64,000 bases of DNA, from contig CM027381.1 in the NCBI GenBank assembly GCA_015680905.1, positions 62,981,501-63,045,500 on the forward strand, given 5' to 3'. The DNA comes from Coptis chinensis. Its lineage: Eukaryota; Streptophyta; Magnoliopsida; Ranunculales; Ranunculaceae. Made by a program: the position numbers and the translations under genes. Positions 1 to 64,000 of the stretch are shown here, piece by piece; position 1 is the stretch's first letter; the number at the start of each line of letters is the position of its first letter. Under the pieces are notes generated by a model. That model made no database searches. It saw nothing but the letters and a program-made list of their open reading frames with translations, and was not told where the DNA came from.

Positions 1-2
1 TG

Positions 3-176
3 CGAGATGCCTTCCGTGAGGTGTTGGTTCGATCGCGTAACGCATGGCTGTACTTCATAGGGGCATCGTTCACTAAACACTATCTGTACAGACCTCCGGA
101 CTCGACAGCGACTATTCATTCATCACAACTTCGGATCCGCACCCGCAGAGGGATGAGAGATGGGAGCAGGCGGTAG
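3..176 (+). pseudogene. Unassigned coding-like fragment at left edge
   Basis: Frame 3 is open from the window edge to a TAG at 174-176 (57 codons), and the codons read like real protein (RDAFREVLVRSRN, then WLYFIGASFTKHYLYR). A second open stretch follows in another frame to about position 320 (EMEAQRRFRLDMLARF), which looks like a charged helical tail. A purine tract typical of Athila elements lies about 180 bases further on. The likeliest reading is the C-terminal end of an Athila env-position ORF on the plus strand, but I could not align it convincingly to the other such ORFs in this window, so the family assignment is weak. Confidence 0.3.
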
Positions 177-537
177 GGCTGAGATGGAAGCCCAGCGCCG
201 GTTTAGATTGGATATGCTTGCACGCTTCCCACCTCATACGACTCGCCGAGGACACCTATTTAGGCATGAGCCGTCGTCAACGAAGGGCGACTGCTGGGAC
301 CTTCGGAGCCCGTGAGCCACCACTAGAGAGTGTGCCCTCCACCACCAAACCAAGCGAAATTTTAGAGAGTGAGGATTGATAGTGGTTGTTGTTTTATTTA
401 TTTTTGATGTTTTTATTGTAATGTAACTTTTATTTTCGTAATTTGAATTTTGTAGTGGTACTCCGAATGAAATTTTAATATAAGGGTTTATTTTCATTAT
501 GCATGGTTGTTTCATATTGACCCCCACCTTCCCAACT

Positions 538-550
538 TGTTTGGGGGTGG
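538..550 (+). other. Polypurine-like tract TTTGGGGGTGG
   Basis: The sequence TTTGGGGGTGG on the plus strand is the same as the purine tract abutting the 3' LTR of Athila A (minus strand at 7679-7690). Its orientation agrees with the plus-strand direction of the coding remnants at 3-176 and 1201-2130. No LTR is recognisable directly after it, so it may be an internal copy of the motif rather than a working polypurine tract. Confidence 0.4.
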
Positions 551-839
551 TTTTATCAATTCAAGCATTATTTTTGTATAACCCTCATGATTAGAATTAA
601 TTGCGGAGTCAAGGTGAAAATATGGATGTTTAGGCAGAAATATGATTAAGTATCATTGTAGGATGAAATCTAGATTAAATAGGTACATTCTATCATAAAA
701 TCAACCTAAAGATACTGGGTTTGAATTACAATCCAGGATATGAGTTGTTTCCGTTTTCGAGTTTGGAAATTTTAGGATTTCCGGAAACTGCCGTAATTAG
801 TTTTGGCAACTTTCCGATCCATTTTAGCAACTTTAAACC

Positions 840-847
840 TATATAAA
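840..847 (+). promoter_or_regulatory. TATA box upstream of env-position ORF remnant
   Basis: A consensus-like TATATAAA lies about 350 bases upstream of the decayed ORF starting near 1201 and is followed by an A/C-rich leader (ACAACTCACACTACACC). Other env-position ORFs in the window have TATA-like boxes at comparable places, which supports an internal promoter. Function is inferred from sequence only. Confidence 0.4.
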
Positions 848-1200
848 CTTGATACAAACTATCCTCACAACTCACACTACACCTAAACTCCATCACTCAC
901 CCTTCACACCCGCGATTCCCACGTTTCGACTTCATTTTTGCAAAACTGCAACTCGGGATACCACCACGCCTGCAGGAGCGCCGGCCGCTCGCACCCTACA
1001 CTTCGACGAAAATTTTGCTCGGCGCCCTGCGCCAAAAGTCAAAGCGCGACTTCGCTAAAAACACTGGAATTCCAAAATACAAAGACAAAGAGCGACTGGC
1101 GCCTAGTTGAGCGCCACCACCACTTCCGTGGACCAGAAATTTTCCAGTTTTCGCGCGTAGTACCCGGTTGTTTTGCAGCTGTTCCAGAGCGTAGTTTTGA

Positions 1201-2130
1201 GATGACATCTCCTATAATAATAATACGAACAGTTTTCGAAGATTTGTTCCAAAACACTACTTACGGTGCTTGGTTTCATGAGGTGATCACATACGTTGGC
1301 CGGGAACCTCTTATGGTAAGACCGGGCTGAACTTTATTCTCCAAAGACTTGCATCTTATTTTTATAATAACTGCATTTTCTTTGAGAGACCGGACGGAGA
1401 ACAAGTGTTCTCTATCAACATTGACGATGAACCAATGGAAATTACCAGGTTCTTGCTAGCATTTGTTCTTGGACTTGCTATGCCCGCTGAGATACAAGAC
1501 CCATGGTGCTATTGGGTCGATAATATGCATGTCTACACTTATGAGTTTTGCACGAGGCTTATGGGGCGTGCATTTTCCGTATTGAGGACCAAGGGGACTA
1601 TAACGTTGCCCTTGGTAGCCTGTCCATGAACATAGGAACTGTTATGTTTTGGATTATGCTAAACATTTTAGGGGAATGGCGTTTTTCTTCAGTGAATGAC
1701 GCCACTTTGCAGCGTTTTCCTTGCTTTAGCCACGGGGCGCCGGGTTCTATGACCTTCCCGAACTTTGATGTCTAGTTTAGCACGAGCCCATACCATGAGG
1801 CATAAGTACCTTCTTATGCCTTTCTAATTTCACGTATTATGCTATGTTTCTTTCCTGTTTTTTGTACACGCGTTTCACGGATTGGATTAGGGTAGACACG
1901 GTCGACCCACCAATAGTATTATTCGATCTTTCCGTGCAATGACTTGGCAAGGGTGGCGGATACAACCTCACCAGGTTGCACCCTACACCCCATCGGACCA
2001 AGTGGCACTTAATAGGTTAGCAACCATAGATGATAAATGGCGTGAAGCCCGGCAAATTATCATAGCATGGCAGATCGCTGGCGAGCCTCACTTCTTTATA
2101 GAAGTAGAGGATGACGAATATGACGAATAA
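1201..2130 (+). pseudogene. Athila env-position ORF remnant (type 2), plus strand
   Basis: Starting at the ATG at 1201, the sequence encodes a decayed protein resembling the second env-position ORF of Athila A (31010-31969, minus). Shared features in order are a YG..F..VI segment near the start, a SYFYNN/AYFYAH segment, a DDEPMEITRFLLAF/GDTHHVFPEPLIAM segment, a MNIG..MFWIMLNILGEW segment, and a C-terminal block with W..A..II.W....E.HF before the stop at 2128-2130. The frame shifts near 1320, near 1620, and again between 1770 and 1939, so it cannot make one protein. The function of such ORFs in Athila elements is unknown; they sit where retroviruses carry env, but I see no clear signal or membrane segment. 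Confidence 0.55.
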
Positions 2131-2753
2131 CAGCGGGAGTGGAGGTAAGTTTTTAATTTCAGTTAGTGTCTGCTTATGTCCCAAGCAATTTAATTCTGTT
2201 AACCCCATAATGGGTGGAACTCTTATAGAGTTGCGTCAGTTTTATTTCCTATATTAGTACGTTCCTAAAGCCATCAACTAATTAAGATTAGTTCTTCAAA
2301 AAATAAGCCCTTTGGAGTATCCAGACCTTACACCCAATACTATAATAAAAAGTTTCTCATCGTTCTTTGCCTCGAATACTTCTACTTATTCAGCTTTAAG
2401 ACGTCGCATTCGGTCTTGTAAGTTTAAATTGGGTATAAATATAAAAAAAATATAAGTACCATGGTAAAAGCTAGATACAAATAAATTTACTTACATAGTC
2501 CATACCTTACTACTAATAAAGTGGGCTCGACAATAGAATTCAATCTTTCCAATAGGTTCCTGAGTCTCGGAGTCACACCATAAAGATTTGAAATTCTATG
2601 CCTTTATAATTTACTTCAAATAATATCAAACTGCGAAAAAGCAACCCAATGAATGTAAATAAAAATATATTATATATTCCTCCAAGTATTCTAGGAATGG
2701 CTTTGAACCACCGCAATGGTTTGTTGGGAACTTTTGCCGATTACTAGAAATAA
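2131..2753 (+). other. AT-rich stretch without recognisable gene
   Basis: AT-rich sequence between the ORF remnant and the leader homologous to Athila A. No LTR termini, primer-binding site or coding region could be recognised. Confidence 0.4.
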
Positions 2754-3130
2754 CTTGAAGATTGAGGTTCCCTAATTACGATCGTGCTTGCACGCAAAAC
2801 CTCCCTCATATCTTTCATGTGACATGGATGTTAGTTTATGCACACATATTCCTAGCTTCACTACTATGTTAGCAGCAGCTTAAGTCTATGTTCTTCACTT
2901 CTAATACTTAAGAAAATACTAAAATGCATGTAATAATAAGTTCCTTTTGTGCATCAGATCTAATTTTATGCTTGGATGAGATTAATGTATGGTAATAATA
3001 AATAATTTGAACATACTTATCATAGGAAAAAATACGATAGGAAATTGCGTAAGTTCTCACCTCAACAAAAAGTTCTTCATCCGTTAATAAAAATCATCAA
3101 AATACTTTGTCGCCATTAACTCTATTCGTT
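2754..3130 (+). other. Athila leader (5' UTR) fragment, related to element A
   Basis: This segment aligns by eye with the minus-strand leader of Athila A just upstream of its gag start (about 38566-38920). Shared words in order include TTGAGGTTC, AATTTTATGCTTG, TAATAA and the CCATTAACTC just before the gag ATG. It is on the plus strand and placed downstream of an env-position ORF remnant, so the usual element order is not kept here. Confidence 0.55.
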
Positions 3131-3262
3131 ATGGCCGACGAAACTCCACCAGCTGAGATACCCCTTCTGGATTTCTATACTGCCTTACAGGAAGGACCTT
3201 CTTCCTGCATCAAACTCGGGGATATTGCGGGTGATTTTGAATCCCGTCCAACATTTTTGGAT
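3131..3262 (+). pseudogene. Athila gag N-terminal fragment
   Basis: The ATG at 3131 opens a peptide with FYTALQEGPSSCIKLGDI. The gag of Athila A starts the same way at 38565 (minus) with FYTALKEGPSSCIKLADL. Gag is the capsid protein that packages the element RNA. Similarity fades after about 40 codons (ESRPTF), and the open frame ends at 3320-3322. The fragment is the relic of a third Athila copy related to A, in the opposite orientation. Confidence 0.6.
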
Positions 3263-4155
3263 TGTTACATGTTTATCTTAAAGGCTTCACAAGTGTCTCT
3301 ACTCACAGGATTCAATGACTGAAGTAGACTAATTAAGATACACTTCAATAGGCTACTCTCTAGAACAGCAACACAACTCTCTCTGGCGGCAAGAGGAAGA
3401 AGAGAAAGAAAAGGTTTTTAGGTTTTTTACATTAAGTCTATAGATCTGGACATGAGTCATATTTATATAGAGATCAAAGGCTTGTTTTTGTTTCTAATAC
3501 AATATTAGAAACCGGCCTACTATAATAAGGAATTCAAAACTTTTTTTTTAATAGAGCTGAGGTTATGGCTGACCTCTACCTGTATTACATTCTAATATAT
3601 ATATACACCTTTCTTTGTCCTCCTTTATAATGTTCATAAGATCTACATTCAGGGAGGTACAAGGAATTCAAAACTTGCTCAATAAGCAAAACTAGTTTTG
3701 GAAATTGGCTAAGCCCACTAACATATCACACATGAGAAGCCCAAGTTCAAGCCCTTAGTGGTGGCTTACCAATGTGGGACTATCACACAAACATAAAGTA
3801 GGAGGGAACACTCATTGTTCTACTTCTCCACTTTGTATACACAAGTAGTTTGAAATACACAAAGGAGAATTCCAACATGGAGGGCAAGTGAAAGTACCGA
3901 CTTAATTCATTGTCGGAGATCTTGATGTTGTTTACATGACCCCAGGAAGGAAAGAATACATACACAGTGATTGCTTTAAGCAGGACGTTCCATTCCTGTA
4001 GGAAGTGGTAGTAATGGAAGGCGTTGCACATTTTATCAACCAGGAAAAGGCCAATGAAGTTAGCAAGCACATATATGATTTCATAAAGAAGTTTTAAACT
4101 GCCTTGTCCGTTTACTAGCTAGGTCCTGCTATAATCCCCTCTAATAATAGCATAC
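3263..4155. other. Region without recognised gene
   Basis: AT-rich DNA with short open frames on both strands, none recognisable. The stretch around 3690-3790 (including AATGTGGGACTA) resembles plant LTR or intergenic repeat sequence in style, but no terminal repeats or partner copy are visible. Confidence 0.3.
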
Positions 4156-5568
4156 TGATAAGAGCCCAAAACTGTAGTTTTAACCCTTTAATAATCATAC
4201 TGTTAGACCAATTATGTGAATAATAAGTAAGAGTTAATACTGATTATGTGTTTTTATGCATTTCAGGCTTCAAAGTCCATTATGTGCATAAATGTGCCAC
4301 TTTAGCGAGATGAAGGAGCAAAAGTCAGCAGAACTTCCGAATGCCATATCTTTGGACTCAGACCTCGGATTGAGGCCTACCTTATGTCAAAACGACCGGC
4401 TCGGAAAGAGCTTTGCAATGGTCCAAGCCTTGACCCAATCAGAGGAGCAGAAGTGGACGAAAAGTCTGTGGAAGCCAACTGCAGCTGAAGAGGCCTTTTG
4501 GATCGAAAGAATGGGTTTTGGGCCCGATTCTCGCCCAAAACATGGCTCCAAGCCCATGCACGATTTTTGGATCTGAATGTATAAGAACAAAAGCTTAACT
4601 CATTGTTAATGGCAGTTAGGTTAGGTAGCAAAAGCAGTTAGGTTAGGTAGATAGGTTAGAATAGAAAGTAGCCATTAAAATAGCTTCTAGATCTAGATTT
4701 AATTGTTTTATTTAATTAGTTTCAAATCCTTTATTAGATTAAACCTTTGAATCTTGTTCTTCATTTAATTAGATCAATAAAGTAGTATTTTTTATCAATT
4801 TCGATTTTGTCATTTCCATTTCTAGATCTAATTTCAATTCTTGTTCTTATTTCATTTTAGTCATTAATTTAGATTTCATTATTGTTTAATTAAGTAAATT
4901 TCAATGCTTTATATTATGTTTAGTTTTAATCTAAATGGGAATGATTATGAATGATTCAAGGCTAAACTCCATTAGAGGGGTTGAGAAGCCTTGATGAAAG
5001 CTTGATCCTGTTTATCGTAGAGTCGTCGTAATTTCTATTCCACGCCAGAAATAATTAGTTCACCATGAGAATGGGTTTAATTGTTCACATGCTAGTTATA
5101 AATTGGTAGAAATGCCATGTGTAATTAGGGATTAGGAAGAACCGATTGTTCTCGTAGCAGTTCAATTCGATTACGATGACTTCGTCGTTAGTGGATTAAG
5201 TTGAGTTAAGGTGGAATCAATCCCCCCTCTAACTCCTTATCATCGAATCAACGTAGCATTCCCTTAGTTGTCTGATAATCGACTAGTTGCATTTCGTGGG
5301 TAGTTGCATCGTAGTCTAGTTCGTAATTCGTAAATCTCTCATTGACTTTAAGTAGAGTATTGAGACTAGAAAACAAGCATACGGAAGGACTAAGAGTGGA
5401 ACGAATTTCCTACTCCACTTAGTGCAATTCGCATCGAGAGTAGAAGCTTTGATAATAGACTAGTAAAAGTCCAGTTTTAGTTTACTTACGGAGTGAATTC
5501 ATCGTTCATTTCGTAGGTAGACTATTCAAATTACTTTTATCACATACCCTGTTACGAGGTTATATACA
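4156..5568 (+). mobile_element. Candidate 5' LTR of a Ty3/gypsy element, or solo remnant
   Basis: The segment starts TGATAAGAGCCCAAAAC and ends TATACA, giving TG...CA termini. It is followed by CTTTTTGAGGCCACTATTTT, which looks like a decayed form of the TTTTTGGCGCC primer-binding context of plant gypsy elements. The interior has the T-rich, gene-free character of an LTR. No second copy lies in the window, so the boundaries and the call rest on termini and style only. The open frame at 4292-4576 inside it is probably chance. Confidence 0.4.
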
Positions 5569-6165
5569 CTTTTTGAGGCCACTATTTTTAAGTTGTTCAA
5601 GTCTATGTATTATACTTTCACCTTTAGTTATGCTTAGTTTCTCTTCATGTCCTGATAAGTTGATAACGTTATCGTTGGTTTTTTTTTCGGTAACGATTTC
5701 CTAATGAATCAACCAATGCTCCTCAATACTCAAGTTATCGAGGAACATGCATATAGCATCTGAGTTTGCTCCTATCCCTGTTGAATCTTGGACATGGCGC
5801 TCTAAGCAATTATTCTTACACCAGCAACTTTTGTGTGTGTGTGTGTGTAATCCATCCTGATCTCTTGGAAATGAAATAAAAAATTATTTCCTGTATCATA
5901 TCATATAAAATACCTTGGTCAAGAATAGCATCACTAATCCATAATTAAGAACTATAGATCAAAGATAAGCCTTTATTTGATATAATGTTCCCAAACTATG
6001 CGAAAAGAATCTCGTAAGAAAAAACATCCCCAAGGCCGGTGATTCCCTAGACTAACTTCGTGGCATGTAATTCAGTGCAAATCAACATCATCTAGTTATA
6101 AGGTCTGATCGAGGAAGCCAGTGCTCGTGCAATATATATTATACAAGTATACAAACCGTGCTACG
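5569..6165. other. Short non-coding stretch before Athila A
   Basis: It holds the decayed primer-binding-site-like sequence at 5569-5590 and a short (GT)n microsatellite at about 5829-5848. No gene is visible. Athila A's 3' LTR begins directly after it, so this may be the interior of the element whose LTR is proposed at 4156-5568. Confidence 0.35.
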
Positions 6166-7678
6166 TGATAATCACTTTTGAGCTAATTTATATCAAGTAC
6201 CTTGCTCTCAAATCATTGTTCGAGTAGCTCGAGCAAGGTTTCATCCCATGCCTAACATTGAAGCACTTGTTCACAACTTCACTCAACTAATCACAAGAAA
6301 CATTTATGAGCGAAGGATTTTGTTGGAAGTTTTACACTACACTTTACTTCTTTTAATTATAAGTTATAAAAGTTACTAATAACAAATTTATTCTAAAATG
6401 ACTAAAGAAGATAGAAGAGAGAGAAGTGTGGAGGATTGATTTACCATGTGATTCAAACTACTATTAATGAAAGACATATTTCAATTGTTAGTTTTCATAT
6501 TCACTTTGATTCATAGACAAATCAAAGTGAATAATCAAACTTTGATCCCTAGTAAAATTTCTAAATCTCTAAGGAGATTCTACTAGCATGAGAGATTAAA
6601 TTAGCACCCTATCTCTAGAGCACTTCTTCAACCTCTAGTTTGTTTTCCACTTCTAATTATTTTGTAATTGAAGTAAAAATCAAACTTGTTAAATTTTAAG
6701 CAATTGAGTTACATCTTCATTAGTAGAGTTATCCTCACATGGGTTTATCTAACCCTCCACAAGGGATGAGTTAGCTCATAGTGAGATAACTACAACTAAT
6801 GAAAATGAAGAAGAAGAAGAAGAAGAAGAAGAAGAAGAAGAAGAAATTTCTTATTTCCTAAACTATGGAATTATTTTTCCTAAAAGAGAGAGAAGAAGAG
6901 GGTGAAGGGCTACAAGACCATAAATCACAAGTAAATTGGCAAGTTTATTTAGAGCACCACCCTTCCTATTTATAGTTTCAAAGGAGTGAAATGGGTGGCC
7001 AAGATTACATCTTATAATTTCAATCCAAAGGTTACAAATTAATCTACTTTTATAATTGAATTTATTTAATCTTAGTGGAGAAAGTGTGTGAATAGTAATT
7101 CTCATTATAAGATAAATAATTAGGAGTGGTTTGTGCATGTATTAAGTGGAGAAAGTGGGTGATTACATAAGCTTTCACTTAATGACATCATGATGAATAG
7201 TAATTAGAATTTTTCTTTGTCTTGGTTCGGACCTATTTTAATTCCTATTCCATTAAATTGATAGAAACTATATACCGTTGTGTAGAGCTTCTCACGCTGA
7301 TCATTTTGATAGGTCACACGCCCAAAACAGAGTTTGGAGTCAAAAGATATGATTTTCTGAAGTTTCGTTGACTTTTCTGCAAGATTTGACCAAGGTTAAC
7401 CCAGAATTGACTATTTTGACCAGGCTTCATGGGCTTGATTATAATCTTTTTCAGATTCCAATGGGCTTCTTTTGGACTTGATAAAAAGGCTTTGTTTCCA
7501 ATTAGCATATTCACTTTGTTTCCATGCCAAAATGCCGGTTTTGTTGAAATTTCATCGTTTACGTGTCGAAACCTGCAAAAGCATGGAAATATAATTAATT
7601 TGCATTTATTACACACATAATTAACCAATATGTAATGTCTCTACAGAGTTTATATTACATTTTTGGGTGCTTATCACA
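6166..7678 (-). repeat. Athila A 3' LTR (1513 bp)
   Basis: Starts TGATAATCAC and ends TTATCACA on the plus strand, so it reads TGTGATAAG...GTGATTATCA on the coding strand. The first roughly 455 bp match the fragment at 40000-40454. A (GAA)n run occupies 6807-6845. The polypurine tract lies directly outside at 7679. Confidence 0.85.
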
Positions 7679-7690
7679 CCACCCCCAAAC
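7679..7690 (-). other. Polypurine tract of Athila A
   Basis: On the minus strand GTTTGGGGGTGG abuts the LTR start TGTGATAAG. This is the standard plus-strand priming site next to a 3' LTR. Confidence 0.8.
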
Positions 7691-8075
7691 AACATTTTGC
7701 TTGTCCTCAAGCAAAGAAGAGACACTAAACAGATAAGTAGCCAAAAATGTGTAGTCTAAGCTAATTCTCGTTTCGCAGAGTGCGATTGTATTGACCATAT
7801 ACAACAAGGTCTTAAACCATTAGGAATTTCCCTAGTGGACGAGTTATAGCCTCGTGAAAGTTTTCCAGAGAAGATACTCACAAACTTCATTTATATTACA
7901 ACGACTTAGTAACAAATACTTGTTCCCTTAGTTATTCTCAGATATCTATACATTTCACTAGCGGAAAACAAGAACTAATTCCTATGAAACTTAAGTTAAT
8001 AAATTCAAAATAATTAAAACATCTATATATGATCATGCATGTAGTGATTTTTTACAATGAACTGTACAAGCAGGG
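7691..8075 (-). other. Athila A 3' non-coding region up to the nested insertion
   Basis: It resembles the equivalent region of Athila B (9615-10000), sharing stretches such as CAACAAGG.CTTAAACC and GGACGAGTTATAGCCTCGTGA. It stops at 8075, where Athila B begins, and resumes at 29649. No gene is present. Confidence 0.7.
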
Positions 8076-9604
8076 TGAAAAAGCACGCAACACGTAATTA
8101 TTTGTGTCGTTGTTTGTGTTACGTATCTTTTGAAAATCTTACTTAGCCTATTATATATATTGATTAGTATAGTGGCTAGCAAGGTATCAATCCTACTCTA
8201 AGTAATTAGTTGATAGTAATAGAAATTCCTAATCTAAATTACTCTAATGGATGCAAGTAAAAGATGTGGCTAAGTAATAAGTAATATATGGTTGATTTGA
8301 TTTGAGATTTAAACTATGTATAAAATAAACTAAATTAAATATATGAATATGAATCAAGAGAGAGAATATCTTGGGAGAGATGAATCCACCAAAATCATAG
8401 AATTAGTCTAACAGATCTACCTATCATGCTTAATATAAATCACCAATAGAAACTCACCAGACCTACAAACCTTATGCTCATAACCATGATGATAATATGT
8501 GGCTTTCAACGTGCTTTCTATCTTTCCATCAAATACTTCTTCAATCTCCAATGATATCTTCTATCTAACCAAATTGTGCTTTAAGTGACATTCAATATAC
8601 AACTCTAGGTGCCATGGAAAATCTACATGTGGCATTAACCATACAACTAATTGAGGTGCCATAAAGAATCCAATCATCACACTAGAACACTAAAAACTAG
8701 AAGAAAAGAATCTAGGGTTTGTGGTATTTGGCTCTACACAATCTTGAATTACCCTAAGACCTCCTAACCTCCACAGGAGCGTTAGATCAATGGACGAATA
8801 AGAAGAAACTCAATGAGGGATTTAAACTAAAACATGATAGAAGAAGAACTAAACTAAAACATACAAAAAAGGCTTCATCTCCCCTCCCAAGAGAAGGGAG
8901 ATTAGCCCCTCATACTATGCTATGAACACAATATGAAAAGGAATAATCTTTATAGCTATTAATGGTGAAAAGGTCTGAACTTTCTTCTCTCTTAATTCTA
9001 GATCTAAGATGCAAAAACTAAATTTCCTAGATGATTGTAAACCGAGGTTTTGTGCCTTATATATTGGCTTACATGCTCGTGCGGATAGAGATCCTAATCC
9101 TATGTTTATTTGGTGTCAAACTCTCTGTAATCTTTCTAGAAGCAATCCTGGAAAAGTTAAATTCGGTTGGACCAAAGTTGGACGTGGCCTACTTTGCCGT
9201 CTGCAGCTATTTCCCAAGTCTTCAGCACCTTCTTTCGGTTTCCTAATTCTTGTGAAAGTCCTGACTTTTTTCCATGTTGATCTCATCTTCCTATGAAGTC
9301 GAAATTAAGGCTTTGAGATCAGATTGAAGACTCTTCTAACTCAATTATTATCCTCTTTTTAGAGTCCCATTAGGCTTGGCACTTATGGAGACAAATATGA
9401 CATTTTTTGCCCTAGGCCTTTTAGTCAGTAATTCCCAATGACTCCTTTTTGACTTGTTTGACTTCTTTTCCTCCATATTTCACATTTAGGTTCTTTGACC
9501 TGCAAAAACTCAAATTGCATCATATTAGAATATTTAAATATAAAATGGAGACTAACATACACATAATTGGGGTTATAAATCATTACTTTTGAACACTTAT
9601 CACA
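8076..9604 (-). repeat. Athila B 3' LTR (1529 bp)
   Basis: Nearly identical to 28114-29648 along its whole length, with scattered substitutions and small indels concentrated in the last third. TG...CA termini are present on the plus strand. The purine tract abuts it at 9605. Confidence 0.9.
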
Positions 9605-9614
9605 ACCCCCAACT
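9605..9614 (-). other. Polypurine tract of Athila B
   Basis: Minus-strand AGTTGGGGGT directly precedes the LTR start TGTGATAAGTG, the standard position for plus-strand primer formation. Confidence 0.8.
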
Positions 9615-10487
9615 AGCATTTTACTAGTCTCTTAGCAAATATATGTTATACTAGAGAAGTGTTCAAAGCTAACAATACTAATTAAATAATAAACTAACTC
9701 ACTTTCGCAGGCATCGCGGTTGCATTTACCATATGCAACAAGGCCTTAAACCTTTAAGTTACCCTTAAAGGACGAGTTATAGCCTCGTGAGGGTTTTCAG
9801 TTGATATACCCACAAAATCAATTTTACATATGAACTATGGTGAAATCTAGAGAAAACAACTTTTTCAGTTAAAATGTCTAAATTAAAAAGTTCTTACTTA
9901 TCATACCCATAATCATAAAACATTAGGCTAAGGTTCTATTCTTAAAGATAGAAAAGACTGACTAATCATCCTAACTAGAGCTTATTCATTTTTAACCATT
10001 TTGATTCCTTTCTCTTTTCCAAGCAACGGAATTTCTACCTCACCTTTGGATTAGTATTTTGACTTCAAATCTCACCATTTCATACACTCACAAGAAAATC
10101 TCTCTCAGATAAGTTTTATATTTTGCCTCCATATGCAGGGAAATGAGTAAAAAGTAGAGCATCCCACATATTTAGTCTGAAAGACGGAAATTTGCAAATA
10201 TATAAATAAAGTCTCATGGAAAGAATGTCAATCACATTTGAAGTGTCGGGTCCTTCACTTTAGCATCCTCTCACCTATTCTACACTTCATATCATACTTT
10301 AGTGATAAGTCTGGGTATTAAAACGGGGCTTAGGACAGGTTAACAAGAAAAGGGTAAAAAGGATTCAAAAATTTCTGAGAATATACTAAAGACTTTGTGC
10401 TTTTGACCTTCTTGGAAATTTTCTTCACTTGTAGACTGCAACACTTGACCTCTATCACTACTTTTGCTCAATTATTTATATTTCTTT

Positions 10488-10524
<37 letters not shown>

Positions 10525-12882
10525 AGCAAAAGGAATGATTTTCTTCATTTGACTTTAGTAAAATTTCCTTCAAAAATCTTCTTCATTCTAGCTTTCTCTT
10601 TAGTCTTTAGAAATCCTCAGAAATATGGATAAGGCTAATAATATGGGATATACTCCTTATCTGGAGTTGGTTTTAAGATGATTGGTTTAAGAATAAAAGG
10701 TTTAATATATAAGGCTCAAAAGTGGTTAATATGATAATCCTACTAGGTGGGATAAAGGCTGATTGGTTCACTACTTGACTTATCAGTATGATATTCCGCT
10801 TTGAATAGACTACAAGACCTAATGGCTATCTCCCCAGTTGATGCCACCTCATGATTGACCAAATCAAGAATAAATGAGACTACACAACGAATTTAAGCAC
10901 TGAAAAATGGTTGAGTCAACTTGGACTCAGATTTACATAAAGACTCTCCAAGAAATTAAAATTGAAAGGCTCAAGTCTCACAGGTCAAGTCTCTATACTA
11001 ATCCTCTAGTTTGGTAGAAGTTTAAGTTGCTTTTTCATTTGAAATTCCTCTAGTGGTGTATTATATGAACTTACTCTAGACTAAGACTTTTATCAGTGAG
11101 ATCTATTTCTAGTAATAGAAACTTAGTCTAAAAGTCTTACTAATCCTGGTCATGACTTATAATTTCCTATTTCATTAGCCGGTTTAAACGATAAAAATAT
11201 ACTTTTCACCTAGAATCACCATAATTCACATATAAACTTTCCAAATATTGTAATTAAAATATTGCAAAATTTTAATTCTCACCCCTAACTAAATTAGGCA
11301 TTGTCCTCAATGACTAAATAAAATAACCGAAAGCTTACCATAATTGAAATAATCGAGAAAAGGAGGGATATTACCTTAAATGCGTGCAAAATTACATCAA
11401 CTAAAATCTGTAGAAATTTATATCCTTAACAAAACAAATAAGAGTGATGATTTATAAGGATCAATAATTACTACAACGACTAAATATTTGTCATGTGCTC
11501 AATCTGTAGAGTGATACGTCTCTAAAAAGACAGAGAAAAGGTGCTAGAGTGGAATGTAATAGTCACATGTACAAATGACATGACTGAAAAATAAAAATTA
11601 AAAATTAAATAATAAATAATAGTAATAATAATAATGATAATAATAATAAGTTAAATCAATAGTTTCATTGATGCACGGAATACCAGATTTGTCTCTGCCT
11701 AAAAATAAAAGAGATAAAACCATAATAGACAATCAAGTATATGAGTGATCAAAAATAGTTTTTAAGAAAATGTGGAACTGTGAGCTGAGTCCAAATTTTT
11801 CTACCAAAAAATCAGTTATGATAATAAGCTCGGATTATCCCAATACAACTCCATTTTCCAAGGCCGCTCGCCTTCTCATAATCGATTCGACAATCATAAA
11901 AACATCAAACAATATATCTTCAGGACATTTGTCACCCTTAGAATACAAGAGACAGTCCCAACCCCGATTTTCGCATTCTTGTTTAAAAATAAAATAAAAT
12001 AAAATAATCCGTTTATGGCATTGTTATCAAACAACTCTCCATAACAGAGTTCGGCATGAATTTTTCGTTCGGTCGTCATGTTCAACCGTTTGCGAACTTA
12101 TCCTCGAAATAAGTAATGGAGATGGCCATACGAAGGTAAACTAACACAACAACACTACTAGAACAATACTGCAAACAGTTGCTCAGTAAACCAAAATAAT
12201 CGTCCTGTACACCAAAAACCTTGTTTCTCCGAAATTTTTCAAGCCTAACTACGGCACCATTCCTTCTTTACAGTTCAACACCCATTAATACCTTCACATT
12301 TTTCCCATTCTCCTCAATCAACAGCCAACAAAAAAAAAAAACAAACTGAAAAATTAATTCAAATAGCTTAATTTCAGCCACCCATAATCGAAACCGAATA
12401 CAATACAAGTGTTGAACACGGCGGTCGAATCTTGAGCCACCCATAATTCAAATCCCATTATGCTTGACGGGCGGTCGATCTTGCCGGGAAAGCAAGTGTT
12501 GAACACAACGATAAGTCGTCCCGATCGGCTGGAAGTTCGCGGGTTGTGGTGGGTGGAGTTAAATTGTGATGAGGTGGTTGTTATTTGTGACTTGTGCGGC
12601 TGGAAGTATCGACTTGTGGTGGGGGGCGGCTGGAAGTGTGTCCGGAAGAGGAAGAAGGGAGTGTGGGTGTGCTTGGAAGGAAGAAGAAGAAGAAGTCGTT
12701 TTTTTTTTTTTTTTTTTTTTTTTTTTGGTTGTTGGGCTTTTTTGAGTTTTAAGGCCCAAAATCGATTTTAGAGAGTTTTACTAGGGTTGGGATTTAAAAC
12801 AAAGTGGGATTCTAACTTACTGGTCAGGAATAGAGATCTAGTCCGTAATGGAGAAGAATTCCACCTTACTAAAGCACAACTT

Positions 12883-12970
<88 letters not shown>

Positions 12971-13170
12971 GCGCATACACTTCAAAGCTCATATCAATTT
13001 CATTCTTATTCATAAAAACTAATTACTCACTCCATAAACTATTGATATTTTAAGAAATTAAAACAACTAATCCCATGACAAGAGAAAATAAAATTAACTT
13101 CTACGTAAACTCTTCCAAATACTATACCCTAACGAGTAAAAATAGATTAATTCTCCGTACTCTCGATACT
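9615..13170 (-). other. Long 3' non-coding region of Athila B
   Basis: About 3.5 kb between the env-position ORF and the polypurine tract with no credible gene. It holds T runs near 10490-10523 and 12700-12726, a TAA-type microsatellite near 11605-11650, a second purine motif near 11281-11316 (minus-strand GAGGACAA upstream of GGGGT), and the microsatellite at 12883-12969. Open frames over 12460-13053 are built on these simple repeats and are not genes. Confidence 0.6.
12883..12969. repeat. Compound microsatellite (AT)n(GT)n
   Basis: About 28 AT dinucleotides run directly into about 15 GT dinucleotides. It explains the artificial IYIYIY/VCVCVC open frames in this spot. Confidence 0.95.
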
Positions 13171-14226
13171 TCAAGCTCCTTCCCGAACCTTGTCATTGCT
13201 ATCAATGTGCTCCAAAATTATCTTCCAAACTTCCTTGTCGGTACAATTTTTGTAAATATCTTCATCACTCCAATAACACCTCGACAACAACTTTCTTCCG
13301 TATTTGATGTCCAATTTAACCTTATAATCCCAAGCCAAGAGTCTAGAGCGCCTAAGAGTGATGTGTAGTGCATTGACTGTTTGAATTGGGACCCAATCTT
13401 TGTAGTGATTCTCTAAGCCTGGACACAAGTAACGTACCATCTTGCAAATAAAAACGGGGAGCACTAGCTTATTGGTGTTCCTAAGAAAGATGTATACGAT
13501 TTGTGTTAGCATCCTATAGAATACGTTGTAGAATTCACCATTCTCCAAAGCCTTTAGTAAGTGTAGGCTATATTTATCAGCAGAAAATAGATTAGGATCA
13601 CCGAAGATATTGGTAGAGATCCACATCAAAGCTAAGGCACGGTTTCGAGCAAAGGTGTTTATAGGGATGCGCTTGCGATCTATTACTTTCAAACCTGGTC
13701 CTAGTTGCTTCTCGTAGGTGAGAGCCCCATTCTTTGGTTCTTGGTTTAGAAAGTTTCTATTGACTCCTCGACTCATATCCTCCACCAATCCTGTTAGTTC
13801 ACGCCTAATCTCTTCATCTTCTACTCCAAACATCCTTGAAATCACTTCGGGGCTTATGCAGAAGTGCATGGTTTTAAGAGATCCTACTAGGTATCCCATA
13901 GTACTGAAGGTTTGAAGACAAGAATAGAATTCACGAACCATCTGAGGAGAGTAAGTGTCTTCTGGTGTATAAAACAAACCAGTCCAGTTTCTAACTTCTA
14001 GTTGATTTCCGAAGTAATGTCCTAAAGGGCTGTTAAACAAATCTTGATAGCACTTCTCTGGTATGATCTTGGCATCTGGAGAGAGATTGATTTGGGTGAA
14101 TTCAACAGTCTGGAATGTTCCTAAGTTTATGTAATTCATTGTAGCACATGGCCGGTTTATGATTTGAGAGGTATTTGCGGTGAAAGCGGTGAAATATGGA
14201 GAGTATGGGTCGATTTCTTCTAACAT
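13171..14226 (-). CDS. Athila B env-position ORF (351 aa, intact)
   Basis: An uninterrupted ORF starts at the ATG at 14226, about 640 bp downstream of the integrase C-terminus, where Athila elements carry an extra ORF after pol. Its function is unknown. The N-terminal 130 residues share a pattern with the two ORFs of Athila A and the remnant at 1201: PEKCYQDLFNSPLGHYF, then a G.F..PE.TYSP segment, EFYSCL, and a CISPEVISRMFGV segment. The middle (residues 170-290) is rich in hydrophobic helices (NRALALMWISTNIFGDP, VFYRMLTQIVYIFLRN). No clear signal peptide or membrane anchor is seen. It has stayed open while pol is broken. A TATA-like box lies about 80 bp upstream. It could be an env-like or an accessory protein; the sequence does not decide. 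Confidence 0.75.
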   Translation of the reverse strand: MLEEIDPYSPYFTAFTANTSQIINRPCATMNYINLGTFQTVEFTQINLSPDAKIIPEKCYQDLFNSPLGHYFGNQLEVRNWTGLFYTPEDTYSPQMVREFYSCLQTFSTMGYLVGSLKTMHFCISPEVISRMFGVEDEEIRRELTGLVEDMSRGVNRNFLNQEPKNGALTYEKQLGPGLKVIDRKRIPINTFARNRALALMWISTNIFGDPNLFSADKYSLHLLKALENGEFYNVFYRMLTQIVYIFLRNTNKLVLPVFICKMVRYLCPGLENHYKDWVPIQTVNALHITLRRSRLLAWDYKVKLDIKYGRKLLSRCYWSDEDIYKNCTDKEVWKIILEHIDSNDKVREGA

Positions 14227-14304
14227 GTTTTGGCTATGAAATACAGAATGAAAGAGATGTAGAACGTATTGAAATAGTGAACTCAGGAGATGCTACAAAG
14301 TATA

Positions 14305-14314
14305 GCTTTATAGG
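14305..14314 (-). promoter_or_regulatory. TATA-like box before Athila B env-position ORF
   Basis: On the minus strand CCTATAAAGC lies about 80 bp before the ATG at 14226. A second, stronger TATATAAG lies at 14574-14581, about 350 bp upstream. Either could start a subgenomic transcript for the ORF; this is inference from position and motif. Confidence 0.4.
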
Positions 14315-14866
14315 AGAAGTTTCAGACGTGCTCCATTTCTCTTCTAGTCAGAAACGCAAAGCTACATCTTCCTGACGCTGGGTAGATTTCTATTCCTTTT
14401 TGAACTTGAATTCTATAGACTCCTGACTCTCTCTTCTTTCTTTGCACGAAAATATTTAGTCTTTTGGGTTATGTTGGACTATCCTAAGTCCTCTAATCCT
14501 AATTAAAATGGAATTAGTATAAAGCTAACGAGAGTTGAAGTAGAAGTAGGAAAAAATCTTCTCTTATATAGTTGAAGCAATGTGAGTTTAGTGAGGATTT
14601 TGCTATGAATTTTCAGCACAGTGCAGTGCATCACTTTTTTTTTTTTTTTTTTTTTTTGATAAGAAATAATTTTACTATCTATTTAAACTACTTGGGTTGC
14701 CTCCCATAAGCTTAAGTTTAATGTCGCCAGCCGACATAGAGGGGAAACTTAAGTTTACCCCTTAACTAAATTAGGCTCATCTTCTAATGTGGTCCGATTT
14801 GCTCTATCCTTCGCTTTTTAGCGCAGAAAATAAGAAATGAATGGAGCTTATTGTAACCGGGTACTG

Positions 14867-16458
14867 CTAGTACAAGGATATAATCTTGCAACACCGTGGG
14901 TAGTTTATCCCATAGATTGTTTTCCTGATCGGTATGTCTTTGTATATTGGTTCTATAAGTAAAGTTTCCTCTATATCTCGTGTAGGTAGCTCTAAAAATG
15001 GTTTTAAACGGTGTGCATTTACTTTAAAACTAGTACCTCGTTTTGGATCCTCTAACTCTATTGCACCATGGTGTGTAACATTTCTTACAAAGTAAGGACC
15101 TGACCATCTAGACTGCAATTTTCCTGGAAATAATTCTAATCTAGAGTTATAGAGTAAAACTTTCTGACCTGAGTAGAAATCTTTCCTTAAAATTTGTTTA
15201 TCATGGGCTAGCTTTGTTCTTTTCTTATAGTTCTTTGAACTTTCATAGGCGCCACTCCGTATTTCTTCTAACTCATTTAGTTGTAGCTTTCTTTGTTCTC
15301 CAAACCTTATCTAATTCGAAGTTCATGGCTCTAACAGCCCAATAGGCTCGGTGTTCTAGTTCGATTGTAGGTGACAAGTCTTGCCATAGACAATAATGAT
15401 AAGGGGACATAGCTATAGGAGTTTTGAATGCAAAGACGATAAGCCCATAAAGCATCATTAAGTCTAAAATACCAATCTTTCTTCAAAGGGTTAATTGTTT
15501 TCTCTAGAATATTTTTAATCTCCCTATTCGAAACTTCGGCTTGCCCATTTGTTTGTGGATGGTATGGAAGAGCAAATTTATGTGTTATTCCGTACTTGGA
15601 CATTAGATTTCCAAATACCCGATTGCAAAAATGCGAGCCATTATCACTAATTATAGCTCTAGGAGTTCCGAACCTAGGTAAAATATACGCTTTAAGAAAA
15701 TCTACGACCACTTTATGATCAGCGGTCCTTGTTGCTACGGCTTCAACCCATTTGGACACATAATCAACTGCCACTAGGATGCATAGAAAACCATTAGATT
15801 GAGGAAAAGGGCCCATAAAGTCTATACCCCATACGTCAAAAATTTCACATATGAGAATGGATTGTTGGGGCCATTCATTTCGTTTGGTTATTTTTCCTAA
15901 ATGTTGGCATCTAGAACAGGCTTTACAATAGGTTATAGCATCTCTAAACATGGTGGGCCAATAAAATCCACACTGCAAAATCTTAGCAGCGGTTTTTCTT
16001 GAACCAAAATGCCCACCACAAGCTTGGTCATGGCAAAAAGATAGAATAGATTGTTGCTCAAATTCCGGGATGCATCTACGGATTATCTGATCTGGGCAAT
16101 ACTTAAATAGGTAAGGGTCATCCCAAAAATAATCTTTTACTTTGACGAAGAAAATATCCTTCTCTGGTTTGGTCCAATGAGATGGGATTTGATTTGTCAC
16201 TAAATAATTCACGATGTCAACATACCATAGTACTTGTGAAATATTATAGAGGTGTTCGACAGGAAAGTTTTCTTGAATAGGTGGGGATTCTACAAGAGAC
16301 TCACACACTAGCCTAGATAAATGGTCAGCAACTACATTTTCCTTTCCTTGTTTGTCGTGGATTTCTAAGTCAAATTCTTGTAAAAGAAGGATCCAACGAA
16401 TTAAACGTGGCTTAGCATCTTGTTTAACTAATAAGTGGCTAAGCCCGCGCATGATCAA
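14867..16458 (-). pseudogene. Athila B integrase
   Basis: Integrase inserts the element cDNA into the genome. The ORF at 15331-16458 starts with the end of RNase H ([20 protein letters not shown], with [11 protein letters not shown] after it). It then has the HHCC zinc domain (H..H in the [11 protein letters not shown] region, C..C in ACSRCQHLG) and the catalytic core with its three acidic residues visible: D in GIDFMGPF, D in SDNGSHF, E in [12 protein letters not shown] frameshift near 15330-15460 separates the core from the C-terminal domain at 14867-15330 ([11 protein letters not shown] and VNAHRLKPF), typical of Athila integrases without a chromodomain. Non-functional as it stands because of the frameshift. 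Confidence 0.85.
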
Positions 16459-16930
16459 GATAAAACTATAACTTTAGATCCAATAAGGTACGAACGAAAT
16501 TTGTCAAGGGAAAAGACGATAGCTAACAACTCTTTTTCAGTTGTGGAATAGTTTCTTTGAGCATCATTAAGTGTTTTACTCGCGTAGGATATTACATAAG
16601 GTACTTTGTCCACTTTTTGGCCTAGAACAGCTCCTACTACGCATAATCGGATGCATCGCATTATAATTTCAAAAGGTAATCTCCAATCGGAGGTTTGATC
16701 ATTGGTGCGGTTGTGAGTGCATGTTTAAGTTGTTCAAATGCGGTAAGGCAATCTTCCCCAAATTCAAAATCATTATCCTTGACTAAGAGATTTGTTAAAG
16801 GCCGTGCAATTTTGCTAAAATCCTTAATGAACCTACGGTAGAAACCGGCGCGTCCTAAGAAGGCTCGAATATCTTTTACACATTTTGGGGACAGGGAGTT
16901 TAGCTATTAACTCAACTTTTGCTTTATCCA
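16455..16930 (-). pseudogene. Athila B RT connection and RNase H
   Basis: RNase H removes the RNA strand during reverse transcription. Reading minus strand, the thumb/connection part (KDIRAFLGRAGFYRRFI, then [11 protein letters not shown]) runs from about 16900 to 16700 in shifted frames. It is followed by RNase H at 16661-16455 with [19 protein letters not shown] and [15 protein letters not shown]. Frameshifts near 16890 and 16660 break it. It continues into the integrase frame. Confidence 0.8.
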
Positions 16931-17534
16931 CTTCAATACCGCATCGACACGGAATGACCTAAAACAATCCCTTGTTTTACCATAAAATGACATTTCTCCC
17001 AGTTAAGTACTAGGTTGGTGTCACGACATCTTTTTAAGACTAAAGATAAATGGTGTAGACAATCGTCAAATGTAGATCCAAAAATAGAGAAGTCATCCAT
17101 AAAGATTTCTATGAATTTTTCTACCATGTCGCTAAAAATACTCATCATACAATCACTGGAAGGTAGCAGTCGCGTTACATAAGCCAAAAGGCATACCTAT
17201 AAGCAAATGTTCCAAAGGGACATGTAAATGTAGTCTTCTCTTGATCGTCGGGATGAATAGGGATTTGGTTATATCCCGAAGTATCCATCTAAGAAACAAT
17301 GAAAAATGCTTGGCGGCTAATCTTTCTAGCATTTGGTCTATGAAAGGTAAAGGAAAGTGATCCTTTCTAGTAACACTATTTAGCTTTCTATAGTCAATGC
17401 ATACTCTCCATCCGGTTTGCACTCTAGTAGGCACTAACTCATTGTGATCGTTGGCTACAACCGTTATACCTGATTTCTTCGGTACTACTTGTCTTGGACT
17501 AACCCACTTACTATCCGATATTGGGTATATAATG
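16931..17534 (-). pseudogene. Athila B reverse transcriptase
   Basis: RT copies the element RNA to DNA. The N-terminal fingers read YPISDSKWVSP...VVPKKSG, then VCIDYRKLN and KDHFPLPFIDQMLERLA (17434-17320). The palm follows with GMPFGLCNA near 17190. The catalytic box appears as FMDDFSIFGS near 17100, an FMDD form of YVDD. At least three frame changes (near 17530, 17300 and 17180) prevent one continuous protein. It sits between protease and RNase H, as expected for Ty3/gypsy. Confidence 0.85.
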
Positions 17535-18677
17535 TCAAAGATCTAGAAGTTTGATTATTTCTGCAAGTACCACTTCTTTCATGTTAGGATTTAGACGTCG
17601 TTGTGGTTGGCGAGAAGTTTTGGCATTTTCTTCTAGGTGAATTCTATGTTGGACAACTGAAGGACTTATCCCTTTTATGTCACCTATGGACCATCCTATA
17701 GCTTCTTTGTTTTCTCTTAGAGTTTCTAATAGTTTAGTTTCTTGTTTACTAGTTAAGTCTGAAGCTATCACAACGGGTAATTCCTTTGCCTCATCTAGGA
17801 ACACATATTTTAAGTTTGCAGGTAAAGGTTTTAACTCACGCCTAGGTGGTTCCGTTAATATAGGTGGTTCAATTATATCCTGTGTCTTTTCTTTAAATTT
17901 ATTAGATGCACCTGGAATGTTCTCATCTAGCAATGCATTAACCTGACATCTAACACTATCCTTTTCATAATCAGTAACTAATTGTGATAGGCACATTAAC
18001 AGTGGATCTTCTGGATAGGTTTGTTCAAATGTTTCGGATACTAATTCCTCAATCATACACATATCATCTACCCCTTCGGTATCATCAAGATGTTTCATAA
18101 GCTTAAAAACGTTTACTTCCACTTTTAGATTCCCAAATGTTATTGTCATGCTCCTATTCCTACAATTTATTAAAGCTTCTGCTGTAGCTAAGAATGGTCT
18201 ACCCAAGATGATAGGAATTTGGTTTCCATTTGTAGGTAAAGTGTCAAGAACTATAAAATCAACGGGGTAATAAAAATCAGAGACCTTGATAATCACATCC
18301 TCGATTACCCCTCGTGGAATCTTAACAGATCTATCAGCTAACTGTAGTCTAACATTTGTTGGTTTCAAGTATTTTAACCCTAGTCGTTTATAAACTGAGT
18401 AAGGTAACAAATTCACACTAGCACCTAAATCCAATAATGCTTGATCAGTGTAGTTCTCTCCTATTCTACACATAACTGTAGGACTACCGGGGTCCTTATG
18501 TTTTACTACGGCTTGGTTCTGTAGAAAGGATGAACAACCTTGTGCAAGGAAAACTTCTTTTGGGATATTTGTTTTCTTTTTTACTAGGTCTTTTATGAAT
18601 TTGGCATAGGAAGGCATTTGTTTAATTAAGCGCTTTAGAAAAGGAATATTGATATGTAGATTTTTAAAAATATTCAT
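17535..18677 (-). pseudogene. Athila B aspartic protease region of pol (380 codons open)
   Basis: This open frame holds a retropepsin-type protease that cuts Gag-Pol. The active site LLDLGASVNLLPY lies near residue 82, and the flap and second half appear as VDFIVLDTLPT and IPIILGRPFLATA near residues 137-165. The rest is the acidic linker leading to RT (ELKPLPANLKYVFL near residue 290, IGWSIGDIKGISPS near 330). It ends at a stop just where the RT frame begins, so a frameshift separates it from RT. The start methionine is not meaningful because this is part of a Gag-Pol reading frame. Confidence 0.85.
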
Positions 18678-18699
18678 GATCTCATTATAATCGTGCTTC

Positions 18700-19637
18700 C
18701 TTTTTGTTATCTTTCAACCTAGAGGGAATGGTGCGGGTGGAATTTTTTTTCCACCTGCTCTTTGGTTTTCTCGGTTTCAACCGGCTTTTCCTTATCTGTT
18801 GTTATAATAACTTCATCGAGAATCGGTATGTCAACTTTGTTATCTACTTTCTTTCCGGACCTAAGGGTAGATATCGAAGTTAACTCCCTCCGTGGATCTT
18901 GGATGAAGGAGTAGTTTCAACTTGATAAACATTTCTGCCTTTTGGATTTTGTTCAGTTGGCTTGGTAAGGTTCCTTTGGGTGCATCTCATGCTAGACTAG
19001 CTAGTATCCGATTGAATTGTTGGCTCATCCGTTGAGTCATAACATCAAATTTTTGGTCAATCCTTTTGAATTCATTCTCGGTCTTGGTAGCTAAAGCTTT
19101 CATGGTTTCATCTATGGCATTGGGTTGGGTTTGGTAATTAGCCATAGGATCTATGGCTAATTCTCTATTCATTTTGTTTGTTGTTGTTCTTTGTTGTGGT
19201 TGTGGATAATCTTGTAGGGCTCTATTATTCATGTATTGTTGCCTATTGTTCCCTTGATTACCTTGAAAACCATATTGGTTTTGTTGTGGAGGCATATTCT
19301 GTCTCCATGAATTGTTTGAGTTATTCCTAAGATCCGGGTTATAGTTGTTGTTGTTGTTAAAATTATTTTGATAACCCGGTCTTTTGAATGTATTAAAAGC
19401 ACAAACATCATCGATACCTTGAGCAACAAATATAGAGCAAACTGAAGTGTCATGATCTCAGTAGTAAGGCAATTTTCACAAAATTGATTGACACTCATTG
19501 CTTGTTGAGGTTGATTATTCTTTGAAGGGTTTAAAGTGAATGAATCAAATTTCTTGTTTAAGTTTTCGATTCCTGTGGTTAAACTAGCAATGGCACCTTC
19601 AAGTTTCTCATTAAGTTCATTTTTAACCTCATACATA
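18700..19637 (-). pseudogene. Athila B gag, 3' part
   Basis: Downstream half of gag, cut from the upstream half (26241-26936) by the Tat insertion; the split lies at codons for SFSKPG and MYEVKNELNEK, which join in frame when the Tat element and one target copy are removed. It has a charged coiled segment (MYEVKNELNEK, then TTGIENLNKKFDSF), a CCHC zinc knuckle split by a frameshift near 19465 (FCENC, then HDTSVC in the next frame), then a Q/N-rich stretch (NQYGFQGNQGNNRQQ) and a final helix (ENEFKRIDQKFDVM). Confidence 0.75.
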
Positions 19638-19642
19638 CCTGG
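19638..19642. other. Target site duplication CCTGG, left copy of Tat insertion
   Basis: CCTGG at 19638-19642 precedes the LTR start TGTTTCGG and is repeated exactly after the right LTR at 26241-26245. Confidence 0.9.
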
Positions 19643-20117
19643 TGTTTCGGCAATAAACTGCTTCAACACAACGAAAGCAATGATGACGAACGCACTAAGA
19701 AACAGAGGATTTTGATGTTGGGGGAGATGAAACTGAACCAAATAATGGCTGCCTACGTACCCAAGATCTATTCTCTAGGGATCAAGTTTCCACGTAGTTC
19801 CTTATGAAAAATAATGTGGTATTTATATAGGTAGAGTAAAGAGTCCTTGTAGCTCAAGTAATCTTGTTGCTTGAGTAATTGTGATAGAGTATAACTGTCA
19901 ACTGATAACTATCTTTTTGATAAGAAATGAATCCGGAGATAAATCAACGATATTTAGTGGCAAGCCATGTGGCTAAGGTTCAGCCTTAGACACATGAGTT
20001 AATAGGCCTGTACATTGATCCATGATATTGCGAATTGGGCTTTAGCCCTATTGATTAAATGAATAAAATAAAGACCCCTACTAATGGACGTTTGCCACGT
20101 AGGTGGGGGTCGAAACA
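19643..20117 (-). repeat. Tat 3' LTR (475 bp)
   Basis: Starts TGTTTCGGC and ends GTCGAAACA, a 7-bp perfect inverted terminus. It carries a TATTTATATAGG box. It is the partner of 25766-26240. Confidence 0.95.
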
Positions 20118-20949
20118 CCGCTCCCTCTTTGTCAGGCGAACAAAGTTCACATGGCAAAGAAGAGAAGATAAATTATGGAAAACGTGAAATAACAAAAGAG
20201 TAAGCGGAGTGTATAACAAAGTGTCGTGTGAACGTAAACGATAAAAAAAATGGACAATCGGGCAGAAGTCGTGAATTATCGGAAACGAAATAATGTTAAA
20301 TTAACGTGTCTTTGGGGCCTTATGACGTAGTGAAATAAAAGATGGCAGAAAATGCACAAAAAAATAAAAAATAAAAGAAAAGATGCATAGAAATAAAATT
20401 GCAAAAAAAAATCGATTGGCGAAAACTGTACCGAACGCGTCACGTAAGAATATGAAATTTGAATTCGATGATGCGTGCCAACGGAATAGTGATACGGGGA
20501 TTAGACCGTTGACTGTTGAGAAAATTTCGCGAATTATTGTGAACGGAATAAGTGGAATTCGAAAAACGGACAAAAGTCAAAAATTATGTTTCGGAAAAAC
20601 TAGAAGAGGTGCACGTGGAAACACCTTAGATAACTAGGACTCCACAAATAAATCCGGAGTGGATAACGCTTATCAGCGAGTCTCCCATCTTAAGTTAGTT
20701 TGGATGGCAGACTTATACACCGACTGAAAGACCGGACCAGCGCAAGGAAAGAATAAATAAGGAGAGACTCATCCAAACCAGTAGGTTCGACGAAGAAAAG
20801 CTGCGGGTAGACGAAGAAAAGCTGCGGTCTTATATCTGATACGCAACCTCGTCTTCTGTCGCCTCTACTTGCAGGTAACCCCTCGCCTCATCGTCTTCTT
20901 CTCCGTCTTTTGTTTTTTTGTTTTGTTCGTTTTTATTGCTGCATATTCA
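20118..20949 (-). other. Tat 3' non-coding region with purine tract
   Basis: The polypurine tract (20118-20130) abuts the 3' LTR. The rest has no sense-strand gene. On the plus strand, CTTATATCTG at about 20833 could be a TATA box for the antisense ORF further right, followed by a pyrimidine-rich leader. Confidence 0.5.
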
Positions 20950-23400
20950 CTGGTTCTTCCTGTTGCAAGCGAGCCAACTGACTCGAGGCTTCTCGTCGTG
21001 ATGCTAGAGATTAGGATGAACCACAAGGAGAAACAAACCGTCCAGGAAATCTGGAGTCGGAAAAACGTTGACGTTACTCCATCCCGAGTTCTAGCAGTTG
21101 TGACTGCTGTAGGGCGCTGAAGTTGGTTCGCGCACCTGTTGCTTTTATGGCTTGATGCAACGGTGTAATCCTTGATGTTTTATATCTCGCCATTTAGACT
21201 TATGTGGAAGCTCTGGAAAAAACAAACGAATGTGGAAGAAGACACGCTGTGGCGGTTCCAAAAATTACAAAGTGAATCAAACACGATCTAGGGCAGCGCC
21301 GAGTAAAGGAGGAGATCGCTGTAAGCATCCTTTGTGGACATGCTTTTTTTTTTTTTTCGTGGCCGTTGGTTTTTGTATTGAACTTCATCAGGAATGGCTA
21401 TGGAAGACGGACTGAGATGCGAAATTGATGGCGCTGGTATTCAAAACAATATAATCAAACATGATACGGTGCAATGCCTTCTAAGGAAGGGCATCGTAAC
21501 CGCTGGTTTATAATCCGGCTTGGTGCATTCGGAAGATATATGAACAAACATGATACGGTGAAACGCCCTCGAAGGAAGGGCACCGTACCTGTGTCCCATC
21601 GAGTTGGCCTGGTTCGTCCTTGTGGCCTCAGTGAACCCGGTTTTCGAGCAATCTGACCCGATTTTTTTTTTTTTTTTTTTTTTGCAGGTAGAACTACCGT
21701 ACTATACGGGCGAAAAATCTCGAGAAGAAACCTCGATGACGATCGCAGACTTGGTGAGGTGGAAAGAAGGTGACAGATACAGCGACTACCTGGAACCGCG
21801 TCGATGGTCGCTTAAAGAAATACAGAAAATACTAGGACTCGAGAAATTTGAGATGGAGGAAGTGTACGAATTTGAAACGAAAGGCGAAAAAGATGAAGTA
21901 GTAATGACTTACACACAATTAAATTGCGAGAGTGCAATTTAAGCAAAAAAATTGAGCAATTATTGAGTTATTTTGAGCTGCCGAAGAAAACGGAGAAAAG
22001 TTCGGAGAATATGACAAAGCGGTGTCGGAAACAGATATGTTAGTATTTTATTTTTTTCCAGTTAGCTTCAAATTTTGGTTAAGTCTGAAAGACTAACGAA
22101 AAAATTTGTATTTGCGTCACAGGTTGAAACGGCGGAATTACGAACAAAAGATATTGACGAAAAGTTTCGAACGGAAAGATCACAATGCCGTAGAAAAAAT
22201 AATAATAAAGAAGCTGAATAAAGTTTTCACTTAGAAAGTTAACGTAATGCGAATTTTTGCCGCACGGAGAAACAACAGTTGGACGAGCCTCGGAAAGTTT
22301 CGCTCAGAAAGTTCGGCTTAATGCCTTAGAAAAAATAATGAAGCTGTCAAAAAATTTCAGTCGGTAAATTTCTCGTAGAAAGATCGGCAGAATGCCTTCT
22401 AAAAAGTAATGATGCTGACGGAAATTTTCACTCGGAAAATTTTTCGGAGAAAGATCGGCACAATGCCATAGAAAAAATAATGACGCTGACGAAAATTTTC
22501 GCGAAAAAATGTGACGTAATGCAAATTCTCGCCGCACGGAGAAACGGCGGTATTATGAGCAAATTATATTCATAAAGAGTCGATGGAGAAAAATTTAGCA
22601 CAGAAAGACGTCAATTAATGTCGTAGAAGAATTAAAGAAGCTGACAGAAGTTTCGTTGAGAAAGAGCGGCACAATGCCTTAGAAAAAGAATGACTGCGGA
22701 AAATAGTTAACCGAAAGCGGAAAATAAAAGAACTGGATTGTAAAGGAAAGAATGATAGAGAATGTCGGGGTGACTATTTGAAAACCAATGGCTAAAGAAA
22801 AAGTGTCGTTCACCGTGGATGAACTCGAAAAATACTTTAAGCGGTGCCAATGATTATTGACAACATGAAACAGGTATGTTAGTATTTTTTTATAAGTTGT
22901 CGTAAAATTTTGGTTAAGTCTGAAAGACTGACGAAAAAATTTGTATTGTTGTCGCAGGTTGAAATGGCGGAATTACGAGCAAAATATAGTTACAAAGAGT
23001 CGACGGAGAAAAGTTTCGCGCAGAAAGATGTCAAGTAATGTCGTAAAAGAAATTAAATAATGAAGTTGTCAGAAAGTTTAACTCGGAAAGTTGTACTCGA
23101 AAAGTTCGCACAAGGCCTTAGAAAAAATAAGGAAGATGAAGAAAGGTTTTGCTTAGGGTGATCGATCCGCAATGCCGCCGTAGAAGAAATAAAGAAGTCG
23201 GAGAAAATTTTAATTTCAGAAAAATTGATGAAAAATGTCTCTCGAAATATCGCCCAATGCCTTAGAAGCCGACGGAAAGTTTCGTTGAGAAAAAGCGCAA
23301 TGCCTTAGAAAAATAATAAATGCGGAAGATAATTAACCGAAAGTGCTAAAAGCCGAAGCGAATGCAGATTCGAAGAAGAAAATGAAGATTTAATTGAGCG
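20950..23400 (+). pseudogene. Antisense ORF region of the Tat element, with introns
   Basis: On the plus strand, opposite to the element, there are exon-like pieces. One follows a T-run and CAG acceptor at about 21685 and reads ELPYYTGEKSREETSMTIADL, then RYSDYLEPRRWSLKEIQ and a charged helix, to 21942. Two copies of a short intron (22035-22122 and 22874-22957) each end CAG before GTTGAAA.GGCGGAATTACGA. The second keeps a good donor (CAG/GTATGT); the first has AT in place of GT. The downstream part is made of 71-bp repeats coding for helical, charged protein. Antisense extra ORFs between pol and the 3' LTR are known from Tat elements, so I assign it there. Stops and frame changes mean it is not functional. 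Confidence 0.45.
22140..23340 (+). repeat. Degenerate tandem repeats of about 71 bp in the Tat element
   Basis: The unit contains GAAAGATCGGCACAATGCC then TAGAAAAAATAATGA.GCTGA. The AATGCC word recurs at 22320, 22391 and 22462 (71-bp steps) and in looser form near 22616, 22673, 23170, 23255 and 23300. A larger duplication of about 835 bp overlaps it (22035-22200 and 22874-23040). Confidence 0.7.
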
Positions 23401-23855
23401 ACCGTAAGATAATTGACAGAGACAAGTGATTAGGTAATTGTGTGAATGTAATACCATAGAGCTAAAACTTCTTTTGATGAAAAATAAATAAAAATAAAGT
23501 ATGTATTTGCTATTGAATGTTGTTGCTGTGATAGATAACATACCTGTGGAAAACTGACAATGTGGTTGATTTATATAGTTGAAATGAAATAGAACGAGAT
23601 GCCCCCACGTAGAGAAAAACGCCCCCAATGCGTACTTAACTTTGCAAAATTAGGCTAAGCGAGTATAAAAGCATTCAAACTTGGGCTGACGAAGCTAAAC
23701 ATGGTAATCTCGTCAGATTTTGTCGGAACGATAGTAATAGACTAAGCGAGCATAAAAAACGTTCAAACGTAAACTGACGAAGCTAAATGTGGTAACTTCG
23801 TCAGATTTTTTCGTAATGATAGTAATGAACTAAGCGAGCGTAAAAACGTTCAAAC

Positions 23856-24900
23856 TTAGACTGACAAAAAGATGATTGCAAAAGTGATGTGTTTTGACCC
23901 TTCGCTTCTAACGGCGGCGTAGAGATAAGCTAATGAATCTGCATGACGTAAGTCATTTCGGGGTCTTTGAGTGATAGAGATGCTATCAAATTGTCGAGCA
24001 AGACTACATATCAAACTAAGATAAGCCGCCATACGCTCATCTCTTGCTTCACAAGACCCACCACTGATTGGCAACAAGGCGAGAATCCGTGTATAACCGA
24101 GCTTTCGCCCCGATCATCAAAGTTGTTCTCAAGGCACAAATGGCGCCCTCATACTTTCGGCCGTTATTTGAAGCGGCGAAGCCAAGTCGCACAGATTTCC
24201 CAATCTTTTCTCCGCCGGGTTTAACAAAAACACATCCAATTCCATACCCAGATTTACTATGCGAGCCATCTGAGTAAACAATCCATATGTCAATGGGATT
24301 AGGAATTGCGTTTTCATGTCGGTCTTCGTCGCCCCCAATTAGCGGCGGCAGAATGTCTTCCATAGATTTTTCCATCAATGTAGCTGCCAGCTATATGCCA
24401 CTAGGTTGACCCGTTGAAGGACTTGTTAATATAGGAGGACTAACCAAGTATTTCTTCAGTTGTTGCAATGCCATCTCACAATCAATGTTCCAAGTTGCCG
24501 CCCTCTTTAAAGTCTGGAAGAAGGGATGACAACGATCGGAATATTTAGAAATAAATCTATGAAGAACGGCAAGCCGACCAGTAAGTCGTTGAATTTTCTT
24601 CTTATTTTTGGGTGATGGCATATCAATAACGGCCAGATTCGATCGGGATTAGCCTCAATACCTCTACGAGTCATGAGGTATCCCGAAATTTTCCGAAGAG
24701 GCCCAAAAGAACATTTGGCGGATTGAGTATCATGTTATACTTGTTAAGCCTATCAAAACAAGTTAAAGATCGGAAAGATGATCACCCCAGATTGTTCGAT
24801 TTAACGACTATATCATCGATATAAGCCTCCATTATTTTTCCCAACAGATCGGAAAAAATTGTATTGAAGAGTAAAATCCATTTCATCCAGAAGATTTAAA
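23856..24900 (-). pseudogene. Tat RT (partial), RNase H connection and second RNase H domain
   Basis: Reading minus strand: the RT palm begins abruptly near 24900 with GKIMEAYIDDIVVKSNN (a YIDD catalytic box), then LNKYNMILNPPKCSFGPL and ISGYLMTRRGIEANP. A connection segment follows at 24621-24391 (RLTGRLAVLHRFISKYSD). Then comes an RNase H-like domain at 24300-23870 with IWIVYSDGSHSKSGYG, GFAASNNGRKYEG, ARLYTDSRLVANQ, then AYLSLICSLARQFDS. Everything before the palm and all of integrase is missing. Several frame changes and stops are present. Confidence 0.75.
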
Positions 24901-25088
24901 CAGACAGACGCCTCCGGTCGAGCCTATGTGGAAGATGACACCTACCATTACCTCTAACAAGAGTTAGAGATTTTAGGCGGTACACACTTTTGGGTCCGAC
25001 TGGAGATTGTCTTTTTCTTTGCGTGTAACCAACCTATCTAGGTCGGTAGTTTGTCTGGGATTGTGGTCTTCCCTCTAGTTACTTCTAT

Positions 25089-25485
25089 GACACCTTCCAT
25101 CCCTGCTTGGTCGGACCTGTCTGGGATGGCAGTTTTTCTCAAATTTGCGAGGTCGGCCTTCCCTGTCAGGTCGGTCCAATCTAGGATGAAGGTTTTCATT
25201 ATACTTTCTTCCGTGACGCCTTTTTCCTGTCTGGATGGACCTGTCTAGGATGGCGATTTTCGGCAAATCTGCGAGGTCGGCCTTCCCTGTCAAGTCGGTC
25301 CAGTCTGGGATGAAGTTTTTCCTTATACTTTCTTCTGTGATGCCTTTTTTCCCTGTCTGGACGGACCTGTCTAGGCCGGATGGCGATTTTCCGCAAATCT
25401 GCGAGGTCGGCCTTCCCTGTCAGGTCGGTCCAATCTGGGATGAAGGTTTTCCTTATAATTTGTTCCGTGATGCCTTCTTTCGGAG
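25089..25485 (-). repeat. Tandem repeat of 124-130 bp near Tat gag
   Basis: Units start at GCGAGGTCGGCCTTCCC at 25147, 25271 and 25401, with a partial unit before the first and the last cut at about 25485. The unit lengths (124 and 130) are not multiples of three, so the array cannot keep one reading frame. It has a high GC content compared with its surroundings. Confidence 0.85.
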
Positions 25486-25710
25486 GTGTTGTATCACCGT
25501 TTGTGGTAGCGGCGGCAGTGGTGGCGGTGGCAGTGGTGGTGGCGGTGGCGGTTGCGCTGCTACAGTTGGATGTTGCGAATTGATCCTACCACTAAGAGCA
25601 ACTTGATTGTTCAACGGTTCTTGCATTGGGCGATTTGAATTTCGAGGGGTGCGAGTATTATTAGCAGGAGGAATATGTCGACTATTTGGTCTGCTTCTTG
25701 TGCTTACCAT
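25453..25710 (-). pseudogene. Tat gag N-terminal fragment
   Basis: The ATG at 25710, about 35 bp downstream of the primer-binding site, opens MVSTRSRPNSRHIPPANNTR, a start typical of plant gypsy Gag. A proline run (PPPPPPLPPPP) encoded by a GGT/GGC-rich stretch follows. It ends at a stop at 25453 where the 124-130 bp repeats begin, so the capsid and zinc knuckle parts are absent. Confidence 0.65.
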
Positions 25711-25743
25711 CTTGATTGTTTCACGTGATAATGAATTCTAAAA

Positions 25744-25761
25744 TCCCCACAGACGGCGCCA
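25744..25761 (-). other. Primer-binding site of the Tat element
   Basis: Minus-strand TGGCGCCGTCTGTGGGGA lies four bases inside the 5' LTR. The TGGCGCC start is shared with the Athila sites here and fits priming from a host tRNA 3' end. Confidence 0.85.
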
Positions 25762-25765
25762 ATTA

Positions 25766-26240
25766 TGTTTCGGCAATAAACTGCTTCAACACAACGAGAG
25801 CAATGATGACGAACGCACTAAGAAACAAAGGATTTTGATGTTGGGGGAGATGAAACTGAACCAAATAATGGCTGCCTACGTACCCAAGATCTATTCTCTA
25901 GGGATCAAGTTTCCACGTAGTTCCTTATGAAAAATAATGTGGTATTTATATAGGTAGAGTAGAGAGTCCTTGTAGCTCAAGTAATCTTGTTGCTTGAGTA
26001 ATTGTGATAGAGTATAACTGTCAACTGATAACTATCTTTTTGATAAGAAATGAATCTGGAGATAAATCAACGTATATTAGTGGCAAGCCATGTGGCTAAG
26101 GTTCAGCCTTAGACACATGAGTTAATAGGCCTGTACATTGATCCATGATATTGTGAATTGGGCTTTAGCCATATTGATTAAATGAATAAAATAGAGACCC
26201 CTACTAATGGACGTTTGCCACGTAGGTGGGGGTCGAAACA
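25766..26240 (-). repeat. Tat 5' LTR (475 bp)
   Basis: Same length and termini as 19643-20117, with about nine substitutions by eye. The second target copy CCTGG follows at 26241-26245. Confidence 0.95.
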
Positions 26241-26936
26241 CCTGGTTTACTAAAACTCATCCCCCCATCTACCCGTGCCATGTCCTCATGGTCACTACTA
26301 TTGGCCCAATCCTTAGAACTCTCAGAAAAGTTTTGTAAAAAAGTGTAGGCTTCATCAGGAGTAAGACTAGTAAATCTTCCTCCATTCATTGATTCAATTA
26401 ACTGACGGTTCATAGGTGAAAGACCTTTTATAAAGTAATGTACGATATTAAGTATGTCAAAACCATGATGTGGACAACGGACAAGTAAATCATTAAATCT
26501 ATCCCATGTTGTATGAAACTCTTCATTAGGTTTTCCTTTGAAGGTTGAAATAGCCAATTGCATGGCTTCAGTTTTACGTAAAGGGTAATATTGTTTCATA
26601 AACTTTTGTGATAGTTGCTCCCAAGTAGTTATAGAATTAGAGGGTAGGGATCTATACCAACGTGGTCGCGGCATCCTCAAAAGTCAATGGGAACAACCTT
26701 AATCTAGTCTCTTCAGGGAAAGATGAGGTGCTTTAAAAGTACTTAATATGCTCAAGAATTTACTCGGATGATTATATGGCTCTTCATTTGTTTTTCCATA
26801 ATATCTTGGCAACATATTAAGAATAGTGGGCTTAATCTCATAGTTATTGTTATTGTCGGGGGCATCACTATGCGCGGTTCGGTGGTTGAACTGCGATAGG
26901 TTGAAACAAGGTGCTAAGAGTTCTTTGATCAGCCAT
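26241..26936 (-). pseudogene. Athila B gag, 5' part
   Basis: The gag start is the ATG at 26936 (MADQRTLSTLFQPIAVQ). After a frame change, NYEIKPTILNMLPRYYGKT and NEEPYNHPSKFLSIL follow. The main capsid-like retrotransposon gag domain then lies in the open frame 26680-26246, with LPSNSITTWEQLSQKFMKQYY, FHTTWDRFNDLLVRCPHHG and HYFIKGLSPMNRQLIESMNGG. It is interrupted at the CCTGG target site by the Tat element and resumes at 19637. At least two frameshifts in the N-terminal third make it inactive. Confidence 0.8.
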
Positions 26937-28095
26937 GGCGGCTAATGGTACTCTCTCTCGTGTATCCTCTAAGTTTACTAGTGGTGTGTGTGTTTTTGAA
27001 TCGAGAATCGATCCCGAGTTTGATGGTGTGGTCTCTTCCAAAACCGAATTGGAAGATTGTTACAAGAATTAGCTCTTCCGATTAAACGCGTTTTTAGGCT
27101 TAATCACGAAAACCAAGTTTTCATGCACTAGATAATAAAGCTATGTAAAATAATCTAATATGCACTTAATTAACTAAATTATATTATCAAACTATATGAT
27201 GCTAACTATTAATGCTAATTATGAAACCGCTAACAGGGGATTCACGGTGGAAGAGAAGCACTTACTGTTACAGCAAGCAAAACAAGTCCAAAAATTTTGA
27301 TATTTTTATAGAAGCTACCTGATACGTCCAGAAAGTAGCCTGTAAAATTTCAGAGCAATCGGAGCTTGGTAAGTCCCTCTTCTTTACTGTTCAATCCTGC
27401 AGAGTCCAGTGAGAAGTTTTCTACACACACTGTAAACAATCGATTGAATAAATAAGTAAACGAGCACTAAAAATCACGAAATTTTTACTGAAGTCTCCTG
27501 ACGTGTCAGGGATGATCCTGTAAAAAGTTTGGATTATTTAGAATTTTATAGATCCTTCTTCTCGACTGTTCTTCCAGAGACCTTGGTCCTGAAAAGCTGC
27601 AGAAACACACTGAAAACAAGCAACTAGTTAAGTGGACAAAACAGGTCAAACAATACTCAAATTTTTACTGGAAGCTCCTGACTAATCGTGGTTCCTCCTG
27701 TAAAAAATTTAGAATTTTTGATAATGTACAATTAGCTCTGCTCGACTGTTTTTACAGATGCTTGCGTCCTGAAAACTGAAAACGGGGTACTGCAAAGATG
27801 ATGTTAGTTACCCAAGTAAGACAAGTACTAAAAATTCGAAAAACTTTCAATAAATTACCGATACTGTACAGATCAACTCTGTAAAATTTCAAAATTTTTT
27901 GAAATTTATAAATATGTTTTCTGTACTGTTCTTTTCTGTTAAACAAACACTAAATTTTATGGAAATACTTTTTACTATGAAATCTAATTGAATTATGCTA
28001 AATTAATCTAATTATGCTAAATATGCAATTTATACTATATGAATTCCTAAATTAAAGTAATCTAAACTAAATATTCTATCACCTAATCAATTTAG
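26937..28095 (-). other. Athila B leader (5' UTR)
   Basis: About 1.15 kb between the primer-binding site and gag, with no gene. Its distal part is a four-copy repeat of about 180 bp (27270-27940). Confidence 0.7.
27270..27940 (-). repeat. Four degenerate tandem repeats of about 180 bp in Athila B leader
   Basis: Each unit contains, on the plus strand, a C(A/T)AAAAATT..G block, a TTTTA(C/T)..AAGCTCCTGA block, TCCTGTAAAA.TTT and a (T)CTTCT(C)GACTGTTC end. Unit starts lie near 27278, 27462, 27636 and 27822, giving steps of 174-186 bp. No coding is seen. Confidence 0.7.
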
Positions 28096-28096
28096 A

Positions 28097-28112
28097 GCAG
28101 GCAGCGGCGCCA
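28097..28112 (-). other. Primer-binding site of Athila B
   Basis: Minus-strand TGGCGCCGCTGCCTGC lies one base inside the 5' LTR and resembles the tRNA-Asp site (TGGCGCCGTTGCC) of plant gypsy elements with one change. Confidence 0.85.
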
Positions 28113-28113
28113 T

Positions 28114-29648
28114 TGAAAAAGCACGCAACACGTAATTATTTGTGTCGTTGTTTGTGTTACGTATCTTTTGCAAATCTTACTTAGCCTATTATATATATTG
28201 ATTAGTATAGTGGCTAGCAAGGTATCAATCCTACTCTAAGTAATTAGTTGATAGTAATAGAAATTCCTAATCTAAATTACTCTAATGGATGCAAGTAAAA
28301 GATGTGGCTAAGTAATAAGTAATATATGGTTGATTTGATTTGAGATTTAAACTATGTATAAAATAAACTAAATTAAATATATGAATATGAATCAAGAGAG
28401 AGAATATCTTGGGAGAGATGAATCCACCAAAATCATAGAATTAGTCTAACAGATCTACCTATCATGCTTAATATAAATCACCAATAGAAACTCACCATAC
28501 CTACAAACCTTATGCTCATAACCATGATGATAATATGTGGCTTTCAACGTGCTTTCTATCTTTCCATCAAATACTTCTTCAATCTCCAATGATATCTTCT
28601 ATCTAACCAAATTGTGCTTTAAGTGGCATTCAATATACAACTCTAGGTGCCATGGAAAATCCACATGTGGCATTAACCATACAACTAATTGAGGTGCCAT
28701 AAAGAATCCAATCATCACACTAGAACACTAAAAACTAGAAGAAAAGAATCTAGGGTTTGTGGTATTTGGCTCTACACAATCTTGAATTACCCTAAGACCT
28801 CCTAACCTCCACAGGAGCGTTAGATCAATGGACAAATAAGAAGAAACTCAATGAGGGATTTAAACTAAAACATGATAGAAGAAGAACTAAACTAAAATAT
28901 ACAAAAAAGGCTTCATCTCCCCTCCCAAGAGAAGGGAGATTAGCCCCTCATACTATGCTATGAACACAATATGAAAAGGAATAATCTTTATAGCTATTAA
29001 TGGTGAAAAGGTCTGAACTTTCTTCTCTCTTAATTCTAGATCTAAGATGCAAAAACTAAATTTCCTAGATGATTGTAAACTGAGGTTTTTGTGCCTTATA
29101 TATTGGCTTACATGCTCGTCTGGATAGAGATCCAAATCCTATGTTTATTTGGTGTCAAACTCTCTCAGAATCTTTCTAGAAGCAATCCTGGAAAAGTTAA
29201 ATTCGGTTGGACCAAAGTTGGACGTGGCCTACTTTGCCCTCGCAGCTATTTCCCAAGCCGCAGGCTTCCGGCGACTTTTCGGTTTCCTAATTCTTGTGAA
29301 AGTCCGACTTCTTTTCCATGTTGATCTCATCTTCCTTTGAAGTCGAAATTAAGGCTTTGAGATCAGATTGAAGACTCTTCTAACTCAATTATTATCCTCT
29401 TTTAGAGTCCCATTAGGCTTGGCACTTATGGAGACAAATATGACATTTTTGCCTTCTTTTTAAATTAGTCAGAATTCCCAATGACTCCTTTTTGACTTGT
29501 TTGACTTCTTTTCCCTCCATATTTCACATTTAGGTTCTTTGACCTGCAAAAACTCAAATTGCATCATATTAGAATATTTAAATATAAAATGGAGACTAAC
29601 ATACACATAATTGGGGTTATAAATCATTACTTTTGAACACTTATCACA
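28114..29648 (-). repeat. Athila B 5' LTR (1535 bp)
   Basis: Matches 8076-9604 end to end by eye with scattered differences. It begins TGAAAAAGC and ends TTATCACA on the plus strand. Confidence 0.9.
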
Positions 29649-31009
29649 GGGCTGTTTCTGGATCCTTTGGAGAGCGTCCTTAAGTAGGTTCTCACAGGCA
29701 TGTGTTGAAGCACAAATTCTCTCATAATTTTTCCACTCAAGTTTTGCTAACTCTAGTGTGCAGTGGGCACACATTTCCTCACATACTCAATGACATTCAG
29801 AAGAGTCGAGGTCGATCCATCACAACTACTACTTATTATCACACTACCCTACTCCTAGTTAAGCTAGAGGTCTTTAATAGGAATTATGGGGCTTAGGTGA
29901 TAGTGTAGAAGAAAATGGAATGGAAAATCAAAAATATGATAAGTATGAGAGAACAGGGCCTTCAAAAAAGTTAACACTAGATAAATCCTTTGTTTGCTGC
30001 TTCTAAATATATTTTCTATGCTTAGCCCTTTTTGGCTTATTGACTCTTTTTTATTTGATTTTTGGGAGTTCTAACTATGACTTTTTACTTTTTACTGGGA
30101 ATTTTATTTCTATTTTTTTTTCCTTTTCTTTTTGAAGCAAATTACTCATTCGGGCCAGTCTTTCTCTTCACTTTTCTGTATTCATCCTATTTCTCATACT
30201 CATCAAATAGGTGGGTTTATTTTATTTTGGGGTTTAATAGATGGGTAAGGAAATGTTTGGTGAAAAATGAAAAATGGCTAAATGAAAGGTTCAATGGGGA
30301 GACTAGCGGTAAAATTTGTACAAGTATGTATTTATGGCTATATCGATCCAAAGAAAGCCTAAATTCTCTTCTAGAATTCGGATGGTGATCAAGTAAGTAG
30401 ACATGTGATTTCTCTACTCGAAATAACTACTCTTCTGTGTCATTACTCATAAATCACTCCTGTCGAGGCTTTTAGGCTAGATTCTCACTGGATTTGAAAT
30501 TAAGTAGTCTAACCATGGGTCCCAGAAACTTACTACTAAGTACAGTCAATGATACTCATTGCATGAATGTTCATGAAAAGATGTAAAAACTATTGCCTAC
30601 GTATTAACCTAAGTTTCAAGGAACAAATTCTCATCCTAGTGCTAAGATGAGATTTCTAGACAATTTTTATCACAGAAAAGGAAACAAGACTTTGTCACTA
30701 AATACGTTGAAAATAAAAGAAAGTAAAACTATAAACAAGCTAATAATACGCTAAATTTTTGCAAAAAAGGTTCTAACCACCCCCAAACAGAATGACACTT
30801 TGTCCTCAAAGGGTAAGAGAGAGAAAGAATATACCTGAGAAGCTTGAGCAAAGATTTAGCGAACAAATTGCAACAAAATGTTATTTGAACACAATATACA
30901 ATATACCAAAAGAAAACTTAAAATATCACACTAAGTAAAGAAAACAAACAAAATATCACACAACAAAAAGGGAAGAGCACACCAAATACATATATATACA
31001 GCCGATCAT
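29649..31009 (-). other. Athila A 3' non-coding region (distal side of nested insertion)
   Basis: Continues A after the nested Athila B. It carries a second copy of the purine motif at 30777-30812 (plus-strand ACCCCCAAAC then TTGTCCTCAA). Open frames on the plus strand here (for example 30062-30388) are low-complexity and not credible. Confidence 0.55.
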
Positions 31010-31969
31010 GTAAATTCAGGGCGCATCCAATCTAGGATCATCATGTGTGAAGTGCCACTCTTTAGCATCATGCCAGTTAATAATGGCCTACCATAGTTTG
31101 CTCCATTTTGTAGCTCCAGATCGGTCCAAGTGTCGCAGCATTTTATTGTCATTCGGGTAGCAAGGACCGTTCTTCAAGTACCTTGAACGACATCGCCATA
31201 CCCGAAACTACAAATAATGAATTATTTTATTTGCAGGACACATGGAATCTACTGTAACCCAGTCAGTAAAACCGGCCGAAAACTGTGGGAAGAAGACCAT
31301 CATTAAGCGGCTGGCGGTGACGGGTAAAAGTAAATAATGGTGTCGAAAGTCCTGAGCTCGTTTCAAATTCTGAACTACACAGTGAGTGATGTTGAAAAAT
31401 GTATGCTGCTGAGCAAGTGCATTGAAGACGATGCAGGAAGACTCATTGGCAGTAGAAAAATGTCAATCTCCCATGATGTTTAGAAGGATAAATAACATTG
31501 CATTCCTTACGTTCATTGTCATGCTTGCAAGGGGAATGTTTTGGTCAGGCTATTGTCCAGGTGTAGCTTCATTCTTCCTGCAGAGACCAACACCGTAAGA
31601 GTAGCAAAAGGTAGGCCAAGAGAAGGAATTGTAAGTGTTTTTAGAGATGTAGGGCTGAGTGGCGGAGGACTCTTGATAAGGTAGGTCCAAAGCCATAGCT
31701 ATCAGAGGTTCAGGAAAAACATGGTGTGTATCGCCAAGTCGGATTGTGAAGCCATCAAGGAAGAAACCATGTGCACGGTTGAAAGCAGTTGTGTCTTCCA
31801 TATGAGCATAAAAGTATGCAGCCAAACTTGGAGAATAAGTTTGCTCGGGTTGAAGAACGAGGGAAGACCAACCAATGTTGGCAATGAAGTCACGAAAATG
31901 AAGTCCATAAAAGGGATAGTCCATCATAGCTTGGAAAGATTGTTCAGGAATGATTTGTAGAGTCGACAT
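31010..31969 (-). pseudogene. Athila A env-position ORF 2
   Basis: The ATG at 31969 opens 139 codons: PEQSFQAMMDYPFYGLHF, then IGWSSLVLQPEQTYSP, AAYFYAHMED and GDTHHVFPEPLIAMALDLP. After the stop at 31550, shifted frames continue with NIPLASMTMNVRNAMLFILL, NIMGD, HFSTANESS and, near 31050, AIINWHDAKEWHFTHDD, ending near 31018. The whole pattern matches the plus-strand remnant 1201-2130. A TATAAATT box lies about 140 bp upstream. The role is unknown; it shares the N-terminal pattern with the B ORF at 13171. Confidence 0.6.
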
Positions 31970-32538
31970 CCTGAGAGAAAAAGATGGAGCTTGTAAGAGA
32001 GCGAGTTTAAGAACAATTATACAACAAAAACTGAGCTTAGAAAGTGAAGATTAATTCTGTTTGAGTGAAGAAAGGGATGAAATATGAGATCTAAGATGTA
32101 CAATTTATAATAGTTAAGCCTGACAGACTAGTAATCAATTTGATTAAAAGTCAAAAAGGTAGTTACATTGGCTTAAGCACCGAATAGTCCACTCCTTAAA
32201 ACTCGTGATTATGTTCTCCACTTAAGAGTAAACATATATTATCCTTGAGGTACACAGTGGCTGGAATATGGAAAGCAAGAAAAGTTGGAGTTCAAGAATT
32301 GCATTAATGATGAAAGAAGATGGATGATAGTTAAATTGTACTCCCAAGAAGAATTATAAACAAAGGAAGTAAAATGGGCTGTAGGAACAGAATATTATTA
32401 TAAAACTAATATACTTAATTACAACCTAAAAAAAACACACCAAACTGAACTATCACTCAAAAACACTCCAAATAACATATAAAAACAAAAGAGATGGACC
32501 TAGAAAGAAAAAATAAGTAAACAACCCAGAAACAAAGT

Positions 32539-33655
32539 CTAGTGGCGAGCACAATGAGAAGAGGGAGGCCCTTGTTGATGAGTAGGAAAAGTAGAAGGTG
32601 GAATGAAACTTGTCACAAGATGGTAAAGTTCATCATCTTGCCCGAGGACTTGCTGCTGTAGATTGCCCTGGTTCTCAAAAATCTTAGTATTATGCTCCAA
32701 GTTGAGGGTATGATTTCCTAAGAACTGAGTGTGGGCTTGCATTAACTCTTTATAGTCCTCGTTGTGCACCATCTGACGTTCTTGTAGGTTTAGCAATGTC
32801 CCGATGAGGATGTTTTGACTATTATGGAAGGCCCTTAGACCTTGGTGAAGAAATCGAATACCCTCCATAGGGTTAACTATGTAGGCAAGGGCATCCTCAG
32901 TGAAGAAATTCCCATAAGAGAAAGTGTTGTTAGCTTGGTCATTGCCCTGGTTAATTGCGGCAGATGGTGTCTAATAACCGTCCAAGCAGTTAGAGTGAAT
33001 TGTTATATTGCGAGCGGTTTTAAGAGTGATCAGAGGATATTCAACGTAGAAATCCCACTTCAGCATGATTCGTGTGATTATGGTAGGCAAAGGGGCAGCT
33101 TCACTTCTGGTATGAGTAATCGAATTTCAGAGATACCAGATTATGCAAAAATCGTCTCGTTTAGTCTGTAACACCTAGAGTAGGTGGAGAAGAGAAATTA
33201 TTTCAGATGTTTTGGTGTTGCCAACGACATTGTTTGCCAACCAGTGGATCACAGCTAGTTGATTTTTTTGTAAGGACTTATGACGAACAATATGAAGTTT
33301 GTCGTGGAATTCACCATACCGAATTGTTGCAAGCATGAGTTGTCCCACAGTTTCAAAACGTTTCTTGAAGATGAACTTCAAGATTTGTCATGGGAATTTG
33401 AACGACCTCGGAAATGAGTTCCCGAGTTAATTCATGTTGCCTTCCATTCCTTAGGAAAAAGAATTTACCATTATGGAAGTTGCTATTTTCGTAAAACATC
33501 ATAACCAACTCTCAGGAAAACGTGATTTGTGAATGATGCAAAAGAGGCACCCAACCTAGACGTATGATTTCAGTGTTGAAAAAGGAATGAAATAGGCCTT
33601 CAAGAAAATTTCTCTCAAAATCTTGTTCGGGCACTATTACTCACTTATTAGCCAT
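32539..33655 (-). pseudogene. Athila A env-position ORF 1
   Basis: From the ATG at 33655 (stop after four codons) the sequence reads VPEQDFERNFLEGLFHSFF, a GWVPLLHHSQITFS segment, MMFYENSNFHNGKFFFLRNG and LTRELISEVVQIP, the same pattern as ORF 2. The middle continues at 33381-33175 (KLHIVRHKSLQKNQLAVIHW). The C-terminal part (32868-32539) is a coiled-coil-like stretch (IRFLHQGLRAFHNSQNI, LEHNTKIFENQGNLQQQ) with an intact stop at 32539. At least one early stop and two frame changes are present. It lies directly upstream of ORF 2, with a 570-bp gap. Confidence 0.55.
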
Positions 33656-33875
33656 GGAAAGTAGAAAAGAAATATAAGGATGGATATGATGGAATGAAAG
33701 GGAGGTGGTTGTAAGAAAGAGTCTTACAGCCAAGATATAAGTAGACATGGATGAGAATGGGAGTGAGTTGTGAGATCCAGATTATATGGGGAAGGTCAAG
33801 ACGAAAAGCAAAGGATACATGTGTTTTTGTCTGAATACTCTGACGTGGCATTCACGTGAAAGTGAGTAGTTTTCA

Positions 33876-34120
33876 AAGTGGGTCTTTTAATGTCAGATTC
33901 CCAAGACAAAGAAGAAATTGTGCAAAAATATTAGAAAATAGAGAGGAAGGTGTCACAATGAAGTTGGACCAACACGTATTTTCTACCTTGGATATCTTAA
34001 AATAGGTCGTTTAACGTCAGATCCCTAAGACGGTGATCGAGGTTTCTTACTGGGGTAGAACATATGGAGGAAGGTTTCACAGGGTAGTTAGACCAACACA
34101 CATATTCTGAAAAGATGTAG
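33876..34120 (-). repeat. Tandem pair of about 125 bp with TTTAAYGTCAGAT motif
   Basis: Two units (33876-33995 and 34000-34120) share GGTC.TTTAA.GTCAGAT.CC.AAGAC and, 60 bp later, GAGGAAGGT.TCACA and GACCAACAC. The first motif recurs alone near 35302, 35347 and 35877. Confidence 0.75.
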
Positions 34121-34309
34121 CAAACCCCGAAATTGAAAGTTGTGGAGAGCTGAAAGGGTTGCGCGTGCTACTGAAATAGTGGCGCACGCGACTTGAGTTG
34201 AGGAATATCATAGATTTTGTTTTTTTAATGGGTTTTTGAGTTTTTTATTTTTATGATTTTTAATGAGGTTATTTGATTTTTTTTGTTTATGAGCAGGGAA
34301 AAATACAAC

Positions 34310-36430
34310 TAATACACACACAAGAATATATACATTGATAACGTCTCAAAATAATTCGTACCTCGTACAAATTATTGAGGAATTATTACAAACATCACAG
34401 ATATGTACAACAAGAGAAAAAAGAAAGAAAATTACATGGATCTAGATTTCATTAACTAGAACGTAATGCAAGAGTAACAACATGACACAAGTAAAAAGTG
34501 TGAACCAGAAAACCATTTTTGCATCTTCAATGTCTTATTTATACATCCGCTCCAATGGATCCATGAAATCTAATTGGGAATATGAATGGAGATGAGGAGG
34601 AAGTATTTATGGTGAAAAATCCTAAATTTATAGGAGGGAAGAGAGAGACGTTAGGGTGTCCATTTTCAGACCGTTAAGACGAACGTTGGAGACGACCGTT
34701 ATTAGGCCGTTGAGATGACCGTTATCAGGCCGTTAAGACGACCATAGCAGACGGATGTTAACTAACAATCGTTAACGGTTTTTTTTTTAAGGAATATCAG
34801 ACCGTTATAGGAGGGTTTTTTTTTTTTTTTTTTTTAAGGAAGAAGAAATGTACAACGTGAAGGGGGTTGAGGCTCACTGAAGCAAGACTCATCCCCTTTT
34901 TTTTTTTTTTTTCACAACTGTACAAGGGAAGATTAACGTGTTACCATCATTGTTACGGCTATTGAACTATTTTTCAATTGAGATGATCCTAGACAACTTT
35001 CATGTCGGCTCATAAACGAACCCAATCCAGCCAGACAGTGGTTTCACCTTTATGTTTTGGGGACCTCTAGTGGTCAAGACGGCTGTACATCACCGTCCTG
35101 GTCCTTGCGAGGAGCGCGTTGGACTAATATTACCCTTATTACATATGGATATAGCCTCAAACTGCCCCATTAGGGGTTGGTCTAGGTGGAATCCATTGCC
35201 TGTGTCCCTAGTAGGTAAACAAATGATGGCCTACACGAAATCTTTTTTGTGCATCAATAGCACAAAGGTGAATTGTAAAAGACACGAGTATATACAATAG
35301 GAGTTTTTAACGTCAGATCCTCAAGACGAATATAGACAGGGTGAATCTTTTAATGTCAGATCCTCAAGATGATTCCTATCCTGTGGGAGCAACGGTGCGG
35401 CGGTGAATTTTATCCTGCTCAGCTGGTGTCAGACAAAAGTATACATTATATCGGCTAGTATTGGATAGGAAGTCAAGACCTGGACAGAAAGGTGTTTGAC
35501 AATGCATACACCACCCCATCCTTTCCGCATGTCATTTATGAGTAAAAGAGCTACAACCTTGACCTATTCATGATTGGTGAGATTTACACCAAATGATGAG
35601 CTAAATGTGAGTTGGAAAAGAGTAGAAAATAGGGGAGAAGGAAGGAGGGGAAATTTTGGGTACCCATCTTGTACCAGAATTCATGTTTGTTCGATTATCA
35701 AAAGATATTTATACTCAGTTCTAAAATAGAGTTTTTGTGGACTAAGGCTCCGACACTTACAACCAGACACTCCAAGATAATTTTAAGAGAAGAAAATAGA
35801 GGAGGGCCCAGTACCAAAATGGTGTACTCCCTTTATATAATAGTGGAATGGACTACACTGAAAGAAAAGGATGAGTCGTTTAAAGTCAGATTCTTGAGAC
35901 TTTAATTCAACGTGTGAGGTCCTCAAAAATCAATACACAGCTTATCATATATCAACAACCGAAAAAGTTATGGGTTTGTCCAACTAACACATTTTTCACC
36001 CCCAAACAGATGTAGACACCAAGATTTTCTACTTCGATGTTTAGTAGACCAAGAACCTAAACTAGCATGCACTTTTATTTTTCTCAAACGCAATGGAATC
36101 CATGTAGTTGATGGTGAGAAAAAAGATGGTCGGAAAGAACATGCAGGAGGTAGATATTTTTGATAAGGTGGAGACGAAAAGAATGAGACAGTGGGTTTAG
36201 CTCTAAACTCATTGAAGGAGTGGGTCTTTACAACTATTTCACATTTGAAAATGAAATGCTCCTATGGTTCGTTCTTGGGTAATGCGTTCTCGCTAGAAGG
36301 ATTGAAAAACTTGGGAAGTACAGAAGACGTGAGAAAGTTGAGTGCAAATGCAACGTTCTTTTTAAATGGCGGAGGATGAAAAACCTTGGTGGTAGAAAAC
36401 TAGAGGGTTTTTAGAGATGGTAACGTGCTA
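34310..36430. other. Athila A interior without recognised gene
   Basis: Where RT, RNase H and integrase would be expected there is only non-coding DNA. It holds a short repeat block at 34669-34744 (CCGTTA and GACGACC words), T-runs at about 34810-34832 and 34895-34912, three copies of the TTTAAYGTCAGAT motif, and a purine motif at about 35997-36009 (plus-strand CACCCCCAAAC). No RT or integrase motif was found in any frame. Confidence 0.5.
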
Positions 36431-36599
36431 GAATGGTATTTAGCTAGTTTCCGGAGTTCCATATCAGTAGAAACTGACAAATACTCGATGCAGTTTTCAA
36501 TTGGTGGAGTAAAAGGATCAATTGGATAGAGGTTTAGAAATTCCTCCTCTGTAATGTTTTATAAAAATTGTGATCCTTATCTTCTTCCACCATTGGTGT

Positions 36600-37260
36600 T
36601 GAAACCAATGAGGAAGTTATGACATCATTCGAACTGTCGATAATGTTTATCTCTTCATCCAATGATTGGGTTATCTTAAAGACATTAATCTCAACAAATT
36701 GATTCCCAAAAGATAATATTATGGATCCATCACAACAGTTGATGATGGCTTTTGTAGTTGTGAGGAAAGGGGCACCCTAAGATGATAGGAATGGAATCGG
36801 ACGCAATTTCGGTGTCGAGAATGACAAAATCAACTGGATAAGAAAAATCTTGGACCTTTACGAGGACGTTGTTCACAATGCCTTTGGAGCGATCTGCTAA
36901 CTACAATTTCATAGTATTAGGTTTGAAATCATGGAGACCTAACTATTGGAATAGAAAATAAGGAAGTAAGTTGACACTTGCTCCTAGATCTAAAAGTGCA
37001 GTAGTGGTATACTTGTTTCCCAAAGTACATGGAAAGGTGTATCTTCCTAGGTCCTTTTCAGATACAAGTACAGTTTCTTTCTCAGCTTCAGGTGGGTAAA
37101 TATCTGGCATAAGGATTTGATTGTCTACTGTTCTGTCAGATGTAAGAGTGTAGACCGCGTTCACTTCACCCTGGTTTTGATTACTGGTACCTGGTGCATT
37201 GTTGAGTTCAAAGGCTGTGTTAGTGGGCTTCAGATTAGGAACCTCTTGTCTAGGTTACAC
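36600..37260 (-). pseudogene. Athila A aspartic protease
   Basis: The open frame 37164-36943 ends with LLDLGASVNLLPYFLFQ, the same retropepsin active site as Athila B. Downstream in shifted frames DRSKGIVNNVLVKVQDFSYP and VDFVILDTEI, then IPIILG, match the second half of the B protease. Frame breaks near 36940 and 36770 inactivate it. It follows gag in the normal order, but nothing of RT comes after it. Confidence 0.75.
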
Positions 37261-37449
37261 GCCTTTTGGAGTTTTATCTTTGGCTAATTGAATGGATGTC
37301 AAGATTTGAGATTGTTGATTCATGTAATTTGGAAAATGGTTGTTGAGTTTATCAACTAGACATTGCCCAGGTGGTGCTGTTGGAACGTGATCACGGTAGC
37401 TGTTGATGGGTTGTTGATGTGAGAAATTTTGATCGACGGGCACAAGACT

Positions 37450-38565
37450 ACAGTTGAAATTGGAAGTAGAATTACTCGGGAACTGGGCTTGTCCTTGTTG
37501 GAATTGCTGATTATATCCTTGCTGATATGAATTGAAGTTTGGAGGTGGCCTAACTGGTGGATTGAGGAAACCTGGAGGTCCTTGCTATTGTTGGTTGTTA
37601 CACCAAGAAAAATTTGGATGTTGTCGCCACGGTGCGTTAGGTATGTTGAAGGCACAAACTTCTTCAGGTTAATACAGTGTGGATTCATAAAGCAACGGAC
37701 AAGAGAGTTTAGTATGGTTTAGGCTCTGACAAAGATAACATGGGGAACTGCTGACGTTCATGACTTGTTGCGGTTTTGTATCATTCACATGCACAGAAAG
37801 AGCATCTACCTTCTTGGTCAAGAACTCGATCAAAGTTTTTAATTCTGGATCAAGTTTGACTTCAAACATAGATGTGGCTTTTGAAGGAGTGACGTGCAAT
37901 GAGCGAGAAGAATCAATTCTTCCCCAAGAGGTACTTCGTGATGCTTGCTTTTCAAGGAATTTGAATGCTTCATTAGCGCCTTTATCCAAAAAATTACCAC
38001 CGTTCATGATATCGAGCGTTTCTTGTTGATGATCGAAAAGACCGTTAAAGAAGGAACGAACGAGGACACCAGTGTTGAGTTGGTGATGAGGACATTCGAG
38101 AAGAAGATCATTGAATCTTTCCCAGGCTTCCATAAAGGATTCCTGATGATGTTGTTGAAAGAATTAGATCTTTTGAAGCATCTCTTTAGTTTTCTTCTGA
38201 GTGTAGAATTTAATCATGAATGATTATACTAATTTTTCCCATGTGTCGTAAGATTGAGGCGGTTCACCTGCTAGCCAGACCGAAGCTTTATCGGCTAGGG
38301 TGAAAGGAAACAACCGTAGCAAGACTTATTCGTCGGAAACGTTGGGATGATAGAAAGTATTTAGGACTGTCTGGATCCGACGAAGATGATTATATGGTTT
38401 CTCATGTTCCAACCCATGGTAAACGGGTAACAAATTGAAGACATTTGGTGGAATTCAAAAATCCACATTAAGGTCTGCAAGTTTGATACAGGAAGAAGGT
38501 CCTTCCTTTAAAGCAGTGTAGAAGTCCGAAAAGGGCTTCTCGATTATAGTAGTTGTTTCAGCCAT
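37450..38565 (-). pseudogene. Athila A gag
   Basis: Starts at the ATG at 38565 (MAETTTIIEKPFSDFYTALK, then EGPSSC) and is broken by a stop after about 36 codons. The capsid core appears in 38133-37669 with MEAWERFNDLLLECPHHQ and FFNGLFDHQQETLDIMNGG, followed by a helix and a complete CCHC zinc knuckle C-YL-C-QSLN-H-TKLS-C near 37740-37700. The C-terminal Q/N-rich part follows in other frames (to about 37450). Several frameshifts. Equivalent to the B gag split across 18700-19637 and 26241-26936. Confidence 0.75.
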
Positions 38566-39980
38566 AACTAAAGGAGTTAATGGCAACGTATTCGCTTTTT
38601 GAGGTTTAGTGTCAGAGGAGTAGCATGTTTGAGGTGATAATTTATGTAATTGCTTATTGTATTTTCTTGTACGATATGTGTGTTCAAGTTCCTTATTAGT
38701 ACCAGACCTTAATCTTATGCAAGCATAAAATTAGCTAAGGCATACAAGGAATGAATTTTTACGTGATTAATTCAATTACGTGAGGATGAAGATGGACAAC
38801 GCAAGCTTGAGCCTATGCTAATGATAACAGTTGAACAAGAATTACGTTGGCATAAACAAACAGCTAGGTCACTTGACAGATTGAGAACCTCAATTTTTTG
38901 CAAGCTTCCTAGACACTGTTTGAATATGAAATATTTTATGATTTTTTTTTTAACGTAGTTTGTTTTACTATTCATGAATTATATAAACAAATATGGCAAT
39001 ACAACACAAACTAAAACACAATTTATACAAGGTACAAAAATATGTAGCATGTAAACAACTTATAATCAACAAATTGTAACATGCGACGTAAAAACAAATC
39101 TCATATTACAAATATGCTTGGAAAACTCAAATTATAAGCATGTTATATACGACAACTCACGAAACATGCGTCTGTTTACACAATATATACGACACTAGTT
39201 AATGCATATTTTGTATAAGGATTTGATTTTGTCGATACTCATTGAGATTGTGAATGTCATATAGAGAGCAACTTTGCCCCGAAGGGCTTAGAAACAACTT
39301 ACCCAACTCGGATTTTAACCTTTGTTGGAATATTTTCCTCTTTCTTGACGAAATCAAATACTTATACAAAACATCCAAACCATACATACATACATATATA
39401 CGAAACAATCTAAATCATGCATACAAATACTATAATACACACTATTATACGTATACAAGGTTTAAACAGGTTATATCATGCAAGAAATTACTCCTCTAGC
39501 AAGTGAGTCGAGGAGTGGTAGAAAACGGAACCTGAAAAGCATCTCGCAACTCCACCTTATAGATATAGAAATGATTTCGGAACTTCCTCACAAGATATGG
39601 AATATTAATATCCCCTCCAGGAACAGGTTTCACTGCCTCAGATAGGCAGTGATATCATATGGATTTTGGAGGACTTAACGTTCAAATGTGGGAATCTAAT
39701 TCCCCACAACAATAGCGAGCGCGACTCAAAAACAACAACCACAAGTCGCGTGCCGACACTGTTAAACTGGGGGACTCGCGCACGCCACCTTTTAAGTCGC
39801 GTCCCGCAACTAGAATCTAGTGCTAGATATGAGAACCTGTGACAAAAAAAACACAAAAGTTAAAAAATAACATTAGCCAAAAATATATTAAAAAAATAAA
39901 GTGGAAAAATGGAAGGGAGAGAAGAGGGGGGATTCCCCGTGATGAAGACGAACGCTGTTATCGCACTTCGGTAGATGTTA
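38566..39980 (-). other. Athila A leader (5' UTR)
   Basis: Non-coding stretch of 1.4 kb between the primer-binding site and gag. The gag-proximal 350 bp aligns with the plus-strand leader fragment at 2754-3130. Confidence 0.6.
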
Positions 39981-39997
39981 GGATGGCAGCAGCGCCA
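39981..39997 (-). other. Primer-binding site of Athila A
   Basis: Minus-strand TGGCGCTGCTGCCATCC lies two bases inside the 5' LTR. It differs from the B site by a C to T change in the TGGCGCC core. Confidence 0.75.
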
Positions 39998-39999
39998 TT

Positions 40000-40454
40000 T
40001 GATAATCACTTTTGAGCTGATTTATATCAAGTACCTTGCTCTCAAATCATTGTTCGAGTAGCTCGAGCAAGGTTTCATCCCATGCCTAACATTGAAGCAC
40101 TTGTTCACAACTTCACTCAACTAATCACAAGAAATATTTATAAGCGAAGGATTTTGTTGGAAGTTTTTACACTACACTTTACTTCTTTTAATTATAAGTT
40201 ACAAAAGTTACTAATAACAAATTTATTCTAAAATGACTAAAGAAGATAGAAGAGAGAGAAGTGTGGATGATTGATTTACCATGTGATTCAAACTACTATT
40301 AATGAAAGACATATTTCAATTGTTAGTTTTCATATTCACTTTGATTCATAGACAAATCAAAGTGAATAATTAAACTTTGATCCCTAGTAGAATTTCTAAA
40401 TCTCTAAAAATATTCTACTAGCATAAGAAATTAAATTAGCACCCTATCTCTAAA
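40000..40454 (-). repeat. Athila A 5' LTR, truncated
   Basis: The first 455 bp of the LTR at 6166 are present; similarity stops after CCCTATCTCTA at about 40453. The remaining roughly 1050 bp are missing, and a small TIR-flanked sequence begins at the break. Confidence 0.85.
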
Positions 40455-40655
40455 TGAAATGTCCAGGTTTATATTAGGGGTCTAAATAAATAAATAGTAA
40501 TGTTGGGGGTGTTTATTTAATTATAGGTTTATATTGGGGGTGAAAGTCTAAATAAAAAGTTAGTAAGTAGTGTAATTCAGGTGTAGTTATTCTAAGATAG
40601 TAAAATAAACACCCCCATTATAAGATAACCAAGAAAGGGTAGTTAGGACATTTCA
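40455..40655. mobile_element. Small TIR-bounded (MITE-like) element at the LTR break
   Basis: Perfect 10-bp inverted ends TGAAATGTCC / GGACATTTCA bound 201 bp. Internal inverted matches (GGGGGTGTTTAT and ATAAACACCCCC) allow foldback. No target duplication is visible: TCTCTAAA on the left, CCACGAGA on the right. A second ACATTTCA word follows at about 40670, so the true end could differ. Confidence 0.4.
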
Positions 40656-40989
40656 CCACGAGATAACATAGACATTTCACGGTGTGTGAGGGGCAAGTCT
40701 CATTTTCCTGAATTTAGGAGGCAAGTCTAATTTCTTTTCAAAATAGGGGTACAGATTTATAAAACCCTATATTATATAGGAACTGCTAGTCGGCTAGTTC
40801 CATGCACCAAACGAAAGTGTCCAAGACTCATAGTAAACTCTTAATGGTACCACAACCCAGTGAACTGTGGATTGGGCTTAGGCCTTGATCCAACAAACTG
40901 TGGATTGGGCCTGCTGTAAGCCATGGTCTTATATCACATGAAATTGTCCATTCAGCCACTGAGTGAGTCTTTGAGTGTTTAAGTAAAAG

Positions 40990-42761
40990 ATGAACACAGG
41001 CGGAGGAGGAGTTGGTCATAGTGGAGGAGGAGGTGGTGGGGTCCAAGGTAACACTGGACCCACTTCAGCAGCAATGCGGCAACAGCTCAGAAACAAAAGA
41101 ATTTGTTGCAGAGAGTTGACAATGACATCAACAATATCGTCGACAATTTTGGTTACTTAGTTAGCGTTGCTCAGGTACGCTTCTTTATATTATTAAGTTT
41201 TTGTTGGCAATATAAATTTAATTGACAAAATGAACTTGGTTACCTTTATGGAATGTGCATAAATAAATGTACAGTAGTAGTGTCTTTTTAAAGGTTCGTT
41301 ACATTGGCTGGTCTGTGGATTCGAAACCCTCCGTTTTACTGCAATTATGTGTTAGAAATAGTCTGTTACAAACGTAATGTTGGTGGATGTTTACACCATT
41401 AGTTCATATCCAGTAAGGGGACTAGGCACATTTTTCAACTTCTATGTACAACTTCAGTTCTGAGTCCCACGCTATATGACTATATCATCTCTCTGTCACC
41501 CACCAATCGAGAACCTTTATGTTCTTGAAAATTTTAAAAAGTAGACAAATAGGAATGCTACAAGGAGCACAATAATTATATTAGAATAGAAACATCTCGT
41601 ATGACCTGACCTTTGTGGGGAAAAGAAAAGTCTGGAATTCAAAACAGGGTAGATATTTGATGTACTGGATTAAATCTTCACACATATGCGTGTTTGGAAC
41701 ATTGTGAGGTCAGCTTTTAGTCTGTGCACAAACATGAGAGCAATATCAAGGAGAAAAGTAGGAAGTGGAGTGAATAATGCGCGATAGCTGCTATTTAAGC
41801 AAGGTAGCTTATGGAAACAGAATTGTGTAGCTATACTTATTATTGTTTTTCTTTGAATGCGTGGTTCATCCTCTAAGAGAGAGTAGATGCAAAAGTTCAG
41901 ATCGAAGATCTTTGCAAGACGGCCCATGTATCTCGAGAATCTAGCGTGGGCGCATTAGCCCTACCACAGTTCGGTCCCGTGGCCTGAAATAGGTCCTTTC
42001 TCTCTCCTCTTTCACCATGTTCCGTCTAGTCGTCTAGATTGGTCCAACTAAGCAATATTCACCGTTGATCCCAGGTGTGGGTCAAGACAGGAGCTTGACA
42101 TAGGAAGACGGCCTCCTTCATGTAGTTGACCCTGAAAACCACATCTGTCTTATCCTCCCACTTGATTGTCGTGTAACTGCACAGGGCATGGGGAGCATCA
42201 ACTAGCCGTTGATCCTGTTGGTGATAGGGACCTATCACAATAGAAAAAGAAATATCTTTTTTTCTATTGTGAAATCTCTGTAGGGACGTAGAGCCACTAA
42301 GAGCTGGAAGACTGGGCCAGGCGTAATTAATCGTAGCCTGAGTGCTCGAAGTTCATGAGTGTATTCAGTCATTTTTTTTACCTAATGTGAAAACTCTAAT
42401 GAAGAGAAAGTGGGAGTGTGTGGATTATTCCATGGTTTTGGGCCAGCTTTTATGAATTGAAGCTGAACTGGAATTTCTTTTCTATATTTGGGATGTTATG
42501 ATCTTCTTTATAGTGGGAACTATGGTTTATCTTTGTGTTTCAGTGTTCTTGATGTGATTTTCTATCAAATCTGTGCAATGATTTTAATTACTGAAGGATT
42601 TATATCACCAGATACTATGTTCAGATCCACATATCCTTGGCTCCTTGCATCAATGACTGCAACGCTACCAAATTTTTTAGCTTTTCTTCTTGTAGGTAAA
42701 TGATCCACCAATTAGGAACTCACAAGAAGCTTTCATGATGGAGATGCGGGCAGCCAGAATG
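40990..42761 (+). pseudogene. MED22: MED22 (Mediator subunit 22), exons 1-2 only, frameshifted
   Basis: MED22 is a head-module subunit of the Mediator complex, which links transcription factors to RNA polymerase II in the nucleus. Exon 1 (40990-41174) starts MNTGGGGVGHSGGGG, then in a shifted frame QKQKNLLQRVDNDINNIVDN and FGYLVSVAQ, ending CAG/GTACGC. Exon 2 (42696-42761), after a TGTAG acceptor, reads VNDPPIRNSQEAFMMEMRAA and ends ATG/GTAAGT. The frame break near 41077-41086 fits loss of one base (CAGCTCAG for an expected CAGCTNCAG). The intron is 1521 bp. The next exons, expected to begin with a VQAADSLLKL-type helix, are not found downstream, where a hAT-like element and other repeats follow. 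The glycine-rich start and conserved splice sites argue for genomic rather than processed origin. Confidence 0.75.
41930..42360. other. GC-richer segment in MED22 intron, origin unknown
   Basis: Composition and style differ from the AT-rich surroundings (for example GCGTGGGCGCATTAGCCC and CAGTTCGGTCCCGTGG). It includes two adjacent hairpins: GTGATAGG-GA-CCTATCAC at 42221-42238 and CACAATAGAAAAA / TTTTTCTATTGTG at 42236-42271. It may be organellar (mitochondrial) DNA, but I cannot name a gene in it. Confidence 0.3.
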
Positions 42762-43193
42762 GTAAGTTTGTTTCTTTACTCTCTAATACTTTGTAAGTTC
42801 GAGTTGTAGAAATTAAAATATTGATTGAAATATTTATGGAAAATTTATTGAAATATTTATGGAAAATCCAAGTCAGCAAGACTAATTCTCTTGATTCCTC
42901 GCGTCGCCGCCGGCTTGGAAGCAAGCTACCGAAAGCTTCGAATGTATTACTATACTATGAACTACGGTATAAGTTAAAGTTTTCATGTTGAATGGAACTC
43001 TATAATGACACGGTATAAGTTAAAGTACTTGAATGCGCCCAAACACGTGGGCCCTCGAATGATATTTTTGTGTTACATAGTTTGGATAAGCAAATTATGG
43101 AAGGAAGACATTGACACGGATACGTGTGTTTGTATTCGACACGGCGGATAAGAAGTGTCTAACACGGCAAAATATAAAAAACTGAGGTATATC

Positions 43194-44002
43194 CATAGTT
43201 ATCAAAGTCCTACAATTCTCGACTTGAATCGTACGACTCGAGTCGAGTCGTAATTCAAAAGATCAGAATCGTACCAACAAATCGTTAGTGATAGGAATCG
43301 GTCAAAAATCGGGATTCGAATCGCAAAATCGTAGGAATCGGAAATAATAACGATTCCTTCGATTCCAAAAAAAAGAACAGTACGATCAAGAGAAAAAAAA
43401 AAAAAAAAAGAAGAGAAGATAGAAAGAAATCGAAAAAACTTACAGCACGCTTTTTCTTCACCTTCTTCTTCTTCTTCTAATTCTTCTTCTATTCTCATTT
43501 CCTTTTTTTTTTTTTGGAGGTCTAGTCTCCTCAATTTTTTTTTTTTTTGAGAACGAAGGGCTATTAGAGTTATGGACCTGGGGTTAGGTTGTTCAGGTCC
43601 ATGGTTAGAGTTATGGACCTGCGTTATTAGAGTTTTGGAGTTATGGACCTGGGTTAGGTCCAATCCAACTTAATAAGACTTGGGTCAGGTCCATATAACT
43701 TAAGCCCATATTCTATTTCGAAAATTAGACAAATTTCACCCATTTTCAACGAAATTTCAGTAATTTTTCATAAATTTCGACCATAGAATAGAGATTTGGG
43801 GATTTTTCTTAGGATTTCTACTTTCTTATACTCCAAACTCCAAGTGATTAGTAGTTTTCTTATGGTATATTCATATATGTAAAAAATTTACAACCCCTAT
43901 ATATATTATGGCTTGAATCTTACGATTTACGACTTGATACGATTTACGATTCGGTAAAAATGGAAAACGATTCCCGTTTCGATTCAGGAGTTGACAACAT
44001 TG
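43194..44002. mobile_element. Non-autonomous hAT-like transposon (809 bp) with 8-bp target duplication
   Basis: The ends CATAGTTATCAAAGTCCT and (inverted) CAATGTTGTCAACTCCT form imperfect terminal repeats. The 8-bp GGTATATC occurs directly on both sides (43186-43193 and 44003-44010), the size typical of hAT elements. The sub-terminal parts on both sides are rich in CGATT/AATCG words. The interior has A/T runs and three copies of a TTAGAGTTATGGACCTG-like word (43562-43655). There is no transposase. Confidence 0.75.
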
Positions 44003-44149
44003 GGTATATCACATACAATATGTGTCCGACGCGGACATGTTGATACATATCCTACACAGATTATTTTAAAAAACATGGCGTGGCCATCTAACATAGGTAA
44101 GGTTCTAAAAAGGATGAGACCTCAGCTTTAACATACTTATCTGAACATG

Positions 44150-44166
44150 CCCCCCCCCCCCCCCCC
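44150..44166. repeat. C homopolymer
   Basis: A run of about 17 C residues followed by a CA-rich stretch. Confidence 0.9.
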
Positions 44167-44399
44167 TCAACACACACACGAAGGGAATTTCGTTGAACTG
44201 CTCAAACTATTACAGAAATTAGTTATATTTCGCAAACTACATTGTCCTAGGTAAAGCAATATGTAACTTCTTTTATTTCTGGTTGATTTTAGCTTTATTT
44301 CTGGTTGATTTTAGTTTGGGTTTGTTTGATCTTGAGCTGCACAATGTAGATCTGTCATTTTTCTTCTGATTACCATTCCAAAAGACAAAAAAAAAAATA

Positions 44400-45065
44400 A
44401 CTATAAATATCTTTAGATATATATTATAGTTGTACCTCTTGGCTCTATTTTTCAAGGCTTCACAGAGTCTCCAATTTTTTGTAAACTCTAATACTAATTA
44501 GGAAAAAAAAGAATTCCAAATCCTTAGATATATATTATAATTATACCCTCACCAATTTATTTTTAGAGCACTGACAGAGACTAGCTTTTTCTAAACTCTA
44601 TTATTAATTACGAAAAAATATATGATATAAAGAAAGAAACAATCTCATCTAGAGTTTCACAGATTCTCCAACTTTTCCTAAACACTATAACTAATTATGA
44701 AATAATAGGAGACAATAAATTAAATTGTTAAAAACAATAGTTTCCACCTAAAACGATTTTCCTAAAACTCTTACGCCACGAAGAATAGTTTCCACACTAA
44801 TCTTAGGTGAAGTTTAACAAAGTTTCTTTTTAGAAAAAAAAAAACAATAAAATAACGAAGGAAAAAATGAATTGAGTTGCCTGAACATTTATTTTCTACA
44901 TTTGTTAACCACACGTGTGACTAGGGAAAAAAAGGAAAAAATAAAAGTCAACTAATCCTTAGATATATATTATAGCTGTACCCTCTTGGCTCTATTTTTA
45001 GAGCCTTTAGAGAGTGCCCACGTCATACAACTAATTACTAAATAGGAGAGCCTCGAAAAAATAGG
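44400..45065. repeat. Degenerate repeats of about 110-120 bp
   Basis: TCCTTAGATATATATTATA followed by (G/A)(T/C)TGTACC and a TTTTTAGAGC/AGAG word recurs near 44405, 44518 and 44955. A further partial copy lies near 44650, and each has a downstream TAAAC(T/A)CTA..A.TAATTA block. The style (TTTTTAGAGC...AGAGAGTGCCCACGTCA) resembles sub-terminal parts of plant Helitrons, but I cannot mark the ends. Confidence 0.5.
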
Positions 45066-45169
45066 AGAGCAAAAGATAAGTTTACGTAGACGTTAACCCA
45101 AAAACCCAACTTCGTCAAATGAAAAAAAAAAAAAAAAAAAAACGCAAGATCAGTGATCGGTGCTTTCAT

Positions 45170-45965
45170 CTTAGAAACCCTCACTACATCCTTTCTTTAC
45201 AACTAAATACCTAATTCTCTCATTTGATCTCGAGGCAGCAGACGACCCTATCTATTCCCTTGATTTTTTGTTTGACAGATTTGAGGTTAGTTCTTTCTTC
45301 CCCTTTTCATTATCCTCAGAAATCTTCAAAGGTCTTCTCTAATAAACTGCATTCTTGAAGCTTTGTTGTCGGTGCAACAAGAAGCCTTCTTTGTGTCACC
45401 GGGGAAGCTTATCCCGAACACCGGGGCAGCTTTGGTGGAAATTGTTGCGGGGTTGTTTGGCTTTAAAAAGAAATCACGGTCATCGGTTCGGCACCCGATG
45501 AAAAGCAGCAAAGACATCCAAATGGTTGGCCGCAGCAAGACAACTTTGTAATACCTGATGAAGACGATCCCCCATCTATAGAATCCAAAACTCCAACCCC
45601 AAAAAAGACATGCGTTCATGGCGTAGGATCCTAAAAAGACCCACCATGTCCGACAAAGTCGTGCTCCTTGCAATGGTTGGGATGGGGATTCTCAGAAACA
45701 ACGACAACAAAAACTACAATAAGACTACTAGAGTATCATCAACATTATTCATCCAGTCCACAAACATTCTGTGTAAAATGTTGCGAGTCGAATGAGATTA
45801 TTCTTGGGCCACTTCATGAGCAAAGATATGACTAGCTTGATGCGCCTCTCATTATCCGACATGTTATGGACAATTCTCACTGACAACAAACAAAAAATTG
45901 ATCATCAAGACTTTCTCTGGTTTTTTTGGCAGCCTAAGATATTTTTAAAGTATAGGAAATTGTTT
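45170..45965 (+). pseudogene. Unidentified decayed gene-like segment
   Basis: A pyrimidine-rich leader and a possible intron start (GAG/GTTAGT near 45288) are followed by coding-like sequence in changing frames: HPNGWPQQDNFVIPDEDDPP, then SIESKTPTPKKTC near 45515-45610, then SLMRLSLSDMLWTILTDNKQ near 45830-45900. The composition is unlike the flanking AT-rich repeats. I do not recognise the protein. A poly-A run at 45121-45142 lies just upstream. Confidence 0.3.
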
Positions 45966-47641
45966 TAACCACATGCGAACCGAACAAGGTATTGTCTTTT
46001 ATTTCTTATTTTATTCTTCTTTGATCTTCTATGATTCACTTAATTGCTTAATTTCACTAAGTTGATTTAATGATATCTACTTTATAATTTTGATATTGGT
46101 TGTTTTATTTGAATGATTACTCTTGATGTTGATATAATTTTGATATTGATCATTCAGTGTTTCTATGATTGAAAATTGAAACATGCTTCACCCTGTCTCT
46201 TTCCTTACAATGTTCATAAATCTATCGTTTACTTCCATGTGTTACGTGGATCTGCTCGAATGGAGTCTGGGAGAGGCAATGGTATATATACAGAGAAGGC
46301 TTTTTAATACATCATACACAATAAAACTAGAACATGTAAAGTATGCACTATATTCCATGTAATATAGATCTGACTTATAAAAGTTGGAGTGGAAATATAT
46401 TATAATGCAATTATGAAACGCAACCCGTTCGTAGGTTGTTCGACATGACATAGATGGCTATCGGTTTTATAAATCACAATTTGTGTTTTTTCATTAACTA
46501 TAATTTCTCTTATCAATGTATAATGTATTGTAAAACTACTTCGATTTTCATCACTGTCATTTTGTGAACCATTTGCTGTTATCACTAAGCTATAACCAGT
46601 TCTACTACATGTTGGCAAATTTAGAAAAGTAAATCAAGATTAGTTATAATCAGTGCAAATTTAGAAAGTACATGTTTGCCTCTTACACATTCTTTTACTT
46701 ATGCATGAGTTTCAATATGTTGTTGAGCATCACTACTTGGTCTTGACTTACATCAAGTGTGAGCGTCAAATGAGAAACAAGATGATGTATGTTAGGCTCA
46801 CTTCTAGAACAATGATCATGCTATTAATAGCTGAGTTATTAGCTAGGAGGAATTTTAGAGGATTGTTCGTAAAAAAAATAAACCGTCTTCCTTTTAAGCG
46901 TTGCTAGAGAATTGTCGTCTTGGCTGGAGGACCTTAAGGGGACTTTAAACATTACCACTAAGACTAAGGAGCTTTTTTACATTGCATTCATACATTTTAT
47001 AGTTCAATTATGGAAGGCTAGAATAAGGAGGTTCACTGATCCCACAAGATGAAGGTTGCATTACAATTTTGTTGTGTCAACTCATTGGATTGATCTTTGA
47101 TTCTTTGTCCATGCTTGAATACATGGATGGGATCAGGTAGGGGTAAGAATCATCTTTAATAAATTAAAGTATCAATGATCATCCGCTTCAAAGTAGTTTT
47201 AGTAGTTTTCTGTGGAAAATATGCCAGTTTTAATTTTAGTCTCTATTGTTCTTTGTTTCTTATAATTTCTTTTCTATTTTGTTAGTCAGAGTTAGCAGCG
47301 TTAATGTACAAGAGGAGTAGACTTATCTGGAGAATCTGAAGTTGAGTAGACTTATCTGGAGAAGCTGAAGTCGTTAGTGCCCTAGGGTGGGTTCAAAACC
47401 ATTATAAAGTTTGAGTGCATTAGTGTGATTTATTATTGAAAAAATAAATTGCATTAGTGTGATCATAGAAAGAAATAATTTAATACCTTTTACATGTCAA
47501 GCTGATACCCTTTTGTACAATTCATTAAATGATTCGCATTTTCTGAACTTATTTCATATTGTTATAATTCTCTGAACAATTTCTTATTTAAATGATTATC
47601 ATTATAGGAGAGGAAGTAGTTTTATACTTATCCTCTGGTAT
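45966..47641. other. Region without recognised gene
   Basis: AT-rich DNA with only short open frames on both strands (for example 46701-46907 plus). No repeat partner or family match is visible. Confidence 0.4.
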
Positions 47642-48674
47642 TCAAAAGAGAATATTCTTCAAGTTTGGAATGTCTTTCTCAGGGATGAATACTGCAAATG
47701 CCTCCCAGTTCAAAACCTCAAAGAAGGGAGGCACGAAATTGTCTGATATAATCACAGGGACACATTCATAAAAGATGGCCTCAACCACTCTTTGGCTATT
47801 CACCTCAAAACCCTTTGCGCAGATACAATACTTGATGTTCTTCATGTGCTGGACATAATTTGCCTTGTTTTTGTTTTACCCATTTCAAAGTTGGTCTTGA
47901 AAAACGGTTAATGGTGAGCTGATGTGTAATACAGACAAAATAAGTCGTAGTTAAGACACAAGATTTCGTAGTAAAGAGACCTTTATTAAATCAAGAAATT
48001 TGAATTTGCCAATATAATAAAGAAGGTCTTCTGAGTAAATTTCTCCAGCATTGCCAATTACAAAGCCTTCATTAACATCAGCATTGCAGAGTGCTCTAAT
48101 GCACCTACTCATATGTCGCACCATTTCATGTGGGGCCTGGGAAATACACAATTTATCAGACTACACAAGAAATTGGAGTCTCAACTAAAAAATGGTGAAA
48201 TTTAAGTCTGAAGGAGGCACGAGAAGTGTACCCAATCATGACAAGCAATAAGAAAATGATCAGCTCCACCAGGTTTGTTCCAAAGAACTGAAAGAAGGTA
48301 CATTAAAATCCAGAGTCTGCAGTTAAACTTCATCTTTGGACTCGAGGGTAGTCACTTTACAAAGAAAATTTTGAATGCAAAATGTGACTCTGCTTATAAC
48401 TGCAAGTCTGTCATGGTTCAAGTTCAACTGGAATGTTAACAAAACAGTGTGCAGTGACCCGTAAAATCAGATTCCAACTCTAGCATTGAAGCTTCAAAGG
48501 ACTCTAATATGCATTCATTCTATACAATAATGCTGAGCATCTTATCAAAAACTTATTCAATGTCTATCCTTAAGCACCAAATTGCTTACCTTGGTTTCTG
48601 ACTGGTGGAAGACGGGTCTTGCACCTTCCCTGTAGGTGTATACTTTGAGCGTCTGTTCCATCAGTTCATAGCTC
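47642..48674 (-). pseudogene. Exostosin-type (GT47) glycosyltransferase gene fragment with introns
   Basis: Four exon-like pieces in minus order: 48674-48590 (RSYELMEQTLKVYTYREGAR, then PVFHQSETK), 48287-48232 (FWNKPGGADHFLIACHDW or LWNKPGG...), 48136 to about 48025 (APHEMVRHMSRCIRALCNAD, then VNEGFVIG), and about 47890-47642 (MKNIKYCICAKGFEVNSQRV, then VEAIFYECVPVIISDNFVPP). These are consecutive conserved blocks of plant exostosin-family Golgi glycosyltransferases that build cell-wall or arabinogalactan glycans. Splice sites of the first exons are intact (GCAG/GAGC, AAG/GTAAGC, TTCAG/TTCT, CCCAG/GCCC). The N-terminal membrane anchor, the DVSLPETY-type segment and the C-terminus are absent, so it is a fragment. 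Confidence 0.75.
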
Positions 48675-48689
48675 CTGCAAATATTTATC

Positions 48690-49173
48690 AAATTGAAATA
48701 TTCAAGTAAAGAACTCTTACCTTAACCTTTGCTCCGCACCGACTCTCTTATCGATTCTATTAGCCCAAGCGTCTTAGCTAACTCGCTCTCCTACTATAAC
48801 CCCTACTCAATTGTATAGTAGGGTAGGCTAACTCAGCCGCTTACTTCTCCGTTTCGTGCGTGAATGGCGGTTCTCAGACGAGGGAATCATTCCGGCTAGA
48901 ATGAAACTTTTTACATTCAAATTCAAATTCTAACTTTTTACAAGCATACCAATCAAAAAGCGTACAATTCGCATGCACCACTATTAATAAACTCGAATAT
49001 CCCTGTAGTTGGATCCCACATAATAGTCCTACATCAGTTTGTCCACAATATCTCCAGTACAATAAAGGAATAAGGCAAAGGCCTCCTTACGGTCATTATG
49101 TGGGAGAATTTGGATGGTGTCGCTACATACAGTATGATTATTATTCTTCTGGTTACCAATCACCATAGACACT
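48690..49173. other. Unassigned stretch between exostosin and ndhF fragments
   Basis: Part of it (48725-48890) has a composition unlike nuclear AT-rich DNA and could be organellar, but I recognise no gene. It leads without a gap into the ndhF-like segment. Confidence 0.3.
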
Positions 49174-49445
49174 ATGTACGTAATATTTATAGCGTTTCTT
49201 TTATATGGTCCCGCTTATTCATATTTGAAGAATTTTAACTTAATCCATTTTTTTGTTAAAATAGGTCCTAGGAGAATTTTTTGGGACAAAATACTAATAC
49301 TAAATGTAATATATAATTGGTTATATAATCGAGGTTACATAGACCATTTTTATACGAAAACCTTAACTAGGGCTATAAGAGGATTATCAGAACTAACTCA
49401 TTTTTTTGATAGACAAGTAATTGATGGAATTACAAATGGTATTTC
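49174..49445 (+). pseudogene. ndhF: Plastid ndhF C-terminal fragment in nuclear DNA (NUPT)
   Basis: ndhF encodes a membrane subunit of the chloroplast NAD(P)H dehydrogenase. The plus strand reads [54 protein letters not shown] and [20 protein letters not shown] in order, the penultimate region of NdhF. Similarity breaks off after ITNG at about 49440, eight or so bases before the stop codon of a minus-strand CCHC zinc-finger exon. It lacks the N-terminal 600-odd residues and the final helix. The open frame has been kept but it is only a fragment. Confidence 0.75.
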
Positions 49446-49452
49446 GAAAGTG

Positions 49453-49606
49453 TCAGTACCTTCGGCCTGCACACTCCATTAATCTGCCCGATAGGCAGTC
49501 ATATGCCATGTGTCCACATCCACCACAGTTGTGGCATATCATCAAGCCCCCCGTGCAATCCCTGCTCATGTGCCCAACCTGATGGCAGCTCCGGCAAACA
49601 ATGTCT
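49453..49606 (-). pseudogene. CCHC zinc-finger protein (CNBP/GIS2-like), last-exon fragment
   Basis: After a TTACAG acceptor, the minus strand reads RDIVCRSCHQVGHMSRDC, then ICHNCGGCGHMAYDCLSGR and a terminal GRRY followed by TGA at 49455-49453. Both knuckles have the CX2CX4HX4C spacing. This is the C-terminal exon of a plant multi-knuckle CCHC nucleic-acid-binding protein. The upstream exons are not seen beyond the intron at 49607. The frame is intact. Confidence 0.7.
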
Positions 49607-49849
49607 CTGTAACCACTATCGAGTGTATAATGTATAATAGGTCTATAAGCTTAAATGTTATAGAGATTTTGTTGGAGTGAAGAGTCGAAGACAAGGTGAT
49701 ATGTTTATAATGCAGCCTAACCCCACAACATGTAAAACATAATATGCTTAATGAAAATGAAATGAGCACATAAAAATGTCCACACAGAGCAATAAAGTTT
49801 GAAATTATAAACAAGATGTGAAATCCACCAGTACATGACTTTTAAAAAG

Positions 49850-50640
49850 TTACTAATGCAGCCCTAAGAGGAGTCTCAACTTTCAAGGCAAGATTGCAAA
49901 AAGGATGAAAGACTTCAGTCCTTGCTTCAACTGAGGAACAATCAGAGGAAGGCAAAGAACTGGACATATCATCAGAACTAAATTTTGTTCTTAAAGGGGG
50001 AGAACTACTCAAACGTACAAGGAAAAAGGTATGGTTCTCCGACAACAACCTTCAAACTTATTTAGGTATTTCAATGTCAATGACTACACGACCCCTTGCC
50101 AATGCACACCCCACAATTCTACACCATTGACTTTAAGATTCCACGAAGATATTTTTGAAGTAGCTCACAGCCTAGAATTTCTAAATTCCATAACGATGTT
50201 GACCAACTAACATGTATTCATGAATACTACGTGCTACCAGGTGCTCTTCATCGGAAGCGAGTTTAGCTTCGATATCAATTCAAATTGGCGGGTAAAAAGA
50301 GTGAGAGATATATATGGACCGACGAATGGAGAAACTATTTTTCCGCTCTGTTTTATTCTTCAAGTCATTACTTATCAATCATCTTTCTTTTATTCCTGAA
50401 CCTTGAATCATATGCAGTGGTTGCTAAAATGAAAAGCGTGGCATATGGTAGGAGCTTTCACAAAAAAGAAAAAGTGTAAGCAAAACTTTATACCTTAAGT
50501 GGTCTTGAATTGCACTGCTCATCTGTGATCAAGCAACATGTCATGCTTTCAGGTGTAGTTTTTGATGTCTGTTTCAATGTTCAACAGTGGCCCGGAAGAG
50601 AAAGCGAAGAAAAACTGCCAAAAGGATGATTGATGCGAAA
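49850..50640 (+). other. Unidentified gene-fragment-like stretches
   Basis: Plus-strand 49855-50085 contains a plausible coding piece (GKELDISSELNFVLKGGELL, then KRTRKKVWFSDN), and 50586-50665, after an ACAG acceptor, reads ARKRKRRKTAKRMIDAKSKR then TWS and stop. An open frame at 50285-50479 lies between. I do not recognise any of them. They may be further captured exons given their neighbours. Confidence 0.3.
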
Positions 50641-50757
50641 TCCAAAAGACAAAAACTGACTTGGTCCTAACCAAACTGCGATAAAAAAAAACGAGAAAAA
50701 ATATTTCCCCACTTTTTCCTAAACTCTTCCACCGATAGAAGTTTAACTAACTGAAGT
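50617..50757 (+). repeat. Direct repeat, left copy (partner 52321-52494)
   Basis: Shares GATTGATGCGAAATCC through TTCCACCGATAGAAGTTTAA with the segment before the Helitron gene, but lacks an internal 53 or so bases (between ATTTCC and CCACTTTTTCC) that include a TATATAG word. Confidence 0.85.
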
Positions 50758-51186
50758 TTAACTAAATACAAGCTGAGAAAGCGAATGTAATGCGTCTTTC
50801 ACATTATTGATTAACTAAGTGGCTCAAGAAGTGAAAGTTTACAGTAATGAGTAACCTTATACTTGCAGTGTTACGAGTACTAAAAGGTTTCCAGCATAAT
50901 TGATTGCCTTATTTTATTTTATTTGCTAAAATAAAATAGCTATACATGAAAGGATTACAACTTACAAGTCGAATCCTTAGCGTAGTGACAACTAGAGTTG
51001 TGTCATCAATAGCTCCCATGTAACGCAGCATCCCATATTCAAGTTCGGCAAAACCCTGCCACACACTAAACATATCTATTTATGTTTATAGTAAGATTGT
51101 TCACAAGGTCTACTTAATTTTATGCAGAACACAATACTTCTATTGTCAAGAAGATAGAATATCGCCTATGTTTGAGCTAACAAGCA

Positions 51187-52318
51187 GTCTACACTCTACA
51201 CAATCTTCTATTTAGTACAGAACAAAATGTAAAGAATGGATTATATAGGTTTAATTACCTCACCCTTACCAAGTCGCGCACCAGTCTTTGGATCACCTGC
51301 AACTGACCGGAATTGAGGTATTATCGACTTCTGGATCCAAGCGAAAGGGGAATGCTAGGACTGATACATTCAAGAAAGTTAAAGTGTTGGAAACCGATGC
51401 TACAAGCATATCCGACAAACAAGAGAAGAAAGAACATTGGTTGCAAAGGGTATCGAAGCAGCAAGGGTGACCACAAAAGAAGGATTCTGCTCCAATGCAT
51501 TTCCACCACAGCAGCAGTTGGAGAGGCAACCGGAGCAGCAGTTGGAGAGGTTACAACCATGCAGGAGGGATGATACCAATACTCTGAGTATTGGAAACTT
51601 ACCTCTTCAAGGTACCCTTGAAAGCTGACCAATCTACTTTCATGGATGACGTTGCTATTGGGTTAGTTCATGGAGCTCGGCTCCCAGCTGACATTGCGTA
51701 CTTCACCCAATACAGGGATGCATCACAGCTTTACAACCACATAGCCAGATGCTTATCATGGGTGAGGCTTTCTGTTTTCCTATTTACTATTGTTATGCAT
51801 GTATTTAGTTCTATCTTTCTTTGTCTTTCTGATTTTTTTTCGTTTCTCATCGCAGGTTATTGGAGCGACTGCAATCTACACTCTACATAATCTTCTATTT
51901 AGTACAGAACAGAGTGTAAAGAATGGATTATAGATTTAATTACCTCACCCTTACCAAGTCGCGCACCAGTCTTTGGATCACCCGCAGAACTCGAATCGAA
52001 TCGAGGTATTATCGACTTCTGGATCAAAGCGAAAGGGGGATGCTAGGACTGATACATTCAAGAAAGTTAAAGTTTTGGAAACGGATGCTACGAGCATATC
52101 CGACAAACAAGAGAAGAAAGAACATTGGTTGCAAAGGGTATCGAGGCAGCAAGGGTGGCCACAAAAGAAGGATTCTGCTCCAATGCCTTTCCACCCCACG
52201 GCAGTTAGAGAGGCAACCGGAGCAGCAATTGAGAGGTTACAACCATGCAGGAGGGATGATACCAATACTCCGAGTATTGGAAACTTACCTCTTCAAGGTC
52301 CTACTGTTTTGAAAATAA
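51187..52318 (+). repeat. Tandem copies of an unidentified gene segment, left group
   Basis: Copy 1 (51187-51875) and copy 2 (51876-52318, shorter) start at TCTACACTCTACA.AATC. Each contains VLSTSGSKRKG.ARTDTFKK then EKKEHWLQRVS, a proline/glutamine stretch, and in copy 1 an exon with STFMDDVAIGLVHGARLPAD and IAYFTQYRDASQLYNHI, then a 95-bp intron (GTGAGG...TCGCAG). The two parts lie in different frames. More copies lie at 61169-62800. The original gene is unknown; the last part resembles C-terminal regions of plant proteins annotated as putative gypsy-type transposon proteins. Confidence 0.65.
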
Positions 52319-52320
52319 GA

Positions 52321-52494
52321 AAGGGTGATTGATGCGAAATCCAAAAGACAAAAACTGACTTGGTCCTAACCAAACTGCGATAAAAAAAATGAGAAAAAAT
52401 ATTTCCTAGAGTGCTACGTCAATTTCCTAAACACACCCAATTTGCACTTATATAGTGTCCACTTTTTCCTAAACTCTTCCACCGATAGAAGTTT
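52321..52494 (+). repeat. Direct repeat, right copy, in the Helitron upstream region
   Basis: Full version of the repeat at 50617. It includes ACTTATATAGTG at about 52446-52457, a possible TATA box 140 bp before the ATG of the Helitron gene, and AGAGTGCTACGTCA, a word often seen near Helitron 5' ends. Confidence 0.7.
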
Positions 52495-52594
52495 AAAAAC
52501 TTAGAAATTAATACCTATTCTATATTCTTCATCTCCAATTCACGCAGTTTACAATAAATATTCATCACATTCATCTTTATCCCTCTCTTCCTCC

Positions 52595-52832
52595 ATGTTC
52601 ATCATTAAGCGTTGGACACCAAAACCAATTCAAAAAAGATTTTTGAATGAAATCTTTGATGGAGAGACCTGCAATCCATGTAAAGATAGAATACAAAATA
52701 TTACCAATGATCTCATACAACATGGTCCTATTTCTGAAAAACAAATAAATAATTGGTTCAAGAACAGGAGAACTAATTTGAAAAGAAAACAAAAAGATAT
52801 GGTCACATGCCCAGAAGAACCAAACAAGCGAA
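52595..52832 (+). pseudogene. Helitron gene exon 1: WOX13-like homeodomain
   Basis: Residues 4-67 form a homeodomain: RWTPKPIQKRFLNEIF at the start, IQNITNDLIQHGPISEKQ in the middle, NNWFKNRRTNLKRKQK at the recognition helix. The WF.NRR signature, the RWTP start and the HG.I.E..I.NWF spacing are those of WOX homeodomains, closest in style to the WOX13 clade. These are DNA-binding regulators of plant development. The exon ends CGAA/GTATGT. With introns of 155, 69 and 78 bp removed, exons 52988-53059, 53129-53359 and from 53438 continue in one frame into RepHel. The homeodomain itself has no stop or frameshift, while RepHel further on is broken. Confidence 0.7.
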
Positions 52833-53128
52833 GTATGTATGCTTTAATAGAAGTAAACTCTACCTTATGTTGTCTATGTACTGAAATTAGTTGCCCTGTC
52901 TATTTTGAGGATTAAACAAATTGTTTCTGCATTTATTGTGCTGCAGACTCCTGTTTTGATCAAGTAATCTTTTTTTTTTGTGTACAGCAACGAAGGAAAA
53001 GGCTGGAAAGAAGACGAAAATAAATCCATCTGGCAAGATTAATCCAAAAAAAAACAGAGGTATGATCAAAATATCACATAATTTACCTTTTAGTTTATTA
53101 TTTGTGACTGATTAAATTTTTTAAACAG

Positions 53129-54435
53129 TTATTACTAAAGAAAGAGCTAGAGAACGACGGTTTAAACGAAGTCAAATATTAAGAAATAAGAGACTTGGTA
53201 TTTCTCCAAATCAGTTCCATTCATATCAACTGAATGATGTTAATATAAATGACGACGATTACCTCTCACAGATTAGTGGGACTGATTCTGAAGATGACGA
53301 TGTCAATGATTTGAATCCAAAAGTGCCACGTATTTGTGATTTGGAAGTTTCACATACAAGTAAGTGTTCTAACACTAAATTATACCGTATTGCTATTTTA
53401 GTGTATGCAATAAAATAATCTAATAATTGTTTTGCAGGAAGTTGTTTTGAGCCTTTAGATATTGGTTGTCCAACTTCAATATGTTCTCATTGTGGAGCTA
53501 TTGTCTGGTATGAAGAAAGGAATGATATGAGCAAAAAACCTACGAATCCTAAATTCTCAATATGTTGTCAGAACGGCAAGGTTCAATTGCCTCTTCTAAA
53601 AGAAACTCCTGAATTTTTTAGAAATCTATTGGATTGCAAAGGTGGACAGAAATCTTCAAATTACATGGAAAACATCAGCATCTACAACTCCATGTTTGCG
53701 TTCACATCCACTGGTGGTGCAGTACAGAGTTCAATTAACAATGGAAAGGGGCCCTTTGTTTATAAAATAAAAGGACAAAATCACAATAAAATAGGAACTT
53801 TGCTTCCACCAGAAGGAGTGCGTCCAAGGTTTGCACAGTTATACATACATGATACAGAAAATGAAGTCTCACACAGGTTGAACTCACTCAGTAAGAAAAT
53901 TGTAAAGAAGAGGGCAAGAGACGAGTTAGATCCTAGCATTGTTCAAGGACTGATAGATATGTTGAATGTTACCAACAAACTCACTGAGATTTATAGAATG
54001 GCAAGGGATAGATTTAAAGAATGTCATGTAGCAGACATCAGCATAAAACTGATTAATAGAAGACAAAAAGATGGAAGACTTTATAATTTACCATCATCAA
54101 TAAAAGTTGCTGGTTTAATTGTTGGTAATGGTGATGAATTTAATGAGCATAGAGATGTTATTGTCGACAAGAAAGGATTTGGATTGAAGAGAATCAATGA
54201 ATTACTTCCAAGTTTCATGGCAATGCAATATCCACTTTTGTTCCCCCATGCTGAAGATGGATATAGAATTGACATTCCATATAGAATCAATAAAGTAGTT
54301 GGAAAAAGAAAAAATATTAGCATGAGAGAATTTTATGCTTTTAGATTGCAACTGAGACACAATGAAGGCCAAACTGTGGTTCGTGGAAAGAAGTTGAGAC
54401 AACAGTTTTGTGTAGATTCTTATACAGCTACTTAA
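53129..54435 (+). pseudogene. RepHel N-terminal region (zinc-binding part)
   Basis: A basic and acidic linker (RARERRFKRSQILRNKRLGI, then an acidic SEDDDVND stretch) leads into the classical Helitron N-terminus: FEPLDIGCPTSICSHCGAIV, WYEER, PKFSICCQNGKVQLPLLKE. Then follow VYKIKGQNHNKIGTLLPPEG, RPRFAQLYIHDTENE, LPSFMAMQYPLLFPHAEDGY and MREFYAFRLQLRHNEG. The two CX2C pairs fit the zinc-finger-like region. The frame stops at a TAA (54433-54435) where RepHel normally continues. Confidence 0.85.
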
Positions 54436-55955
54436 CAAAGTAGAATGGAATGGGTTCGAAATAATCAACAAACAATTCGTGCAGAATTGTATCAAGGATT
54501 AGTAGATGCTGCTATTGCTGGTGACGCGAAGCCTGGTTGTATAGGGAAACGATTAGTTCTTCCTTCATCTTTCACAGGAGGACCCCGTTATATGATACAA
54601 AACTATCAAGATGCCATTGCAATATCATGCGAACCTGCTTGGTGCACCGGATCTTTTCATTACTTTTACTTGCAACCCCAAATGGCCAGAAATTCAAAGA
54701 TGTATAGACATGGTAGCTCCTGGTTATAAACCCGATGATTTTCCCGATATTGTTGCAAGAGTTTTTGAGATTAAATTGCATGAACTGATGACAAACTTAC
54801 AAAAGCGCAAACGATTTGGAAAAGCTTGGGCAGGTATCCTAGATTTACTTTTTTTTTTAATAAGTAATTTATACTTAACAAAATAATACTCATTTTACTT
54901 TGATATAATTTTATTAATGTTTTGCAGCATTATACACTATTGAATTCCAGAAGAGAGGTTTACCACATGCTCACATTTTACTCTTTTTGGACAACGCTTT
55001 GAAGCCTACTACTCCTTCTCAAATCAATAAGCTCATATCTACTGAGTTACCCGACCCAATTGAGGACAAAATTGCATATGAATCAGTTGTAGAATTCATG
55101 ATTCACGGACCGTGTGGTGATGAAAACCCAGCTTCCCCTTGCATGGAAGAGAAGAAGTGTACTAAGTTCTATCCAAAACCTTTTAGTGAAGAGACAACTA
55201 TTGATGACAATGAATTCACAATTTACAGGAGGCGGAATAACAATCGGAATGCAATGAAAAAGAAAATAGAAGTTGATAACAGATGGGCTGTTCCACACAA
55301 TGTAGATTTGATAGTAAAGTACCAAGCTCATATTAATGTCGAACACTGCAACAAGGCCAGATCAATCAAGTACCTTTTCAAATACATTAACAAGGGAAGA
55401 GACAGAGCTACTACAATTATTGTTGAAAACTTGGTTACAGACAACGACAGTAATCATCAAATAGTAAAGGATGTTGATGAAGTTGCAAATTTCTTAGACT
55501 GTCGTTTCTTATCTGCTTCGGAAGCGGTTTGGAGACTATTGAAATTTGATATTCAATACAGAAATCCAGGCGATGAAAGGTTACCATTCCATCTTGAAGG
55601 TCAGCATTTGGTTTATTATAGTGAAAGAGATTATCCAAAAGATGTAATAAATCGGGAAAATGCTTCAAAAACAAAGTTCACAAAGTGGTTTACGGCAAAT
55701 GTTGAGTATCCAGAATTAGCCAGGAATCTTGCGTATGTTGATTTTCCTACTAAATTTGTATCGAATAAAAAAGAAAAGAAGTGGAAGCCAAGGAAAAAAG
55801 GGAAGAAAGTTGGATGTGTGTACTACGCACATCCCACATCAGGAGAGAGATTCTATTTGAGGCTATTGCTGAATATTGTCAAAGGCCCTTTGAATTATGA
55901 GGATATTCAAACTGTTAATGGAAAAGTTTATCTAACTTTCAAAGCTGCATGTCAG
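54436..55955 (+). pseudogene. RepHel HUH Rep nuclease domain
   Basis: The Rep domain nicks and joins single strands for rolling-circle transposition. After MEWVRNNQQTIRAELYQGLV, the sequence shifts frame near 54630 (LLGAPDLFITFTCNPKWPEI). After the intron it reads FQKRGLPHAHILLFLDNA with the HUH motif H-A-H. The catalytic tyrosine pair is visible in RSIKYLFKYINKGRDR (Y-x3-Y). CMEEKKCTKFYPKPFSEET and VDNRWAVPHNVDLIVKYQAH are also typical. The last exon ends CAG/GTATGT at 55955. Confidence 0.85.
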
Positions 55956-56845
55956 GTATGTTTTTAATGACATTTTATCTTTAGTTTATATTAGTTTCTA
56001 ACTTAAATATGTTGTACATAATCTATAAATTAAAAACAATAAGGATTGGATAAATATGTTGTAAATGCATTAAAATAGCTGAAGCTATAACAAATGAAGG
56101 TTAAGTACTAGGAGTCCATATCATCACCATATGATTGTATGGAGAATTAAACATAGAATATCAATTTGTAAATAACATAAGATAAAAATGGGGCATGATT
56201 AAGATCAATGATAAATAGTTATCTTTATAGGCACTAGGGCATAGATACAAAAGAATGGGATTGTTAATTCCTACGAAATAATGGATATGAAAAGTTAGTT
56301 CAACAGCTTATAGCTCCTCAAGGATGCTCTGGAGCTAGACCTCCAAGAACTGCGACACCTCTTATTAGCATCACTTAAAGGAAAGTCATGCATAGAGCCT
56401 ACGTTCATATCACACCAAGATAAGCTTTCATTTCTATTATCGAGTCCAGAAATAGATGATTTTATGATAGCTAAAGTTCACTTTATGGGATAGATACAAA
56501 CCTGACAATTTCTAACTTGATAACGACATCCTGCCGTTTGAGACATTCAAGGTTCAAAAACTGGAAAAAGTAACCATCAAGTATCAAATATATAGTTTTT
56601 ATAGGATTGCCCTAGCAAAGATAAAGAGGCATTCACTTACTATATTCGTCCAAGAAAAACTACAGTTCATGAATAGGGTGGATTACCTGAAAATTAAAAA
56701 ACCAAGTTTAACAAGGTAATAATTAGCCAAAAAGTTACTATCAAAGATATTCACTGTATCAAAATCAAAAATTGAAATTACTGACTAATTTATATTTTGT
56801 ATATTCAAATTCTAATGTATCATTTTGTTAAATTCTTATATCAAG
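55956..56845 (+). other. Long intron or insertion within RepHel (890 bp)
   Basis: It separates FKAACQ from EHGLLEDDIEWDDAM, which are adjacent in RepHel proteins. The donor is CAG/GTATGT and the acceptor TATCAAG/GAG. It is far longer than the other introns (69-155 bp) and contains a coding-like phrase (LKDALELDLQELRHLL near 56316-56365), so it may hold a foreign insertion. Confidence 0.5.
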
Positions 56846-58712
56846 GAGCATGGACTACTAGAGGACGACATCGAATGGGATGATGCTATGGAAGAAGCAA
56901 GCCATTGGCAACTTCCAAAATCTTTAAGGCAATTGTTCGTCACTTTGATACTGCTTTGTGGGGTGACTTATCCTGATAAACTTTTTGAGAAACATCAAAA
57001 GCACCTCGGAGATGATATTTTGTTTCGATACAGAAAGAAAAACAATAATGAGAATCTCCAACTCACTGAAGAACAGATTAGAAATGAGACTCTCTGTGAA
57101 ATTGAACAAATTATGGCTGAAAAAGGATTATCTCTCACAAACATTCCTGATTTCCCGAAATTTGATATGTCTTCAAGGATCTCCACAGAAAACAGATTGA
57201 TTGCTGAAGAATTAGACTACGACTGCAATGAGTTGCGAAAAGAATATGAGATTCTTAACAACGGAATGAACGCTAAGCAGCGTGAGGTATTCAACTCTGT
57301 TAATGATGCAGTTCAGTCTCAATCAGGAGGTGTTTTTTTCGTGTACGGATGCGGAGGAACTGGCAAAACATATCTTTACAAAACAATAATTTCTAAACTT
57401 CGGTCTGAAGGAAAAATTGTTCTTGCAGTTGCGTCGTCTGGGATAGCTGCACTCCTACTTCCAGGTGGAAGGACAGCTCACTCTAGGTTTAAAATTGTTA
57501 TTCCGACTGATGAAAACACCAATTGTGACATCTCTCAAGGGACATTATTACACAACCTTATCAGGCGAGCTGATCTAATAGTGTGGGACAAAGCACCAAT
57601 GACTCATAGACATGGATTTGAGGCTGTAAACCGTACGCTGGAGGACATTTTTAAATCACAAGGCAAAGAATTTGGTGGTAAAACATTCCTAATGGGAGGA
57701 GATTTCGCATGATATTACCACCATTCCAAGAGGCACAAGAACTAATGTTGTTGATGCTTCTATCAACAAGTTAAAATTATGGAAAACCGCAAAGTTTTTC
57801 ACTTAACTCGAGAACATCTTGTTCAAGATTGGAAATATAGACTCATTTCTACAACAAACTCTATTGAAGAGTTTAGAAAATGGGTTTTAGACCTTGGAGA
57901 TGGAAATCACCTTTTTCTAGATTGAGTGATGAAGTGGAATCAACTTGGATCAAAATTCACAAGACTTGCTTATTCCTGAGAGTGATGACCCAGTAGAAGA
58001 TATTGTGTCGTGCATATATCCGGATTTGGTCAACAAATATACAGATGTTCAGTATCTCAAAGAAAGAAGCATTCTAGCCCCGAGGAACAAAACGGTTGAT
58101 GAAATTAACTCTACAATAATTTCAGAACTCCCGACAGAACTGAAGACATACTTAAGTGCAGACTCACTAAGTCCAATTGAAGGTAAACATGCTGAATAAG
58201 ATGTTCTATACCCGACAGAATTCTTAAACACTCTTGAATTTTCCGGCATACCAAACCACAAACTGGATTTAAAACTTGGTGTTCCTATTATGTTAATGAG
58301 AAACATTAATCAGAGTCACGGACTATGCAATGGTACTAGGATGATCATCACAAAATTGGCTTCGAAAGTTATATATGCAAATATTATTATAGGGAACAAA
58401 GTAAGAGATCCAGTTTTCATTCCAAGAACAGTATTGTCACCAAGCGATACGAAATGGCCGTTTGTATTCAGAAGGAAGCAATTCCCTGTAAAAGTTTGTT
58501 TTGCTATGACCATAAACAAAAGCCAAGGACAAACTTTCGAAAAAGTTGGAATATATTTGCCAACACCAGTTTTCACGCATGGACAGTTATATGTTGCAGT
58601 TTCAAGAACAACATCACGAGAGGGACTGAAGTTTTTGATCAAAAGGAATGGGAACGAGCCTGAAGGACACACACAAAACATTGTCTATAAAGAAGTGTTC
58701 AATTCCATCTGA
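56846..58712 (+). pseudogene. RepHel PIF1-type helicase domain
   Basis: SF1 helicase that unwinds the donor strand. Walker A is GCGGTGKTYLYKTI near 57350. Walker B reads LIVWDKAPMTHRHGFEAV, with K where the family has E, so ATP hydrolysis would be lost. After LMGGDFA (57712) the expected RQ-containing segment is deleted and the frame breaks, and stops follow. The C-terminal motifs are intact at 58290-58710: IMLMRNINQSHGLCNGTR, VCFAMTINKSQGQTFEKVGI and VFTHGQLYVAVSRTTSREGL. The terminal stop is at 58710-58712. Confidence 0.85.
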
Positions 58713-58754
58713 AGGTTTTAACACTAAAGGTATTTTCTAAAACTAATGACTATT

Positions 58755-61150
58755 ATATTTTTGATATTAAAATGGACCTGACACAGCTCTAATTATGTTG
58801 GTTTGTGTTGCAGTGTACCCTAAGTTAAACATAGTTATAGGACTAAGTCGCGCACCAGTCTTTGAATCACTAATGACTATTATATTTTTGATATTAAAAT
58901 TGACCTGACACAGCTCTAATTATGTTTGTTTATGTCGCAGTGTACCCTAAGTTAAACATAGTTATAGGACTAAGTCGCGCACCAGTATTTGGATCACCTG
59001 CAACTGACCAGAACTGAGGTATTATCGACTTCTGGATCCAAGCGAAAGGGGGATGCTAGGACTGATACATTCAAGAAAGTTAAAGTGTTGGAAACCGATA
59101 CACAAGGTGAAAAAACAAACTCATGCCATCTTCTTAAAGATTGAAACAAATTGAATGATTTATCTTCAACTCTCTGCAGCAAAACTGACACTAGATCAAA
59201 TATGCTACCCTATATCCGGCTCTGATTTGCTTCTCTATTGTTACCGTAATTTGTTCATGCATGCTTTGATAGTTTGCTCGATTCGGGAATGAGACCAGAC
59301 TTTTTCGCTTCGCTTATTTAAACATTTGGAAGGCTGGTTTTAGGTAGTGTAGTGAGATAACCCTGTAAGTCCAGAACCTTTAAAAGTCTGTTTCCATCGA
59401 TAAAGTGGGTTTAAATGATGTGGTGAACTTCTAACCCCGCACACCTTCTTAATAGATTCACTAGAAACTTGCTTGCTCTCCCGTAGGCGTAAAGCAATCG
59501 ACGTCCCCATCCAAATTAACACCATTAACAGGCGCCCCCCATCCATCACATAGCCACACCGAGACCCTTGGTTAAACCCTAGTGAAATTATGTTGGTTTG
59601 TGTCGATAAAGTTAAACATAGTTATAGGACTAAGTCGTCGCACCGCCTTTTGAATCACTAATGACTATTATATTTTTGATATTAAAATGGACCCGACCAC
59701 GCTCTAATTATGTTGGTTTGTGTCGCGAACCCTAAGTTAAACATAGTTATAGGACTAAGTCGCACACCAGTCTTTGGATCACCTACAACCGATTGGCGAG
59801 GGTATTATCGACTTACGGATCCAAGCGAAAGGGGATGCTAGGACTGATACATTCAAGAAAGTTAAAGTGTTGGAAACCGATACACAAGGTGAAAAAAAAA
59901 CAACTCACACCATCCTCTTAAAGATTGAAACAAATTGAATGATTTATCTTCAACTCTCTGCAAAGAAAACCGACACTAGATCAAATATGCTACCCTCAGA
60001 TCTGTTGGATTGCTTCTATTGTTACCAAATTTCATGTGTCTTTGATAGTTTGCTCGGTTCAGAATGGGACCCGACTTCTTTATCGCTTCGCTTATTTAAA
60101 CATTTGGAAGGCTGGTTTTAGGTAGTGAAGTGAGATAACCCTGTAAGTCTGTAACCTTTAAAGCTGTGTTTCCATCAGATAAAGCGGGTTTAAATGATGT
60201 GGTGAACTTCTAACCCTGCACACCTGCTTAATAGATTCAGCTAGAAACTTGCTTGCTCTCCCGTGGGCAGAAAGCAATCAGACGTCCCATCCAGCTCTAA
60301 CACCATTAACAGACGTCCCATCCATCACATAGCCACACCGAGACCCTTGGTTAAACCTGACACAGCTCTAATTATGTTGGTTTGTGTCACAGTGTACCCT
60401 AAGTTAAACATAGTTATAGGACTAAGTCGCGCACCAGTCTTTGAATCACTAATGACTATTATATTTTTGATATTAAAATGGACCTGACACAGCTCTAATT
60501 ATGTTGGTTTGTGTTGCAGTGTACCCTAAGTTAAACATAGTTATAGGACTAAGTCGCACACCAGTCTTTGGATCACCTACAACTGACCGGAACTGAGGTA
60601 TTATCGACTTCTGGATCCAAGCGAAAGGGGGATGCTAGGACTGATACATTCAAGAAAGTTAAAGTGTTGGAAACCGATACACAAGGTGAAAAAACAAACT
60701 CACACCATCCTCTTAAAGATTGAAACAAATTGAATGATTTATCTTCAACTCTCTGCAGCAAAACTGACACTAGATCAAATATGCTACCACCAGATCTGGC
60801 CGACCGCTTCTCTATTATTACCAAATTGTTCATGCGTCGATAGTTTGCTTTCGATTCGGGAATGAGACCGGCTTTTATCGCTTCGCTTATTTAAACATTT
60901 GGAAGGCTGGTTTTAGGTAGTGAAGTGAGATGACCCCAGTAAGTCTGTAACCTTTAAAGCGTGTTTCCATCGGATAAAGTGGGTTTAAATGATGATGTGG
61001 TGAACTTCTAACCCCGCACACCGCTTAATAGATTCACTAGAAACTTGCTTGCTCTCCCGTAGGCGTAAAGCAATCGACGTCCCATCCAAATCTAACACCA
61101 TTAACTTTATGGTTCACATAGCCACGCCGAGACCCTTGGTTAAAGCCCCA
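58755..61150. repeat. Three tandem higher-order repeat units of about 790 bp
   Basis: Each unit carries a 127-130 bp sub-repeat (ACACAGCTCTAATTATG...TAAACATAGTTATAGGACTA) present twice, then GTCGCGCACCAGTCTTTGG, the VLSTSGSKRKG start, then a block from ACACAAGGTGAAAAAAC to GAGACCCTTGGTTAAA. The word ACACAGCTCTAATTATG occurs (with small changes) near 58773, 58903, 59690, 60354 and 60481. It lies directly downstream of RepHel and shares pieces with the copies at 51187 and 61494. Confidence 0.75.
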
Positions 61151-61168
61151 CTTTAAAGCACAAGATGA

Positions 61169-62800
61169 AAAGAGTCTTCCATTCAGGTCCTACTGTTTTG
61201 AGCCCTGAGTTTTTCATTGGTGGAAATCCTGAAAATGGACCCTTGAAAGCTGACCAATCTACTTTCATGGATGACGTTGCTCTTGGGTTAGTTCATGGAG
61301 CTCGGCTCCCAGCTGACATTGCGTACTTCACCCAATGCAGGGATGCATCACAGCTTTACAACCACATAACCAGATGCTTATCAGTGGTGAGGCTTTCTGT
61401 TTTCCTATTTACTATTGTTATGCATGTATTTAGTTCTATCTTTCTTTGTCTTTCTGATTTTTTTTCGTTTCTCATCGCAGGTTATTGGAGTGACTGCAGT
61501 ATACACTCTACACAATCTTCTATTTAGTACAGAACATAGTGTAAAGAATGGATTATAGATTTAATTACCTCACCCTTACCAAGTTGCGCACCAGTCTTTG
61601 GATAACCTGCAACTGACCGGAACTGAGGTATTATCGACTTCTGGATCCAAGCGAAAGGGGGATGCTAGGACTGATACATTCAAGAAAGTTAAAGTGTTGG
61701 AAACCAATGCTACAAGCATATCCGACAAACAAGAGAAGAAAGAACATTGGTTGCAAAGGGTATCGAGGCAGCAAGGGTGGCCACAAAAGAAGGATTCTGC
61801 TCCAATGCCTTTCCACCACAAAGAGTGGTGGAGAGGCAACCGGAGCAGCAGTTGGAGAGGTTACAACCATGCAGGAGGGATGATACCAATACTCCGAGTA
61901 TTGGAAACTTACCTCTTCAAGGTCCTACTGTTTTGATCCCTGAGTTTTTCATTGGTGGAAATCCTGAAAGCTGACCAATCTACTTTCATGGATAACGTTG
62001 CTCTTGGGTTACTTCATGGAGCTCAGCTCCCAGCTGACATTGCGTACTTCACCCAATACAGGGATGCATCACAGCTTTACACCCACATAGCCAGATGCTT
62101 ATCAGGGGTGAGGCTTTCTATTTTCCTATTTACTATTGTTATGCATGTATTTAGTTCTATCTTTCTTTGTCCTTCTGATTTTTTTTCGTTTCTCATTGCA
62201 GGTTATTGGAGCAACTGCAGAGCTTAACAACCGTGTTGTAAGGTCTGGTCCCTGCATGCTCGAGATGGAAAAACTACTCCGAGTATTGGAAACTTACCTC
62301 TTCAAGGTCCTACTGTTTTGAGCCCTGAGTTTTTCATTGGTGTAAATCCTGAAAAGGGACCCTTGAAAGCTGACCAATCTACTTTCATGGATGACGCTGC
62401 TCTTGGGTTAGTTCATGGAGCTCGGCTCCCAGCTGACATTGCGTACTTCACCCAATCTGAGGGGATGCATCATAGCTTTACACCCACATAGCCAGATGCT
62501 TATCAGGGGTGAGGCTTTCTATTTTCCTATTTTACTATTGTTATGCATGTATTTAGTTCTATATTTCTTTGTCCTTCTGATTTTTTTTCGTTTCTCATCG
62601 CAGGTTATTGGAGCGACTGCAGAGCTTAACAACCGTGTTGTAAGATCTGATCCCTGCATGCTCGAGATGGAAAACCTACACTCTTCCCTGAGTAAGCTTG
62701 AAAACAATCTAACTCGCACTCATTTGGAGCTCCAAGCAACCAGTATGAGCACTCACAAACAGGCGGAGAAGATTACAAGTCCTTATAAGTAAGATTATAT
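61169..62800 (+). repeat. Tandem copies of the unidentified gene segment, right group
   Basis: Three further copies: 61169-61493 (exon and intron), 61494-62214 (with the SGSKRKG part), 62290-62792. The exon phrase GPLKADQSTFMDDVALGLVH is repeated, each followed by a 95-100 bp intron from GTGAGG to TCGCAG or TTGCAG. The last copy has the longest 3' exon: VIGATAELNNRVVRS, EMENLHSSLSKLENNLTRTH, LELQATSMSTHKQAEK then a stop at about 62792, a coiled-coil end. Confidence 0.65.
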
Positions 62801-63169
62801 TAACATCAGGTAGCATTTGAAAGTCAATATAGGGTAAAGATAGGTCTTTGCCTTAGTATTTAAAGTTGTGGTCTACAATGCAAATGATTTTGCCGTCTTC
62901 TTTATTGCATGGTATTTACTAATTGGTTAGCTAATTTCTTATTAAACAAGGGACATTAATTGTCGCTGAGCAAAACTCATACAATTTTGTAATCCTTTCA
63001 AGCATTTTTTTTTTGTAATCCTTTGAGGTAATTGAAACGAATTAGGTTACCTGAAAGGTAGAAACAAAGAGTAGAGGACTAAGGCTAAACATGGAGTGTA
63101 TCTGAAGTTCCCATTTTCAGTAATTCATTGTTACAACATAAACAGGCAAAAAACTCATCAATGAAACCA
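62801..63169. other. Region without recognised gene
   Basis: AT-rich stretch between the last tandem copy and the LRR gene fragment. Nothing recognisable. Confidence 0.4.
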
Positions 63170-64000
63170 ATAGCAACCCATCATTAGAGACAGTTTTTGG
63201 TGGAATAGAGTCATGGAATTCAAGTTTAGATTGTTGTCAATAGGACTTGGTCACCTGCAACCCCGCTCACCTTCAAGAAATGTTGTCACGCTTGATATTT
63301 ACTCATTTGTTACTTCACTGGCTCCAGAGGTTGTTGTAAAATCAGCAGTGTTAGCACCATTGTTTCGTATAACAACTTTGACGAAGCTTGACATCTCCTC
63401 CAATTCTATACAAGGTGAACTCCCAACAAATGGGATTGCCAACTTTATCAAGTTGCTTCACCTAGACTTGAGGGAAAATAGCTTCAATGGATCCATTCCT
63501 ACTAAATTGTTCTGTTTACAAAGGCTACAATACCTTGATATGAGTAGTAATATGTTAAATGGAATCCTTAGTCAAGAAGTAGGCGCCCTTCGGAAATTGA
63601 GAGTACTGAACTTAGCTTAAAATTTCCTCTATGGAGAGATTCCTATGGAAATTGGAAATCTAACACAGACCAAGGCAATTGTCGCCGAGAATAGATTCTC
63701 TGGTGGGCTTTCAAATTCACTTTTGCATTTAACTGAGCTCCAAGTCTTGGATTTGCGCAACAACTCTCCATCAATGCAAATTCCTACCAACACTAGAACT
63801 TTATCCAATATTTCAACTATAGCCTTAAGCAAGAACCAGTTGACTGGTGGAATACCTTTGTCATTACAGAATTTGAACAATATATAGTTAATGGATATCA
63901 AGGCGCTGAGGAAACCTTGGAGGAAACAACTTTACTTGGAACAACAATGCTAATAAATCTCCAAAGTGCATGTTGTCTCAGTTGTCTTTGAGGTCATGTC
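63170..64000 (+). pseudogene. LRR receptor-like protein, N-terminal part, broken
   Basis: The N-terminal cap reads WNSSLDCCQ then TAG where W is expected, DLVTCNP, and shifts frame into SRNVVTLDIYSFV. Leucine-rich repeats follow with LTKLDISSNSIQGELPTNGI, LLHLDLRENSFNGSIPTKL, LQYLDMSSNMLNGILSQEVG, LRVLNLA (then TAA at 63618-63620), NFLYGEIPMEIGNL, LQVLDLRNNSPSMQIPTNT and ISTIALSKNQLTGGIPLSL, then a TAG near 63887. The repeats have the plant extracellular LxxLxLxxNxLxGxIP form of RLP/RLK surface receptors. At least three stops and one frameshift make it a pseudogene. It continues past the window end, so a kinase domain cannot be judged. Confidence 0.8.

Follow-up and report, generated by a model that had tools for sequence, protein, structure and literature searches.

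In this study, we found a complete homeodomain of the WUS/WOX type in front of a broken RepHel gene in the window (the whole 64,000-nt stretch of DNA that was analysed, which is A+T-rich with 37% G+C), and a predicted spliced frame that runs open from the homeodomain into the RepHel. The best explanation, which we consider probable, is that a degenerate plant Rep/PIF1-helicase Helitron acquired a WUSCHEL/WOX-family homeobox exon at its 5' end from a host WOX gene, and that the transposase gene came to use the captured exon as its first coding exon. From this exon the gene would have both its start codon and a DNA-binding domain that reads sequence, and phase-1 introns and a lysine-rich linker would connect the homeodomain to an ordinary RepHel. 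The earlier note had proposed a captured host homeobox, and our results support this as the best reading, as a WUS/WOX-type homeodomain stands in frame with a RepHel, unlike in the 120 relatives listed. The features of the region, with predicted splice sites, are as follows.

52407..52458, plus strand: possible promoter, a 52-bp segment containing TATATA (52449-52454)
52595..52832, plus strand: exon 1, ATG and complete WUS/WOX-type homeodomain, 79 codons and 1 nt
52833..52987, plus strand: intron 1, GTATGT...ACAG, phase 1, 44% T
52988..53059, plus strand: exon 2, lysine-rich linker, 72 nt, no in-frame ATG
53060..53128, plus strand: intron 2, phase 1, 45% T
53129..53359, plus strand: exon 3, 231 nt, basic tract (KERARERRFKRSQILRNKR) and acidic stretch, weak similarity to P0068
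53360..53437, plus strand: intron 3, phase 1, 40% T, boundaries ambiguous by 4 nt
53438..54841, plus strand: exon 4, RepHel N-terminus (CSHCGAIVWYEER) and start of Helitron_like_N, 3' boundary approximate
54927..55955, plus strand: Rep part, LPHAHI (HxH) and KYLFKYINKG, lesion-free, boundaries approximate
56852..58712, plus strand: PIF1-type helicase and 2B domain, GGTGKT present, stop codon 58710-58712

The translation of exon 1 (MFIIKRWTPKP...NNWFKNRRTNLKRKQ...) is a full homeodomain, which matched PF00046 above the curated cut-off (1e-10). Against the PDB, STENOFOLIA (1.1e-8) and WUSCHEL (3.4e-7) led among the 55 sequences listed, and PBX1 came third at 0.022. The trait of the WUS/WOX homeodomain family, long loops and a Trp directly after a DNA-contacting Arg, is present in exon 1. 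Identical residues were found at 22 of 63 positions aligned with WUSCHEL (6ry3) and at 22 of 66 aligned with STENOFOLIA (6wig), and the latter alignment has no gaps over its 66 residues, which indicates that exon 1 has the same long loops. Passages of PMC7203112 describe that in WUSCHEL R38, Q89, N90 and R94 read bases, that W39 anchors the arm and that R94 confers the TGAA preference. Exon 1 retains R38 with W39 directly after it, and N90, all of them WUS-type traits described there, and differs by Q89K and R94N, so that two of the four base-reading residues are changed and NHKARER reads NRRTNLK. The change at R94 suggests that the TGAA preference was probably lost, and both changes together make an altered or decaying specificity likely; judged from the residues, they would represent either a new specificity or early decay. 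Bicoid-type homeodomains are known to have a lysine at this site, classical position 50. Exon 1 also differs from WUSCHEL and STENOFOLIA in that it belongs to no transcription factor gene.

The NRR...KRKQ ending of exon 1 presumably resembles that of WOX13 proteins, the clade ending in NRRARSKRKQ. In angiosperm WOX13-clade proteins, ESExE just downstream of the homeodomain and YxDpl between the WOX13 motif and the homeodomain are described in passages of PMC2584047. ESExE was absent from the spliced 512 residues and from the three plus frames of 50000-52594, and no YxDP was found upstream of exon 1 on the plus strand of 50000-52594. In these two motifs, the gene model differs from the WOX13 clade (Arabidopsis WOX10/13/14) on the plus-strand stretches tested, which weakens the label WOX13-like that the earlier note gave to the homeodomain. 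When the N-terminal residues 1-180 were searched against the whole protein database, 160 candidates were scored and none reached E<=0.001, and residues 1-80 of this query gave 3 candidates and none at E<=0.01; these negatives are weak, because the search required shared 5-residue words and failed to return even genuine WOX proteins. Viral contigs scanned for a homeodomain-bearing N-terminus gave no match. Two bacterial matches of the genome-contig scan were rejected as chance, one sitting in a histidine-kinase-like locus as judged from its ORF (L001) and the other matching over 20 residues (L002).

The in-frame connection was found in 2 of the 12 splice-site combinations tried in narrow ranges, and these two paths are alike except at intron 3, where both ends are displaced by 4 nt (53359/53438 or 53363/53442). 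The predicted spliced frame is open for 512 residues, up to the first RepHel stop. It agrees with the earlier note, which had described a complete homeodomain in exon 1, now borne out by the translation, the Pfam match and the WOX proteins of the PDB, and three introns of consistent phase joining one frame, which are all of phase 1 at the predicted sites. With a stricter site filter, the exon 3 acceptor fails the pyrimidine cut, and only the paths exon 1-exon 2-exon 4 and exon 1-exon 4 pass. Because the introns are of phase 1 and the lengths of exons 2 and 3 are divisible by three, the skipping paths are also in frame, and the in-frame join is therefore less demanding than three independent coincidences.

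The base composition follows the predicted exon boundaries. T content was 130/302 in all introns versus 131/541 in the exons (p=2.9e-8), and 99/242 with the final 20 nt of every intron excluded (p=4e-6). By pairs, it was 68/155 in intron 1 versus 55/238 in exon 1 (p=2e-5), 31/69 in intron 2 versus 8/72 in exon 2 (p=9e-6) and 31/78 in intron 3 versus 68/231 in exon 3 (p=0.09). The methionines of the predicted spliced protein stand at 1, 69 and then 211, and the conserved CSHC motif begins at 196. No in-frame ATG before CSHC...WYEER was found in exons 2-4, nor when these exons were extended upstream as far as a first stop, so exon 1 supplies the sole upstream start codons found. The T-rich introns and the missing ATG support one gene. 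The alignment with P0068, a RepHel of Orobanche hederae, passes in one stretch from exons 2-3 to exon 4 (7.6e-9 among 120 sequences), and the basic tract of exons 2-3 is also present in several RepHel relatives. A long N-terminus is usual in these proteins, with 9 to 689 residues (median 151) before the conserved motif in the 94 of 120 relatives where it is recognisable. Taken together, these data make the homeodomain-RepHel fusion probable as a gene model, with splicing predicted from the DNA letters.

The RepHel homology to five relatives spans 53437 to 58709. The Rep domain matched PF14214 in two pieces, one above the cut-off (3.5e-18) and one below it (1.2e-5), and we take its LPHAHI to be the HxH of the HUH domain. 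The PIF1-type helicase downstream of Rep matched PF05970 (3.1e-58) and PF21530 (2.5e-24). Over 4,295 aligned nt, the RepHel carries two in-frame stops and five frame changes, alike against P0002 and P0003. Exon 4 contains an in-frame stop ending at 54435 and a frame change near 54637. In the helicase, four frame changes lie at about 57707-57956, and the second in-frame stop is at 58199. The intact RepHel reading frame expected of an autonomous Helitron is absent, and this copy cannot make the full RepHel protein.

These lesions confirm that the helicase is broken, as the earlier note had stated; its hint that the unbroken homeodomain points to selection was not upheld. The lesion rate of 1.63 per kb gives 0.39 lesions expected in the 238 nt of exon 1, and the probability of none is about 0.68 (Poisson), or 0.41 for exons 1-3 together. 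Exon 1 is therefore expected to be lesion-free about two times in three, and its intactness is no sign of selection. The rate is uneven, as five of the seven RepHel lesions lie within 57707-58199, and without this cluster an unbroken exon 1 is likelier still. The 1,029-nt Rep block is lesion-free as well.

The same calculation bears on a reading that we regard as possible and somewhat unlikely, namely that the exon was captured and spliced to the RepHel as a mere source of a start codon and promoter and that the homeodomain never bound DNA usefully. Chance alone explains its intactness, and the changes Q89K and R94N fall on base-reading positions. Moreover, TATATA sits 141 nt 5' of the exon 1 ATG, within the 52-bp segment; the surrounding 52320-52497 is near-identical to 50621-50746, 1.7 kb upstream, which lacks this segment. 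On the other hand, the residues that serve the fold and the reading of the minor groove and of adenine (R38, W39 and N90) are retained, which argues against this reading.

The surroundings of the element allow a different account, which we hold to be unlikely: exon 1 would be a host WOX remnant or an independent small homeodomain ORF, a Helitron would have inserted just downstream, and the in-frame splice path would be accidental. When exon 1 is read through intron 1, it forms a separate homeodomain ORF of 106 residues with a stop at 52915, and exon 1 could therefore be a separate small gene. The RepHel is flanked by one rearranged tandem array (51184-52312 and 58742-62700), whose gene-like modules are 86-98% alike and gave no Pfam match in the two ORFs tested. 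The 5' end of the element was not located, and few coincidences are needed for the frame, as all introns are of phase 1. Against this account, exons 2-4 of the RepHel have no other upstream ATG, and the T-rich introns fit the exon model. Furthermore, tblastn found no other WOX-like sequence in the window (next best match E 0.28), and the two WOX13-clade motifs are missing from the plus strand from 50000 on. That exon 1 and the RepHel were joined during assembly of a repeat-rich region is very improbable: flanks so alike are a known assembly risk, but the open frame and the intron composition continue across the putative join, and the self-comparison of the window shows no repeat within 52500-58712.

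Plant Rep/helicase Helitrons have a 5' TC and a 3' hairpin followed by CTRR, and they insert between A and T. A Helitron 3' end (hairpin-CTRR-T) was not found at 58700-62800 on the plus strand with the settings used, where 0.06 were expected by chance. Elsewhere in the window, 63174-63620 holds a leucine-rich-repeat frame (PF13855, 3.2e-11) with an in-frame stop and then a further open stretch. The translation of 49180-49470 resembles the end of plastid NdhF, which we presume to be plastid DNA in the nucleus.

If a WUS/WOX-type exon was captured as the first exon of the transposase gene, its likeliest use in a living ancestor would be a double-strand DNA contact added to a protein whose other work is on single strands. 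This contact may have been made at the ends of the element itself or at preferred target sites, and a simpler benefit would be the supply of a start codon and promoter. DNA targeting and promoter capture are both roles that the homeodomain exon may have had. A stronger form of the idea, which we hold to be quite improbable, is that the homeodomain with Q89K and R94N (Lys at the classical position 50 and Asn at 55) read a new sequence, either the ends of its own element or selected landing sites, so that Helitron targeting would look programmable. TTCATC or its complement occurs three times in 52400-52594 versus 0.25 expected (3/1000 shuffles), all three in the leader at 52525-52590; this excess is not counted as evidence, because it was first noticed by eye and four motifs were tried in three regions. 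TGAA, TAAT and TAATCC were not enriched near the element.

To our knowledge, how Helitrons choose their start and landing sites is poorly understood. If the fusion is true, a homeodomain-bearing transposase would provide a direct handle on this choice, and it would also be a plain example of transposon machinery made from a developmental transcription-factor domain.

The comparison with known Helitron proteins was based on a RepHel search in which 8,000 candidates were scored and 5,125 reached E<=0.001, and the best 120, nearly all from plants, were listed. The precomputed Pfam column shows PF00046 in none of these 120 best of 5,125, and a phmmer search with the homeodomain against the 120, with filters off, gave a best E of 0.11 (6 bits). 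To the earlier note, a WOX homeodomain was unfamiliar as the N-terminal domain of plant RepHels, and the count of 0 among the 120 listed agrees with it. The best relative listed shares 48% identity with the window's element over 93% of the part searched, and identity in Rep is at most 54% among the 120, which suggests that the element's own subfamily is not among the relatives listed. In a Rep-domain tree of 119 of the 120 relatives and the window's element, the latter stands on a long branch (0.44) beside P0094 and P0027 with a weak support of 0.64, a placement that is uninformative on the homeodomain. It weighs against the proposed fusion that it is known from one broken copy whose ends were not found, and that no close relative with the exon is among the 120 listed.

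Helitrons and Helentrons are described in passages of PMC4067079 and PMC4289320 with RPA, OTU protease, endonuclease, SET and zinc-finger parts, and no homeodomain is mentioned there. Helitrons near WOX genes, without fusion, are described in parts of PMC6482515 and PMC5501002, and the literature search for a homeodomain in a Helitron protein gave no description among the matches listed.

The plant RepHels, such as P0002 (Quercus lobata LOC115991053) and P0003 (Lotus japonicus LOC130715411), share CxxC...WYEER, Helitron_like_N/Rep and the PIF1 helicase with the window's element in the same order, and differ from its gene model by having no homeodomain in any of the 120 listed. Among six chosen proteins, P0073 and P0078 have an RPA-type domain before Rep that passes the Pfam cut-off, and P0088 has one there that falls below the cut-off. 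In P0005 and P0026 the domain lies further downstream, towards the C-terminus, and P0103 showed none. P0073 (Smallanthus) and P0078 (Helianthus) thus also carry an extra N-terminal DNA-binding domain (DUF223, residues 7-61 and 14-101), but it is an OB-fold single-strand binder where the window's RepHel has a homeodomain. As the N-terminal extras found here in plant RepHels are of the RPA type and bind single strands, a reader of double strands would offer help of another kind, and the homeodomain fusion would vary an already known architecture. From these sequence comparisons, the homeodomain in a RepHel appears to be a new pairing, absent from the 120 nearest relatives listed, within a group of proteins where N-terminal DNA-binding additions are already known.
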